47,069 nt of DNA from Bacteroidetes bacterium HGW-Bacteroidetes-3 (lineage in GTDB: Bacteria > Bacteroidota > Bacteroidia > Flavobacteriales > Flavobacteriaceae), in the NCBI GenBank assembly GCA_002842505.1, contig PHDE01000006.1, positions 1 to 47,069 on the forward strand. Direction: 5' to 3'. The stretch's first letter is position 1. Each line of letters begins with the position of its first letter. This document shows positions 1 through 47,069 of this stretch, piece after piece. The position numbers were made by a program, and so were the translations under genes. The notes beneath the pieces are model-generated. The model searched no databases and was not told where the DNA came from. It worked only from the letters and a program-made list of their open reading frames with translations.

Positions 1-94
1 CTCACGATAGACACCCTTGCTCTTGGCTAACGATTCCCATTGGCAGGCTCGTTCGGGATTTGCACCCTATAGATATATGGTATGCGTAGCGCAC
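1..94 (-). mobile_element. Group II intron, class C-like, 5' end of domain I (partial)
   Basis: Read on the minus strand, the segment begins GTGCGCTACGCATACC, which fits the conserved GUGYG 5' end of group II introns. It continues with blocks I recognise from bacterial class C introns: CTATAGGGTGCAAATCCCGA, then GTTAGCC and GCAAGGGTGTC. It runs off the left edge, so neither the intron-encoded reverse transcriptase nor domain V is visible. Its position fits the class too: class C introns insert just downstream of rho-independent terminators in the transcribed direction, and this one starts 8 nt past the G+C part of the ettA terminator stem. The assignment rests on remembered consensus and was not folded. 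Whether it is a full element or a remnant cannot be told. Confidence 0.68.
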
Positions 95-135
95 AATAAA
101 AAGGCTACTGAATTTATTTTCAGTAGCCTTTTTTT
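95..135 (-). terminator. Rho-independent terminator of ettA (bidirectional hairpin)
   Basis: Arms AAAAGGCTACTGA (99-111) and TCAGTAGCCTTTT (120-132) pair perfectly around an 8-nt loop, with T-runs on both strands. It lies 18 nt past the ettA stop codon. The intron-like element begins directly after its minus-strand T-run. Confidence 0.85.
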
Positions 136-152
136 ATTTTATGAAGTATCTT

Positions 153-1844
153 TTATCTTATCAGTTTTTTAAATTTGATTCTTTTTGGCGTTAAATCGCC
201 ACCCAATCTTTTTTTCTTATTTTCTTCATAATCAGTAAAAGAGCCTTCAAAGAAATAAACTTCAGAATTTCCCTCGAAAGCCAAAATATGTGTACAAATT
301 CGGTCTAAAAACCAACGGTCGTGACTGATAATTACTGCGCAGCCCGCAAAATTTTCCAAACCTTCTTCTAAAGCGCGTAGCGTATTGATGTCTAAATCGT
401 TTGTTGGCTCATCTAACAACAACACGTTTCCTTCTTCACGCAAAGTCATCGCCAAATGCAACCTGTTTCTTTCACCGCCCGAAAGTGTGCTTACTTTTTT
501 ATTCTGGTCACTTCCCGAAAAATTAAATCTGCTTAAATAAGCGCGAGAATTTACCTGTCGGCCGCCCATTAAAACCAATTCCTGTTCATCGGCAAAATTT
601 TGCCAAATCGTTTTTTCAGGATCAATGTTGGAATGACTTTGGTCAACATAGGCTATTTTGGCAGTTTCACCCACAATAAACTCGCCTTTATCAGGCTTTT
701 CCTCCCCCATAATCATTTTGAAAATGGTGGTTTTACCGGCACCATTCGGACCAATAACACCAACTATTCCAGCTTGGGGAAGCTTAAAATTTAAATTTTC
801 ATACAATAATTTATCACCAAACGCTTTTGAAACGCCAATCGCATCAATAACATTTGTCCCTAAACGCGGACCGTTAGGAATATAAATTTCCAATTTTTCA
901 TCCAATTGATTTTGATCCTGGCTCATTAACTTGTCGTAATTCGACAAACGCGCTTTTGATTTTGCGTGACGGCCTTTTGGCGCCATTCTCACCCATTCCA
1001 ACTCCCGTTCCAGCGTTTTTTGGTGTTTGGATGCTTGTTTGGATTCTTGCGCTAATTTTTTCGATTTTTGCTCTAACCAAGTAGAGTAATTTCCTTTCCA
1101 AGGAATTCCTTCACCCCTGTCCAGTTCCAAAATCCAACCTGCCACGTTATCTAGAAAATATCGATCGTGCGTTACGGCAATAACAGTTCCTTTATATTGC
1201 TGCAAATGATTTTCTAACCAATGCACAGATTCCGCATCTAAATGGTTGGTAGGCTCATCCAACAATAAAATATCAGGTTCCTGCAACAGCAATCGGCACA
1301 AAGCCACCCTTCTGCGTTCACCTCCTGAAAGATTTTTAATTGGCGTGTCTCCGTCTGGCGTTCTTAAGGCATCCATCGCAATTTCTAGCTTTGTGTCCAA
1401 TTCCCAAGCATTTGATGCGTCAATTTTATCTTGAAGCACCGCTTGTTGCGCCATTAATTTATCCATTTTGTCGGCATCGGAATACACTTCTTCCAAGCCG
1501 AACAGTTCATTTATTTTGTTGTATTCTTCTAAAATGGCAACGGTTTCGGCAACGCCTTCTTTTACCACATCCAATACCGTTTTGGTATCATCCAATTGCG
1601 GTTCCTGTGATAGAAATCCGACCGAATATCCCGGTGCAAAAACCACATCACCCTGATAATTTTTTTCAATTCCGGCAATAATTCTAAGCAAAGTAGATTT
1701 ACCCGAACCGTTTAAACCTAAAATCCCAATCTTAGCTCCGTAAAAGAAACTTAAATAAATATTTTTTAAAACCGGTTTGTTTGCTCCTTGGTAAGTTTTT
1801 GTTAAACCTGCCATTGAAAAAATCACCTTATTATCGTCTGCCAT
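153..1844 (-). CDS. ettA: Energy-dependent translational throttle protein EttA (ABC-F ATPase)
   Basis: This is a cytosolic ABC-F protein with two nucleotide-binding domains and no membrane segments. EttA binds the ribosomal E site and gates entry into the elongation cycle according to the ATP/ADP ratio. Walker A motifs are GLNGSGKST (about residues 43-51) and GPNGAGKTT (about 365). The signatures are LSGGERRR and LSGGERNR, and the Walker B/ABC-F motifs are DEPTNHLD and DEPTNDLD. The charged linker between the domains (about 250-320) is present. At 563 residues it matches the family (about 555). The C-terminal GGDLTPKRIKFKK tail is EttA-like and separates it from Uup or antibiotic-resistance ABC-F proteins. 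It is apparently monocistronic, with its own terminator. Confidence 0.93.
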   Translation of the reverse strand: MADDNKVIFSMAGLTKTYQGANKPVLKNIYLSFFYGAKIGILGLNGSGKSTLLRIIAGIEKNYQGDVVFAPGYSVGFLSQEPQLDDTKTVLDVVKEGVAETVAILEEYNKINELFGLEEVYSDADKMDKLMAQQAVLQDKIDASNAWELDTKLEIAMDALRTPDGDTPIKNLSGGERRRVALCRLLLQEPDILLLDEPTNHLDAESVHWLENHLQQYKGTVIAVTHDRYFLDNVAGWILELDRGEGIPWKGNYSTWLEQKSKKLAQESKQASKHQKTLERELEWVRMAPKGRHAKSKARLSNYDKLMSQDQNQLDEKLEIYIPNGPRLGTNVIDAIGVSKAFGDKLLYENLNFKLPQAGIVGVIGPNGAGKTTIFKMIMGEEKPDKGEFIVGETAKIAYVDQSHSNIDPEKTIWQNFADEQELVLMGGRQVNSRAYLSRFNFSGSDQNKKVSTLSGGERNRLHLAMTLREEGNVLLLDEPTNDLDINTLRALEEGLENFAGCAVIISHDRWFLDRICTHILAFEGNSEVYFFEGSFTDYEENKKKRLGGDLTPKRIKFKKLIR

Positions 1845-1878
1845 TTTTTGAGTTGTTTGTTATGTTGTTTTGCTTTTT

Positions 1879-1899
1879 GTTTCAAGTTTCAAGTTTCAA
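1879..1899. repeat. Tandem heptamer GTTTCAA x3
   Basis: Three perfect head-to-tail copies of GTTTCAA lie just upstream of ettA. Related heptamer arrays occur at 30457-30491 (GTTTTAA) and 39287-39328 (CTTTCAG-like). Confidence 0.9.
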
Positions 1900-1950
1900 G
1901 TTTTTCTTAAATATATATTTTTTTTAAAAACTTTTTCCGTATAAATAATA

Positions 1951-1977
1951 GTTCCCCCCTTCGGGGGTTAGGGGGCT
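1951..1977. repeat. G/C-run palindromic repeat, copy 1
   Basis: The sequence CCCCCCTTCGGGGGTTAGGGGGCT forms a short C5/G5 hairpin and is strikingly G+C-rich for this genome. A near-identical copy lies at 13213-13238, inside a coding region. This copy abuts the stop codon of the 58-residue membrane protein and could act as its transcript end. From memory, such elements are common in flavobacterial genomes; copy number here was not measured. Confidence 0.75.
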
Positions 1978-2154
1978 TTAAACCCTTCCTTTCAATGCGT
2001 TAAACACCCAGGCGATGGCGAAAAATCCAACTCCTACGGAAGCAAATCCCCAGCCGGCTATGTCATTATATCGAAAAGCTCCAAGCGCGATAAGTCCAAC
2101 GCCAACTACAAGCATAATAAATGTTGCCCAAGCCAATACCGTATTTTTATTCAT
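1978..2154 (-). CDS. Small conserved flavobacterial membrane protein (CAL67264-like)
   Basis: This 58-residue ORF is too short for the ORF track. It begins MNKNTVLAWATFIM and ends FNALKGRV. Two hydrophobic segments (about residues 6-25 and 36-52) flank the polar turn RYNDIAGWG, so it should be a two-pass inner-membrane hairpin. I recognise it as resembling the small flavobacterial family named after CAL67264; the function is unknown. The reading frame is clean from an ATG at 2154 to a TAA at 1978, and the high share of Gly and hydrophobic residues is unlike a random ORF. A dispersed repeat begins directly after its stop codon. Confidence 0.8.
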   Translation of the reverse strand: MNKNTVLAWATFIMLVVGVGLIALGAFRYNDIAGWGFASVGVGFFAIAWVFNALKGRV

Positions 2155-2232
2155 TTTATATGGTTATTTGTTAAATTGAATTTCTAAAAAATAAATTGCA
2201 GTTTGCAAATATCGTAATTTTCAGCTACAAAA

Positions 2233-2264
2233 ATACAAAAAAACGCACTCTTTAGGAGTGCGTT
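2233..2264 (-). terminator. Rho-independent terminator downstream of aceA
   Basis: Arms AACGCACTC (2242-2250) and GAGTGCGTT (2256-2264) form a 9-bp stem with a 5-nt loop. On the minus strand the stem is followed by a T-run. It lies about 240 nt beyond the aceA stop codon, with no gene in between. Confidence 0.75.
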
Positions 2265-2363
2265 AAATTAAAATAAAAGTAAAAATTAGCTATTATAAAA
2301 CTGGGCTGACTCAGTTTTTTTTTATTTAAATTATTTGAACTTAATTCTATTTACAATGGCATT

Positions 2364-2452
2364 TGCGTTAGGGATTGAAGAGGAAATCCTTTTTTGAGGC
2401 TTTTTGCCGAGAAAAAGATTGCAACGAAAAGCCCGACCCAAAGGGAACGCCC
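2364..2452. repeat. Probable dispersed flavobacterial intergenic element
   Basis: On the minus strand it reads GGGCGTTCCC..., GGGTCGGGCTTTTCG... and ends ATCCCTAACGC. I recall closely similar elements scattered through Flavobacterium-type genomes. Only one copy is in this window, so the repeat status rests on recall. Confidence 0.5.
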
Positions 2453-2501
2453 AGAAAAACTATACATAAATTCCCGTTTTTATTAGAATTAGACCTATTA
2501 T

Positions 2502-4133
2502 TTATACAACCTTTCTTAATTTTTCTTCAACTTTATTGTTTTTAGAAATAACTTCAAATTGATTGGAGGTGTTATTTTCGCCTCCTGCTTTTAAAGCTTT
2601 CTCGCCTGCAAAAAATGTTTTATGATCATCACCAAGATTTGATCCCGCCATTCTTTGATGTTTTACACAAGCAACACCTTTACGAATTTCCTGTCTCTGA
2701 ACACCTTTTACATAAGCCAACATCCCTTCTTCTCCAAAATAGCCTTCAGTTAAATTATTCATATCAAGTGCTGTTGTATGATAAGTTGGTAACGTAATTA
2801 AGTGATGAAAAATGCCTGCATATTTTGCGCCATCGATTTGGAACGTTCTAATTTTCTCATCTGCACGATCGCACAATTGTGAATCATCATATTGTTCATC
2901 CATTAAATTATTTCTATCATAGTCTGTCATATTTTCACCTTCCGAAAGCATTTCTTCATATACCTGATTGCGGAAATTTAATGTCCAATTAAAAGATGGT
3001 GAATTATTGTAAACCAATTTAGCATTTGGCACAACTTCTTTAATTCTGTTTACCATATTTGCGATTTGTTTCACATTTGGTGTTGGAGTTTCAATCCAAA
3101 GTAAATCTGCTCCATTTTGAAGACTGGTAACACAATCTAACACAACTCTATCTATATTAGAGCCATCTTTAAATTTATACAATCCATTTGGCAATCTTAC
3201 AGGACGCACTAATTTACCATCTCTTTTAAGAAACACATCATCTTCTTCAGCATCATTTATATCAATTTCTTCCGCTTCTATAAAGGCTAAATATTGAGAA
3301 GCTAAATCTCCTGGTTCATTGCTAACCGGTAATTTCTGCGTTAAACTGGCGCCTTCAGAATCTGTTCTTGCAACAATAATTCCATCATCCACGCCCAATT
3401 CTAAAAACGCATACCGAATAGCATTCAGTTTGGCAATAAAATCTTCATGAGGCACCGTAACTTTTCCATCTTGATGACCACATTGTTTGGCATCAGAAAC
3501 TTGATTTTCAATTTGAATCGCACAAGCGCCAGCTTCAATCATTTTCTTTGTTAACAAATAAGTAGCTTCTTCATTCCCAAAACCAGCATCAATATCAGCA
3601 ATAATAGGAACTATATGTGTTTCAAAATTATCAATTTGATCTTGTACATCTTCCCCTTTTTCAAGTCTTCTAAACAAATCATTTAACTCAATAGCATCTG
3701 CTTGACGCAAAAAATCATAAATTTCTTTAATTAAGGCCGGAACAGAAGTTTTTTCGTGCATCGATTGATCTGGCAATGGTCCAAATTCTGAGCGCAGTGC
3801 TGCCACCATCCAACCAGACAGGTATAAATATCTTTTACTTGTTGTTTTATGGTGCTTTTTAACAGCAATCATATTTTGTTGCGCAACAAAACCGTGCCAA
3901 CAACCTAATGATTGTGTGTAATTTGAAACATCTGCATCATATTCTGCCATATCTTTTCTCATAATGGCAGCTGTATATTTTGCGATATCTAAACCTGTTT
4001 TAAAACGATTTTGCGCAACCATTCTAGCTGCAGTTTCAGGATTTATTGCATTCCAAGTATTTCCATACTTGGTTTTAAGATCTCTTACAGTTTGTAAAGC
4101 AGAACTATAATTACTTTGTGCTAAATTTTTCAT
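2502..4133 (-). CDS. aceA: Isocitrate lyase
   Basis: It cleaves isocitrate to glyoxylate and succinate, the first committed step of the glyoxylate shunt, in the cytosol. The catalytic loop is KQCGHQDGK with the active-site Cys at about residue 218. This is the KQCGH variant seen in the longer bacterial and eukaryote-like ICL forms, in place of KKCGH. The Mg-binding region IIADIDAGFG (about 177-186) and VPHEDF follow. At 543 residues it is of the long form. It sits 76 nt downstream of malate synthase in the same direction, so aceB-aceA is a likely operon driven from the divergent promoter at 5.83 kb. Confidence 0.95.
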   Translation of the reverse strand: MKNLAQSNYSSALQTVRDLKTKYGNTWNAINPETAARMVAQNRFKTGLDIAKYTAAIMRKDMAEYDADVSNYTQSLGCWHGFVAQQNMIAVKKHHKTTSKRYLYLSGWMVAALRSEFGPLPDQSMHEKTSVPALIKEIYDFLRQADAIELNDLFRRLEKGEDVQDQIDNFETHIVPIIADIDAGFGNEEATYLLTKKMIEAGACAIQIENQVSDAKQCGHQDGKVTVPHEDFIAKLNAIRYAFLELGVDDGIIVARTDSEGASLTQKLPVSNEPGDLASQYLAFIEAEEIDINDAEEDDVFLKRDGKLVRPVRLPNGLYKFKDGSNIDRVVLDCVTSLQNGADLLWIETPTPNVKQIANMVNRIKEVVPNAKLVYNNSPSFNWTLNFRNQVYEEMLSEGENMTDYDRNNLMDEQYDDSQLCDRADEKIRTFQIDGAKYAGIFHHLITLPTYHTTALDMNNLTEGYFGEEGMLAYVKGVQRQEIRKGVACVKHQRMAGSNLGDDHKTFFAGEKALKAGGENNTSNQFEVISKNNKVEEKLRKVV

Positions 4134-4209
4134 AATTTTGTCTTGTATTTAATTTTTATGGTTATTTATATGAATCACCCTTTAATTTCGCGGTTTTTGG
4201 GTGGTTTTT

Positions 4210-5808
4210 TTATAGGTATTTATAAGCTTTTAAGGTTAAGAATTCTTCAAATTTTTCTGAAATGACCAGTGAATCAAATAATTCGATGGCCAAGTTAAAT
4301 TTTCCGTTTTTGAAGGCATCTTCCCCAACCAACGCTGTAATTTGATGAATTTCAGACTCCAACAATTCAATATATAGTTCAACGGTAAATTTTCTTCCGT
4401 CTGCCAATTCACAATTATTATGAAGCCATTGCCACAATTGCGTTCTCGAAATTTCGGCTGTTGCAGCGTCTTCCATTAAATTGTACAACGCTGCAGCGCC
4501 ATTTCCCGACAGCCAGGATTCCAGATATAAAATGCCAACATTGATATTTTTACGAATTCCGTCTTCGGTAATCGTTCCTTTTGGCTGCTCCAACAATTGG
4601 GATTCCGTAATCTTTAAATCATCTCTTTTTTTATCAATTTGATTGGGCGCTGGCATAAATTGGTTAAAAACTTCTAAAGCTACAGGTACCAATCCCGGAT
4701 GCGCTACCCAAGTGCCATCGTGACCATTTTTTGCTTCTCGCTCTTTATCGGCTCTCACTTTTTCGTAAGCGATGCTGTTGGCCTCATCATCATTTTTTAC
4801 AGGAATTTGCGCCGCCATTCCGCCCATTGCGTGAACATTTCGCTTGTGGCAACGCTGAATCACCAGCAAGGAATAAGCTTCCATAAAAGGTGAAGCCATA
4901 GTTACCTGACTTCTATCTGGCACAACAAAACCTTTATGGTTCCTAAATTTTTTGATATAGGAAAAAATATAGTCCCATCGTCCGCAATTCAATCCAGCTA
5001 TATGGTCTTTCAATTCATAAATAATTTCATCAATTTGAAAACTTGCGGTGATGGTTTCAATTAAAACAGTTGCTTTGATAGTTGCTTGTTTTATGCCGAA
5101 GTATTCTTGAGAAAACACAAAAACTTCATTCCACCAGCGGGCTTCCAAATAATGCTCCAATTTTGGCAAATAGAAATATGGACCCGATTCATTTGTCAAC
5201 AATTGTTTGGCATTGTGAAAAAAGTAGAGGCCAAAATCGACCAAAGAACCCGACATTTGTTCTTCATTCATCAACAAATGTTTTTCATTCAAATGCAATC
5301 CTCTTGGCCTCACCAAAAGTGTTGCAACGGTTTCATTTAATTTATATTCCTTTCCGTTTTCATTTGAAAAAGAAATGGTTTTTTTGATGGCATCTCGCAA
5401 ATTTTGTTGTCCTTCCATTAAATTGCTCCAAGTTGGAGAATTGCTGTCTTCAAAATCGGCCATAAAAACTTTTGCGCCAGAATTTAATGCGTTGATAATC
5501 ATTTTCCTGTCCACCGGACCCGTAATTTCAACCCTTCTGTCCAACAAATCCTTTGGCAATGGCGCGGCAGTCCAATCGCCTTCTCTAATGTCAACAGTTT
5601 CCCTTGGGAATTCGGGAAAATTCCCTTTGTCAAAATACGCTTGTTGCGCAATCCTTCTTTCCAACAATTCCAAACGCTCACTGTTGAATTTTTCGTGCAG
5701 CTGCACTAAAAAATCCATCGCTTCATTTGTTAAAATATCCTCATAAGAATTTTTAACATCTTCTGAAAATGATACTGGGTGAATTGTTGTTTCATTAAAT
5801 TTTTTCAT
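4210..5808 (-). CDS. aceB: Malate synthase A
   Basis: It condenses glyoxylate with acetyl-CoA to malate, completing the glyoxylate shunt. Characteristic blocks are ITGPVDRKMIINALNSGA, FMADFEDSNSPTW, RPRGLHLNEKH, GMAAQIP and VAHPGLVPVA. With the start chosen here it has 532 residues, matching the MSA family; malate synthase G is about 720. The ORF track opens at a TTG at 5832, but the ATG at 5808 (MKKFNETT) is preferred: the promoter -7 element lies at 5830-5837, so the TTG would fall inside the promoter. It is transcribed away from the RamB/ScfR-like regulator, with aceA next in line. Confidence 0.95.
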   Translation of the reverse strand: MKKFNETTIHPVSFSEDVKNSYEDILTNEAMDFLVQLHEKFNSERLELLERRIAQQAYFDKGNFPEFPRETVDIREGDWTAAPLPKDLLDRRVEITGPVDRKMIINALNSGAKVFMADFEDSNSPTWSNLMEGQQNLRDAIKKTISFSNENGKEYKLNETVATLLVRPRGLHLNEKHLLMNEEQMSGSLVDFGLYFFHNAKQLLTNESGPYFYLPKLEHYLEARWWNEVFVFSQEYFGIKQATIKATVLIETITASFQIDEIIYELKDHIAGLNCGRWDYIFSYIKKFRNHKGFVVPDRSQVTMASPFMEAYSLLVIQRCHKRNVHAMGGMAAQIPVKNDDEANSIAYEKVRADKEREAKNGHDGTWVAHPGLVPVALEVFNQFMPAPNQIDKKRDDLKITESQLLEQPKGTITEDGIRKNINVGILYLESWLSGNGAAALYNLMEDAATAEISRTQLWQWLHNNCELADGRKFTVELYIELLESEIHQITALVGEDAFKNGKFNLAIELFDSLVISEKFEEFLTLKAYKYL

Positions 5809-5829
5809 GATGGTTTTATTTTTATGGGG

Positions 5830-5873
5830 CAAACATAAAAAAAAGTTTTTTACAAAACAAGCGAACGTTCGCT
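5830..5873 (-). promoter_or_regulatory. aceB promoter with palindromic operator
   Basis: On the minus strand a -7 element TATGTTTG (5837-5830) fits the Bacteroidota consensus. A -33-like TTTTG (5857-5853) lies 15 nt upstream of it. Directly upstream sits the perfect 14-bp palindrome AGCGAACGTTCGCT (5860-5873). This is the obvious binding site for the regulator encoded next door. Its position upstream of -33 would suit an activator, but repression is possible. Confidence 0.65.
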
Positions 5874-5903
5874 AAATATTAATTTTAGATAAATTTTTAT
5901 TAT

Positions 5904-5925
5904 TTCGCTAAAAAACATACCTTTG
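5904..5925 (+). promoter_or_regulatory. Promoter of the RamB/ScfR-like regulator, with operator half-site
   Basis: The -7 element TACCTTTG (5918-5925) ends four bases before the ATG at 5930, so the mRNA would have almost no leader. TTCGCTAAA (5904-5912) repeats the right half of the palindrome and its flank (5869-5877), 35 bp away, which suggests autoregulation. Confidence 0.55.
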
Positions 5926-5929
5926 TTTT

Positions 5930-7405
5930 ATGAATATCGAAGAAGAATACATCCGTTTAATCTTTGGATTGAAATTGAAGCAAATAAGAACAGAGAAAAA
6001 TCTGTCTTTATTTGGACTTTCCAAGCTTACAAATATTTCAAAATCGTACCTAAACGAAATTGAAAAAGGCAAAAAATATCCAAAAACAGATAAAATTGCA
6101 CTTTTGTCGCAAGTGCTGGAGGTTCCTTATGACAATATGGTTTCTTTAAAACTAGACAAAAACCTAGCGCCATTAGGGGAAATATTGCAATCTAAAATTT
6201 TAAAAGAAATTCCGTTGGATTTATTTGGCATTCAGGAAGCCGATTTGATCGACATTATTTCAAACGCGCCTGCCAAGGTAAATGCGTTTATAAGTACGTT
6301 AATCAAGATTGCCCAAAACTACAACTTGTCGCGTGAAAGTTTCTTTTTGGCGGCTTTGCGTTCTTACCAGGAAGCGCACAACAATTATTTTGAAGACATT
6401 GAAATCAGTGTTGAAAAATTTGCAAAAGCCTATCAAATAAATTTAGAGGAAAAAATAAAATCGAGCGATTTAGAAGAAATATTGGTAGAAGAATTTAATT
6501 ATAAAATAGTTGAAAACGGACTTTCCTCTTACATAAACCTAACGGAATTAAGATGCGTGTTTATTCCAAAAACAAACACTTTATTGTTAAGCGACGTTAT
6601 AGACGAGTCGCAAAAAACTTTTATTTTCGCAAAAGAACTCGCTTACAATTATATGAATTTAAAGGAAAGGCTCTATACCTTTTCATGGATTAAATTTGAA
6701 ACTTTCGACCAGGTTTTAAATAATTTTATGGCATCTTATTTTGCCGGCGCGCTCATCATTCCAAAAAAAGCCATCGAAAATCAGCTGAAAACATTTTTTG
6801 AGCAAGAAAAATGGGACGGAGACAATTTCAATAAAATGATTGCCCATTTCACCGATTCGCCCGAAACTTATTACCAACGTTTGACAAACATTTTGCCAAA
6901 AGTGTTTCATTTTAAAAACTTGTTCTTTTTGCGTTTCACCAATAAAAATGGCGAAAACAGGTACAAACTTTCGAAAGAACTTCACATAACCCAGCAACAG
7001 CCGCCAACCGCCAACGAAACTCATGAGCGTTATTGCAGAAGGTGGATTTCTATTGATCTTTTAAACAGAGTTGGCAAAAATGAAATTATTTCCGACATCC
7101 AAATTTCAAATTATCCGGGAAATGAATTGAGTTATTTGGTGTTTTCAAGTGCCACTAAAGATCCATTTAAAGAAAATCACAATCGGAGCATCAGTATTGG
7201 TTTGCTAATTTCACCGCTTTTAACAAGTAAAATTAACTTTATAAACGATCCAAATATTAAATCCAAAAAAGTTGGCGTTACTTGTGAACGCTGTCCAATA
7301 ACCGATTGTGATGTTCGCGTTGTTGAAGCTATTGAACTTCAAAAAATGGCCAAAAATGAAGAAATCGCCAATTCGGTTCAACAAATCTTAAAGGATTTTT
7401 CCTAA
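5930..7405 (+). CDS. XRE-family regulator of the RamB/ScfR (short-chain fatty acyl) type
   Basis: This cytosolic DNA-binding protein is the likely regulator of the divergent glyoxylate genes. Residues about 10-65 form an XRE helix-turn-helix (KQIRTEKNLSLFGLSKLTN, then SYLNEIEKG). The middle is the IrrE-like acyl-sensing region. The C-terminus carries the Cys cluster CERCPITDCDVR (about 450-461), a hallmark of the RamB/ScfR/PrpR-type family, whose members control acetate, propionate and glyoxylate metabolism. At 491 residues it matches the family (about 470-500). The ATG at 5930 leaves the HTH intact. The last four bases overlap the end of the convergent pirin gene. The exact ligand, such as acetyl- or propionyl-CoA, is not visible from sequence. 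Confidence 0.82.
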   Translation: MNIEEEYIRLIFGLKLKQIRTEKNLSLFGLSKLTNISKSYLNEIEKGKKYPKTDKIALLSQVLEVPYDNMVSLKLDKNLAPLGEILQSKILKEIPLDLFGIQEADLIDIISNAPAKVNAFISTLIKIAQNYNLSRESFFLAALRSYQEAHNNYFEDIEISVEKFAKAYQINLEEKIKSSDLEEILVEEFNYKIVENGLSSYINLTELRCVFIPKTNTLLLSDVIDESQKTFIFAKELAYNYMNLKERLYTFSWIKFETFDQVLNNFMASYFAGALIIPKKAIENQLKTFFEQEKWDGDNFNKMIAHFTDSPETYYQRLTNILPKVFHFKNLFFLRFTNKNGENRYKLSKELHITQQQPPTANETHERYCRRWISIDLLNRVGKNEIISDIQISNYPGNELSYLVFSSATKDPFKENHNRSISIGLLISPLLTSKINFINDPNIKSKKVGVTCERCPITDCDVRVVEAIELQKMAKNEEIANSVQQILKDFS

Positions 7406-8124
7406 AACTGCATTGGAACTTCTATAAAAAGCAATTCGGAATTGCTGTTGGCTTTTATGGCTATGCTTTTGGTTTCTGAAATTCCGATGGCATCTCTTTT
7501 TCCTAAAATTTCACTGTCAATGGTGATTTCACCTTCAACAACCATCACATACAATCCGTGATTTTCCGATTTTAGTGGGTAGCTAAACTCCGAATTTTCG
7601 TCCAAATCAATTCTTGAAATCAACGCATCCTGATGAATTTTTAAGGAGCCTTCCAATTTTTCATCTAAGGAAGAAACCAAAATTTGGAGCTTGTTTTTTC
7701 TTTCTGAAGGATCAAATTTTTGTTGGTCATACCTTGGTTCCACCTCATTTTTATTTGGAAAAATCCAAATTTGAAACAAATTTATTTCTTCAATTGGCGA
7801 ATTGTTCATTTCAGAATGCTGCAAACCGCTTCCGGCGGACATCACTTGCACTTCTCCTGTTTCAATGGCAATCCATTTATTTCCCATAGAATCTTTATGT
7901 TTCAAAGCGCCTTTTAAGGGAATGGTGATAATTTCCATATTGTCATGGGGATGTGTTCCAAAGCCCATTCCACCTTGAATTACATCATCGTTTAAAACCC
8001 GTAACGCCCCAAAATTCACTTTTTCAGGATGGTAATAATTCGCAAAACTAAATGAATAATTCGCGTTTAGCCATCCGTAATTTGCTTGGCCTCTATCAGT
8101 TGATTTATATATTAATTTTTTCAT
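7402..8124 (-). CDS. Pirin family protein (bicupin, YhhW-like)
   Basis: This 240-residue bicupin has the pirin metal site: the motif THPHDNMEI (about residues 57-65) and the later SAGSGLQHSEMN (about 96-107) supply the His/His/His/Glu ligands. Bacterial pirins of this length, such as YhhW, are quercetin 2,3-dioxygenase-like or redox-sensing proteins; the substrate here is unknown. It is the last gene of a three-gene operon, 21 nt after the MarR gene. Its 3' end overlaps the convergent RamB/ScfR-like gene by 4 bp. Confidence 0.85.
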   Translation of the reverse strand: MKKLIYKSTDRGQANYGWLNANYSFSFANYYHPEKVNFGALRVLNDDVIQGGMGFGTHPHDNMEIITIPLKGALKHKDSMGNKWIAIETGEVQVMSAGSGLQHSEMNNSPIEEINLFQIWIFPNKNEVEPRYDQQKFDPSERKNKLQILVSSLDEKLEGSLKIHQDALISRIDLDENSEFSYPLKSENHGLYVMVVEGEITIDSEILGKRDAIGISETKSIAIKANSNSELLFIEVPMQF

Positions 8125-8145
8125 TTTGTTTTTATATTCATCTGT

Positions 8146-8583
8146 TTATCTAATTTTATCTAAAATTTCATTCAATGTTTTCGCTTCTTCTTCCGTAATT
8201 GAATTCATTTGGTTGCCAAGCTCTTCAATTTTAATTTTATCCAATAATTTTAAGCCTTTTTCTGAAATTTTCACATAAACCACGCGTCTGTCGTTCTCGC
8301 AACGGGTTCTTTCAATCAAACCTTTATCGCATAATTTATCCATAAGCCTGGTGGCGTTTGGCGATTTTTCAATCATTCTTTCCTTCACCGAATTCACTGT
8401 TACCGCTTCATTGGCGCCCTTCAATATTCGTAAAATATTGTATTGCTGATTGGAAATTTTAGATGGTTTTAAAATTTCATTGCCAACAGTATTGAGCCAA
8501 TTCGCCGTATATTTTATATTAATTAGCGCCTTAACTCTTTCGTTCGGAAATTTTGAATTGATGTCTTTTGAAATATCGCCCAT
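8146..8583 (-). CDS. MarR-family transcriptional regulator
   Basis: A 145-residue winged-helix protein with a MarR core: the recognition-helix region SVKERMIEKSPNATRLMDKL (about residues 64-83) and the wing RCENDRRVVYVKISEKG. It begins 2 nt after the stop codon of the FMN reductase gene, so the two are translationally coupled. The perfect palindrome TACCTAGGTA upstream of the operon is its best candidate operator. Such MarR / NAD(P)H:flavin reductase / pirin sets are typically induced by electrophiles or oxidants. No Cys residue is positioned as in OhrR, so a ligand-sensing mode is as likely as thiol oxidation. Confidence 0.87.
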   Translation of the reverse strand: MGDISKDINSKFPNERVKALINIKYTANWLNTVGNEILKPSKISNQQYNILRILKGANEAVTVNSVKERMIEKSPNATRLMDKLCDKGLIERTRCENDRRVVYVKISEKGLKLLDKIKIEELGNQMNSITEEEAKTLNEILDKIR

Positions 8584-8585
8584 AA

Positions 8586-9119
8586 TTACAGTGCTTTTTC
8601 TAACTCATCAACAAGAATTTGAAGGTTTGCTTTTAAGTGAGCATTTACGATTTCCCCTTCTTTAAAATTTTCATTGAAGGAAGGAAAAGGCATGCTTCCA
8701 ATAATATTTCCGCCATTGAAAGGAAACCTTTCCAAAGCAATATTTAAAACTGATTGTCCGCCCCTAATTCCCGGTGAAGTGCTCAATAATAACATAGGTT
8801 TGTTTCTCCAAACCTTACCTTCAATTCTTGAAAGCCAGTCAAATACATTTTTAAAAGCGGTTGAATAAGCACCATTGTGTTCGGCCAACGAGATTACAAA
8901 TCCGTCCGCTTTCTCAATAATTTCATTCAAAGCCAACACGCCTTTTGAAAATCCTTGCCCATTTTCAACATCCACCGAAAATAACGGAATGTCAAAATCA
9001 TTTAAATCCACTTTTGTCAATGTTACATTTTTAACCAATCCGCCCGCATATTCTGCCAATATTTTATTGATTGAATTTTTACTTGAACTTCCGCTTAGGG
9101 TAACTATATTTTTTGTCAT
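8586..9119 (-). CDS. NAD(P)H-dependent FMN reductase (NADPH-dependent FMN reductase fold)
   Basis: This 177-residue flavodoxin-like reductase has the phosphate-binding loop SGSSSKNSINKILA (about residues 9-22). It also has the motif AEHNGAYSTAFKNVFDWLSR (about 79-98), which is characteristic of the FMN_red family (ArsH/ChrR/AzoR-like). Its probable role is NAD(P)H-dependent reduction of flavin, quinones or similar electrophiles. It is the first gene of the operon with MarR and pirin, and a good Bacteroidota promoter precedes it. Confidence 0.85.
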   Translation of the reverse strand: MTKNIVTLSGSSSKNSINKILAEYAGGLVKNVTLTKVDLNDFDIPLFSVDVENGQGFSKGVLALNEIIEKADGFVISLAEHNGAYSTAFKNVFDWLSRIEGKVWRNKPMLLLSTSPGIRGGQSVLNIALERFPFNGGNIIGSMPFPSFNENFKEGEIVNAHLKANLQILVDELEKAL

Positions 9120-9148
9120 AATTTTTGTCTTAATTTTAATTGATGATG

Positions 9149-9183
9149 CAAATGTACATAAATTATTTTTAATTACCTAGGTA
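9149..9183 (-). promoter_or_regulatory. Promoter and MarR operator candidate for the FMN reductase-marR-pirin operon
   Basis: The minus strand shows a -7 element TACATTTG (9156-9149). The perfect palindrome TACCTAGGTA (9174-9183), with partly symmetric A/T flanks, covers the expected -33 region. Binding there would block RNA polymerase, as expected for a MarR autorepressor. Confidence 0.62.
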
Positions 9184-9260
9184 TTTATTTACAGGGTATT
9201 TAAATAAGGCGGTTTCACATTCATTTTGTACTTTAGCACCTCTTGAAAAGATCAATTAAA

Positions 9261-10889
9261 ATGGACATTAACTTCAATAAAAACGAAGATTTCAACAAAC
9301 TTCAATTATCGGCACTTAAAAGGAAATTGGTAAACGTTTATAAAGGCGGCGGTGAAAAAAGAACTGAAAAACACAAAGGCAACGGAAAGTTAACGGCAAG
9401 GGAACGCATCGATTATCTTTTTGACACCAACAGTGATTCCATAGAAATTGGCGCTTTGGCAGGTGAAGAAATGTACCAAGAACACGGTGGTTGTCCGTCG
9501 GGCGGCGTTATCGTTAAAATTGGCTACATCAAAGGAAAACAATGCATTGTGGTGGCGAATGACGCAACGGTAAAAGCAGGTGCCTGGTTTCCGATTACGG
9601 GAAAAAAGAATTTACGTGCTCAGGAAATTTCTATGGAAAATAAATTACCCATTATTTATTTGGTGGACAGTGCCGGGGTTTATTTGCCGATGCAAGACGA
9701 AATTTTTCCGGATAAAGAACACTTCGGAAGAATTTTTAGGAACAATGCGGTAATGAGCAGTATGGGAATTACACAAATTGCCGCGGTTATGGGAAGTTGT
9801 GTTGCCGGCGGAGCCTATTTGCCCATTATGAGCGATGAAACTATTATTGTGGACAAAACCGGAAGCATATTTTTAGCGGGAAGCTATTTGGTGAAAGCTG
9901 CCATTGGCGAAAATATAGACAATGAAACCTTGGGTGGTGCAACGGCACATTGTGAAATTAGCGGGGTGGCCGATTATAAAGCAAAAGATGATACTGATGC
10001 TTTGGATAAAATAAAGTCCATTGTTGATAAGATTGGCGATTATGATAAAGCTGGCTTTAACAGAATAAAAACCGTGAATCCTATTGAAAATCCGGAAGAT
10101 ATCTTCGGAATTTTACCTGCCACAAGAACCGACCAATATAATATGTTGGAAATCATCAAACGTTTGGTCGACAATTCTGAAATTGAGGAATATAAAAAAG
10201 ACTACGGAAAAACCATTATTTGCGGTTATGCACGCATTGAAGGTTGGGCGGTTGGCATCGTGGCAAACCAACGAAAAGTAGTTAAAAACGCTAACAAAGA
10301 AATGCAGTTTGGCGGCGTTATTTATTCTGATTCTGCTGATAAAGCAACCAGATTTATAGCCAATTGCAACCAGAAAAAAATTCCGTTGGTGTTTTTGCAG
10401 GATGTGACCGGATTTATGGTTGGCAGCAAAAGCGAGCACGGCGGCATTATAAAAGACGGTGCAAAAATGGTGAACGCAGTAAGCAATTCCGTTGTTCCAA
10501 AATTTACGGTGGTGATAGGGAATTCTTACGGCGCAGGAAATTACGCAATGTGCGGCAAAGCTTATGATCCGAGACTTATTGTGGCTTGGCCTTCTGCCCG
10601 ACTTGCGGTGATGGGCGGCGAGCAGGCTTCAAAAGTGTTGTTGCAAATTGAAACGGCTTCGCTTAAAAATAAAGGAGAAGAAATCACCAAAGAAAAAGAA
10701 CAAAAAATATTGGAACACATTCAGCAAAAATATGATACACAAACATCGCCCTATTATGCCGCAGCACGGTTGTGGACCGATGGCGTGATCAATCCGCTCG
10801 ACACCAGAAAATGGATTGGAATGGGCATTGAAGCCGCAAATCATGCGCCTATTGAAAAACAATTTAATTTAGGGATAATTCAGGTTTAA
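9261..10889 (+). CDS. Acyl-CoA carboxylase, carboxyltransferase (beta) subunit
   Basis: It transfers carboxylate from carboxybiotin to an acyl-CoA. The crotonase-like N and C halves are complete. Landmarks are KLTARERIDYLFD, GGCPSGGVI, the oxyanion-hole stretch GSCVAGGAYLPIM (about residues 172-184), VTGFMVG and GNSYGAGNYAMCGKAYDP. The length (542) and the EIIKRLVDNSE and GGATAHCEISGVAD blocks resemble the methylcrotonyl-CoA carboxylase beta type more than the propionyl type, but substrate is uncertain. No biotin carboxylase or carrier subunit is adjacent. The ATG at 9261 is preferred over the track's TTG at 9243. Confidence 0.88.
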   Translation: MDINFNKNEDFNKLQLSALKRKLVNVYKGGGEKRTEKHKGNGKLTARERIDYLFDTNSDSIEIGALAGEEMYQEHGGCPSGGVIVKIGYIKGKQCIVVANDATVKAGAWFPITGKKNLRAQEISMENKLPIIYLVDSAGVYLPMQDEIFPDKEHFGRIFRNNAVMSSMGITQIAAVMGSCVAGGAYLPIMSDETIIVDKTGSIFLAGSYLVKAAIGENIDNETLGGATAHCEISGVADYKAKDDTDALDKIKSIVDKIGDYDKAGFNRIKTVNPIENPEDIFGILPATRTDQYNMLEIIKRLVDNSEIEEYKKDYGKTIICGYARIEGWAVGIVANQRKVVKNANKEMQFGGVIYSDSADKATRFIANCNQKKIPLVFLQDVTGFMVGSKSEHGGIIKDGAKMVNAVSNSVVPKFTVVIGNSYGAGNYAMCGKAYDPRLIVAWPSARLAVMGGEQASKVLLQIETASLKNKGEEITKEKEQKILEHIQQKYDTQTSPYYAAARLWTDGVINPLDTRKWIGMGIEAANHAPIEKQFNLGIIQV

Positions 10890-10894
10890 AATTA

Positions 10895-10925
10895 TTGTAA
10901 AAACAGCCAGTAATAATTACATTTG
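10895..10925 (+). promoter_or_regulatory. Promoter of the YebC-family gene
   Basis: TACATTTG (10918-10925) fits the -7 consensus, and TTG (10895-10897) lies 20 nt upstream as a -33-like element. The start codon follows 26 nt later. Confidence 0.6.
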
Positions 10926-10951
10926 CATCACGTAAAAATATAGAAAACAGT

Positions 10952-11668
10952 ATGGGAAGAGCTTTCGAATTCAGAAAAGGAAGAAAATTGAAAAGATGGG
11001 CTGCTATGGCGAAAACCTTTACCAGAATTGGGAAGGATATTGTGATGGCGGTAAAAGAAGGTGGCCCAAATCCAGAAAGTAATGCGCGATTAAGAGCGGT
11101 AATTCAAAACGCCAAGGCAGCCAATATGCCTAAAGAAAATGTTGAGCGTGCCATTAAAAAAGCGACCGATAAAGATACTGCCAACTATAAAGAAGTGCTG
11201 TTTGAAGGCTACGCACCACACGGAATTGCGCTCGTAATTGAGACCGCAACCGACAATAATAACAGAACCGTTGCCAACGTGAGAGCGGCTTTTAATAAAT
11301 GTAACGGAAATTTTGGAACTTCGGGTTCGGTAGTTTTTATGTTCGACCATACGTGCAATTTTCTGATAAAAGTGGAAGATCTTAAAATGGATTTGGAAGA
11401 ATTTGAATTAGAGCTGATAGACTTTAATGTGGAAGAAGTTTTTGAGGATGAAGAAGGAATTTTAATTTATGCGCCTTTTGAACAATTTGGAGCCATTCAA
11501 AAATATTTGGAAGAAAATAATATAGAAATTATTTCCTCAGGTTTTGAAAGAATTCCTACCACCACCACCAAACTTTCTGAAGAAGAACAAGCCGATGTTG
11601 AAAAATTATTGGATCGATTGGATGAAGATGACGATGTACAAAACGTTTATCACTCAATGGAAATGTAA
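10952..11668 (+). CDS. YebC/PmpR family protein
   Basis: A cytosolic three-domain protein of 238 residues, the usual family length. The N-terminus MGRAFEFRKGRKLKRWAAMAK with KTFTRIGKDI and the block NMPKENVERAIKKA (about residues 51-64) are diagnostic. GNFGTSGSVVFMF marks domain 2. The family was long annotated as transcriptional regulators; recent work links YebC-type proteins to translation of difficult sequences such as proline runs. The sequence does not decide between these roles. It has its own promoter, and the zinc-ribbon gene starts 5 nt after its stop. Confidence 0.93.
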   Translation: MGRAFEFRKGRKLKRWAAMAKTFTRIGKDIVMAVKEGGPNPESNARLRAVIQNAKAANMPKENVERAIKKATDKDTANYKEVLFEGYAPHGIALVIETATDNNNRTVANVRAAFNKCNGNFGTSGSVVFMFDHTCNFLIKVEDLKMDLEEFELELIDFNVEEVFEDEEGILIYAPFEQFGAIQKYLEENNIEIISSGFERIPTTTTKLSEEEQADVEKLLDRLDEDDDVQNVYHSMEM

Positions 11669-11673
11669 TACTT

Positions 11674-12006
11674 ATGATTTTATTTGGCAAAAAACACTTT
11701 GTATTAAAGCATCAAACGCCAAAGGAAATTATTTGTCCGAACTGTAATTCAGAAAATTCCACCAAAGTCTCTGTTATAGGGATTTACAAACACCTAATAC
11801 ACATTCCATTTATATCTGGAGGAAAGTCGGGCATATCAACTTGCACCAATTGCAACGAAACTTTTAGGTTTCTCAATATGCCAAATTCAATTAAATTAGC
11901 TTATTATGAACTTAAGGAAACCGCCAAAACACCTATTTGGTTTTACACGGGTTTGATAGGAATAAAAGTGCTGGTTTTGGTTAAAATATTCAGTCGGTAT
12001 TTTTAA
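11674..12006 (+). CDS. Small zinc-ribbon membrane protein
   Basis: A 110-residue protein with two CxxC pairs, CPNC (about residues 22-25) and CTNC (about 57-60), forming a probable zinc ribbon. It ends in a hydrophobic segment (about 89-108), which suggests a tail-anchored inner-membrane protein. Similar zinc-ribbon proteins occur in Bacteroidota without known function. It starts 5 nt after the YebC-family gene and is probably cotranscribed with it. It faces menE, with only 32 nt between the stop codons. Confidence 0.72.
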   Translation: MILFGKKHFVLKHQTPKEIICPNCNSENSTKVSVIGIYKHLIHIPFISGGKSGISTCTNCNETFRFLNMPNSIKLAYYELKETAKTPIWFYTGLIGIKVLVLVKIFSRYF

Positions 12007-12009
12007 AAG

Positions 12010-12036
12010 TACGAAGACGGAAGACGGGAGTCCGAA
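12010..12036. repeat. Degenerate GAAGACG-type simple repeat
   Basis: ACGAAGACGGAAGACGGGAG and the following TCCGAAG are imperfect tandem units between two convergent stop codons. Tracts of this style recur in flavobacterial genomes; no function is evident. Confidence 0.5.
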
Positions 12037-12038
12037 GT

Positions 12039-13124
12039 TCAATAACCCTTTTTAAAAAATTCCAATGTTTTGGTTCGGTCGATTTTATTTGTTTCGGTTT
12101 CCATAAAATTTTCTAAAAAATAGATTTCCTTCGGAATTTCGTATTTTGAAAGTAACTTCGAGTTTTTCATTTCTTTAATTATAGCCGTCTTCCTTGAATT
12201 TTTTAATTCTTCAATAATTGATTCTTCCAAGACAAGAATCAATTTTTCTCCAAAAATCTCCTCTTTTTTTCCGGCGACAAAAAATCTGTTTTTAATAATT
12301 GTTCCTAATTTTTCTTCAATTTGCTCGGGAATTAATTTGATGCCACCAGAATTTATAACATTATCATATCGGCCAAGCCAACTAAATTCAGTGGCAGAAA
12401 TGAGTTCAACCAAATCGTTGGTCACCACTTTTTCTTCTGAAATTGTAGGCGCATCAATAATCAGGCAGCCTCTATCATCCAAAGAAATTTTAATGTTAGG
12501 AAATATTGTATAATTAGATTGCTTCGCTCCGATCGCAAAATGGTTGAGTTTTTTAACAGCAATATGCGTAATGGTTTCTGTCATTCCGTAAGTGGCTAAA
12601 ATTTCTGTTTTAACCTCCTGAATTTTGCCCAACAATTCATTTGAAACCGTGCCACCGCCAATAATCAGTTTTTTTATTTTATGGATATCAGGCAAAGAAT
12701 TGTGCAATTGCATAGGAACCATAGCTGAAAAATCGTAGTTTTTATCATTATTTTTTAGCGGATTTGAAGCTGGCTCCAAAATATCCAAATGCCAGCCCAA
12801 GGTTAAAGCTCGTACCAACATCATTTTACCGGCAATATAATTTGGTGACAAACACAACAGTGCTGCAGTGTTTTCAAATAAATTGAAATACTCGCCTGTT
12901 GCTTTGGCGCTGTTAATCATTTGTGCTTTTTGAAGCTGAATAATTTTCGGATTTCCCGTTGAACCGGAAGTTTTTACTTCAACAAAAGAATTCTCATCAA
13001 ACCAATCAATTAAAAAATCAGCCACTTCAACAGAAATTTCATTGGAGAAATCGATTAATGCTGCTTTAGAATCAAATGATTTTCCCTGTAATTTAAATGC
13101 GCTATGGAATGTATTGTTTTTCAA
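12039..13124 (-). CDS. menE: o-Succinylbenzoate-CoA ligase (AMP-binding enzyme)
   Basis: It activates o-succinylbenzoate with ATP and CoA in menaquinone synthesis. The AMP-binding P-loop is KTSGSTGNPK (about residues 51-60), followed by TYGMTET (about 178-184) and the hinge region WLGRYDNVINSGGIK. At 361 residues it is shorter than E. coli MenE (about 450), like the compact Bacteroidota form. Two genes away lies menC, and menA is 7.7 kb further on, which supports the call. There is no ATG at the 5' end: the frame opens at TTG (13124), with an in-frame TGA five codons upstream. The start lies inside a degenerate octamer array (13120-13175). Confidence 0.85.
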   Translation of the reverse strand: MKNNTFHSAFKLQGKSFDSKAALIDFSNEISVEVADFLIDWFDENSFVEVKTSGSTGNPKIIQLQKAQMINSAKATGEYFNLFENTAALLCLSPNYIAGKMMLVRALTLGWHLDILEPASNPLKNNDKNYDFSAMVPMQLHNSLPDIHKIKKLIIGGGTVSNELLGKIQEVKTEILATYGMTETITHIAVKKLNHFAIGAKQSNYTIFPNIKISLDDRGCLIIDAPTISEEKVVTNDLVELISATEFSWLGRYDNVINSGGIKLIPEQIEEKLGTIIKNRFFVAGKKEEIFGEKLILVLEESIIEELKNSRKTAIIKEMKNSKLLSKYEIPKEIYFLENFMETETNKIDRTKTLEFFKKGY

Positions 13125-13175
13125 TGGTTCAATGGTTCAATCGTTTATTTGTTTAAACGTTTAATCGTGTGATTG
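13120..13175. repeat. Degenerate octamer array, seven units
   Basis: Consecutive units are TTCAATGG, TTCAATGG, TTCAATCG, TTTATTTG, TTTAAACG, TTTAATCG and TGTGATTG. They fill the entire gap between the CPBP stop codon and the menE start. The menE start codon TTG overlaps the first unit, so its translation initiation region consists of repeat DNA. Confidence 0.8.
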
Positions 13176-14201
13176 TTAATTTAATGATGAATTATTTTTT
13201 TTCCTCATTATAATTCCCCCTTCGGGGGTTAGGGGGCTATTTTTTGCAATAAACTCCTCTTCTTTAAATTCCAACGGCTTAAATACGCAGCCAGTTAATT
13301 TTTCTTTCCAATTGGTCCAGCCATATTTTTTTGAAAACAATAACAAAATCAGTGGATACAATACAAATACCGGCACAAACATTTCATAATCCAGCGACGG
13401 TTCAGAAACATCTACCAATAAAGCATCTGTTTGAAAAACCGTCCAGTTTGTGGTGACCAAAACCGCCGCAACAATATTATTTGCCGCGTGAAAACCCAAA
13501 GCCAGTTCCGTTCCTTCATCCATCAAAGTGAATATTCCCAGCACCAATCCTGTTCCAATATAATAAACCATTGTAAACCAGCCCAATTTCTCCACTTCCG
13601 GATTTAAGCCGTGCAATAAACCAAAGATTGCGGAAGTTAGAATTAATGGCATAAAAGCGTTTTTAAACCACGTTCCAAATCCCTGCATTAAATAACCCCT
13701 GAACAACAATTCTTCCATACTGGTTTGGATGGGCAAAAACAAGAACGAAATGAGCAACAATATAAAAAACGGAATGGGTTTAAAATTCCAGACATAATCT
13801 TCAGGTGCCATAAAATAGCCAATAGCCACCATAAATAATCCAACAATTGCCCAAACTGAAAACGCATAAAAAACACGTTTCCAATCTACTTTTTCACGGC
13901 TGGTAATTAGGGTCACAATTTTTCTTTTATGAATTAATTTTATGCCTAAAAACAAGGACAGCAATCCAAACAAAAAGGAAATTAACATCAACAAAAGATA
14001 CAAATTTGCATCCATTTCTAAATTTGCAAAATTAGATTTCGCAGCCAACATAAACGTTTCCATATCGCCAGCGTACAAGTAAGCGACTAACGATAAGGGA
14101 ATAATTCCCATAAATTGCCAGCCAAAAAACAATAACATTAACGAGAGCAGGTAATCTGTCCAATCATTTTTTCCTTTATATGCTTGTTGTATAAATTTCA
14201 C
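13176..14201 (-). CDS. CPBP family intramembrane glutamic endopeptidase
   Basis: A 341-residue polytopic membrane protein (about eight hydrophobic segments) with the three CPBP/ABI (Rce1-like) motifs: EELLFRGYLMQGF (about residues 164-176), FGLLHGLN and HAANNIVA. Members cleave CaaX-type or other membrane substrates; the target is unknown here. The start is GTG at 14201. The last residues, about NSPLTPEGGI onward, are encoded by the G/C-run repeat at 13213-13238, so the C-terminus has been extended by repeat insertion. It lies between menC and menE in the same direction, but the annotated functions are unrelated. Confidence 0.88.
   Translation of the reverse strand: MKFIQQAYKGKNDWTDYLLSLMLLFFGWQFMGIIPLSLVAYLYAGDMETFMLAAKSNFANLEMDANLYLLLMLISFLFGLLSLFLGIKLIHKRKIVTLITSREKVDWKRVFYAFSVWAIVGLFMVAIGYFMAPEDYVWNFKPIPFFILLLISFLFLPIQTSMEELLFRGYLMQGFGTWFKNAFMPLILTSAIFGLLHGLNPEVEKLGWFTMVYYIGTGLVLGIFTLMDEGTELALGFHAANNIVAAVLVTTNWTVFQTDALLVDVSEPSLDYEMFVPVFVLYPLILLLFSKKYGWTNWKEKLTGCVFKPLEFKEEEFIAKNSPLTPEGGIIMRKKNNSSLN
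13213..13238. repeat. G/C-run palindromic repeat, copy 2 (inside a coding sequence)
   Basis: ATTCCCCCTTCGGGGGTTAG and the following GGGGCT match the element at 1951-1977 apart from one C in the first run. It lies in frame near the 3' end of the CPBP gene and is translated as SPLTPEGGI. Confidence 0.8.
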
Positions 14202-14229
14202 CTGTTTAAGTTTTATTTTTTAGCGGTAA

Positions 14230-14245
14230 TCCCGAAAATTCGGGA
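14230..14245. repeat. Short hairpin TCCCGAAAATTCGGGA
   Basis: Seven-base arms flank two bases between menC and the CPBP gene. No T-run follows, so it is not a clear terminator. It resembles the short G/C palindromes found elsewhere in this window. Confidence 0.5.
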
Positions 14246-14301
14246 CTGTTCGCCATTAATCATTCCTTTGTGTGTCAAAATTTGTGATGCTCATTTCATT
14301 T

Positions 14302-15339
14302 TTATAATTTAACGTTCCATTTTATTTTGTTGTTGTAAAGCAAATTTTCGCCCTTCACTTCAAGCGGACTTTCAAAATTATTGGTAAATAAACTTCCTGT
14401 TCCCAAGCCCTGTGGCATTTTATTGTTTAGTGAATAAGTCCATTGCGCGATGGCGTTTAAACCAATATTGCTTTCCAAAGCCGAGGTAATCCACCAACCG
14501 ATATTTTGCGTTTCAGCCAGCTGAATCCATTCTTCGCTTCCTTTAAATCCGCCCACCAAACTAGGTTTTAAAATAATGTATTGCGGCTTTATGGTTTGTA
14601 GGATTTTCCGCTTATCTGTTACATCAAAAACACCGATTAATTCTTCATCCAAGGCAATTGGAATAGGCGTTATTGCGCACAATTTGGCCATTTCATTAAT
14701 TTGTCCTTGTTTTATGGGTTGTTCAATGGAATGAATTTCCAAATCGGACAATCTTTTTAGTTTTTCCAATGCTTCTGAACGAAGAAAACCGCCGTTTGCA
14801 TCAACTCTCAGTTCAATTTCTTCGGAAGAAAATTCCTTTCTGATGCTTTTCAGCAAAGAAATTTCAGTTTCAAAATCGATGGCGCCAATTTTCAATTTTA
14901 AAGTTGAAAAACCAGCATCAATTTTTTCCTTGATTTGTTTTCTCATAAACACTTCAGTTCCCATCCAAATTAATCCGTTTATTTTTATGGAATCTTGAGA
15001 TTCGGTAAATTTAGAAGGAAATAATTCAAAAGAATTTTCGCTTTTTACTGATAAAAAAGCCTGTTCTAATCCGAATTGTATGGAAGGAAATTCCGTGAGT
15101 TTCAGTAATAATTCTTCTTGATTTTTATTGATATTTTCACAAAGCCAAGCCAGCTTTTCTTCATAATCCGGTCTGTCATCGGCGCTCAATCCTTTAAAAA
15201 CGGCACATTCCCCATAACCAATTTTATCATCGTCAACCACTTTTAAAAAATAGGTTTCCTTGGTGCGCAAAACACCTCTCGAGGTGCCGCTTGCCTGTTT
15301 AAAATTTAAAATATATTTTTGAAAAAATGCCTTCATCAT
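14302..15339 (-). CDS. menC: o-Succinylbenzoate synthase (enolase superfamily)
   Basis: It dehydrates SHCHC to o-succinylbenzoate in menaquinone synthesis. Enolase-superfamily residues are visible: KLKIG (base Lys, about residue 147-149), VDANGG (metal Asp, about 179), IEQP (metal Glu), LDEEL (metal Asp) and ILKPSLVGG (second Lys). SALESNIG near the C-terminus is typical of MenC. The muconate-lactonizing and dipeptide-epimerase relatives are the main alternatives, but the nearby menE favours MenC. Starts at 15339 or 15336 (MMKAFF) are equally possible. Confidence 0.88.
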   Translation of the reverse strand: MMKAFFQKYILNFKQASGTSRGVLRTKETYFLKVVDDDKIGYGECAVFKGLSADDRPDYEEKLAWLCENINKNQEELLLKLTEFPSIQFGLEQAFLSVKSENSFELFPSKFTESQDSIKINGLIWMGTEVFMRKQIKEKIDAGFSTLKLKIGAIDFETEISLLKSIRKEFSSEEIELRVDANGGFLRSEALEKLKRLSDLEIHSIEQPIKQGQINEMAKLCAITPIPIALDEELIGVFDVTDKRKILQTIKPQYIILKPSLVGGFKGSEEWIQLAETQNIGWWITSALESNIGLNAIAQWTYSLNNKMPQGLGTGSLFTNNFESPLEVKGENLLYNNKIKWNVKL

Positions 15340-15409
15340 TTTATTAAACGCGAAAGATACAAAATTTGAAAATTTATTTTATATTGGCAACGTAAATTAA
15401 AACTGTTTT

Positions 15410-16321
15410 ATGGAGCTGCCTCAAATACCAAATTTAATTTATTACGCGATTCCTTTTTTCATCGTAACAGTGATTATTGAAGGCATTGCCATTTTCAAAA
15501 AAAATCCGGAAAACTACAACATTAAAGACACTTTTGCTTCTTTGGCAATGGGCATTGGAAATGTGTTGGTCAATTTATTAAGCAAATTAATTGTGGTTTT
15601 TGTCATCACTTTTTTATACGAAAATTTCAGATTGGCAACCATTCCGTTTACTTGGTGGGCGTGGTTATTGATTTTGTTTGCCGACGATTTTTGTTATTAT
15701 TGGTTTCATAGAATCGGACACGAAAGTCGGTTTTTTTGGGCATCGCACATTATTCATCATTCTTCTCAAAAATACAATTTAAGCACCGCTTTGCGCCAGA
15801 CTTGGACGGGAGGATTTTTTAGTTTTGTATTTTATCTGGCGTTGCCATTATTCGGTTTTCACCCTTTGATGATTTTCACCCAAATGTCTGTCAGTTTAAT
15901 TTATCAATATTGGATTCATACCGAATTAATTGACAAAATGCCCCGTTGGTTTGAAGCCGTTTTCAATACACCATCGCATCACCGAGTTCATCACGGCTCA
16001 AATCCTTTGTATTTAGACCGAAATTATGCGGGAATTCTCATTATTTGGGACAGGTTATTTGGCACTTTCCAACCTGAATTAAAAGAAGAAAAAGTTGTTT
16101 ACGGATTGCATTCAAATATAAACACCTACAATCCCGTGAAAATTGCGTTTCACGAATGGATTGCTATTTTTAAAGATGTCTTTTCAGCAAAAACTTCTTT
16201 TTTAAACAAGCTCAACTATTTCATTAAACCGCCGGGATGGAAACACGACGGTTCGGGCTTGCTTTCTGAAGATTTAAGAACAGCCTGGCTTATTGCACAG
16301 AAAAAAAATTCTGACCAATAG
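15410..16321 (+). CDS. Sterol desaturase / fatty acid hydroxylase family membrane protein
   Basis: A 303-residue integral membrane di-iron protein. The His boxes are HRIGH (about residues 103-107), HIIHHSS (about 116-122) and, near the end, HHRVHH (about 194-199), all typical of the FA_hydroxylase family. Hydrophobic segments lie at about 10-30, 45-70, 78-100 and 140-165. The substrate is unknown; bacterial relatives act on lipids or carotenoid-like compounds. It is transcribed divergently from menC and converges on the hydrolase gene, with 24 nt between them. Confidence 0.87.
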   Translation: MELPQIPNLIYYAIPFFIVTVIIEGIAIFKKNPENYNIKDTFASLAMGIGNVLVNLLSKLIVVFVITFLYENFRLATIPFTWWAWLLILFADDFCYYWFHRIGHESRFFWASHIIHHSSQKYNLSTALRQTWTGGFFSFVFYLALPLFGFHPLMIFTQMSVSLIYQYWIHTELIDKMPRWFEAVFNTPSHHRVHHGSNPLYLDRNYAGILIIWDRLFGTFQPELKEEKVVYGLHSNINTYNPVKIAFHEWIAIFKDVFSAKTSFLNKLNYFIKPPGWKHDGSGLLSEDLRTAWLIAQKKNSDQ

Positions 16322-16345
16322 AAAAGTTGGACTAAAATTATTTGT

Positions 16346-17026
16346 TTATAATTTTAAACTGTCGCCAATAGGCAACAGAAATAATTCCTTTTTGGCCTTT
16401 GCGAATTTCTCAAATGCTTCTTTATGGTTTACTTTAATGTAGCCAAAAGTATCATAATGAACACCCAATATTTTGCTGCAATTTAAAAATTTACTCGCTT
16501 TTATGGCTTCATCCACACCCATCGTAAAATTATCACCAATCGGTAAAATTGCCAAATCGAGTTCTCCAATCACATCCGGAATTAGTTTCATATCGTAAGT
16601 TAAAGCAGTGTCTCCGGTAATATAGATTCGGTGATGGCTTGTTTCTATAACAAAACCTCCCGGTTGTCCGCCATAACTTCCATCAGGAAAAGAACTGGAG
16701 TGAATGGCATTTGTATAATGCACAGTCCCAAAATCGAATGTCCATTTTCCGCCGTGGTTCATTGGATGCCCTTTTATTCCTAAGTTTTCAAAATAAGTAA
16801 CTATTTCAAAATTGGATATAACGATGGCTCCTGTACGTTTTGCGATGGCTTCAACATCTAAAATGTGATCTTGATGTGCGTGGGTGATTAAAATATAATC
16901 GGCCTGTAATTTATTGATGTCAACGTTTTTGGCTAATTCATTGCCTGAAATAAACGGATCAATTAAAAGCGTTTTGTCTTTGGTTTCGATACTCAAACTT
17001 GAGTGGCCTAAAAAAGTGATTTTCAT
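16346..17026 (-). CDS. Metal-dependent hydrolase, UPF0173 (metallo-beta-lactamase fold)
   Basis: A 226-residue cytosolic MBL-fold enzyme with the zinc motif THAHQDH (about residues 50-56), a later GDTALTYDM, and GVHYDTF near the C-terminus. It matches the UPF0173/YtkL family, of unknown substrate. The ORF track starts 13 codons upstream, but MKITFLGHSS at 17026 is the natural family start. An A/T-rich hairpin AAAATTAT...ATAATTTT (16334-16355) spans its stop and may serve both convergent genes. Confidence 0.85.
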   Translation of the reverse strand: MKITFLGHSSLSIETKDKTLLIDPFISGNELAKNVDINKLQADYILITHAHQDHILDVEAIAKRTGAIVISNFEIVTYFENLGIKGHPMNHGGKWTFDFGTVHYTNAIHSSSFPDGSYGGQPGGFVIETSHHRIYITGDTALTYDMKLIPDVIGELDLAILPIGDNFTMGVDEAIKASKFLNCSKILGVHYDTFGYIKVNHKEAFEKFAKAKKELFLLPIGDSLKL

Positions 17027-17076
17027 ATTGAAAAGTGTGTTAGATGATACACTGCAATTTAACAAAATAAATCCAT

Positions 17077-17110
17077 AAAAAAACCACGAAAAAAGAATTT
17101 TCCGTGGTTT
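17077..17110 (-). terminator. Terminator of the copper receptor gene
   Basis: Arms AAACCACG (17081-17088) and CGTGGTTT (17103-17110) form the stem, with a T7 run on the minus strand. It lies 70 nt after the TonB receptor stop codon and ends the putative copper operon. Confidence 0.8.
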
Positions 17111-17179
17111 CCAACAAACAAATAAGCATTGTATTTATTAACAATTAATCATACTTATTATGCGTTCAAAAATTTAGAT

Positions 17180-19183
17180 TTATTTTATCACAAAAGAAAC
17201 ATTGATAAAAATATTTCTTCCCATTCTTGGTATATTTTTCCAATCGGCAAAAGTGGAATAATACCTGTCGAAAATATTTTCCACACCTGTTTTTACAAAA
17301 ATTTTATTTTCACCTTTATAAAAAGCATAAGACGCATTTGCGTTAACCACCGTATAGGCGTTGGTTGCATCTTCCCCATAAACGCTGCTGTAATTGTATT
17401 GTTTTTCAGCTCCTGACATCCCAAATTCAGCATCGAATAAATTGTTTTTATAACGCAACATCAGTCTATAATTTAGCGGACTAATCAAAGGCAAATTGTC
17501 ATTGTCATTTCCTTTTCCTAAACTATAGCCTATCAATCCGTCCAATCTAATAGCATCAGAAATTGAATATTCACTCGAAAAATTTGCAGTAAATATAGTA
17601 GCATTATCTAAAGCTGTATACACTTTAACGCCATCGGCGCCTATGGTCATTCGGTCATAATTAGGATTCAATTTTCCAATAATATACTCTGAAATATAAA
17701 AATAAGAGCCTTCAACACCCAAATTAAATTTTTTGCTTGTATAATTTACCGCAGCATTAAACTCCAATGATTTTTCATTATTCAAATATGGATTTCCAAT
17801 ATAATCATAGTTGTCGAAGCTGTTGAACAAATAAAATCCGTACGCTTCGGTAACAGAAGGCGCTCTTTCTCCGTAACCAACACTTCCCGAAAATTGAAAC
17901 TTATTTTTTTGGTATTGATATTGTGACGAGATACTCATTAAAAATCTTTGCTGATTTTTATCCAAATTCGGATAAAATATTTGCAAACTGTTCAACCCGA
18001 AATCATTGGCAATGGATTCATTTTGAAAACCAATTCTGGCAGTCATTTTTAAATTGCTGTTTTTATTCAACTTATAATCATCTTCACCATAAAAACCTGA
18101 ATAAAATGTCCTCACATCTGGCCAAGTGAGCATAAACATCAAATTTTCGTTTGGATCGCTTGGATACATCGTCATTTCTGCCAAGGCTTTATTGTAATAG
18201 GCATTTGTATTAAAAAGCAGCGAATGTTTGTCTTTTTCAACCTTCATTTTTGAGTAAAATCCGTAAGTATCGCTCCAGCCCGGCATATCCATATGAATTG
18301 GGACATCAGGTCGTTTTGTATCGTCCATCACGTGCGTAATCGTGTTCATATAAAGCTTTGTTTCCCATTCACTTATCTGGGAATTTTTATTCTGATACTG
18401 ATAACTCACCGAAGTAATCAATGCTTTTGCTGAAGAAACATCCATTGTCAACGCAGGATAACCAATATTTGTGGCATTATCGAAAATAATTGCGCCAACA
18501 ATAACGCCATTTTTGCTGATTTTTGCGCCTGCAACCGTTGAAATATTGTATTTTTCATATTGAGAAAACTTAATTTCCATATTGCCGCCAGCCGTGTAAT
18601 TATCCGATTTTCTATAGATGGCATCGGCATTTACAAAATAGTTGGAATTAGAAAAATTTAATTCCGCACTCACTATTTTGGCATTTCCGTTGGTTTCATA
18701 ACCTGTGTCAAACCCTACATTTAACACTTCCTTATTAAAACTGCCTTTTTGTAATTTTAAATCGATTCCACCACCAATTGTCGATCCGTTTTCAGCACCT
18801 TGCTGTCCGGATTTCACGTGGACTTCCGATAAATTTGAAACATCAACATAAGAAGTTATTGGGTCCATTTTATCGGTACAAGCGCCAAATATTTGCATAC
18901 CGTCAATGGTAACCGAAATTCTGTCGCTCACCATATTGTTAATGGCTGGTTCCCAAGCATAATTACCACGCTTAATCATCGTAATTTTGTTCGATTTTTC
19001 TAAATATTCATCAATAGAAGCAAGTGGTTTTACCTGATTTTTATTGTTTAGCGATTCTCTATTTACTACAATTACTTCCCTTAGTTGCACAATTTTGGCG
19101 GTATCCTGAATTTTTTCTTGGGCAGAAATTATCGCTGTAAACAACAACAAAACTAGGAATCCGATTTCAAATTTTCTCCTCAT
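17180..19183 (-). CDS. TonB-dependent outer-membrane receptor, OprC-like (copper)
   Basis: A 667-residue outer-membrane beta-barrel receptor with an N-terminal signal peptide (cleavage near ISA-QEK, residue 21). The plug domain follows (about 35-150) with VTIDGM, then the barrel, which ends in Phe-Val-Ile-Lys. It has the methionine/cysteine copper site described for Pseudomonas OprC: CTDKM (C102, M106) corresponds to CxxxM, and THVMDD (H284, M286) corresponds to HxM. The block MDPITSYVD also matches TonB copper receptors. It is the last gene of an operon, after a Met/His-rich lipoprotein and a Cys-rich membrane protein. Import of copper ions is therefore likely; transport of another soft metal is the alternative. 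A hairpin (19199-19228) lies just before its start. Confidence 0.82.
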   Translation of the reverse strand: MRRKFEIGFLVLLLFTAIISAQEKIQDTAKIVQLREVIVVNRESLNNKNQVKPLASIDEYLEKSNKITMIKRGNYAWEPAINNMVSDRISVTIDGMQIFGACTDKMDPITSYVDVSNLSEVHVKSGQQGAENGSTIGGGIDLKLQKGSFNKEVLNVGFDTGYETNGNAKIVSAELNFSNSNYFVNADAIYRKSDNYTAGGNMEIKFSQYEKYNISTVAGAKISKNGVIVGAIIFDNATNIGYPALTMDVSSAKALITSVSYQYQNKNSQISEWETKLYMNTITHVMDDTKRPDVPIHMDMPGWSDTYGFYSKMKVEKDKHSLLFNTNAYYNKALAEMTMYPSDPNENLMFMLTWPDVRTFYSGFYGEDDYKLNKNSNLKMTARIGFQNESIANDFGLNSLQIFYPNLDKNQQRFLMSISSQYQYQKNKFQFSGSVGYGERAPSVTEAYGFYLFNSFDNYDYIGNPYLNNEKSLEFNAAVNYTSKKFNLGVEGSYFYISEYIIGKLNPNYDRMTIGADGVKVYTALDNATIFTANFSSEYSISDAIRLDGLIGYSLGKGNDNDNLPLISPLNYRLMLRYKNNLFDAEFGMSGAEKQYNYSSVYGEDATNAYTVVNANASYAFYKGENKIFVKTGVENIFDRYYSTFADWKNIPRMGRNIFINVSFVIK

Positions 19184-19198
19184 AAAAATGATTAATTA

Positions 19199-19228
19199 AG
19201 GTCGCCTAATTTTTAAAAAAGGCGACCT
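19199..19228 (-). other. Intercistronic stem-loop ahead of the copper receptor gene
   Basis: AGGTCGCC and GGCGACCT pair over 8 bp around a 14-nt A/T loop, 15 nt before the receptor ATG. No T-run follows on the minus strand. It may be an mRNA processing or stability element that sets the lipoprotein-to-receptor ratio. Confidence 0.5.
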
Positions 19229-19246
19229 ATTAATATTAATTAGTAT

Positions 19247-20092
19247 TTAAAATTCCAATTCCAAAAATAAAGTGCTGGCTTCATTTGTTTCCGTCACAGC
19301 TTCGCCTTTTAAAATTTCATTACTTTGGTTGCGCAACATTAAATTGAGTTTCCAATAGCCCGTCATTGTTAATGAAAGTTTGCCATCATACAATTTTGTT
19401 ACTGCATTATAAACCAAATCCTGGTTGTTTGGAGAACTGTGATTTCCCATACTTGGCATACGCGGATCCAAATTTATTTTGAAATTTTCAACGACAGGAA
19501 AACTCATCATATTTTCCATTTTAAACAAGCCAATGGTGATGTCGTTAATTTTAACAGCAGGATTTTTCGGTTCAATAAGCGCTAAAACATATTTTACACC
19601 GTCAATACCCGTTACGGATGTAACCGTTTTTTTAGTTGAAGCTGGCACACCAATAAAATCAACTGCTTCATAAGCGATGCCGTTAATGGTATAATTAAAA
19701 GTTAAGTCCCATTTTTCCATTTGGTTCTCTGCCATTTGAAAAATTATAAATCCGTTGTAAACAGTTTGCATCCCGGAAACTTTTACAAGATCGGATTTTG
19801 GACAGGAATGTGCCATTTCAGTCATATGCATCATTGGTTTCCAGGTAATTGTTGCATTTTCAATAAATGCTTGGGTGCTTTTATCTTTTATTCTGATGGT
19901 TAGGTTGTTATAACCCTGAACCAATTTTCCTGTTTCTGTATAAATTTCAATGGTATGTTTCTCATTTGAAATCTCTTGGACTTTAAGTAAATCCTGAACT
20001 TCATCGATTGTGTCAATATCGTTATCGTCATCCGAACAAGAGACAAAAACGAGGGTAAAAATTGCCGGTAAAATATATTTTAAAAATTTCAT
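19247..20092 (-). CDS. Met/His-rich lipoprotein, putative copper-binding (YtkA/FixH-like)
   Basis: A 281-residue lipoprotein with lipobox LVFVSC (Cys near residue 19 of the chosen start). The mature protein begins CSDDDND, like many Bacteroidota lipoproteins. It looks like two beta-sandwich repeats of the YtkA/FixH type. It contains clustered soft-metal ligands: PMMHMTEMAHSCP in the first half and RMPSMGNH in the second. The start is the ATG at 20092 (MKFLKY); the ORF track's extra ten residues spoil the signal peptide. It lies upstream of the OprC-like receptor in the same direction, so a periplasmic or surface copper-binding partner role is inferred. No close experimentally studied homologue is known to me. 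Confidence 0.72.
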   Translation of the reverse strand: MKFLKYILPAIFTLVFVSCSDDDNDIDTIDEVQDLLKVQEISNEKHTIEIYTETGKLVQGYNNLTIRIKDKSTQAFIENATITWKPMMHMTEMAHSCPKSDLVKVSGMQTVYNGFIIFQMAENQMEKWDLTFNYTINGIAYEAVDFIGVPASTKKTVTSVTGIDGVKYVLALIEPKNPAVKINDITIGLFKMENMMSFPVVENFKINLDPRMPSMGNHSSPNNQDLVYNAVTKLYDGKLSLTMTGYWKLNLMLRNQSNEILKGEAVTETNEASTLFLELEF

Positions 20093-20364
20093 ATTTTTGA
20101 TTTTTATAATTTTGATACGCATAAATTATACATTATCAATGTGTTACTTTTATATATTATTGAAATAGCAGAAGTTGGCAACAGGAAATAATTTTATATA
20201 CCTGTAACTCCAGCATTAAAAATTGGCTATTTTCCATTGTGCAGCAAACACCATTTTATAAAAAATGTGTTTGATGAAGTATTAAGAATCAATTCATTGC
20301 AACACACAATAATTTATGTAATACCCTGATTTTAATTGTTAATATTGAAAAATAGCGAAAGGAA

Positions 20365-20742
20365 TTAAGCTTGCGGCGGTTTCAATAGAGAATTATAGAA
20401 ATCTTGTGAAGTGTATTTATTAACAAAAAATCTATGAATGTAATTCGCGTCGAAGTTTTTAATGTTGTATGAAAATTGATCTAATGGTGAAACTGGATAT
20501 TTCTCAAAATCAATTTGAGGAATGGTCGATTTATGTTCGTGATTGTTATGATTTGTTTTAGCAATTTGTTTTTCTAAATAACACTTTCCGTTACACTCCA
20601 AATAGGGTTTGTCCCTGTTTTCGCAAAGCACTTTGGCGATATAATCATAATTGGCATAATACTCCATTATTGGAACTAATGGACGAACCATAGCCAATAA
20701 ATAAAGCAGGTAAAAAAATATGCCTAAAAATTGATTTTTCAT
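20365..20742 (-). CDS. Cys/His-rich membrane protein, first gene of the copper operon
   Basis: A 125-residue protein with an N-terminal membrane segment (about residues 5-24), then a Cys cluster CENRDKPYLECNGKC (about 40-54, including CNGKC) and a His-rich run NHNNHEH. The pattern CE.RDKP.L.CNGKCYL recurs, as I recall, in small Bacteroidota proteins encoded beside metal receptors, but no function is established. It is placed directly behind the CRP/FNR-like promoter at 20.76-20.81 kb, and the lipoprotein and receptor follow. A metal-handling role in the envelope is inferred from its ligands and neighbours. 272 nt separate it from the lipoprotein start; I see nothing else in that gap. Confidence 0.68.
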   Translation of the reverse strand: MKNQFLGIFFYLLYLLAMVRPLVPIMEYYANYDYIAKVLCENRDKPYLECNGKCYLEKQIAKTNHNNHEHKSTIPQIDFEKYPVSPLDQFSYNIKNFDANYIHRFFVNKYTSQDFYNSLLKPPQA

Positions 20743-20761
20743 AAATGTTTTAAATACAAGA

Positions 20762-20808
20762 CAAATGTATCTTTTATTTTTTATTCAGAAAGTGACAAAA
20801 GTCACTTT
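20762..20808 (-). promoter_or_regulatory. CRP/FNR-like box and promoter of the copper operon
   Basis: The perfect inverted repeat AAAGTGACAAAAGTCACTTT (20789-20808) has its centre at 20798.5. The minus-strand -7 element TACATTTG begins at 20769, exactly 29.5 nt away, which places the activator near -41.5. The same geometry recurs at three cytochrome promoters in this window. The box overlaps the menA stop codon. Confidence 0.8.
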
Positions 20809-21709
20809 AAGATGCTAAAAATGTACCCAACCCAAATAATATTGCAAACAAAAAAGTGCTTAATGCCAATTTTTTTAACTCAGGATCCAAAAGTATGGGT
20901 CTTTTATTACGATATACCACCAAAAAATGTTTGCCAATTGGAATATACGCCAGCATAAATAATAATTGATGCCAAGATTTGTAAAAAACATAAGCATAGA
21001 ATGCAGCAAACAAAAATGAAGCAATCAACAAATAATAATGGTAATATTTGGCAAACTCAACCCCTATTTTGACCACGATAGTATTTTTACCAGATTTTGC
21101 GTCGGAAACACTATCGCGCATATTGTTCAAGTTCAATACGCCAATGCTCAAAAACCCAATGGAACAGGCCGGCAAAAAAATGGTAACGTCCAATTGTTTT
21201 GTAAATAAATAATAACTGCCGCATACACTCAGCAATCCAAAAAACAGGAATACGAAGAAATCTCCAAATCCGCTATAACCATAAGCTCTTTTACCCATGG
21301 TGTATTTAAGGGCCGCAGCAATGCTGGTAATTCCTAATACAAAAAACACCGCTAAATTAATAAAATCGTCCTTGCCAAAAGCAATATAAATAAGTAAAAT
21401 GGCTATAATTAAGGTTAAAAAACTTGTTATTTTAATAGTTTTCAACAATTGATCAGGTGAAATTTCACCGCTTTGAATGGCGCGTTTAGGCCCAATTCTA
21501 TCTTCATTGTCAGTTCCTTTAACGCCATCGCCATAATCGTTTGCAAAATTGGAAATAATTTGAAATCCGATTGTGGTTAACAAAGCCAACCCACAAATTA
21601 ACCAATTGAAATAGCCGTGAGATGCCGCCAAAAAACTGCCAACAATTATTCCTGAAACAGACAAAGGCAGCGTTCTTAAACGAGCGGCTTTTACATAGAC
21701 TTTAAACAT
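20807..21709 (-). CDS. menA: 1,4-dihydroxy-2-naphthoate polyprenyltransferase
   Basis: It joins a polyprenyl chain to DHNA in menaquinone synthesis, in the inner membrane. This UbiA-superfamily protein of 300 residues has the Asp-rich motifs NFANDYGDGVKGTD (about residues 54-67) and NMRDSVSDAKSGK (about 187-199). About eight hydrophobic segments are present. The GPKRAIQSG block fits MenA better than UbiA. It follows the CCG-domain gene by 38 nt and is probably the last gene of that operon. Its stop codon overlaps the CRP/FNR-like box of the next operon. Confidence 0.92.
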   Translation of the reverse strand: MFKVYVKAARLRTLPLSVSGIIVGSFLAASHGYFNWLICGLALLTTIGFQIISNFANDYGDGVKGTDNEDRIGPKRAIQSGEISPDQLLKTIKITSFLTLIIAILLIYIAFGKDDFINLAVFFVLGITSIAAALKYTMGKRAYGYSGFGDFFVFLFFGLLSVCGSYYLFTKQLDVTIFLPACSIGFLSIGVLNLNNMRDSVSDAKSGKNTIVVKIGVEFAKYYHYYLLIASFLFAAFYAYVFYKSWHQLLFMLAYIPIGKHFLVVYRNKRPILLDPELKKLALSTFLFAILFGLGTFLAS

Positions 21710-21747
21710 AGTGCAATTTTTTCAATAGCAACTTTTTTTTGAAAAAT

Positions 21748-22527
21748 TTATAAATCTTCGGCATTGGCAATTAATTCGGCAATGTCCATAACGGCAACAT
21801 TGTGCTCTTGGTTTTTTGCTTTTATGCCGTCGGTCATCATCGTATTGCAAAACGGACAACCAGTGGCGATAATATTTGGTTTTGACTCTAATGCTTCTTC
21901 AGTGCGTTCCACATTAATTTCTTTGTTTCCTTTTTCAGCATCTTTAAACATTTGGGCGCCGCCGGCGCCGCAACAAAGTCCGTTGGTTTTACAACGCTTC
22001 ATTTCAACCAATTCCGCTTCCAATTTTTCAATCAACAAGCGTGGCGCTTCATAAACATCATTTGCCCTTCCCAAATAACAAGGATCGTGAAAAGTAATGC
22101 GCTTGCCTTTAAATTTTCCGCCTTCGATAGTGATTTTTCCTTCATCCAACAAAGATTTCAAAAATTCTGTATGGTGCAAAACTTCATATTTTCCCCCAAG
22201 TCCGGGATATTCATTTTTTAAGGTGTTGAAGCAATGTGGACAAGCAGTGACTATTTTTTTGATTTCATAGGCATTTAAAACCTCAATATTGGTCATCGCC
22301 TGCATTTGAAACAAAAATTCATTTCCGGCTCTTTTTGCTGGATCGCCAGTACAGCTTTCTTCAGTACCCAAAACAGCAAAATCAACATTTGCCTTGTTCA
22401 AAATTTTCACAAAAGCCTTCGTGATTTTTTTTGCCCTGTCGTCAAAACTTCCGGCGCATCCAACCCAAAACAACACATCTGGTTGCTTTCCTTGAGCCGT
22501 CATTTCAGCCATTGTAGGTACATTCAT
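21748..22527 (-). CDS. (Fe-S)-binding protein with two CCG domains (HdrB/GlpC-like)
   Basis: A 259-residue soluble protein with two cysteine-rich CCG domains: TACPHCFN (about residues 93-100), then HDPCYLGR, GLCCGAGG and TGCPFCNTM. Such domains bind [4Fe-4S] clusters in heterodisulfide-reductase and glycolate or lactate oxidase subunits. It probably pairs with the membrane 4Fe-4S protein encoded two genes upstream (23037-24335). Together they would form a quinone-linked oxidoreductase, with the usually fused halves on separate chains. The electron donor is not known. A HAD-like gene sits between the two Fe-S genes. Confidence 0.85.
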   Translation of the reverse strand: MNVPTMAEMTAQGKQPDVLFWVGCAGSFDDRAKKITKAFVKILNKANVDFAVLGTEESCTGDPAKRAGNEFLFQMQAMTNIEVLNAYEIKKIVTACPHCFNTLKNEYPGLGGKYEVLHHTEFLKSLLDEGKITIEGGKFKGKRITFHDPCYLGRANDVYEAPRLLIEKLEAELVEMKRCKTNGLCCGAGGAQMFKDAEKGNKEINVERTEEALESKPNIIATGCPFCNTMMTDGIKAKNQEHNVAVMDIAELIANAEDL

Positions 22528-22548
22528 AAGACTGCTTTTTAAATATTT

Positions 22549-22995
22549 TTATTCATGCTGACCATCGTCAAACACTTCAATTGTAACTTCTTTGTTGATT
22601 AAATCGGTAAATTTACCACGATAACGTGTTGCTTTCACCAAGTGATTGTCGATCCAATGGTAATTTCCGCCACGAGGTTTTCCCATAAGCATTCCATGAT
22701 ATTTGAATCCATGTTTTTTTAGCCATGCTTCAGTAATTTCACGATGTGCTTCCGTTCTTGAAGTAAAAAAGAAAATAATATGACCTTCATCATACCATTT
22801 ATTCAACGTTTTAATGGCATCTGGATAAGCTTCTGCAGTTACCATACGCTCAGGTTCTTCATTTGGAATATCTTCTCCGACCGTGCCGTCAATATCAATC
22901 AAATAATTTTTAACGCCTTTTGGCAATACCGGACTTATGTGCAATCCTTCTTCAACTTTTTCGTGTAATAATTTTTCAACATCTTCTTTTTTCAT
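22549..22995 (-). CDS. HAD-superfamily phosphatase-like protein
   Basis: A 148-residue cytosolic protein with the HAD nucleophile motif LIDIDGTVGED (about residues 32-42). FFFTSRTE (about 75-82) fits motif II, and FDDGQHE lies at the end. The size and lack of a large cap suggest a small HAD phosphatase. Homologues are sometimes labelled phosphoheptose isomerase, which the sequence does not support. It lies 21 nt upstream of the CCG protein and 41 nt downstream of the membrane Fe-S protein, so it is part of the same operon. Substrate unknown. Confidence 0.75.
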   Translation of the reverse strand: MKKEDVEKLLHEKVEEGLHISPVLPKGVKNYLIDIDGTVGEDIPNEEPERMVTAEAYPDAIKTLNKWYDEGHIIFFFTSRTEAHREITEAWLKKHGFKYHGMLMGKPRGGNYHWIDNHLVKATRYRGKFTDLINKEVTIEVFDDGQHE

Positions 22996-23036
22996 TGTAA
23001 ATGATATTTATGATTTTTATAGTTAATAGTTTCTAT

Positions 23037-24335
23037 TTATTCGTCTTTCCAATTTAATCTGTCCATTTGGTTGTATTGCCAAGGCGCACCGTTGTTTTCA
23101 ATATTTGTCATCATACTGTTCAATTCCTGTGGCGCAGCCGATTGTTCCATCACCAAATACCGGCGTAAATCAATAATAATTGAAAGCGGATCAATATTTA
23201 CCGGACAAGCTTCCACGCAAGCATTGCAACTTGTACAAGCCCAAATTTCTTCAGAAGAGATATAATCGTTTAACAATTGTTTTCCATCTTCCACAAACTT
23301 GCCGTTTTTGTCAATATTCGCACCAACCTCTTCCAACCGGTCCCGTGTTTTCATCATAATTGCACGTGGAGACAACTCTTTTCCGGTGATATTTGCAGGA
23401 CAAACAGCAGTGCATCTTCCGCACTCAGTACAAGTATAGGCATTCAATAACTGCACCCAATTTAAATCGGCCACGTCACTGGCCCCAAATTTTTCGGGCG
23501 GTGCGGCATTTTCATCAGGTGCTGCATAAGGATCGGCACTTGGATCCATCATCAATTTCACCTCATTGGTTACAGCTTCTAAATTGGTAAACTGACCTTT
23601 TGGCTTTAAATTTGCAAAATACGTATTTGGAAAAGCCAATAAAATATGTAAATGTTTAGAATAGTACAAGTAATTTAAGAATATTAAAATACCGGTAATG
23701 TGCAACCACCAAGCGGTTCTTTCAATAATTTTTACGGTGATAAAACTAGATTCTTGAAATAGTATGGCAATATATTGGCTGATTGGATTTCCAACATTTA
23801 AATTTTGAAAATGATTGTCGGTTGCATTCATTAAAAGGAACAACGACATTAAAATCATTTCAAAATATAAAATGTTCAAAGCATCATTTTTAGGCCAGCC
23901 TTTCATTTCTTTATTCCAAAATCGCGGAATTTGCAAAACCATTCTACGAATCCAAAATATGATTACCGAAACCAAAACAAGGGATGCCAATATTTCGAAA
24001 GATCCAATCAAAAAGCTATAAAAACCTCCTAAAACAGAAAAAACCCGATGCGTTCTAAAAAGTCCGTCGATAATGATTTCCAGCACTTCAATATTGATAA
24101 TGATAAAACCTGCGTAAACGATGATGTGTAAAATACCGGCGATTGGCCGTTTCACCATTTTAGATTGCCCAAAAGCAATTTTCAACATATTGTTAAAACG
24201 TTCTTTTGGCAAATCGGACCGGTCAATTTTTTTCCCGAGCTTTATGTTTCTGACAATCTTTTTGCTGTTTTTTACAAAAAACCCAATTCCAATAATTAAA
24301 AGAATTGCAAATGCTATGTTATCGATATAATTCAT
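23037..24335 (-). CDS. Membrane (Fe-S)-binding protein with 4Fe-4S dicluster (HdrC/GlpC-like)
   Basis: A 432-residue protein with an N-terminal membrane domain of about five or six helices (to about residue 240). The cytosolic domain carries two [4Fe-4S] motifs, CTECGRCTAVCP (about 299-310) and CTSCNACVEACP (about 362-373). The membrane part has His residues suited to haem b or quinone contact, as in the NarI/DsrM-like domain. With the CCG protein downstream it could move electrons between the menaquinone pool and a soluble partner. It lies 56 nt after the MCE gene, in the same direction. Confidence 0.85.
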   Translation of the reverse strand: MNYIDNIAFAILLIIGIGFFVKNSKKIVRNIKLGKKIDRSDLPKERFNNMLKIAFGQSKMVKRPIAGILHIIVYAGFIIINIEVLEIIIDGLFRTHRVFSVLGGFYSFLIGSFEILASLVLVSVIIFWIRRMVLQIPRFWNKEMKGWPKNDALNILYFEMILMSLFLLMNATDNHFQNLNVGNPISQYIAILFQESSFITVKIIERTAWWLHITGILIFLNYLYYSKHLHILLAFPNTYFANLKPKGQFTNLEAVTNEVKLMMDPSADPYAAPDENAAPPEKFGASDVADLNWVQLLNAYTCTECGRCTAVCPANITGKELSPRAIMMKTRDRLEEVGANIDKNGKFVEDGKQLLNDYISSEEIWACTSCNACVEACPVNIDPLSIIIDLRRYLVMEQSAAPQELNSMMTNIENNGAPWQYNQMDRLNWKDE

Positions 24336-24391
24336 ACATTTTGGTTTATTGTTGTTTTCAATATTTTAATATTTTGAATAACAGCACATTA

Positions 24392-25348
24392 CTATTCCTT
24401 CTTAGTTTCAGGCACGTAAGCTTTTTCTTTTTTTCCGAATAAAGAAAAGTGGACAAAACGTTTTGGATGCAATTTCATTTCACGCAGCAATTCATCCAAT
24501 TCTTTTGTGGCACTCGTGAGGTTATTGTACATCGCTTCATCTTTCAATAATTTTCCCAAAGTTCCTTCACCCGATTCTACGTTTGCTAAAATACTGTTTA
24601 AATTATTTACGGTAGTTTCCAAATTTTTGACGGTTGTGCCAAGATTTGAATTTGCCAAAGTATCTGAAAGTTTTGCAAAATTACTGGTCATTAATTCTGC
24701 GTTTGTTAAAGTATTCCCCAACTTTTCTTTATTGGTTGCCACCATTTCATTTACGGATTTGGAAATGGCATTGAAATTTAACATGGTGGCGTTTAACTGT
24801 GCAATGGTCGATTTTAAATCGGCTCTGGTTTTGGCATCCATAATTTCATTTAAGCCAACCAACACAGAATCTGCGCTTACAACGGCACTTTCAACTTTTT
24901 TGAAAAGTGGTTTTAGGTTTTCAGAAACTGACGTAATCACATCCGCTTCAGTTTCACCTTGCAAAAAATCTCCCGGTTTTGCAATTTCACCTTCAAACGA
25001 TGGCACAAGCGCCAATGATTTTCCGCCCATTAAACTGGTGCTGTATATTTTAGCAATGCTGTTTTTCGAAAATTCCAAATCGGTTTCAACACTAAATTCA
25101 ACAGTTAACCAACCACGTTTGGCGGCATCCTTGTTAAACTTTACAGCAATAATTTTACCTACTTCCACACCATTTAAACTAACAATGCTTGAGGTATTTA
25201 GTCCTTGTACATCCTTATATTCCGTAAAATATGTTTTTGAAGGAGCATCAAATAGATTAAGGCCTTTCAAATAATTGTATCCCCAAATAAATAAGGCAAT
25301 TATGGCTACGGCAACAATGCCTGTTTTTAACTCTCTGGTAATTTTCAA
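24392..25348 (-). CDS. MCE (MlaD-like) lipid-transport protein
   Basis: A 318-residue periplasmic protein anchored by one N-terminal helix (about residues 9-24). The MCE domain follows (about 38-115), with YKDVQGLNTSSIVSLNGVEV. A long alpha-helical C-terminal part has repeated Asn/Thr/Leu patterns (about 170-290). MCE proteins carry lipids between membranes with an MlaE/MlaF ABC transporter, which is not in this window. The start codon is TTG at 25348; an in-frame TGA lies three codons upstream, and there is no nearby ATG. Confidence 0.87.
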   Translation of the reverse strand: MKITRELKTGIVAVAIIALFIWGYNYLKGLNLFDAPSKTYFTEYKDVQGLNTSSIVSLNGVEVGKIIAVKFNKDAAKRGWLTVEFSVETDLEFSKNSIAKIYSTSLMGGKSLALVPSFEGEIAKPGDFLQGETEADVITSVSENLKPLFKKVESAVVSADSVLVGLNEIMDAKTRADLKSTIAQLNATMLNFNAISKSVNEMVATNKEKLGNTLTNAELMTSNFAKLSDTLANSNLGTTVKNLETTVNNLNSILANVESGEGTLGKLLKDEAMYNNLTSATKELDELLREMKLHPKRFVHFSLFGKKEKAYVPETKKE

Positions 25349-25410
25349 ATCAATTCAATTTAATTGGCACAATATTACTAATTATTTTTGGGAGTACTAA
25401 AAAAAACATG

Positions 25411-26532
25411 CTATGATTTTTTAAAAACGTCCTCAACCGAAATTCTTTTTCCATTTTCAAACGCCACAATAAAAGCCGATGCATAACCTTTAGATTTAGC
25501 CAATTGTTGTATTTTTTGTATTTCATTATAATCAGAAGTGCTGCCTAAATAATATTTATAGCTGCTTCCGACTTTAATCCGTTCAACATTGTCAAGTCCG
25601 TTAAAATTATATGATTTCGTTTCTATTTTATTTGAACCCGATGCAATTTGCACTTTAAATTCAATATTTGAAAAAATATTGGAAGTATTATCACTAGTGG
25701 TAGCCTTACTTTTTGAAGATGTCTCGGTTTCATTTTTAGCAACTTTGCTATTTGAAACGGTATTTAACGTTAACTGCTGGATATATTTTAAAATATCAGA
25801 CGAAATAGATACAGAGTATTTCTCTTGTCCGTTTTCAGAATTTAAATAAGAACCTTCTTCATTATTGGTTAAAAACCCTGTTTCTATTAATACGCTTGGC
25901 ATATAGGTTTGGTGCAATACCACAAAACCCGCCTGTTTTACGCCTCTGTCAATTCGGTTTAAATTGTTTGTGAGACCTTCCTGGATAATGCTTGCCAATT
26001 GAATGCTTTGGTCTAGATATTCTTCTTGCATAAGCGTTAAGCCAATGACGGAATTGGGGGAATTAGGGTCGAATCCCTTATATTTCATTTCATAATTATC
26101 TTCTAACAAAATAACGGAGTTTTCAGCTTTTGCGACTTCAAAATTTTGACGGTTGGCATGCAATCCCAACACCCAAGTTTCGGCACCTGATGCTTGCGAG
26201 CTGTGCGCGTTGCAATGAATGGAAACAAACAAATCGGCATCCGCCTTATTGGCAATTCTTCCGCGCTCCCATAAATCGACAAAAACATCTGTTTTTCGGG
26301 TATAAACAACTTTAATGTTATTTTCTTTTTCCAATATTTCCCCAACCTGCAAAACAATTTTTAGGGCAATATCTTTTTCTTTGGCGTGATTATAACCAAT
26401 TTTACCTGGATCCTTGCCACCATGACCGGCATCTAAAACTACAATGAATTCCTTTTTTTGAGCGAAAAGCGAATGGTTATTAAAAAGAAACGTCATAAAA
26501 AACACTAAAATTAATAGGTGTTTAATTGTCAT
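25411..26532 (-). CDS. N-acetylmuramoyl-L-alanine amidase (Amidase_3) with C-terminal SPOR-like region
   Basis: A periplasmic zinc amidase that cleaves the peptide stem from muramic acid. The signal peptide ends at about FAQ-KKE. Zinc and catalytic motifs are DAGHGGKDPG, KEKDIALK, SIHCNAH and VLIETGFLTN. The last about 75 residues (from FKVQIASGSN) resemble a SPOR domain, which would target denuded glycan at septa. The ATG at 26532 (MTIKHLL) gives a cleaner signal peptide than the track start. It is divergent from lptD and is probably the first gene of the run through MCE and the Fe-S genes. Confidence 0.9.
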   Translation of the reverse strand: MTIKHLLILVFFMTFLFNNHSLFAQKKEFIVVLDAGHGGKDPGKIGYNHAKEKDIALKIVLQVGEILEKENNIKVVYTRKTDVFVDLWERGRIANKADADLFVSIHCNAHSSQASGAETWVLGLHANRQNFEVAKAENSVILLEDNYEMKYKGFDPNSPNSVIGLTLMQEEYLDQSIQLASIIQEGLTNNLNRIDRGVKQAGFVVLHQTYMPSVLIETGFLTNNEEGSYLNSENGQEKYSVSISSDILKYIQQLTLNTVSNSKVAKNETETSSKSKATTSDNTSNIFSNIEFKVQIASGSNKIETKSYNFNGLDNVERIKVGSSYKYYLGSTSDYNEIQKIQQLAKSKGYASAFIVAFENGKRISVEDVFKKS

Positions 26533-26676
26533 TTTATTTTTATTTAAGAGTTGTGGGTTCATCAATAAATTTAGTTATTTTTGGCATCTGATATTTGTGT
26601 TTCAAATATTAAGCCATACATTTACAACCAATCAATAATGTGGTTGATTATTTAGGAAGCTAATGTAAAAAAACTT

Positions 26677-29400
26677 ATGCTATCAACCCAATTTAAAAGA
26701 CATTTTTATAAAAAATTCATTATTAAAACGCCCTGTAAAAATAGCTGTTTTTTATTTTTGCTGCTCATGATTTTTAGCATAGTCAATTTTACTGCTTACG
26801 CTCAAGAAATTAAGGAAAAATCTTCTGAAAATTTTAAGATTAAACTTAGCGACACCCTGAAAATTCCTCTAAAAGATTCATTGGTCATTAAAGCAATAGA
26901 TTCCTTGAAGAAAAAATCGAAAGATTCCATTGCTAAGCCTAAAGAATTTCTTGAAAGCATTATTATTCATACTGCCGATAGTTTAATTAGGCAAGATTTA
27001 AAAAACAAAAAAGTACTGTTGTACAAAAACGCGCATATAAATTACAATAATATCGATTTAACTGCCGGATTTATTGAAATAGACAACAACACCAACATTA
27101 TTACCGCCAAAGGAATTAAAGACAGCATTGGGAACTATTCCCAGCGTCCGGTTTTTAAACAAGGCTCTGAAGAATCTACCCAAGATACCATAAAATTTAA
27201 TTTCAAAACCGAAAAAGCCAAGATTTGGGGATTAAGAACTGAACAGCAAGGAATTATTATTAGAGGGGAAGTCAGCAAAAAGCACAATGATTCGGTCGTT
27301 TTTATAAAAAATATAAAACTTACCACCTCAGAAAAAGAGCACCCCGATTACTATATCGGTATTAAAAGAGCTAAATTTATTCAAAATAAAAAATTAGTGG
27401 CGGGGTCAAGTCAATTGGTTATTGCGGATGTGCCGACGCCAATTGTAATGCCTTTTGCTTATGTTCCTTTAACCAAAGGGCGAACTTCGGGGGTTTTAAT
27501 GCCAACTTGGGGTGAAAATAACAGGCAAGGTTATTTTTTACAAAATGGGGGTTATTATTTTGTGGTAAACGACAATTTCGATTTAGCATTATTGGGTGAT
27601 ATTTATACCAACGGAAGTTGGGGGATGAGAGCTGAGTCCGGTTATGCGAAGCGCTATCGATTTTCGGGAAATTTTAATTTTAAGTATGAAAACTTAATAA
27701 ATAGCTTAAAAGGTTTTGATGATTATTCAAAATCTACCAATTACAACATCCGCTGGAGCCATAGCCAAGACACAAAAGCAAGTCCGAATTCGAGATTTTC
27801 TGCATCTGTAAATTTGGGAAGCAGTAAATTTTTTAGGCAATCCCTAAATGAATATAACACAAACTCTTTTTTAAACAACAACTTAAGTTCTTCTGTTTCC
27901 TATTATAAAAAATTTGTGGGAACACCTTTAAATATGTCGTTATCGGTTACGCATTCCCAAAATACCAATACGGAAGAAATAGCGATGACACTTCCCTCAT
28001 TGCAAGTAAATATGGATAGAATTTATCCTTTTACCGGCAAAAATGGGGCAAAAACAAATGCCCTTCAAAAAACAGGGTTGAATTATTCGTTAAAAGCGGA
28101 CAACAGAATTAAAACTACTGACGCTTTTTTCTTCAAGAAAGAAATGTTTCAAAATGCCCAATCGGGGATTCAACATACAGCCTCTTTAAATACAAACATG
28201 AAAGCTCTAAAGTTTTTTACGCTTTCACCAAGCGCAAATTATAAGGAAGTTTGGTATTTTGACCGGCTTAACAAAACTTATGATGAGGTTAACAATAAAA
28301 TTGTCACAGATACAGTTAGCGGTTTTAATGCGTTCAGGGAATATTCGGGAGCCGTTTCTTTATCAACCACTTTTTACGGGATGTTTAAATTTAAAAAAGG
28401 AAATATTGAGGCAATACGCCACGTAGTTAGGCCGAGTGTTTCTTATAGTTACAGACCCGATTTTAGCAATTACGATGAAATAGTCCAGAAAAGTGCCGAT
28501 CCAACTGATTTTTTGGAATATTCGCCTTTTCAAAATGGCATTTATGGAAGCCCGGGAAGAGGAATTTCCAATAGTTTAAATTTTGCCTTAGACAATAATT
28601 TGGAAGCAAAAGTCAGAAAAAAGGATTCTACCGAAACTGAAGCAAAAAAAATAATTTTATTGAACAACTTAAATTTTAGCGCCAGTTATAATATTGCAGC
28701 CGATTCTTTAAAATGGAGTCCGGTTGGCGTAAACGCAGGGACAAAACTTTTTAAGGATCAATTAAGCCTAAATGTCAGGGCCACCCTAGATCCTTATGCC
28801 ATAGATGCGAACGGCAGGAAAATTAATACTTTTAACATCAATAACGGCGGCAGTTTATTTAGGCTTACCAATGCGGGCGTTACCATGAATTATTCTCTTT
28901 CTAGTAAAAAAGATGATAAAGGCAAGAAAACTGCGGCGGAAAAAACTGCGGAAGAAAACAATTCCGATGGTGTTTTTGGGGAAGATTTAAATGTAACCAA
29001 TCAGCAAACAGACAATAAAGCTTCTGACAAGAATAAAGTTAAAGAAACCAAACTGTACCAATCTGCGATACCTTGGACATTAAAATTGGCATATTCTTTA
29101 AATTACACAAATGCCAATAGAGAGCAAGAAATTTCCTCAAATTCAATTATGTTTCAGGGAGATATTGAATTGACGCCCAAATGGAATGTTGGCTTTAATT
29201 CGGGATATGATATAAAAAACAAGGGTTTTACCTATACGCAATTACGATTTTCCCGTGATTTGGACAGTTGGAAACTTAATTTTAACTGGGTTCCTTTTGG
29301 CGAAAGACAAACCTATTACTTTTTTATTGGCGTAAAATCGTCTATGTTAAGTGATTTAAAATATGATAAACGACAAGTTCCGGACAGAAGGTTATTTTAG
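26677..29400 (+). CDS. lptD: Outer-membrane LPS-assembly protein LptD homologue
   Basis: A 907-residue outer-membrane protein. The signal peptide sits after a basic N-terminal stretch, with cleavage near AYA-QEI (about residue 42). An OstA-like beta-jellyroll follows (about 85-240), then a large beta-barrel that ends at RRLF. It should insert lipopolysaccharide into the outer leaflet with LptE. The C-terminal part contains a low-complexity Lys/Glu/Asp insert (about 750-790). It is divergent from the cell-wall amidase, and ridA follows 49 nt later. Confidence 0.87.
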   Translation: MLSTQFKRHFYKKFIIKTPCKNSCFLFLLLMIFSIVNFTAYAQEIKEKSSENFKIKLSDTLKIPLKDSLVIKAIDSLKKKSKDSIAKPKEFLESIIIHTADSLIRQDLKNKKVLLYKNAHINYNNIDLTAGFIEIDNNTNIITAKGIKDSIGNYSQRPVFKQGSEESTQDTIKFNFKTEKAKIWGLRTEQQGIIIRGEVSKKHNDSVVFIKNIKLTTSEKEHPDYYIGIKRAKFIQNKKLVAGSSQLVIADVPTPIVMPFAYVPLTKGRTSGVLMPTWGENNRQGYFLQNGGYYFVVNDNFDLALLGDIYTNGSWGMRAESGYAKRYRFSGNFNFKYENLINSLKGFDDYSKSTNYNIRWSHSQDTKASPNSRFSASVNLGSSKFFRQSLNEYNTNSFLNNNLSSSVSYYKKFVGTPLNMSLSVTHSQNTNTEEIAMTLPSLQVNMDRIYPFTGKNGAKTNALQKTGLNYSLKADNRIKTTDAFFFKKEMFQNAQSGIQHTASLNTNMKALKFFTLSPSANYKEVWYFDRLNKTYDEVNNKIVTDTVSGFNAFREYSGAVSLSTTFYGMFKFKKGNIEAIRHVVRPSVSYSYRPDFSNYDEIVQKSADPTDFLEYSPFQNGIYGSPGRGISNSLNFALDNNLEAKVRKKDSTETEAKKIILLNNLNFSASYNIAADSLKWSPVGVNAGTKLFKDQLSLNVRATLDPYAIDANGRKINTFNINNGGSLFRLTNAGVTMNYSLSSKKDDKGKKTAAEKTAEENNSDGVFGEDLNVTNQQTDNKASDKNKVKETKLYQSAIPWTLKLAYSLNYTNANREQEISSNSIMFQGDIELTPKWNVGFNSGYDIKNKGFTYTQLRFSRDLDSWKLNFNWVPFGERQTYYFFIGVKSSMLSDLKYDKRQVPDRRLF

Positions 29401-29449
29401 TTTTAAGTAAAAAAACAACTGCGATTACTGACATTAATAATTTAATAAA

Positions 29450-29830
29450 ATGAAAAAAATAATTAACACCAAAAACGCACCGGCACCGGTTGGGCCTTAC
29501 AACCAAGCGGTTTTGGCAGGAAACACTTTATACACTTCGGGTCAAATTGCCATCAATCCCAAAACTGGGGAATTGGTTACAAACACCATTGAAGAAGAAA
29601 CCAAACAGGTGATGGAAAACTTGAAAATTGTTTTGGCAGAAGCTGAAATGAATTTTGAAAATGTGGCAAAAACCACCATATTTATCAAAAATATGAACGA
29701 TTTTTCAAAATTAAATGCTGTTTACGGCAAGTATTTTGAAGTCGGCAATGAGCCTGCCCGCGAAACTGTAGAAGTTGGAAACTTGCCTAAATTTGTAAAT
29801 GTTGAAATTTCAATGATTGCCGTTAAATAA
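29450..29830 (+). CDS. ridA: RidA family enamine/imine deaminase
   Basis: A 126-residue cytosolic trimer-forming protein that hydrolyses reactive 2-aminoacrylate-type enamines. Family features are APVGPYNQAV at the start, TLYTSGQIAI, and PARETVEVGNLP with the conserved Arg (about residue 104). The length is exactly that of the family. It is probably cotranscribed with lptD. Confidence 0.93.
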   Translation: MKKIINTKNAPAPVGPYNQAVLAGNTLYTSGQIAINPKTGELVTNTIEEETKQVMENLKIVLAEAEMNFENVAKTTIFIKNMNDFSKLNAVYGKYFEVGNEPARETVEVGNLPKFVNVEISMIAVK

Positions 29831-29845
29831 AAATCACCACAAAAA

Positions 29846-29884
29846 AGTACTTAAAGTGCCTAAAGTTTGGAGTACTTAGAGTTG
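29846..29884 (-). repeat. CAAACTTTAGGCACT repeat, copy 1 (inverted)
   Basis: The reverse complement contains AAGTACTCCAAACTTTAGGC followed by ACTTTAAGTACT. It differs from copy 3 (31612-31650) by one base over 32. Confidence 0.8.
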
Positions 29885-30000
29885 AAAAAAATAAAAATGA
29901 ACTTTTTCGAACTAAAACGGCATAATTTATTTAAAAATTATAATCTGTTTGTATGAAGAAGATAAGAAATGTTTGTCTTGTTCAATTTTGAAATTGAGGA

Positions 30001-30045
30001 CTACTTAACTTTAGGCATTTTAGGCACTCCAAACTTTAGGCACTG
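30001..30045 (+). repeat. CAAACTTTAGGCACT repeat, copy 2
   Basis: ACTCCAAACTTTAGGCACT is preceded by a partial second unit, CTTTAGGCATTTTAGGC. It forms a potential long-range stem with copy 1, about 150 bp away. The gap 29885-30000 between them holds no convincing gene. Confidence 0.75.
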
Positions 30046-30059
30046 ATTATTGCAAAAAA

Positions 30060-30422
30060 TCAAATTGATTTTATCAACAACTCTGCAGTTGCCGGATTTG
30101 TTGCCAACGGAACATCATGAACATCGCACAAACGCATTAACATGGCAATATCAGGTTCATGTGGATGCATTCCAAGCGGATCCCTAAAAAAGAAAACCAT
30201 ATTTGTTTTCCCTTCAGCAACGCGTGCCGCTATTTGCGCATCGCCGCCATAAGGGCCAGATAAAAATTTCACCACTTCAAACCCGGCCTTCTCAGCATTT
30301 TTTCCGGTTGTTCCTGTTGCCACCAACTTAACATTTTTGGCCATTAAAATCGCTTTAAAATCCATTAAAAACTGAATCATTTCGGCTTTTTTGCCATCGT
30401 GGGCTATAATTGCTATTTCCAT
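30060..30422 (-). CDS. mgsA: Methylglyoxal synthase
   Basis: It converts dihydroxyacetone phosphate to methylglyoxal and phosphate, a bypass that relieves sugar-phosphate stress. At 120 residues it has the phosphate-binding TGTTGKNAEKAG (about residues 37-48), the catalytic loop SGPYGGDAQIAA with the base Asp, and FFRDPLGMHPHEPD. It is encoded beside gapA and pfkA, so it sits at the triose branch point of glycolysis. Confidence 0.93.
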   Translation of the reverse strand: MEIAIIAHDGKKAEMIQFLMDFKAILMAKNVKLVATGTTGKNAEKAGFEVVKFLSGPYGGDAQIAARVAEGKTNMVFFFRDPLGMHPHEPDIAMLMRLCDVHDVPLATNPATAELLIKSI

Positions 30423-30456
30423 CTTTTAGTATTCAGAAGTGAGTATTAAGTATTGA

Positions 30457-30491
30457 GTTTTAAGTTTTAAGTTTTAAGTTTTAAGTTTTAA
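30457..30491. repeat. Tandem heptamer GTTTTAA x5
   Basis: Five perfect head-to-tail copies lie between mgsA and gapA, preceded by looser AGTATTGA-like units. Slippage could change the copy number. Confidence 0.9.
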
Positions 30492-30526
30492 GCAAAATTA
30501 AAATAAACAGTTAAACATCAAATTTC

Positions 30527-31522
30527 TTATTCAAGTGACGAAGCGTACTCAATCAATTCAACTATTTTAGTGGCATAACCAAATTCATTATCGTACCAAG
30601 AAATAATTTTATAAAAATTTGGATTCAATTCTAATCCTGCCCCTGCATCAAAAACAGAAGTTCTTGGTTCCGAAACAAAATCCTGCGAAACCACCTCATC
30701 TTCGGTATAACCCAAAATGCCTTTCAATTCATTTTCAGAAGCATTTTTCATGGCATTTTTAATTTCTTGGTAAGAAGTTGGCTTTTCCAAACGCACCGTT
30801 AAATCTACCAATGAAACATCAACAACCGGAACCCTAATGGCCATCGCCAATAATTTTCCTTGTAATTCAGGCATAATAACGGTAACCGCTATCGCCGCAT
30901 TGGTGGTGGTCGGAATCATGTTGTTTAGAGCCGATCTTCCTCTTCGCCATTGTTTTTCAGGACCGTCAACTGTATTTTGGCTGGAAGTTGCTGCATGAAC
31001 TGTGGTCACAATGCCTTCAACAATTCCAAAATTTTCATGCAACACTTTCGCAATTGGCGCCAAACAATTTGTGGTACAAGAAGCATTTGAAAAAATAAGT
31101 TCGTTTTTGGAAAGTTTTGTGTGGTTTACGCCCATCACAAACATTGGAGCATCTTTTGACGGTGCCGATATGACCACTTTTTTTGCGCCTCCTTTAATGT
31201 GCAAAGCCGCTTTATCCTTCTCGGTAAAAAATCCTGTGGCTTCGATTACATAATCAACTTTAACTTCTTCCCAATGAATATCTTCTGGATTCCGTTCACC
31301 GGTAACCCGAATAATTTTGCCGTTAACAACCAGATTTTTGTCTTTTACCTCAATAGTTCCGTTAAATCGTCCGTGCACGGAATCGTATTTTAGCAAATAC
31401 GCCAAGTGATTAATTTCCAGCAAATCGTTTATGGCAACTACTTCTATATTTTTTTTATTTATGGCAGTTCTAAAAGCAAGTCTTCCAATTCTTCCAAAGC
31501 CGTTTATTCCTATTTTAACCAT
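30527..31522 (-). CDS. gapA: Glyceraldehyde-3-phosphate dehydrogenase, type I
   Basis: It oxidises glyceraldehyde 3-phosphate with NAD and phosphate. At 331 residues it has the Rossmann start [10 protein letters not shown], the catalytic [12 protein letters not shown] with Cys at about residue 150, and the C-terminal WYDNEFGYA. It follows pfkA by 133 nt, with a repeat element in the gap. Confidence 0.96.
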
Positions 31523-31611
31523 TCAATTTAAATTGCTGTTAATCTTAAAATTTCTCAATGCTTTCTTCTAATTTAAAAAAGCACTGAAACAATAGAAGAT
31601 TGTTATTTTTT

Positions 31612-31650
31612 AACTTTAAGTACTTCAAACTTTAGGCACTTTAAGTACTT
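31612..31650 (+). repeat. CAAACTTTAGGCACT repeat, copy 3
   Basis: AAGTACTTCAAACTTTAGGC followed by ACTTTAAGTACTT is itself palindromic at its ends. It fills most of the gapA-pfkA gap. Confidence 0.8.
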
Positions 31651-31655
31651 ATTCC

Positions 31656-32642
31656 CTAAATAGACATAATATCGCTGACGCGCAATAATTCTCTGTCTAT
31701 TTCGTGGCGTCCTTTCACGGCTTTTTCCAATTCAATGGTTTCAACTTCATTATTGATTAAACCCACCATTAAATTTGTTTTGCCGTCCAATAATAATTCA
31801 ACTGCCCTTACGCCCAGCCTGCTTGCCAAAACACGGTCGAAACAGCTTGGTGAACCTCCTCTTTGCATATGGCCCAAAACAGAGACCCTGACTTCATATT
31901 GCGGCAAATTTTCTTCTACATAATCGGCTAGTTCAAATACATTTTTTCCAATTTTATCGCCTTCGGCAACCACCACAATACTTGATGATTTCCCTGAACG
32001 TTTGCTTCGCTTTAAGGATTCCAATAAACGATCCAGCCCTAAATTTTCTTCAGGAATTAAAATTTCCTCCGCACCTGCGCCAACGCCTGCATTTAAGGCA
32101 ATAAACCCGGCATCACGCCCCATAACCTCCACAAAAAACAGCCGATTGTGCGAACTTGCCGTATCCCTAATTTTATCAATTACCTGTACAATGGTGTTTA
32201 AAGCCGTGTCATAGCCAATGGTATAATTTGTTCCGAAGATGTCATTGTCAATAGTTCCCGGAATACCGATGCAAGGAAAATTATACTCTTGATTAAATAC
32301 AATTCCACCATTAAAAGTTCCGTCACCACCAATTAACACCAAGGCATCTATTTCAGCATTTTTAAGTTGATTGTATGCCTTTTCCCTTCCTTCTTTTGTT
32401 CTGAATTCTTTTGAACGATCGGTTTTTAGTATGGTTCCTCCCCTGTTTATGATATTGCTAACGTGCCTTGCGGTAAGTGGTTCAAAATCCCCTTCAATCA
32501 TTCCCTGAAATCCTCTATAAATCCCCACACACTCAACTTTGTAATAAGTGCACGCCCTAACAACTGCCCTAATTGCAGCGTTCATTCCCGGAGCATCGCC
32601 ACCGGAAGTCATTAATCCTATTTTTTTTACTTTGTTTCCCAT
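31656..32642 (-). CDS. pfkA: ATP-dependent 6-phosphofructokinase
   Basis: It phosphorylates fructose 6-phosphate. At 328 residues it has GGDAPGMNAAIR (about residues 14-25), IGGDGTFNGG and IPGTIDNDI. Gly after GGD and Gly before TIDND point to ATP, not pyrophosphate, as the donor. The allosteric-type homotetramer architecture is complete. It lies 133 nt upstream of gapA in the same direction. Confidence 0.95.
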   Translation of the reverse strand: MGNKVKKIGLMTSGGDAPGMNAAIRAVVRACTYYKVECVGIYRGFQGMIEGDFEPLTARHVSNIINRGGTILKTDRSKEFRTKEGREKAYNQLKNAEIDALVLIGGDGTFNGGIVFNQEYNFPCIGIPGTIDNDIFGTNYTIGYDTALNTIVQVIDKIRDTASSHNRLFFVEVMGRDAGFIALNAGVGAGAEEILIPEENLGLDRLLESLKRSKRSGKSSSIVVVAEGDKIGKNVFELADYVEENLPQYEVRVSVLGHMQRGGSPSCFDRVLASRLGVRAVELLLDGKTNLMVGLINNEVETIELEKAVKGRHEIDRELLRVSDIMSI

Positions 32643-32716
32643 AAAATGAAAGGCAAAATTATAATTATATTTTACATGAAAATTAATTTCCGCTTATTAT
32701 TAAACGGCATGTTAGG

Positions 32717-33619
32717 CTACCACAAATTGGTTGGGTAAACACCGTTGTCTTTTAATTTTTGAATTTCTGAAGTTACGTATTCCTTATCCTGTTTGTATGT
32801 TACCCCAAACCAACGCGCATCGGATTTTAACACTTCCATGGTTGCCATTTTATTGACAATTATATGGTTGATAACTAAAGGAATAAAAAATTCCGCTTTT
32901 GGATCTTTGTAATTCTTGGCCAAAAACGCTTCAAATAAAGACTCAGACAATTCAAAATATTTTGGCGTAAATCCGAAAAAGTTCATGGAAACTGTTGTTT
33001 CTTCTGAAATAGGGATTAAGTGCCCATTCTCATCTTTATACTTCAATTCTCCATTTACTTTTTCAATATGGGTTCTTTCGGTAACGCCAGTTAAAAAATC
33101 ATTTTTATCAACGCTGCATTCGCCTCTTGAAACTGATCCATATTCAGAAATGGTGTTTTTTAGCACATAACCCATCATATTAAAATCGGTGGATTCCTTA
33201 TCCATTTTTTTCAAAGAATCCGCTTCCGCTTTAAAAGCCTCTGCACCATAAAAATCATCGGCATTGATCACCGCAAAATTTTCTTTTACCACATCTTTCG
33301 CCATCAACAATGCGTGACCGGTTCCCCAAGGTTTTTCCCTTTTGTTGTCCAAATATTTTTCAGGGATATTTTCCAATTCCTGAAAAACGTATTCAACTTC
33401 AATTTTTCCCGTCAATTTTTTGTCGAAAAACGCTTTAAAATCAGCTTCAATATTTTTTCTGATAATAAAAACAACTTTTCCGAATCCGGCACGAACGGCA
33501 TCAAAGATAGAAAAATCTAAAATGGTGTCGCCTTGCTCTGAAAAAGTGTCCAATTGCTTTAATCCGCCGTAGCGACTGCCTATTCCGGCAGCTAAAATTA
33601 CCAATGTTGGTTTATTCAT
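32717..33619 (-). CDS. Sugar-phosphate nucleotidyltransferase-like protein
   Basis: A 300-residue NTP_transferase-fold protein. LVILAAGIGSRYGGLKQL (about residues 5-22) is the nucleotide-binding signature, and NADDFYG (about 119-125) supplies the metal Asp residues. It is close to GlmU/RfbA-type enzymes, but the nucleotide and sugar cannot be assigned. It overlaps the end of tamB by 8 bp, which implies translational coupling. Confidence 0.82.
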   Translation of the reverse strand: MNKPTLVILAAGIGSRYGGLKQLDTFSEQGDTILDFSIFDAVRAGFGKVVFIIRKNIEADFKAFFDKKLTGKIEVEYVFQELENIPEKYLDNKREKPWGTGHALLMAKDVVKENFAVINADDFYGAEAFKAEADSLKKMDKESTDFNMMGYVLKNTISEYGSVSRGECSVDKNDFLTGVTERTHIEKVNGELKYKDENGHLIPISEETTVSMNFFGFTPKYFELSESLFEAFLAKNYKDPKAEFFIPLVINHIIVNKMATMEVLKSDARWFGVTYKQDKEYVTSEIQKLKDNGVYPTNLW

Positions 33620-36600
33620 TTTTATCGTTTTTTTTGTTTTTGTCTTTAAATTTTAAAATCCAGTCAATTTTTTCAATCGTGTCTAAAGGCTTTGATCCAT
33701 TTATTGAATCCTTCAACTTTTTCTTTCTTAACCCTAATTTTTGAAGCAATTCTCTGCCGTTGTCAAAATCTATTTGATAACTAAGTCCAACGCCCTGCGT
33801 ATAGCCTTCTTCTTCATTAGAATATTGAATTTCATTTTGGCGATTGAAAATTGATGACCGTAAAGTTCCTTCTTCATTCAGTAAAAATTCAATATTTACT
33901 TCTCCAATAATGTTGGTTTGATTGTTCGCGCCCATTGGCACGCCCACTTTTCCATTAATAATTATTCTGTCGTTCAATTGATAATCCAACCCAATGGCCA
34001 ACTGGTCTTCAATATTTAAATTGTCCACTTTGCCTCTTTCTCCAACGGTGTATTCCGGCCTCAGCTTAAAACGATTATTTCCTTGGTTAAAAATATTGTC
34101 GAAAGCATTTGAAAGAATGTCAAAACCGGTGCCGTACAAAGCCGTATTGCTATTCACGCTTAAATCGCTTTCATTATAAAAACTTCCTGAAATAAGCAGT
34201 GAAATAAACTGTACCGTTTTACTGTTCAGGTTATCGTTGTTTAACTTAAATGCCAACTCGGAAGCCACAGTTGAACTTGCGTTGGGAATTTCAATGTCAA
34301 ATTCTCTTTGGGTATTAAATAATTCTCCGGAAAAACGGGTAATTAAATCAATGGGAATTTTTCTGCTTGAAGATATATTTTCCAACAAAGATCTCGGATT
34401 TGCCGACACCCTGTAAACGGCTTCAATATTAATGTCGGCAGTTAACGGATTGCCGCTCCAGGAAATGCTTCCCCCTTTTTTTACAATAAACGGTTTGTTG
34501 ATAAACCCGCCGTATTTAAAATTATAAATACCATTGTCCACAATAAAATCGCCGTACATATCAAATTTACCTTTGGTATCCAATGAAATTTGAATGTTTC
34601 CTGTGCCGCTTCCTTTTAAATAACTGCCGGTTGCTTTATCCAAAACCATTTCAACAACAGCCTCTTTGGTCACATCAATATTAAAATTTAACGACAGTCC
34701 CTTTAATTTTTCAGAAATAAATTCCCGTCTTGTTTCTTCATTTTCTTCAATATTATTTTTATTGACAAAGCGAATTAATTCGGACGATTCCACCGTTTTT
34801 ACGTCACTTATAGGAATTGTAAGGTGTGTTCCTCTCTTTGTTTTGCCAACAACATCAATTACCAATTTATCTGTCGGGCCTTTTATGCTGGCATATCCTT
34901 CTAAAAATCCGGTGCCAAAATATATTGAATTTTCTTTTTCAATAGTATTCAACACCAATAAATTTTTGGTGTTTACATTCAAATTCAAACGCCATTTTTC
35001 AAAATTAACATGGTTGAGGCTTCCTGTTAATTTCCCTCTTGTATTGAATTTTTTATCCTTTAGCTGAACGTCTTCAAAATTAAATGTTTGGTTTTTTAGC
35101 GAAATAACACTGGTTCCTTCAAAATCATATTCCACATTTAAATAAGGGAAATACAAGCCTGCCTCATCTAAATACAATTCGCCTTCCATGGTTGGGTTAT
35201 TCAACAAGCCTGTTAAATGGGCGTTTCCATAAGCAAATCCCCTAATATTAGAAAAAACATCTTTTCCCAAAGGACTAAATGCGTCTAATTTAAATTCCTC
35301 AAAAGTTACTTCTGCATCTAAAGTCGGATTTTTAGGCGTGAAATCGAGATCTCCCAATACCGAAAGATTTATGGCATTGTTTCTTTCCAAAGAAATATCA
35401 ACCCCGAATTTTTTTAACGAATTTTTCCCTTCAACAGCCACTTTTAAATTTCCCTGATAAGAATTGTTGACGTTAAAATTTGCTATTGAAAAATTAGCGG
35501 TCGGCTTTATTACGTCATTTAACTGTTTGTAATTTAGGGAACCGTTGATAATGCCTTTTAATTTTAAACTGTCAATTTCCGGAGTTACGGTGGCCAAATT
35601 CACATTTTCCAGCTTAAATGTCAAATCTTTTGAAATGGTGTCCCTAATTTGCCCGAAAAATTCGATTTTTTGATTTTTTGAGGTGACTAGAAAAGGGCTG
35701 ATGTCATACGTTTTTGTTTTCTCGTCGTATACCAATTTATTGTCAAAATTGTCTTCGGGATTGATAACCCACTTGGTGTCTTTAAAAGTGAAATCCGATT
35801 TTTGAAGTCCTAAAACCGATTTATTTTCTTTGTTGAAGGTATGGTAAAACGCCAAATTATAATTCTCGGTATTGTTGTCGCCGCCAAAAAACTCAGTCCT
35901 AAAATACAACGTGTCATTAAGCGTAATATTCACCAACTGCAATTTGGCAATATTGTACTGCTTTGTATTTATTTTAGCGACAGAAAGTTGCGTGTTGAAT
36001 AACGGATTTTTAGTGTCTATTTGCAAATTCAGCGAATCAATGGAATTTTTAAAGGCTATAATTTTTGGCGATTTAATGTTAAGCCTAAACAAATTATCGT
36101 CCGAATTTAAATTTCCGGCAATGGAAGTATTTGCCGAAAGCGTTACTTCCGGATAAAAAACCTCCACTATTTTATTGTGAATTTTAAATCTAAAATCCAG
36201 TTCCTGGCCAGCTGTAACCGCAAAAGGTTTGTAATTTGAATAGATGCTTCCAAGCGCATTTTTGGTTAACATAACCAATTCCCCAAATTTAAACTTCCCT
36301 TTTAAATAGCCATTAATGATTTCGGTTGAATTCACGGTTATAGTTCTTACATCCTCTTCAAATGAGGAAGTTATATTGAAATCCTTAAAGAAATAATTGC
36401 CTTTTTGATTGATGTATAATGAGTTTTTAAAATCGATTGAACCCGCTAAATCATCCAAAGTATTTCCTGAAACTTTTATTTCAATATCGCCCCTAACTTT
36501 AGAAATGCTGTCTCGTTTAAAAAGGTTTAAGGTATTTAAATCTAAATAATCTACGATTGTTTTAAAATCGAACGTGTATCTTTTTTTCGAAAAATCGGCC

Positions 36601-38054
36601 AAACCTTTAAAATTTAGCTTGATATTGTCATCATTAACCTCCATTTCACCGTCGAAATGTTTATTTTTCACAACGCCATTTAAGCTAATATTGGTATAAC
36701 CGTAATTTTTAAATTGAAGGTTAGAAACCAATCCTTTTACCGAAGTATTCATTTTTTCCAAAGTGAAACCTTTTCCGTCAATATCCGCTTCCGCAGAAAG
36801 ATTGCCAATTAAAGGATCATTTAAAATTTCGCCCAAATTAAAATCAATAATTTTAACATGGCCAAAATAGGAAGCATTGTCAATATTTGCGATATTGGTC
36901 AATTCCAAATCTGTAATCAAGTCGCCGAGATCTGTTTGCACTTTAATGTCGGCATTGATTAAATCTTCCGTAACATATACAAAACCGCCTACTGTAAATT
37001 GCCCCAATTTTTGAACAGATGACGGCAATTTTTTTCCCAATATGTTTGGCAGCAACGCTTTTAAATGGCTGTAATTAGAAGTTAGTTTGGTTAAATTAGC
37101 TGCCAGGGAAAATCCGTTTTCGGTATCAAACGAGTTTATCAAATGCAAAGTTCCTACAATGGAAGCTTGCTTATCAGAATTCATTTCAAGATTCTCCAAC
37201 TTAAAATCGTTAAGGTTTCCTGATATTTTTGTTGAAAAATGAAGCACATCATCGGTGCCTAATTCATCATAAAACTTTTTCAAATCAAGCAATGACAAAT
37301 CCGCTTTTTTAACATCGGCATACATCATTACTTTATTGTTAAAATCGGAAAAATCCTCCCTTTCATAAGTAAATTTTATATCGGCAATAACAGAAGATTT
37401 TTCTGTCTCTAACTCGGTATTCAAAAAATTCATCGCTGTTTTGGAATAGGAAAAATTGGTGGACAAACTTTGAACTTCTACTTTATGATTTTCAATAAAA
37501 TGAAGTTTGCTGATATCGGCATAAACGTTTGGACCTTCGATTTTAAAATTTTTGGCGCTGCCTTTTATTTTTTTAAAAAACAGCGGTCTGTTGTTTTCTT
37601 TATTTTCATCGACCAACTCAACATAACCATCCACTAATTTTAACCTGCTTGCTGTCAGCAAAAACCCGGAAGGTTTGGTAGGGGTGGTGCCATCATCAAA
37701 CTTATTTATAAACATTGTAAAAGCGTCATCTTCCTCGCCTTTATAAGTTTTCATGTTTAAAATGAATTCCTCCAAAGAAATTTGACCAAAATTTAACTTT
37801 CCGTTGATCAAATTTCTGTAACTTAATACCGATGTTGTTAAATCGCGGACATAAATTAAAGTATCTGCATGATGATCTTTTATAAACACTCCATTTAATT
37901 CAACGTTTCCCAAAAATGACAAATCAACTTTTTCAACGTTGATGTCTACATTGTAATCTTTTCGCAAAAAATCTGTAGCCATTTTCCCCAGCCTTGTTTG
38001 CACGGAGGAAAGTGACAATAAAAAACTGACCATTGCCAATAAAATTACCAGCAC
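33612..38054 (-). CDS. Translocation/assembly module TamB homologue (AsmA/TamB-like bridge protein)
   Basis: A very large periplasm-spanning protein (at least 1480 residues) anchored at the N-terminus. The body is repeated beta-strand taco-like segments. The C-terminal TamB domain (about 1010-1440) includes DNGIYNFKYGGFINKPF and GFDILSNAF. TamB-like proteins bridge the two membranes and are linked to outer-membrane protein assembly and phospholipid transport. The start is uncertain. The listed GTG at 38054 removes the positive charges before the helix, while the upstream in-frame codons read IKRIKKIVVRILL but contain no ATG, GTG or TTG before a stop. It is divergent from tsaD. Confidence 0.87.
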   Translation of the reverse strand: MLVILLAMVSFLLSLSSVQTRLGKMATDFLRKDYNVDINVEKVDLSFLGNVELNGVFIKDHHADTLIYVRDLTTSVLSYRNLINGKLNFGQISLEEFILNMKTYKGEEDDAFTMFINKFDDGTTPTKPSGFLLTASRLKLVDGYVELVDENKENNRPLFFKKIKGSAKNFKIEGPNVYADISKLHFIENHKVEVQSLSTNFSYSKTAMNFLNTELETEKSSVIADIKFTYEREDFSDFNNKVMMYADVKKADLSLLDLKKFYDELGTDDVLHFSTKISGNLNDFKLENLEMNSDKQASIVGTLHLINSFDTENGFSLAANLTKLTSNYSHLKALLPNILGKKLPSSVQKLGQFTVGGFVYVTEDLINADIKVQTDLGDLITDLELTNIANIDNASYFGHVKIIDFNLGEILNDPLIGNLSAEADIDGKGFTLEKMNTSVKGLVSNLQFKNYGYTNISLNGVVKNKHFDGEMEVNDDNIKLNFKGLADFSKKRYTFDFKTIVDYLDLNTLNLFKRDSISKVRGDIEIKVSGNTLDDLAGSIDFKNSLYINQKGNYFFKDFNITSSFEEDVRTITVNSTEIINGYLKGKFKFGELVMLTKNALGSIYSNYKPFAVTAGQELDFRFKIHNKIVEVFYPEVTLSANTSIAGNLNSDDNLFRLNIKSPKIIAFKNSIDSLNLQIDTKNPLFNTQLSVAKINTKQYNIAKLQLVNITLNDTLYFRTEFFGGDNNTENYNLAFYHTFNKENKSVLGLQKSDFTFKDTKWVINPEDNFDNKLVYDEKTKTYDISPFLVTSKNQKIEFFGQIRDTISKDLTFKLENVNLATVTPEIDSLKLKGIINGSLNYKQLNDVIKPTANFSIANFNVNNSYQGNLKVAVEGKNSLKKFGVDISLERNNAINLSVLGDLDFTPKNPTLDAEVTFEEFKLDAFSPLGKDVFSNIRGFAYGNAHLTGLLNNPTMEGELYLDEAGLYFPYLNVEYDFEGTSVISLKNQTFNFEDVQLKDKKFNTRGKLTGSLNHVNFEKWRLNLNVNTKNLLVLNTIEKENSIYFGTGFLEGYASIKGPTDKLVIDVVGKTKRGTHLTIPISDVKTVESSELIRFVNKNNIEENEETRREFISEKLKGLSLNFNIDVTKEAVVEMVLDKATGSYLKGSGTGNIQISLDTKGKFDMYGDFIVDNGIYNFKYGGFINKPFIVKKGGSISWSGNPLTADINIEAVYRVSANPRSLLENISSSRKIPIDLITRFSGELFNTQREFDIEIPNASSTVASELAFKLNNDNLNSKTVQFISLLISGSFYNESDLSVNSNTALYGTGFDILSNAFDNIFNQGNNRFKLRPEYTVGERGKVDNLNIEDQLAIGLDYQLNDRIIINGKVGVPMGANNQTNIIGEVNIEFLLNEEGTLRSSIFNRQNEIQYSNEEEGYTQGVGLSYQIDFDNGRELLQKLGLRKKKLKDSINGSKPLDTIEKIDWILKFKDKNKKNDKNE

Positions 38055-38146
38055 CAGGAGTATTCTTACAACTATTTTTTTAATTCGTTTGATAAGCGTT
38101 AAATTTGCATTTTTATGGCAATTTTCGTGCCTTTATATTTTAATAA

Positions 38147-39181
38147 ATGGTCAATCATAAATCTATTTACATTCTTGGTATTGAATCGTCTTGCGACGAC
38201 ACCAGCGCTGCCGTAATTTGCAATGGCAAAGTACTGACAAATGTTGTTGCAAACCAAGAAATTCACGCCAAATATGGAGGCGTTGTTCCCGAATTGGCTT
38301 CACGTGCGCATCAACAAAATATTGTGCCTGTAATTCAGCAGGCAATTCAACAAGCAAATATCGACAAAAAACAGTTAAGTGCCATCGCTTTTACGCGCGG
38401 ACCCGGATTAATGGGTTCATTATTGGTGGGAAGCTCTTTTGCCAGGTCACTTTCATTGGCTTTAAACATTCCGTTAATTCCTGTAAATCATATGCAGGCG
38501 CACGTTTTAGCGCATTTTATTGATGATGAAAATCAGCAAAAACCCCCTTTTCCGTTTTTATGTTTGACCATTAGCGGCGGGCATACGCAAATTGTAAAAA
38601 TTACGAGTTATTTTGAAATGGAAGTTATAGGTGAAACTTTGGATGATGCTGTTGGCGAAGCTTTTGATAAATCGGCAAAAATTTTGGGACTGCCTTATCC
38701 GGGCGGACCGTTTGTTGATAAATATGCCAAACTTGGAAACCCAAATGCTTTTGAGTTTTCCAAACCAAAAATGGCGGATTTAAATTTTAGTTTTAGCGGA
38801 TTAAAAACTGGAATTCTCTATTTTATTCAGAAAAAAGTAAAGGAAAATCCGAATTTTATTGAAGAAAATTTAAATGATATTTGCGCGTCAATTCAACGCA
38901 CCATTGTTGAAATTTTGTTTGATAAGCTTGAAAAAGCGGTTGAATTAACCGGAATTAAACATATTGCCATTGCCGGCGGCGTGAGCGCAAATTCTGAAAT
39001 TAGGGGAACTTTAAAAGCTGCCGAAGAAAAATATGGCTGGAAAACCTATATTCCAAAATTTGAATATACCACCGATAACGCCGGTATGATTGCCATTGTG
39101 GGTTATTTAAAATATTTGGAAAATGATTTTTCAAATGATAAAACCTCCACAACTGCGCGATTGAAAGTAAATGAGAATTAA
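38147..39181 (+). CDS. tsaD: tRNA N6-adenosine threonylcarbamoyltransferase TsaD
   Basis: It transfers threonylcarbamoyl to A37 of ANN-decoding tRNAs, with TsaB and TsaE. At 344 residues it has GIESSCDDTSAA at the start, the metal motif HMQAHVLAH (about residues 113-121), GGHTQIV, GEAFDKSAK and PGGP, all diagnostic. It is divergent from tamB. Confidence 0.96.
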   Translation: MVNHKSIYILGIESSCDDTSAAVICNGKVLTNVVANQEIHAKYGGVVPELASRAHQQNIVPVIQQAIQQANIDKKQLSAIAFTRGPGLMGSLLVGSSFARSLSLALNIPLIPVNHMQAHVLAHFIDDENQQKPPFPFLCLTISGGHTQIVKITSYFEMEVIGETLDDAVGEAFDKSAKILGLPYPGGPFVDKYAKLGNPNAFEFSKPKMADLNFSFSGLKTGILYFIQKKVKENPNFIEENLNDICASIQRTIVEILFDKLEKAVELTGIKHIAIAGGVSANSEIRGTLKAAEEKYGWKTYIPKFEYTTDNAGMIAIVGYLKYLENDFSNDKTSTTARLKVNEN

Positions 39182-39286
39182 TATCCTATCCCCAACCTCC
39201 CGTAATAAAGCGGGACAGGCTTTTCCTAAGGAAATGGAGCTTTATTTGGTTTAGATGAACTTTAACATTTAACTTTGGTTTTCGGT

Positions 39287-39328
39287 CTTTCAGCTTTCAG
39301 CTTTGAACTTTGAGCTTTCAGCTTTCGC
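39287..39328. repeat. CTTTCAG-type heptamer array, six units, overlapping a stop codon
   Basis: Units are CTTTCAG, CTTTCAG, CTTTGAA, CTTTGAG, CTTTCAG and CTTTCGC. The mechanosensitive channel gene ends inside the array, and its last residues (AESSKFKAES) are encoded by it. Confidence 0.85.
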
Positions 39329-40588
39329 CAACGACCTTAAGTCAGCGCCTGTTGGTTCCTCAAAAATTTCCAAATCAAAATAAGGGACAGAAGCAATTAC
39401 GTGGTCAAAAATATCGGCCATAATGGCTTCAAAATTTTCCCAACGTTTGTCGCTGATAAAACAATATATTTCCAAAGGAATTCCTTTGGAAGTTGGTTCC
39501 AATTGCCTCACCATTAACGCAAGTTCTTTATTTACGGCAGAATTTTCATTTAAATAGGCATTCACATATTTTCTGAAAACACCAAAATTCGTTTGATTTC
39601 TTCCGTTGATTAAAACCGATTTATCAGCCGCAATCTTTTCATTATACTTCAAAATTTCGCGCTGCCGGTGTTCAATATAAGGTTTAACCGACTGAATTTT
39701 TTTTAAGTCCTCCATTTTCTCCTCCGTTAAAAATTTTATGGAAGACTGTTTTATTAAAACAGATCTTTTTATGCGTCTTCCGCCAGATTCCTGCATTCCG
39801 CGCCAATTTTGAAATGAATCGGAAATTAAGCTATACGTTGGAATGGTTGTATAAGTATTGTCCCAATTTTGCACAAGAACGGTTGCCAAATTTATATCGG
39901 TCACAAAACCATCAGCGCCAAATTTGTTATAGGTAATCCAATCGCCAATCCGCACAATATCATTTACGGAAACTTGAATAGACGCCACAAAACCCAAAAT
40001 AGTGTCTTTAAAAATTAATAAGATCACTGCGGAAGCCGCACCCAATGTGGCAAAACTCATAATGTCTTTTCCCGTTAACTGATACACAATAAAAATGGTG
40101 GCAATTCCCCAAAAAAACAGCATTACAACCTGCGTATAACTTTCCAAAGGTTTGTCTCGGTATTTTTCTTTGGTTCGTAAATATTTTTGGGTGGACCTTA
40201 AAAAACTTTGGATAATCTTAACAATCAACACAACGCCATAAACATTAACGGCAATGTTGAAAATATTCAGAAAAAATGGATAACCGTCAAAAACAAACGG
40301 AATGCTGTATTTTAAAAAATACAAAGGTATAATATGCGCAATATATCTCGGAAATTTACTTTGAACCAAAAAATCATCGAAAGATGTCTTTGTTTTTATT
40401 GAAAACAATTTAAATGAAGTCACTATTACTTTTCGTAAAATGATATCGAAAAAAAGCACGGTTAAAGCGAGTATTAAAACAGTTACCGCCAAATTTATGG
40501 CACTCGCCCAAAAAGGTATCATCCCTTTTTCAACCAAGTATGTTTTTATAAATTCTGTGTAAACTGAAATGTCAAGCTCTTTAAACAT
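39290..40588 (-). CDS. Mechanosensitive ion channel, YbdG-like
   Basis: A 432-residue inner-membrane MscS-superfamily channel with about five helices before the MscS beta domain. Diagnostic YbdG-like blocks are GDWITYNKFGADGFVTDI (about residues 215-232), VQNWDNTYTTIPTY and NWRGMQESGGRRIKRS. It probably protects against mild osmotic down-shock. The last about ten residues derive from a tandem heptamer array. It follows the small membrane protein gene by 3-4 nt. Confidence 0.9.
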   Translation of the reverse strand: MFKELDISVYTEFIKTYLVEKGMIPFWASAINLAVTVLILALTVLFFDIILRKVIVTSFKLFSIKTKTSFDDFLVQSKFPRYIAHIIPLYFLKYSIPFVFDGYPFFLNIFNIAVNVYGVVLIVKIIQSFLRSTQKYLRTKEKYRDKPLESYTQVVMLFFWGIATIFIVYQLTGKDIMSFATLGAASAVILLIFKDTILGFVASIQVSVNDIVRIGDWITYNKFGADGFVTDINLATVLVQNWDNTYTTIPTYSLISDSFQNWRGMQESGGRRIKRSVLIKQSSIKFLTEEKMEDLKKIQSVKPYIEHRQREILKYNEKIAADKSVLINGRNQTNFGVFRKYVNAYLNENSAVNKELALMVRQLEPTSKGIPLEIYCFISDKRWENFEAIMADIFDHVIASVPYFDLEIFEEPTGADLRSLAKAESSKFKAES

Positions 40589-40591
40589 ACT

Positions 40592-40867
40592 TTAAAGTTT
40601 TAAATGTTTTTTGTCAATATAAATTGCGCCAAATGGAATTATGGAAGCCAGCATCACAATGCCAAAAGTTTTAAAACTCCATTTCAATTCGTAAAAAACC
40701 ATGATTGCAAAAACGACAAATATTAAAAAAAGGATTCCATGTGCCATCCCCACCACCTGCACCATTTGCGGCAAATTCCAAATATATTTTAACGGCATTG
40801 CCAAAAACAGTAACACCAAAAGCGAAAATCCTTCAATGAGCGTTATAATTCTAAAAGCTTTAATCAT
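40592..40867 (-). CDS. DUF3817-family small membrane protein
   Basis: A 91-residue protein with three hydrophobic segments: ITLIEGFSLLVLLFLAMPLKY, a GMAHGILFLIF stretch, and a C-terminal helix. It matches the DUF3817 pattern (EG...L.P.KY...H G). Function unknown. The ORF track starts 37 codons earlier, but the ATG at 40867 (MIKAFR) lies 25 nt after a good promoter and matches family length. It is likely cotranscribed with the channel. Confidence 0.82.
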   Translation of the reverse strand: MIKAFRIITLIEGFSLLVLLFLAMPLKYIWNLPQMVQVVGMAHGILFLIFVVFAIMVFYELKWSFKTFGIVMLASIIPFGAIYIDKKHLKL

Positions 40868-40892
40868 ATTTATTTCAAATTTTTTGTTGATG

Positions 40893-40900
40893 CAAAGGTA
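40893..40900 (-). promoter_or_regulatory. -7 element of the DUF3817 gene
   Basis: TACCTTTG on the minus strand fits the -7 consensus exactly, 25 nt before the chosen ATG. It supports the shorter reading frame. Confidence 0.6.
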
Positions 40901-41131
40901 AATTTTTAAAAGTTGGATAATCCGTTTCTCCATGTTTATTACCTTTTTCCAATTAAAATTTTCGTCTTTTTTTAACAAAATATTAAAATATCAACCCATT
41001 GCAGTTTTAACGGAGTTCAAAAAATAATGTAACAAACATTGCGTAAAAAATGCATAATTTTAGCCATAATCATTCTAAATAATTTTAACAAACTTATAAT
41101 CAATATCTTATAAATTTTATAGTTCTTCAAA
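40901..41131. other. Upstream region of the diheme cytochrome gene
   Basis: No gene is visible. TGTAACAAACATTGCGTAAA (41028-41047) resembles blocks upstream of the other two cytochrome genes: TGTAACAAAAGTGTCGTTAA at 43711 and TGTAACATAAGTAGCGTTAA at 45525. Confidence 0.5.
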
Positions 41132-41177
41132 AAGTGACTTATGTCACCTAAACCGGGTTTTGTTCTTTTTAAATTTA
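41132..41177 (+). promoter_or_regulatory. CRP/FNR-like box and promoter of the diheme cytochrome gene
   Basis: The inverted repeat GTGACTTATGTCAC (41134-41147) is centred at 41140.5. The -7-like TAAATTTA starts at 41170, which is 29.5 nt downstream, as at the copper operon promoter. The start codon follows at 41204. Confidence 0.75.
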
Positions 41178-41203
41178 CACAATTAATAAAAATATTAAAA
41201 TTT

Positions 41204-42058
41204 ATGAAAACTATTAAATTATTATCGGCGATATTTATTTTCGCAATCGCTTTTACAAGCTGTACTTTTGATGACAAGGAAATTGATCCTGCTGTAGAAG
41301 CATTTAACAATGCAGACCAAGCAAATGGAGGAATTTTGTACGACAAATTTTGGGCAGAAGAGTCTGATTTCGACCAAGCAAATCCAGTTAAAGCAACTGT
41401 AAACGCCAAAGCTGATTTTTTCCGTTGCAAACAATGTCACGGTTGGGATGGATTAGGCAATAAAGGCGCTTATATTAATAGAGCCCCAAAAACAAGCCGT
41501 CCTAACATTTCAGGACTTAATCTTTTTGAAATGGGACAAACAAAAAGTGCGCAAGAATTATTTGATGATTTAAGCAAAACTTCTGGAAGAAGATCAATTG
41601 CCACAGATTTATCAACTTATGATCCCGCAACCAACAACACGGAAGGCGACAAAATGCCAAATCTTACTGAACTTTTAACTGACGCCCAAATTTGGGATCT
41701 TGTTAAATTTATGAAAGAAGGAATGATGGATGTTCGTGAATTGTATGATGCAACTTACACCGGAACTTATCCAACAGGCTCTATGGCAATTTCAAATGTT
41801 GGCAAAAACGGAAACGCCACAAACGGTAAAAATTACTACAATTCAAACTGTGCATCTTGTCACGGAGCAACAGGTACAACGTTAGTTTTAGAAGGTATGA
41901 CCGCTGGTAAATTTACAAGAACTAAAGCCAATGAAGTACAGCACAAAGTACATTACGGACAACTTGGATCTTCAATGAAAGGTGCTTTTTCAATTACCAC
42001 TGCACAAATGAAAGATTTATACAAAGCTTTAGCTAACGAAACAGATTTCCCTAATTAA
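41204..42058 (+). CDS. Diheme c-type cytochrome lipoprotein
   Basis: A 284-residue lipoprotein with lipobox AFTSC (Cys 20) and two haem c motifs, CKQCH (about residue 74) and CASCH (about 218). Each is followed by a cytochrome c-like fold; GDKMPNLTEL and SMKGAFSI could supply the Met axial ligands. It should carry electrons on the periplasmic or surface face of a membrane. The start is the ATG at 41204; the ORF track's 21 extra residues lie across the promoter. It is the first of three haem lipoprotein genes sharing one promoter design, and it has its own terminator. The electron partners are unknown. Confidence 0.87.
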   Translation: MKTIKLLSAIFIFAIAFTSCTFDDKEIDPAVEAFNNADQANGGILYDKFWAEESDFDQANPVKATVNAKADFFRCKQCHGWDGLGNKGAYINRAPKTSRPNISGLNLFEMGQTKSAQELFDDLSKTSGRRSIATDLSTYDPATNNTEGDKMPNLTELLTDAQIWDLVKFMKEGMMDVRELYDATYTGTYPTGSMAISNVGKNGNATNGKNYYNSNCASCHGATGTTLVLEGMTAGKFTRTKANEVQHKVHYGQLGSSMKGAFSITTAQMKDLYKALANETDFPN

Positions 42059-42083
42059 ATAAACAAATAATTTAAATTTATAT

Positions 42084-42120
42084 AAGCAGCCAATTAATAA
42101 TTGGCTGCTTTTTTGTTTTT
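42084..42120 (+). terminator. Terminator of the diheme cytochrome gene
   Basis: AAGCAGCCAATT and AATTGGCTGCTT form a 12-bp stem with a 3-nt loop, followed by a T-rich tract. The A/T-rich left flank may also serve the convergent E2 gene. Confidence 0.9.
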
Positions 42121-42157
42121 AATAGATATGCTTGAAACTTTCTAAACGGTTAATTTA

Positions 42158-43477
42158 TTAGAAATCAGCTTTCACATCCCAAGCTTCCAAATTTTCCTTA
42201 ACCGCTTTAATGAACATTCCTCCCAAAGCGCCATTTACTACGCGATGGTCGTAAGAATGGGAGATAAACATTTTATGGCGAATTCCTATAAAATCGCCAT
42301 CAGGCGTTTCAATAACTGCAGGGACTTTACGAACAGCGCCCAAAGCTAAAATAGCGACTTGCGGCTGGTTAATAATGGGCGTTCCAAAAACACTGCCAAA
42401 ACTGCCTACATTGGTTACCGTATAAGTTCCTCCCTGAATATCATCGGGTTTTAGTTGTCCTTTTCTGGCTCTGTCAGCCAAATCATTTACGGCTTTGGTC
42501 ATTCCCACCAAATTTAGCTGATCAGCATTTTTAATGACAGGCACAATTAAATTTCCGTCGGCCAAAGAAGCCGCCATCCCTAAATTAATCGATTTTCTTT
42601 TGATAATTTTATCGCCGTCAACAGAAATATTAACCATTGGGAATTTTTTTATGGTATTGGCAACAGCCATCATAAAAATGGGCGTGTAGGTAATTTTTTC
42701 ACCTTCACGTGCAAAAAATTGGTCCTTAACGCGATCTCTCCATTTTACAATATTGGTAACATCAACTTCAATAAAGGACTGCACATGCGCGGATGTTTGC
42801 ACGGAAGCCACCATATGGTGCGCCACCAATTTGCCCATTCGGCTCATTTCAATAATTTCGTCTTCACCGCTCACCGATATTGGCGTCGCTGTTTTAACAA
42901 TTTCTTTTTGTTCTTGTTTTGGTTGTTGAACTTCCTCAGTAATTTCTTTTTGAACAAGTTTGGTGGCGCTTCTGCCACTTTCAATATAGGCCAAAATATC
43001 ATTTTTGGTAACCCTGTCATCTTTTCCCGTACCAATAATTGCTTCCAATTCTTCCATAGAAACATTTTCTGTAGCGGCAATGTTCCTTACTAAAGGAGAA
43101 AAGAATTTACCCGATTCTGAAACTTTGCCAATGCTTTTTGCTTCAATGGCATTCTCAATTTCCTTTTCAATTGCTGCGGCTTCTCCTATTATTACTTTAG
43201 AAGAAGAAACTTCCTGTTTGTCTTCAACATTATCATCTAATGTTTCAATAATTGCAATGGTTTCTCCAACTTTCACCACAGCATCCACCTCATATAACAG
43301 TTCAACCAAAGTTCCTTCCACATCGCTCGGCACTTCTGAATCTACTTTATCGGTAGCGATTTCAACAATGGCCTCATCCAATTCCACATGGTCACCCACA
43401 TTTTTTAACCAGGAAGTTATCGTTGCTTCAGCAACGCTTTCACCCATTTTGGGAAGTTTTATTTCGAATCTTGCCAT
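42158..43477 (-). CDS. 2-oxoacid dehydrogenase complex, dihydrolipoyl acyltransferase (E2)
   Basis: A 439-residue E2 subunit with an N-terminal lipoyl domain (lipoylated Lys in ATDKVDSEVP, about residue 44) and a peripheral subunit-binding domain (FFSPLVRNIA, about 128-165). The catalytic domain carries the active-site SHSYDHRVVNG near the C-terminus. It could serve 2-oxoglutarate, branched-chain or pyruvate dehydrogenase; E1 and E3 genes are not adjacent, so the substrate is left open. It interrupts the cytochrome region on the opposite strand. The 99-nt repeat at 43525 lies 47 nt upstream of its start. Confidence 0.9.
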   Translation of the reverse strand: MARFEIKLPKMGESVAEATITSWLKNVGDHVELDEAIVEIATDKVDSEVPSDVEGTLVELLYEVDAVVKVGETIAIIETLDDNVEDKQEVSSSKVIIGEAAAIEKEIENAIEAKSIGKVSESGKFFSPLVRNIAATENVSMEELEAIIGTGKDDRVTKNDILAYIESGRSATKLVQKEITEEVQQPKQEQKEIVKTATPISVSGEDEIIEMSRMGKLVAHHMVASVQTSAHVQSFIEVDVTNIVKWRDRVKDQFFAREGEKITYTPIFMMAVANTIKKFPMVNISVDGDKIIKRKSINLGMAASLADGNLIVPVIKNADQLNLVGMTKAVNDLADRARKGQLKPDDIQGGTYTVTNVGSFGSVFGTPIINQPQVAILALGAVRKVPAVIETPDGDFIGIRHKMFISHSYDHRVVNGALGGMFIKAVKENLEAWDVKADF

Positions 43478-43805
43478 TGTTTCTTTTTTTGTTCAGCAAA
43501 TTTACAAAAAAAAGGTGCTATTTTTTAGTTGGCCAATTATTATTTAAAAAATAGCGACTTTTTAATTATTGCCACTTTCATAATGACTACCCTAAAATTC
43601 AACCATAAATTATGTAAAATTTAATGTTTAAAACTTTTTAGTGATTACATCCTAAATTATTTTTAAAAATTTAATTATTTTTTTGACAGGCAACAACAAT
43701 TACATTGAAATGTAACAAAAGTGTCGTTAAAAATAATTTAATAAATAAAAAAAATATATATAATTAAATAAATACCTCATTATCAATACTTAAGTAAGTT
43801 CTAAA
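43478..43805. other. Upstream region of the EB_dh-like lipoprotein gene
   Basis: No gene is visible. It contains repeat copy A (43525-43623) and TTACATTGAAATGTAA (43700-43715), a TTACA-N6-TGTAA palindrome also found as TTACATTTACGTGTAA at 45514-45529. The CRP/FNR-like promoter follows at 43806. The about 100-nt leader after the -7 element has no other ORF. Confidence 0.55.
43525..43623 (+). repeat. 99-nt duplicated element, copy A
   Basis: It aligns with 45327-45425. The last 60 nt (from AATTATTGCCACTTTCATAA to GTAAAATTTA) are identical, and the first 39 differ at a handful of positions. It contains CATAAT...ATTATG as weak inverted ends. Confidence 0.92.
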
Positions 43806-43851
43806 AGATGACTTAAGTCATTAAATAAATTATTCACCTCAACTACTTTTA
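43806..43851 (+). promoter_or_regulatory. CRP/FNR-like box and promoter of the EB_dh-like lipoprotein gene
   Basis: The perfect palindrome ATGACTTAAGTCAT (43808-43821), centre 43814.5, is followed 29.5 nt later by TACTTTTA (43844-43851). The geometry is identical to the copper and diheme promoters. Confidence 0.78.
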
Positions 43852-43952
43852 TACAAATATTTAAAACAAACAAATATCCAAATTACTAAAAATGTAAGAT
43901 CAATAAATTTTTTAATGATTTTAACATCAATTTTAACAAAAAAACAAATTTT

Positions 43953-45194
43953 ATGAAACAATTTAAATTTAATTTAATCTTAGCCTTTGTGGCAGCGATC
44001 TCTCTAGTCAATTGTACTTTTGATGACAATCCTAATTATTCCGCCATCGATTCAAGTGAAAATGAATTATTGGTAAAAAAATTCACTACCGCACCTAATT
44101 TTGATGGTGAAATTGATGAAATATGGAGCACTGCCCGACCTCTTTTAAGTACAGCCTCAGTTTCTAAAGCAGGAAATAGAATAATCCCTTTAAATGGATC
44201 TAGTAACGGCAATGCAGCATTAGAACCAACTGATTTATTTGACCCTTATACTGGAGAAAACTATAAATACTCACTAAGAGGTGGGCATGACGGTGAATAT
44301 CTTTATTTACTATTGGAATTTGATGATGATGAAGACAGTATGGACAGAGAATCTTTCTATTTTGATCCAGCTTCTAAAACTTGGAAACAAGAAAATAAAT
44401 ATGCAAATAATAAAAATGATAAATTTTATGAAGACAAATTTGCAATGATGTTCCCAATTAAGGTAAATGGAGCTTACCCTGAAGGATTTTCAACAGGTAC
44501 TTGTACCGTAACTTGTCATAGTGGCTTAAGCAACCCAGCACCTGGACAAAAAACTACAAGACATTACATGAAAAATGCAGGTGAATTAGCCGATTTATGG
44601 CATTGGAAACGTAACAGAAATGTATTATCTCAATCAGTTGATGATGGTTATGTTATGGATGCTGAAGGAAAAGACGGAAAAGCTTCTGCTAATGGAAGAA
44701 AATCTGATGCAGGAATAAAAATGTATGATGATTCTCCAGTTTTCACAGATCCTGTTACAGGTAAAAAAGGACCAAAATGGGTTAAAAAAGGAGAAGCCAA
44801 TTATTATTGGATAACCACCGCCGAACTTGCCTCCGGTGCTGCCCAAACAGTTACAGGTGTTGCTGTTGACGGTACTTTAACATTATCCGACGGTGCTACA
44901 ATTAATCCTAATTTTCATTTAGCTTCTTACGCCAAAGGAACTGGCAATAAACGTTTCCCAAGTATTACAGTTAATCCGGGAGGAGCAGGAAATGATTTTA
45001 GATCTGACACTCAAGTAAGGGCCAAACACAATGGCAAAGGATGGCAAATTGAAATTAAACGCAAATTAAACTCTGGTGACCCTAAAGATGCAGTATTTGT
45101 TGTAGGTGAAGAAATAGCCTTTGGATTGTCAATATTTAACAAATCAGCTATCGCTCACGGTACAAGTAATTTTAAAACAATGAAAATTGAATAA
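43953..45194 (+). CDS. Ethylbenzene-dehydrogenase-related haem lipoprotein with CxxxCH motif
   Basis: A 413-residue lipoprotein with lipobox SLVNC (Cys 21). The region from about residue 45 (FDGEIDEIWSTA) to the end resembles the haem-b-binding EB_dh / DMSO-reductase-gamma-like beta-sandwich: LRGGHDGEYLYLLLEFDD is typical, and FGLSIFNKSAIAHG lies near the C-terminus. It contains one putative haem c attachment site, CTVTCH (about residue 188), a CxxxCH spacing in place of CxxCH. It should act as an envelope electron-transfer subunit, but no molybdoenzyme partner is visible. It is controlled by the shared CRP/FNR-like promoter and has its own terminator. Confidence 0.78.
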   Translation: MKQFKFNLILAFVAAISLVNCTFDDNPNYSAIDSSENELLVKKFTTAPNFDGEIDEIWSTARPLLSTASVSKAGNRIIPLNGSSNGNAALEPTDLFDPYTGENYKYSLRGGHDGEYLYLLLEFDDDEDSMDRESFYFDPASKTWKQENKYANNKNDKFYEDKFAMMFPIKVNGAYPEGFSTGTCTVTCHSGLSNPAPGQKTTRHYMKNAGELADLWHWKRNRNVLSQSVDDGYVMDAEGKDGKASANGRKSDAGIKMYDDSPVFTDPVTGKKGPKWVKKGEANYYWITTAELASGAAQTVTGVAVDGTLTLSDGATINPNFHLASYAKGTGNKRFPSITVNPGGAGNDFRSDTQVRAKHNGKGWQIEIKRKLNSGDPKDAVFVVGEEIAFGLSIFNKSAIAHGTSNFKTMKIE

Positions 45195-45259
45195 TTAAAT
45201 ATTTGATGATGGTAGGCTGTCATAAATAGGCCTATCCAAATTAATATTTTAAAAAAGTT

Positions 45260-45300
45260 AAATCGGAAGATAATTAATTCTCTTCCGATTTTTTTATTTT
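45260..45300 (+). terminator. Terminator of the EB_dh-like lipoprotein gene
   Basis: AAATCGGAAGA and TCTTCCGATTT pair over 11 bp around a 10-nt loop, followed by a T-run. Confidence 0.88.
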
Positions 45301-45326
45301 GACATTTTACATAAAAAAACTATTTA

Positions 45327-45425
45327 TTAGTTGCCCCAATTATTATTTAAAAAATAGTAAATTTTAATTATTGCCACTTTCATAATGACTACCCTAAAAT
45401 TCAACCATAAATTATGTAAAATTTA
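45327..45425 (+). repeat. 99-nt duplicated element, copy B
   Basis: This is the partner of copy A at 43525-43623, about 1.8 kb away. Here it lies between the terminator of the previous gene and the hexaheme promoter. Confidence 0.92.
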
Positions 45426-45621
45426 TTTTTTTTAACTATCTGATAGTCATCCCTTAATTTGGCAGTAAGATTTATGAAATTTTAAGAAAATTTTAAGTTC
45501 CAAAAAATAACTATTACATTTACGTGTAACATAAGTAGCGTTAAAATTGCGTTAAATTATTAATAAACAATCTAAATAGAAGTTAATTTACTAATTATCA
45601 GTAATTTAAAATTTGCAAAAA
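45426..45621. other. Upstream region of the hexaheme lipoprotein gene
   Basis: No gene is visible. It has TTACATTTACGTGTAA (45514-45529), then TAAGTAGCGTTAAAA, matching blocks upstream of the EB_dh-like gene at nearly the same distance from the CRP/FNR-like box (99 versus 98 nt). Confidence 0.55.
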
Positions 45622-45666
45622 GATGACTTAAATCATAATTTTACGCAAACCAAGTAACTAATTTTA
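45622..45666 (+). promoter_or_regulatory. CRP/FNR-like box and promoter of the hexaheme lipoprotein gene
   Basis: ATGACTTAAATCAT has its palindrome core at 45624-45635 and its centre at 45629.5. TAATTTTA starts at 45659, again 29.5 nt downstream. One half-site carries A in place of G (ATCA for GTCA). The start codon follows at 45700. Confidence 0.72.
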
Positions 45667-45699
45667 TACAAGATTTAAAACAAACAAATATCTAATATT

Positions 45700-46794
45700 A
45701 TGAAAAATTTGAAATTAATAGGTTTCTTGATGATTTTAGCATCAAGTTTAATGTTTATCCAATGTACCAGCAGCCTTGATGAAGGACCACAAGGTTTAGC
45801 AGGCGCTAATGGCCAAAATGGCGTTGATGGCACTGATGGCGTTGATGGCGTTGACGGTACTGCAGAATGTATAGCATGTCACAACGTTCAAAACAAAGAA
45901 CACGCTCAAGCATCTTATTTATTGTCTGTTCACGCACAGGAAACTTTGCATGCAACCCAAAATGCTGCAAAAACTGAAGATTTTATCTTAACCACTTCTG
46001 ATTATACCAACAGAACTGGTTGTGTAGAATGCCATACTAGTGGAGGTTACATTGACAAAATGAATGGAGTTACATTAAAAACAGGTGCTGGAGTTGCTGA
46101 ACATGACCCTGCTTACCCTGCAGGAAAACAAGCAATTACTTGTACTACTTGCCATGACAAACACAGTACTTTTGATTTTGCTAATGACGGATTTGATTTT
46201 GCCTTAAGACAAGCTTTAAGACCGGTTGCTTTAACCGCACCAAACGCAAATTACACCATTGATATGGGAAGCAGCAACACTTGCGTTAACTGTCACCAAC
46301 CAAGAGGAATTCCTCCAACTACTGCAACAGTTAAATTAAGCAGTCGTTTTGGACCACACCACGGACCACAATCAACTTTGTTAGAAGGTATCCAAGGCGC
46401 ATTGTATGTGGGCTCAACCGCATACCCAGTACCTGGATCTGCAACTCATAGAAGTGGAGCTTCTTGTACCGCTTGCCATATGGGAGAAACTACAAACGGA
46501 ACTGATGGTGCACACTCTTGGCACCCAACAGAAAATGCTTGTTTAGCTTGTCATAGCTCTGAACCTACGGAAGTTACAGGATATGCTGCTGATATGGCAA
46601 CATTACAAGGTTTGTTAGTAGCTAAAGGTGCTTTTGATGCTACTGCTGATGCTTTCACTTCAAACACTGTTGATTTAAAAGTGGCGCAAGCTGCTTGGAA
46701 TTTCGCACTTTTACGTGAAGACAGAAGCCATGGTATCCACAACCCTAATTACGCTAAAGCGTTGCTTAAAAACTCAATTGAGGCTGCACAATAA
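45700..46794 (+). CDS. Hexaheme c-type cytochrome lipoprotein with collagen-like linker
   Basis: A 364-residue lipoprotein with lipobox MFIQC (Cys 22). After the anchor comes a run of eight Gly-X-Y triplets (GPQGLAGANGQNGVDGTDGV and on, about residues 29-53). Six CxxCH motifs follow: CIACH, CVECH, CTTCH, CVNCH, CTACH and CLACH, with several spare His residues (such as FGPHHGP and HSWH) as distal ligands. It resembles multihaem NrfB/cytochrome-c3/c554-type electron carriers. The Gly-rich linker would hold the haem domain away from the membrane. It is under the shared CRP/FNR-like promoter and is followed by a 12-bp hairpin. The electron acceptor is unknown. Confidence 0.85.
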   Translation: MKNLKLIGFLMILASSLMFIQCTSSLDEGPQGLAGANGQNGVDGTDGVDGVDGTAECIACHNVQNKEHAQASYLLSVHAQETLHATQNAAKTEDFILTTSDYTNRTGCVECHTSGGYIDKMNGVTLKTGAGVAEHDPAYPAGKQAITCTTCHDKHSTFDFANDGFDFALRQALRPVALTAPNANYTIDMGSSNTCVNCHQPRGIPPTTATVKLSSRFGPHHGPQSTLLEGIQGALYVGSTAYPVPGSATHRSGASCTACHMGETTNGTDGAHSWHPTENACLACHSSEPTEVTGYAADMATLQGLLVAKGAFDATADAFTSNTVDLKVAQAAWNFALLREDRSHGIHNPNYAKALLKNSIEAAQ

Positions 46795-46816
46795 ATTCCT
46801 TGATATATAAGAGATA

Positions 46817-46858
46817 AAAGTTCAGGAGTCACTAAAATTTCTGTAGCTCCTGAACTTT
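46817..46858 (+). terminator. Hairpin downstream of the hexaheme gene
   Basis: AAAGTTCAGGAG and CTCCTGAACTTT form a 12-bp stem with an 18-nt loop. The tail ACTAATTTTA is only weakly T-rich, so it may be a leaky terminator. Confidence 0.7.
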
Positions 46859-46957
46859 ACTAATTTTATATCATAAATAGTTTTAAGCAAAATTGAAAAA
46901 TTAAGGTTTAAATCATTTTGCGAACAAACAAGTATTTATTTAATTAAAAAACTAAAA

Positions 46958-47069
46958 ATGAAAAAAATACTTCAAATTTTAATCATCGTATGCGGGGGTT
47001 TGTTGATGAACTCTTGTTATTATGATGAATTACAAGTAAAGGTAATTCCTGAATTGCCTACTGATCCAG
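46958..47069 (+). CDS. Lipoprotein, 5' end only (possible cytochrome)
   Basis: The frame opens at ATG 46958 and runs off the right edge after 37 codons. It begins MKKILQILIIVCGGLLMNSC, a signal peptide with lipobox LMNSC, followed by YYDELQVKVIPELPTDP. The N-terminus recalls flavobacterial cytochrome c lipoproteins that start CYYD, but no haem motif is in view. It follows the hexaheme gene in the same direction. No complete CRP/FNR-like box precedes it, so it may be read through from the hexaheme promoter. Confidence 0.7.
   Translation, partial: MKKILQILIIVCGGLLMNSCYYDELQVKVIPELPTDP

Follow-up and report, generated by a model that had tools for sequence, protein, structure and literature searches.

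A conserved three-gene operon in Bacteroidota with a probable role in copper import for anaerobic nitrous-oxide respiration

Introduction

Copper limits the final step of denitrification, in which N2O is converted to N2, and the role of the outer-membrane protein NosA in this step is disputed. The supply of copper decides whether bacteria of the kind described here are able to destroy the greenhouse gas N2O, and the Bacteroidota are a phylum rich in N2O reducers.

Several described systems are close to the locus analysed here. NosA, which is classed with OprC of Pseudomonas under TIGR01778, has links to N2O reductase and to expression under anaerobic conditions (PMC8610252). CutF of Rhodobacter heads an oxidase operon; CutF-like proteins can be searched for by a rule (small, with a hydrophobic N-terminus, a CxxxC motif and a C-terminal Pro-Pro), and a survey has already reported such proteins in Bacteroidota (PMC9973294). 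CruR of Bordetella, a DUF2946 protein, is the leader of a copper-receptor operon and is accompanied by the TonB-dependent transporter CrtA/BfrG and a PepSY_TM protein (PMC9426467). In the literature we found no experimental study of arrest-type copper sensing in Bacteroidota. The operon that we describe in Bacteroidetes bacterium HGW-Bacteroidetes-3 appears to combine these known kinds, an OprC/NosA-type receptor and a CutF/CruR-type leader, in a predicted system for copper binding, translational stalling and copper transport that would serve anaerobic N2O respiration.

Results

Three co-directional genes form a conserved operon

A sequence-only reading of the window (the whole stretch of 47,069 nucleotides that was analysed) had proposed a copper-uptake operon of three co-directional genes ending at a terminator. 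All three genes are real, and their positions and strand are as that reading had them (Table 1). The reading had also called for a neighbourhood search with the CNGKC protein, and the CNGKC gene is indeed followed by a lipoprotein gene and then a receptor gene in 76 of the 80 named loci. The proposed terminator corresponds to an inverted repeat with 13-nt arms 3' of the receptor gene, though this repeat was absent from the list produced by our terminator scan. (Note that the terminator scan and the sigma-70 promoter scan yielded no better than chance.)

A leader-specific stem-loop ahead of the lipoprotein gene, as in cutFOG, was considered and rejected. The leader-lipoprotein gaps do fold better than shuffles (mean z -2.4), but the gaps between lipoprotein and receptor genes score even lower on average (mean z -4.25) and fold strongly (z < -2) in 64 of 73 loci. 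We therefore judge the folding of the leader-lipoprotein gaps to be unspecific.

Table 1. Features of the operon and of promoters with the same architecture in the window
Feature	Position	Strand	Basis
Leader gene for the CNGKC protein P0003 (125 aa), a putative nascent-chain copper sensor of the CutF/CruR kind	20365..20742	-	motifs, spacing, alignment, phylum-wide survey
Lipoprotein P0002, 281 aa	19247..20092	-	model, YtkA match, CrdA similarity, invariant ligands
OprC-like TonB-dependent receptor P0001, 667 aa	17180..19183	-	OprC PDB sequence match, Foldseek, TIGR01778
Operon promoter: Crp/Fnr-type palindrome TGACTTTTGTCA, 23-nt spacer, -7 box TACATTTG	20762..20804	-	sequence, geometry, inverted repeat
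Leader Cys motif CENRDKPYLECNGKC, residues 40-54	20581..20625	-	C40, C50, G52, C54 invariant
Leader C-terminal Pro-Pro (KPPQA-stop), residues 122-123, putative stalling site	20374..20379	-	invariant
272-nt gap, leader to lipoprotein gene, strongly folded in this genome	20093..20364	-	fold z about -4 relative to dinucleotide shuffles
Hairpin AGGTCGCC...GGCGACCT in the gap from lipoprotein gene to receptor gene	19199..19228	-	inverted repeat
CxxxM half-site of receptor, C102-M106 (CTDKM)	18866..18880	-	invariant, 36 relatives
HxM half-site of receptor, H284-M286 (HVM)	18326..18334	-	invariant, 36 relatives
Terminator-like inverted repeat 3' of receptor gene	17081..17110	-	13-nt arms, 92% complementary
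Same promoter architecture, upstream of cytochrome c gene	41135..41177	+	sequence
Same promoter architecture, upstream of ethylbenzene-dehydrogenase-like gene (PF09459)	43809..43851	+	sequence, Pfam
Same promoter architecture, upstream of multiheme cytochrome gene	45624..45666	+	genome sites, Pfam

The CNGKC protein is more likely a leader than a partner protein

The first gene had been described as encoding a Cys-rich membrane protein. The protein is small and does carry cysteines, including CNGKC, but by eye its N-terminus holds a single hydrophobic segment, so it is predicted to be exported or anchored rather than integral. P0003 has no Pfam match, and its Pro-Pro lies two residues from the end. 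P122 and P123 are invariant in 46 aligned sequences, and in the family the Pro-Pro is encoded by 14 different codon pairs. Among 111 relatives, CxxxC is present in all and the C-terminal Pro-Pro in 109, with a distance from the last Cys to the Pro-Pro that is nearly always 64-71 residues. A sample of 395 Bacteroidota genomes yielded the family, which lacks a Pfam entry, in 149 cases, and according to Pfam and NCBIfam the genes behind the leader across the phylum are of copper type, namely receptors, MbnP/MbnH, SCO and PepSY_TM.

When we applied the CutF-like criteria, P0003 proved CutF-like in size, CxxxC, Pro-Pro position (the limit being 15 residues from the C-terminus), lack of a Pfam domain and co-directional next gene. 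It fits the published rule (PMC9973294), its N-terminus being hydrophobic as judged by eye, and like CutF is encoded first, ahead of copper genes. It differs from CutF in heading an uptake operon, in having an extra invariant Cys 10 residues ahead of CNGKC, and in that no leader-specific stem-loop was found for it. With CruR it shares a Cys motif at a fixed distance from a C-terminal Pro-Pro (PMC9426467) and the place of leader in a copper-receptor operon, and the companions of the CNGKC family (OprC type, MbnP/H, SCO, PepSY_TM) are those of CruR. The family, however, has CxxxC, [HKR]PP and a spacing of about 68, whereas CruR has CXXC, RAPP and a spacing of 45. Moreover, DUF2946 identity was rejected, as none of 46 members matched PF11162 at E values up to 1.

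The small Cys protein had initially been taken for a partner of the receptor. In such a reading it would be a structural component, a small periplasmic, membrane-anchored carrier that receives copper from the receptor, and its predicted export, three invariant Cys, often His-rich stretches and constant proximity to copper-type genes are what one would expect. Conservation, however, is confined to the Cys region and the C-terminal end while the middle is variable, a carrier needs no Pro-Pro at its extreme end, the gene precedes unrelated genes (MbnP, SCO and receptors of several types), and the architecture equals that of proven leaders. We thus regard a carrier as unlikely; from its sequence, and by analogy with CutF and CruR, the CNGKC protein more probably acts as a copper-sensing leader than as a partner. 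(Note that the two roles do not strictly exclude each other.)

The receptor is OprC-like and is accompanied by a Met/His lipoprotein

A phmmer search of PDB sequences with P0001 matched OprC and aligned both copper half-sites: GACTDKMD and THVMDD of the receptor stand opposite GACPNRMD and DHIMDN, respectively. The Met opposite M286 is the residue altered in 6z8s, an aligned OprC mutant. The claim that both halves of the OprC site are kept holds, as does the residue numbering given for them: 36 relatives all keep C102, M106, H284 and M286. One MAG copy of the receptor (L039_16) has Val in place of M286. With the receptor model, in which the plug is of low confidence, Foldseek returned OprC at all of ranks 1-23 (TM 0.76), the fold alignment having an identity of about 18%. 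The TIGR01778 profile scored 127.7 bits, far under the equivalog cut-off of 472.45, and we therefore call the receptor OprC-like rather than an OprC equivalog. Thus, as judged from sequence and model, the receptor is of the OprC copper-receptor fold, with both CxxxM-HxM halves and, like OprC/NosA, many Met on the extracellular side. The present system differs from that of Pseudomonas in its Bacteroidota host and in adding a lipoprotein dedicated to the receptor and a leader from a different sequence family.

The lipobox of P0002 arises from the ATG at 20092, the ORF start at 20122 being an upstream extension. Its Met/His/Cys motifs, PMMHMTEMAHSCP and RMPSMGNH, are present as originally described, within residues 86-97 and 211-218; among 41 sequences M88, M90, H95, P98, M212, M215 and H218 are invariant, and C97 is conserved in at least 90%. 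The structure model (pLDDT 90.5) has two beta domains, the second YtkA-like. YtkA-like PF13115 matched 41 of 41 family members (E at most 0.1, best 4e-11), P0002 itself scoring 17 bits, under the cut-off of 25.9; searched on its own against PDB sequences, P0002 gave no match. The C-terminal domain shares its fold and an M-P-x-M motif with YtkA-like proteins and CrdA of Helicobacter pylori, from which P0002 differs in that it is a lipoprotein of two domains with a fixed place next to a TonB-dependent receptor. The Met/His lipoprotein is thus an unnamed family carrying a YtkA-like domain, and its co-conservation with the receptor supports the proposal that it is an undescribed receptor partner. 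In Bacteroidota, polar and then acidic residues behind the lipid Cys (SDDDD, SDDFE) are a signal for export of surface lipoproteins (PMC5080379). The mature N-terminus of P0002, CSDDDN, fits this signal, and 69 of 80 relatives have at least two acidic residues at +3 to +7; the lipoprotein is probably located on the cell surface.

Import of a copper chelate, or of another metal, in place of ionic copper would be in keeping with CrtA, the receptor behind CruR, which imports chelated Cu(II) (PMC12914433), and with the result that the OprC-site pattern could not be recognized in the receptors at 25 of 65 leader loci. For P0001 we consider it quite improbable, given that this receptor keeps the four OprC ligands together with Met 298, 300, 337, 339, 349 and 351, also invariant in the 36 relatives, and that the closest solved relative of the second lipoprotein domain is a copper protein.

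The operon shares its promoter architecture with nosZ

The palindrome arms of the operon promoter span 20789-20808 and the -7 box 20762-20769. A TGAY-N4-RTCA palindrome 22-24 nt ahead of a TAnnTTTR box was found in 54 of 83 leader promoters, and genome-wide this architecture occurs at 34 sites, as compared with 1 in the reversed control. The 16-mer AGTGAC-N4-GTCACT alone was not enriched in the window (8 compared with 5.9 expected); enrichment was confined to half-sites at a constant spacing from the -7 box. The architecture lies ahead of nosZ, PFOR and the window's cytochromes, confirming the suspected tie to the cytochrome regulon. In several Flavobacterium, a regulator of the Crp/Fnr family is encoded next to the operon.

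Nitrous oxide reductase had been named, beside a cbb3 oxidase, as an example of the enzymes that the imported copper might metallate, and our results support it as a likely customer. In addition to its presence in this genome under the same promoter architecture, nosZ lies within 10 kb of the operon in 40 of the 80 named loci; for the other receptor subfamily, none of 18 loci had a nos or nor gene nearby. Among 298 genomes of the order, nosZ co-occurs with 15 of 17 canonical lipoproteins (Fisher 4e-10), being missing from two carriers, and with 24 of 36 of all lipoproteins (Fisher 2e-11). The receptor thus appears, like NosA, tied to N2O reductase and anaerobic expression, and copper import for nitrous-oxide respiration under anoxia is the most likely function of the conserved operon.

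Discussion

We consider it likely that the operon mediates copper import gated doubly, at promoter and leader, with a lipoprotein-assisted receptor that feeds NosZ above all. At the first gate, to which the conserved promoter architecture and regulon point, a Crp/Fnr-type activator would bind TGAY-N4-RTCA centred near -41 and turn the operon on jointly with nosZ, PFOR and the cytochromes, the signal presumably being anoxia or nitrogen oxides. At the second, suggested by the motifs, spacing and position of the leader, the nascent chain may bind copper via its cysteines, and translation at the C-terminal [HKR]PP would be coupled, through stalling, to expression of the downstream genes. By analogy with CruR, a stall without copper would let expression continue, and copper would relieve the stall and shut expression off. 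The lipoprotein, judging from its fold class, conserved ligands and co-occurrence, would capture copper by its Met/His/Cys ligands, probably at the cell surface, and hand it to the receptor, whose homology, fold and site conservation predict uptake through the OprC-type CxxxM-HxM site in a TonB-driven step. In the pair, the lipoprotein would be expected to cover the receptor like a lid, its Met clusters turned towards this site. Periplasmic copper would then go mainly to NosZ and probably also to other copper enzymes. Experimental precedents exist in CruR (PMC9426467), CutF (PMC9973294) and OprC/NosA (PMC8610252).

On balance, we lean towards the view that CNGKC proteins are Bacteroidota-wide nascent-chain copper sensors (C-x9-C-x3-C followed after about 68 residues by [HKR]PP) gating copper acquisition post-transcriptionally; here, with an anaerobic Crp/Fnr-type promoter, lipoprotein-assisted OprC/NosA-type import would occur only in cells both anoxic and short of copper, as the building of NosZ starts. 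If so, the family would extend arrest-type copper sensing to Bacteroidota and would mark out copper genes whose function is unknown. Moreover, position, co-occurrence and promoter all link an OprC/NosA-type receptor to nosZ in this operon, which makes the NosA question directly testable.

The receptor might instead serve general copper nutrition, the link to N2O reflecting common anaerobic regulation and gene clustering rather than dedication to NosZ. Bacteria that do not denitrify also have OprC/NosA, and in one case NosZ was unimpaired by a nosA knockout (PMC8610252). Of the full-length lipoprotein loci, 19 of 62 have no nos or nor gene nearby, and most nosZ-bearing genomes of the same genus use the other subfamily, a 756-aa receptor, instead; a P0001-type receptor is thus not required for NosZ. 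Given the strong adjacency and co-occurrence with nosZ and the anaerobic-type promoter, we hold general nutrition to be a substantial but less probable explanation than supply of NosZ above all. P0001 is the sole OprC-type receptor found in a genome that has three COX1-family genes, and the heme-copper oxidases may therefore also depend on it.

An OprC-type receptor in a conserved operon

The window is one contig in a MAG of 3.55 Mb, and its lipoprotein P0002 (281 aa) has its nearest named relatives, among the matches listed, in Lutibacter MAGs (Flavobacteriaceae). In the operon (Table) this protein is preceded by a leader containing CNGKC (P0003, 125 aa) and followed by an OprC-like receptor (P0001, 667 aa). 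A check of gene neighbourhoods suggested in the sequence-only reading found the order leader, lipoprotein, receptor complete in 76 of the best 80 named loci; one had the order leader, receptor, lipoprotein, and in the remaining three a contig end interrupts or a recognised leader is absent.

Operon and promoter features in the window
Feature	Position	Strand	Sequence or setting
Three-gene operon	17180-20742	-	Flanked by UbiA prenyltransferase gene and MBL-fold hydrolase gene
Leader promoter			TGACTTTTGTCA, then TACATTTG at 23 nt
Matching promoter architecture	41135		Upstream of cytochrome c gene
Matching promoter architecture	43809		Upstream of ethylbenzene-dehydrogenase-like gene
Matching promoter architecture	45624		Upstream of multiheme cytochrome gene

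In profile searches P0001 matched TIGR01778 (TonB-copper) with 127.7 bits, which is under the family cut-off, and also matched TIGR01785. The Pseudomonas copper receptor OprC was the sole solved structure reached by sequence search (E 1e-13), and both halves of its copper site, CxxxM and HxM, are in register in the alignment. Moreover, an AlphaFold2 model built from 36 sequences (pLDDT 77, pTM 0.78) retrieved OprC at Foldseek ranks 1-23, with a top TM of 0.76. C102, M106, H284 and M286 are invariant in 36 relatives. The initial assignment of copper and of a receptor was right. M298, M300, M337, M339, M349 and M351 are likewise invariant in the 36 relatives, a sequence pattern compatible with a methionine track.

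In most genomes of the same genus the same chromosomal site is occupied by a second subfamily, of 756-aa receptors. Because these too keep an OprC-type site (NACPNRMDPIT, DHLMTN), members of the genus have a copper-receptor locus here regardless of which subfamily is present. Tandem CNGKC-led cassettes were seen at this site in three relatives (L039 in G023, L044 in G014 and L045/L069 in G002). In addition to leader, lipoprotein and receptor, there is a cassette in which another 756-aa receptor is accompanied by a 341-aa protein, a 4Fe-4S membrane protein and a 2-hydroxyacyl-CoA dehydratase-like HGD-D protein with its BcrAD-type ATPase; a further cassette holds a 775-aa receptor and a 412-aa lipoprotein. 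L039_8 appears to be what remains of the usual receptor.

The lipoprotein

Directly after its lipid Cys19, P0002 has SDDD, similar to SDDDD and SDDFE, which serve as lipoprotein export signals in B. fragilis and F. johnsoniae, respectively (PMC5080379); a similarly acidic N-terminus is present in 69 of 80 relatives. The predicted structure is all beta (pLDDT 90.5), and all 41 aligned family members matched YtkA-like PF13115 (best 4e-11). The C-terminal domain has a fold like that of Helicobacter CrdA (TM 0.73 on the target, rmsd 3.5); in profile comparison the similarity is weak (E 0.0077). M88, M90, H95, M212, M215 and H218 are invariant in 41 sequences and C97 nearly so; relatives in named genomes number at least 575. 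(Note that a strong hairpin, at 19199-19228, separates the lipoprotein and receptor genes; this gap is strongly folded in 64 of 73 relatives, with a mean z of -4.25, and the hairpin may set the lipoprotein-to-receptor ratio.)

The first gene probably encodes a sensor

CxxxC was found in all 111 relatives of P0003 and Pro-Pro within the last 14 residues in 109, with 64-71 residues from the last Cys to the PP in 108 of the 109 and H, K or R preceding the PP in 95. In an alignment of 46 leaders the sole invariant positions were C40, C50, G52, C54, P122 and P123. The PP is encoded by 14 different codon pairs, and selection is therefore on the protein level. Across the phylum the family occurred in 149 of 395 genomes. 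All 65 copies examined had the PP terminus, as did 11 of 12 copies in which the profile match ended before the tail, a test that guards against circularity.

Receptors or other copper-type genes, as classed with our own profiles, followed 58 of the 65 copies; on representatives, Pfam or NCBIfam confirmed MbnP, a MauG/MbnH-like di-heme enzyme, SCO1/SenC and PepSY_TM. This list agrees with the companions reported for CruR, an experimentally shown copper-responsive leader of a receptor operon (PMC9426467). CutF is likewise an experimentally shown copper-responsive leader, of an oxidase operon. P0003 falls under the published definition of CutF-like proteins (PMC9973294) but is not DUF2946 by profile test. 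Since that survey reports CutF-like proteins from Bacteroidota as well, the class is not wholly new. In view of this architecture and the CruR-type downstream genes, the first gene probably encodes a sensor and not the partner of the receptor that it had been taken for; its nascent chain would bind copper and stall, and by analogy with CruR copper would relieve the stall and shut expression off.

L254 and L297 have two CNGKC leaders in direct series upstream of a single receptor. Downstream of a diverged operon copy in L068 (G018) and L274 lie MbnP-like and MbnH-like (di-heme) genes, which are familiar companions in methanobactin operons. CNGKC leaders also often lie upstream of a ~300-aa family with a CDxCGC-like motif at its start (L249, L255, L298, L300, L061); this family, for which a Pfam match was absent, is possibly an outer-membrane copper protein.

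A Crp/Fnr-like promoter and a link with nosZ

TACATTTG of the leader promoter is the Bacteroidota -7 box (TAnnTTTG). Matching architecture (TGATTTAAATCA-N23-TACATTTG) precedes the nos operon of the window's genome. In that genome (G000) TGAY-N4-RTCA-N23-TAnnTTTR occurred 34 times, compared with once for the reversed pattern. The genes downstream of the 34 sites, which include nos, cytochromes, PFOR subunits, molybdopterin oxidoreductase, ResB, flavodoxin, a ribosome-hibernation factor, a universal stress protein and PPDK, are an anaerobic set. (Note that this one pattern makes a genome-wide Crp/Fnr-like regulon readable in G000.)

Among 83 leader upstream regions the spacer from palindrome to -7 box was 23 in 30, 24 in 22 and 22 in 2, with one match for each of two other spacers; the reversed-pattern control gave one match, all spacers summed. 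The palindrome has a class-II-like Crp/Fnr position, where a Crp/Fnr-type regulator would act. A Crp-family gene lies near the operon in 37 of the best 80 named loci.

Among these 80 loci nosZ was within 10 kb in 40 (38 of 62 among full-length loci), and norB and genes for a quinol NO reductase and for a regulator of the Crp family were other frequent neighbours; nos or nor genes were found at 0 of 18 loci of 756-aa receptors. Of 298 genomes of the order, 58 had nosZ above the cut-off. It accompanied 15 of 17 canonical lipoproteins (Fisher p 4e-10) and 24 of all 36 (p 2e-11), values that are indicative only because the genomes are related. The window's genome has its own nosZ, interrupted by a contig end, downstream of genes for a fasciclin-type protein and a cytochrome c. 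Adjacency, co-occurrence and this copy together give good support to the earlier guess that the copper serves an N2O reductase.
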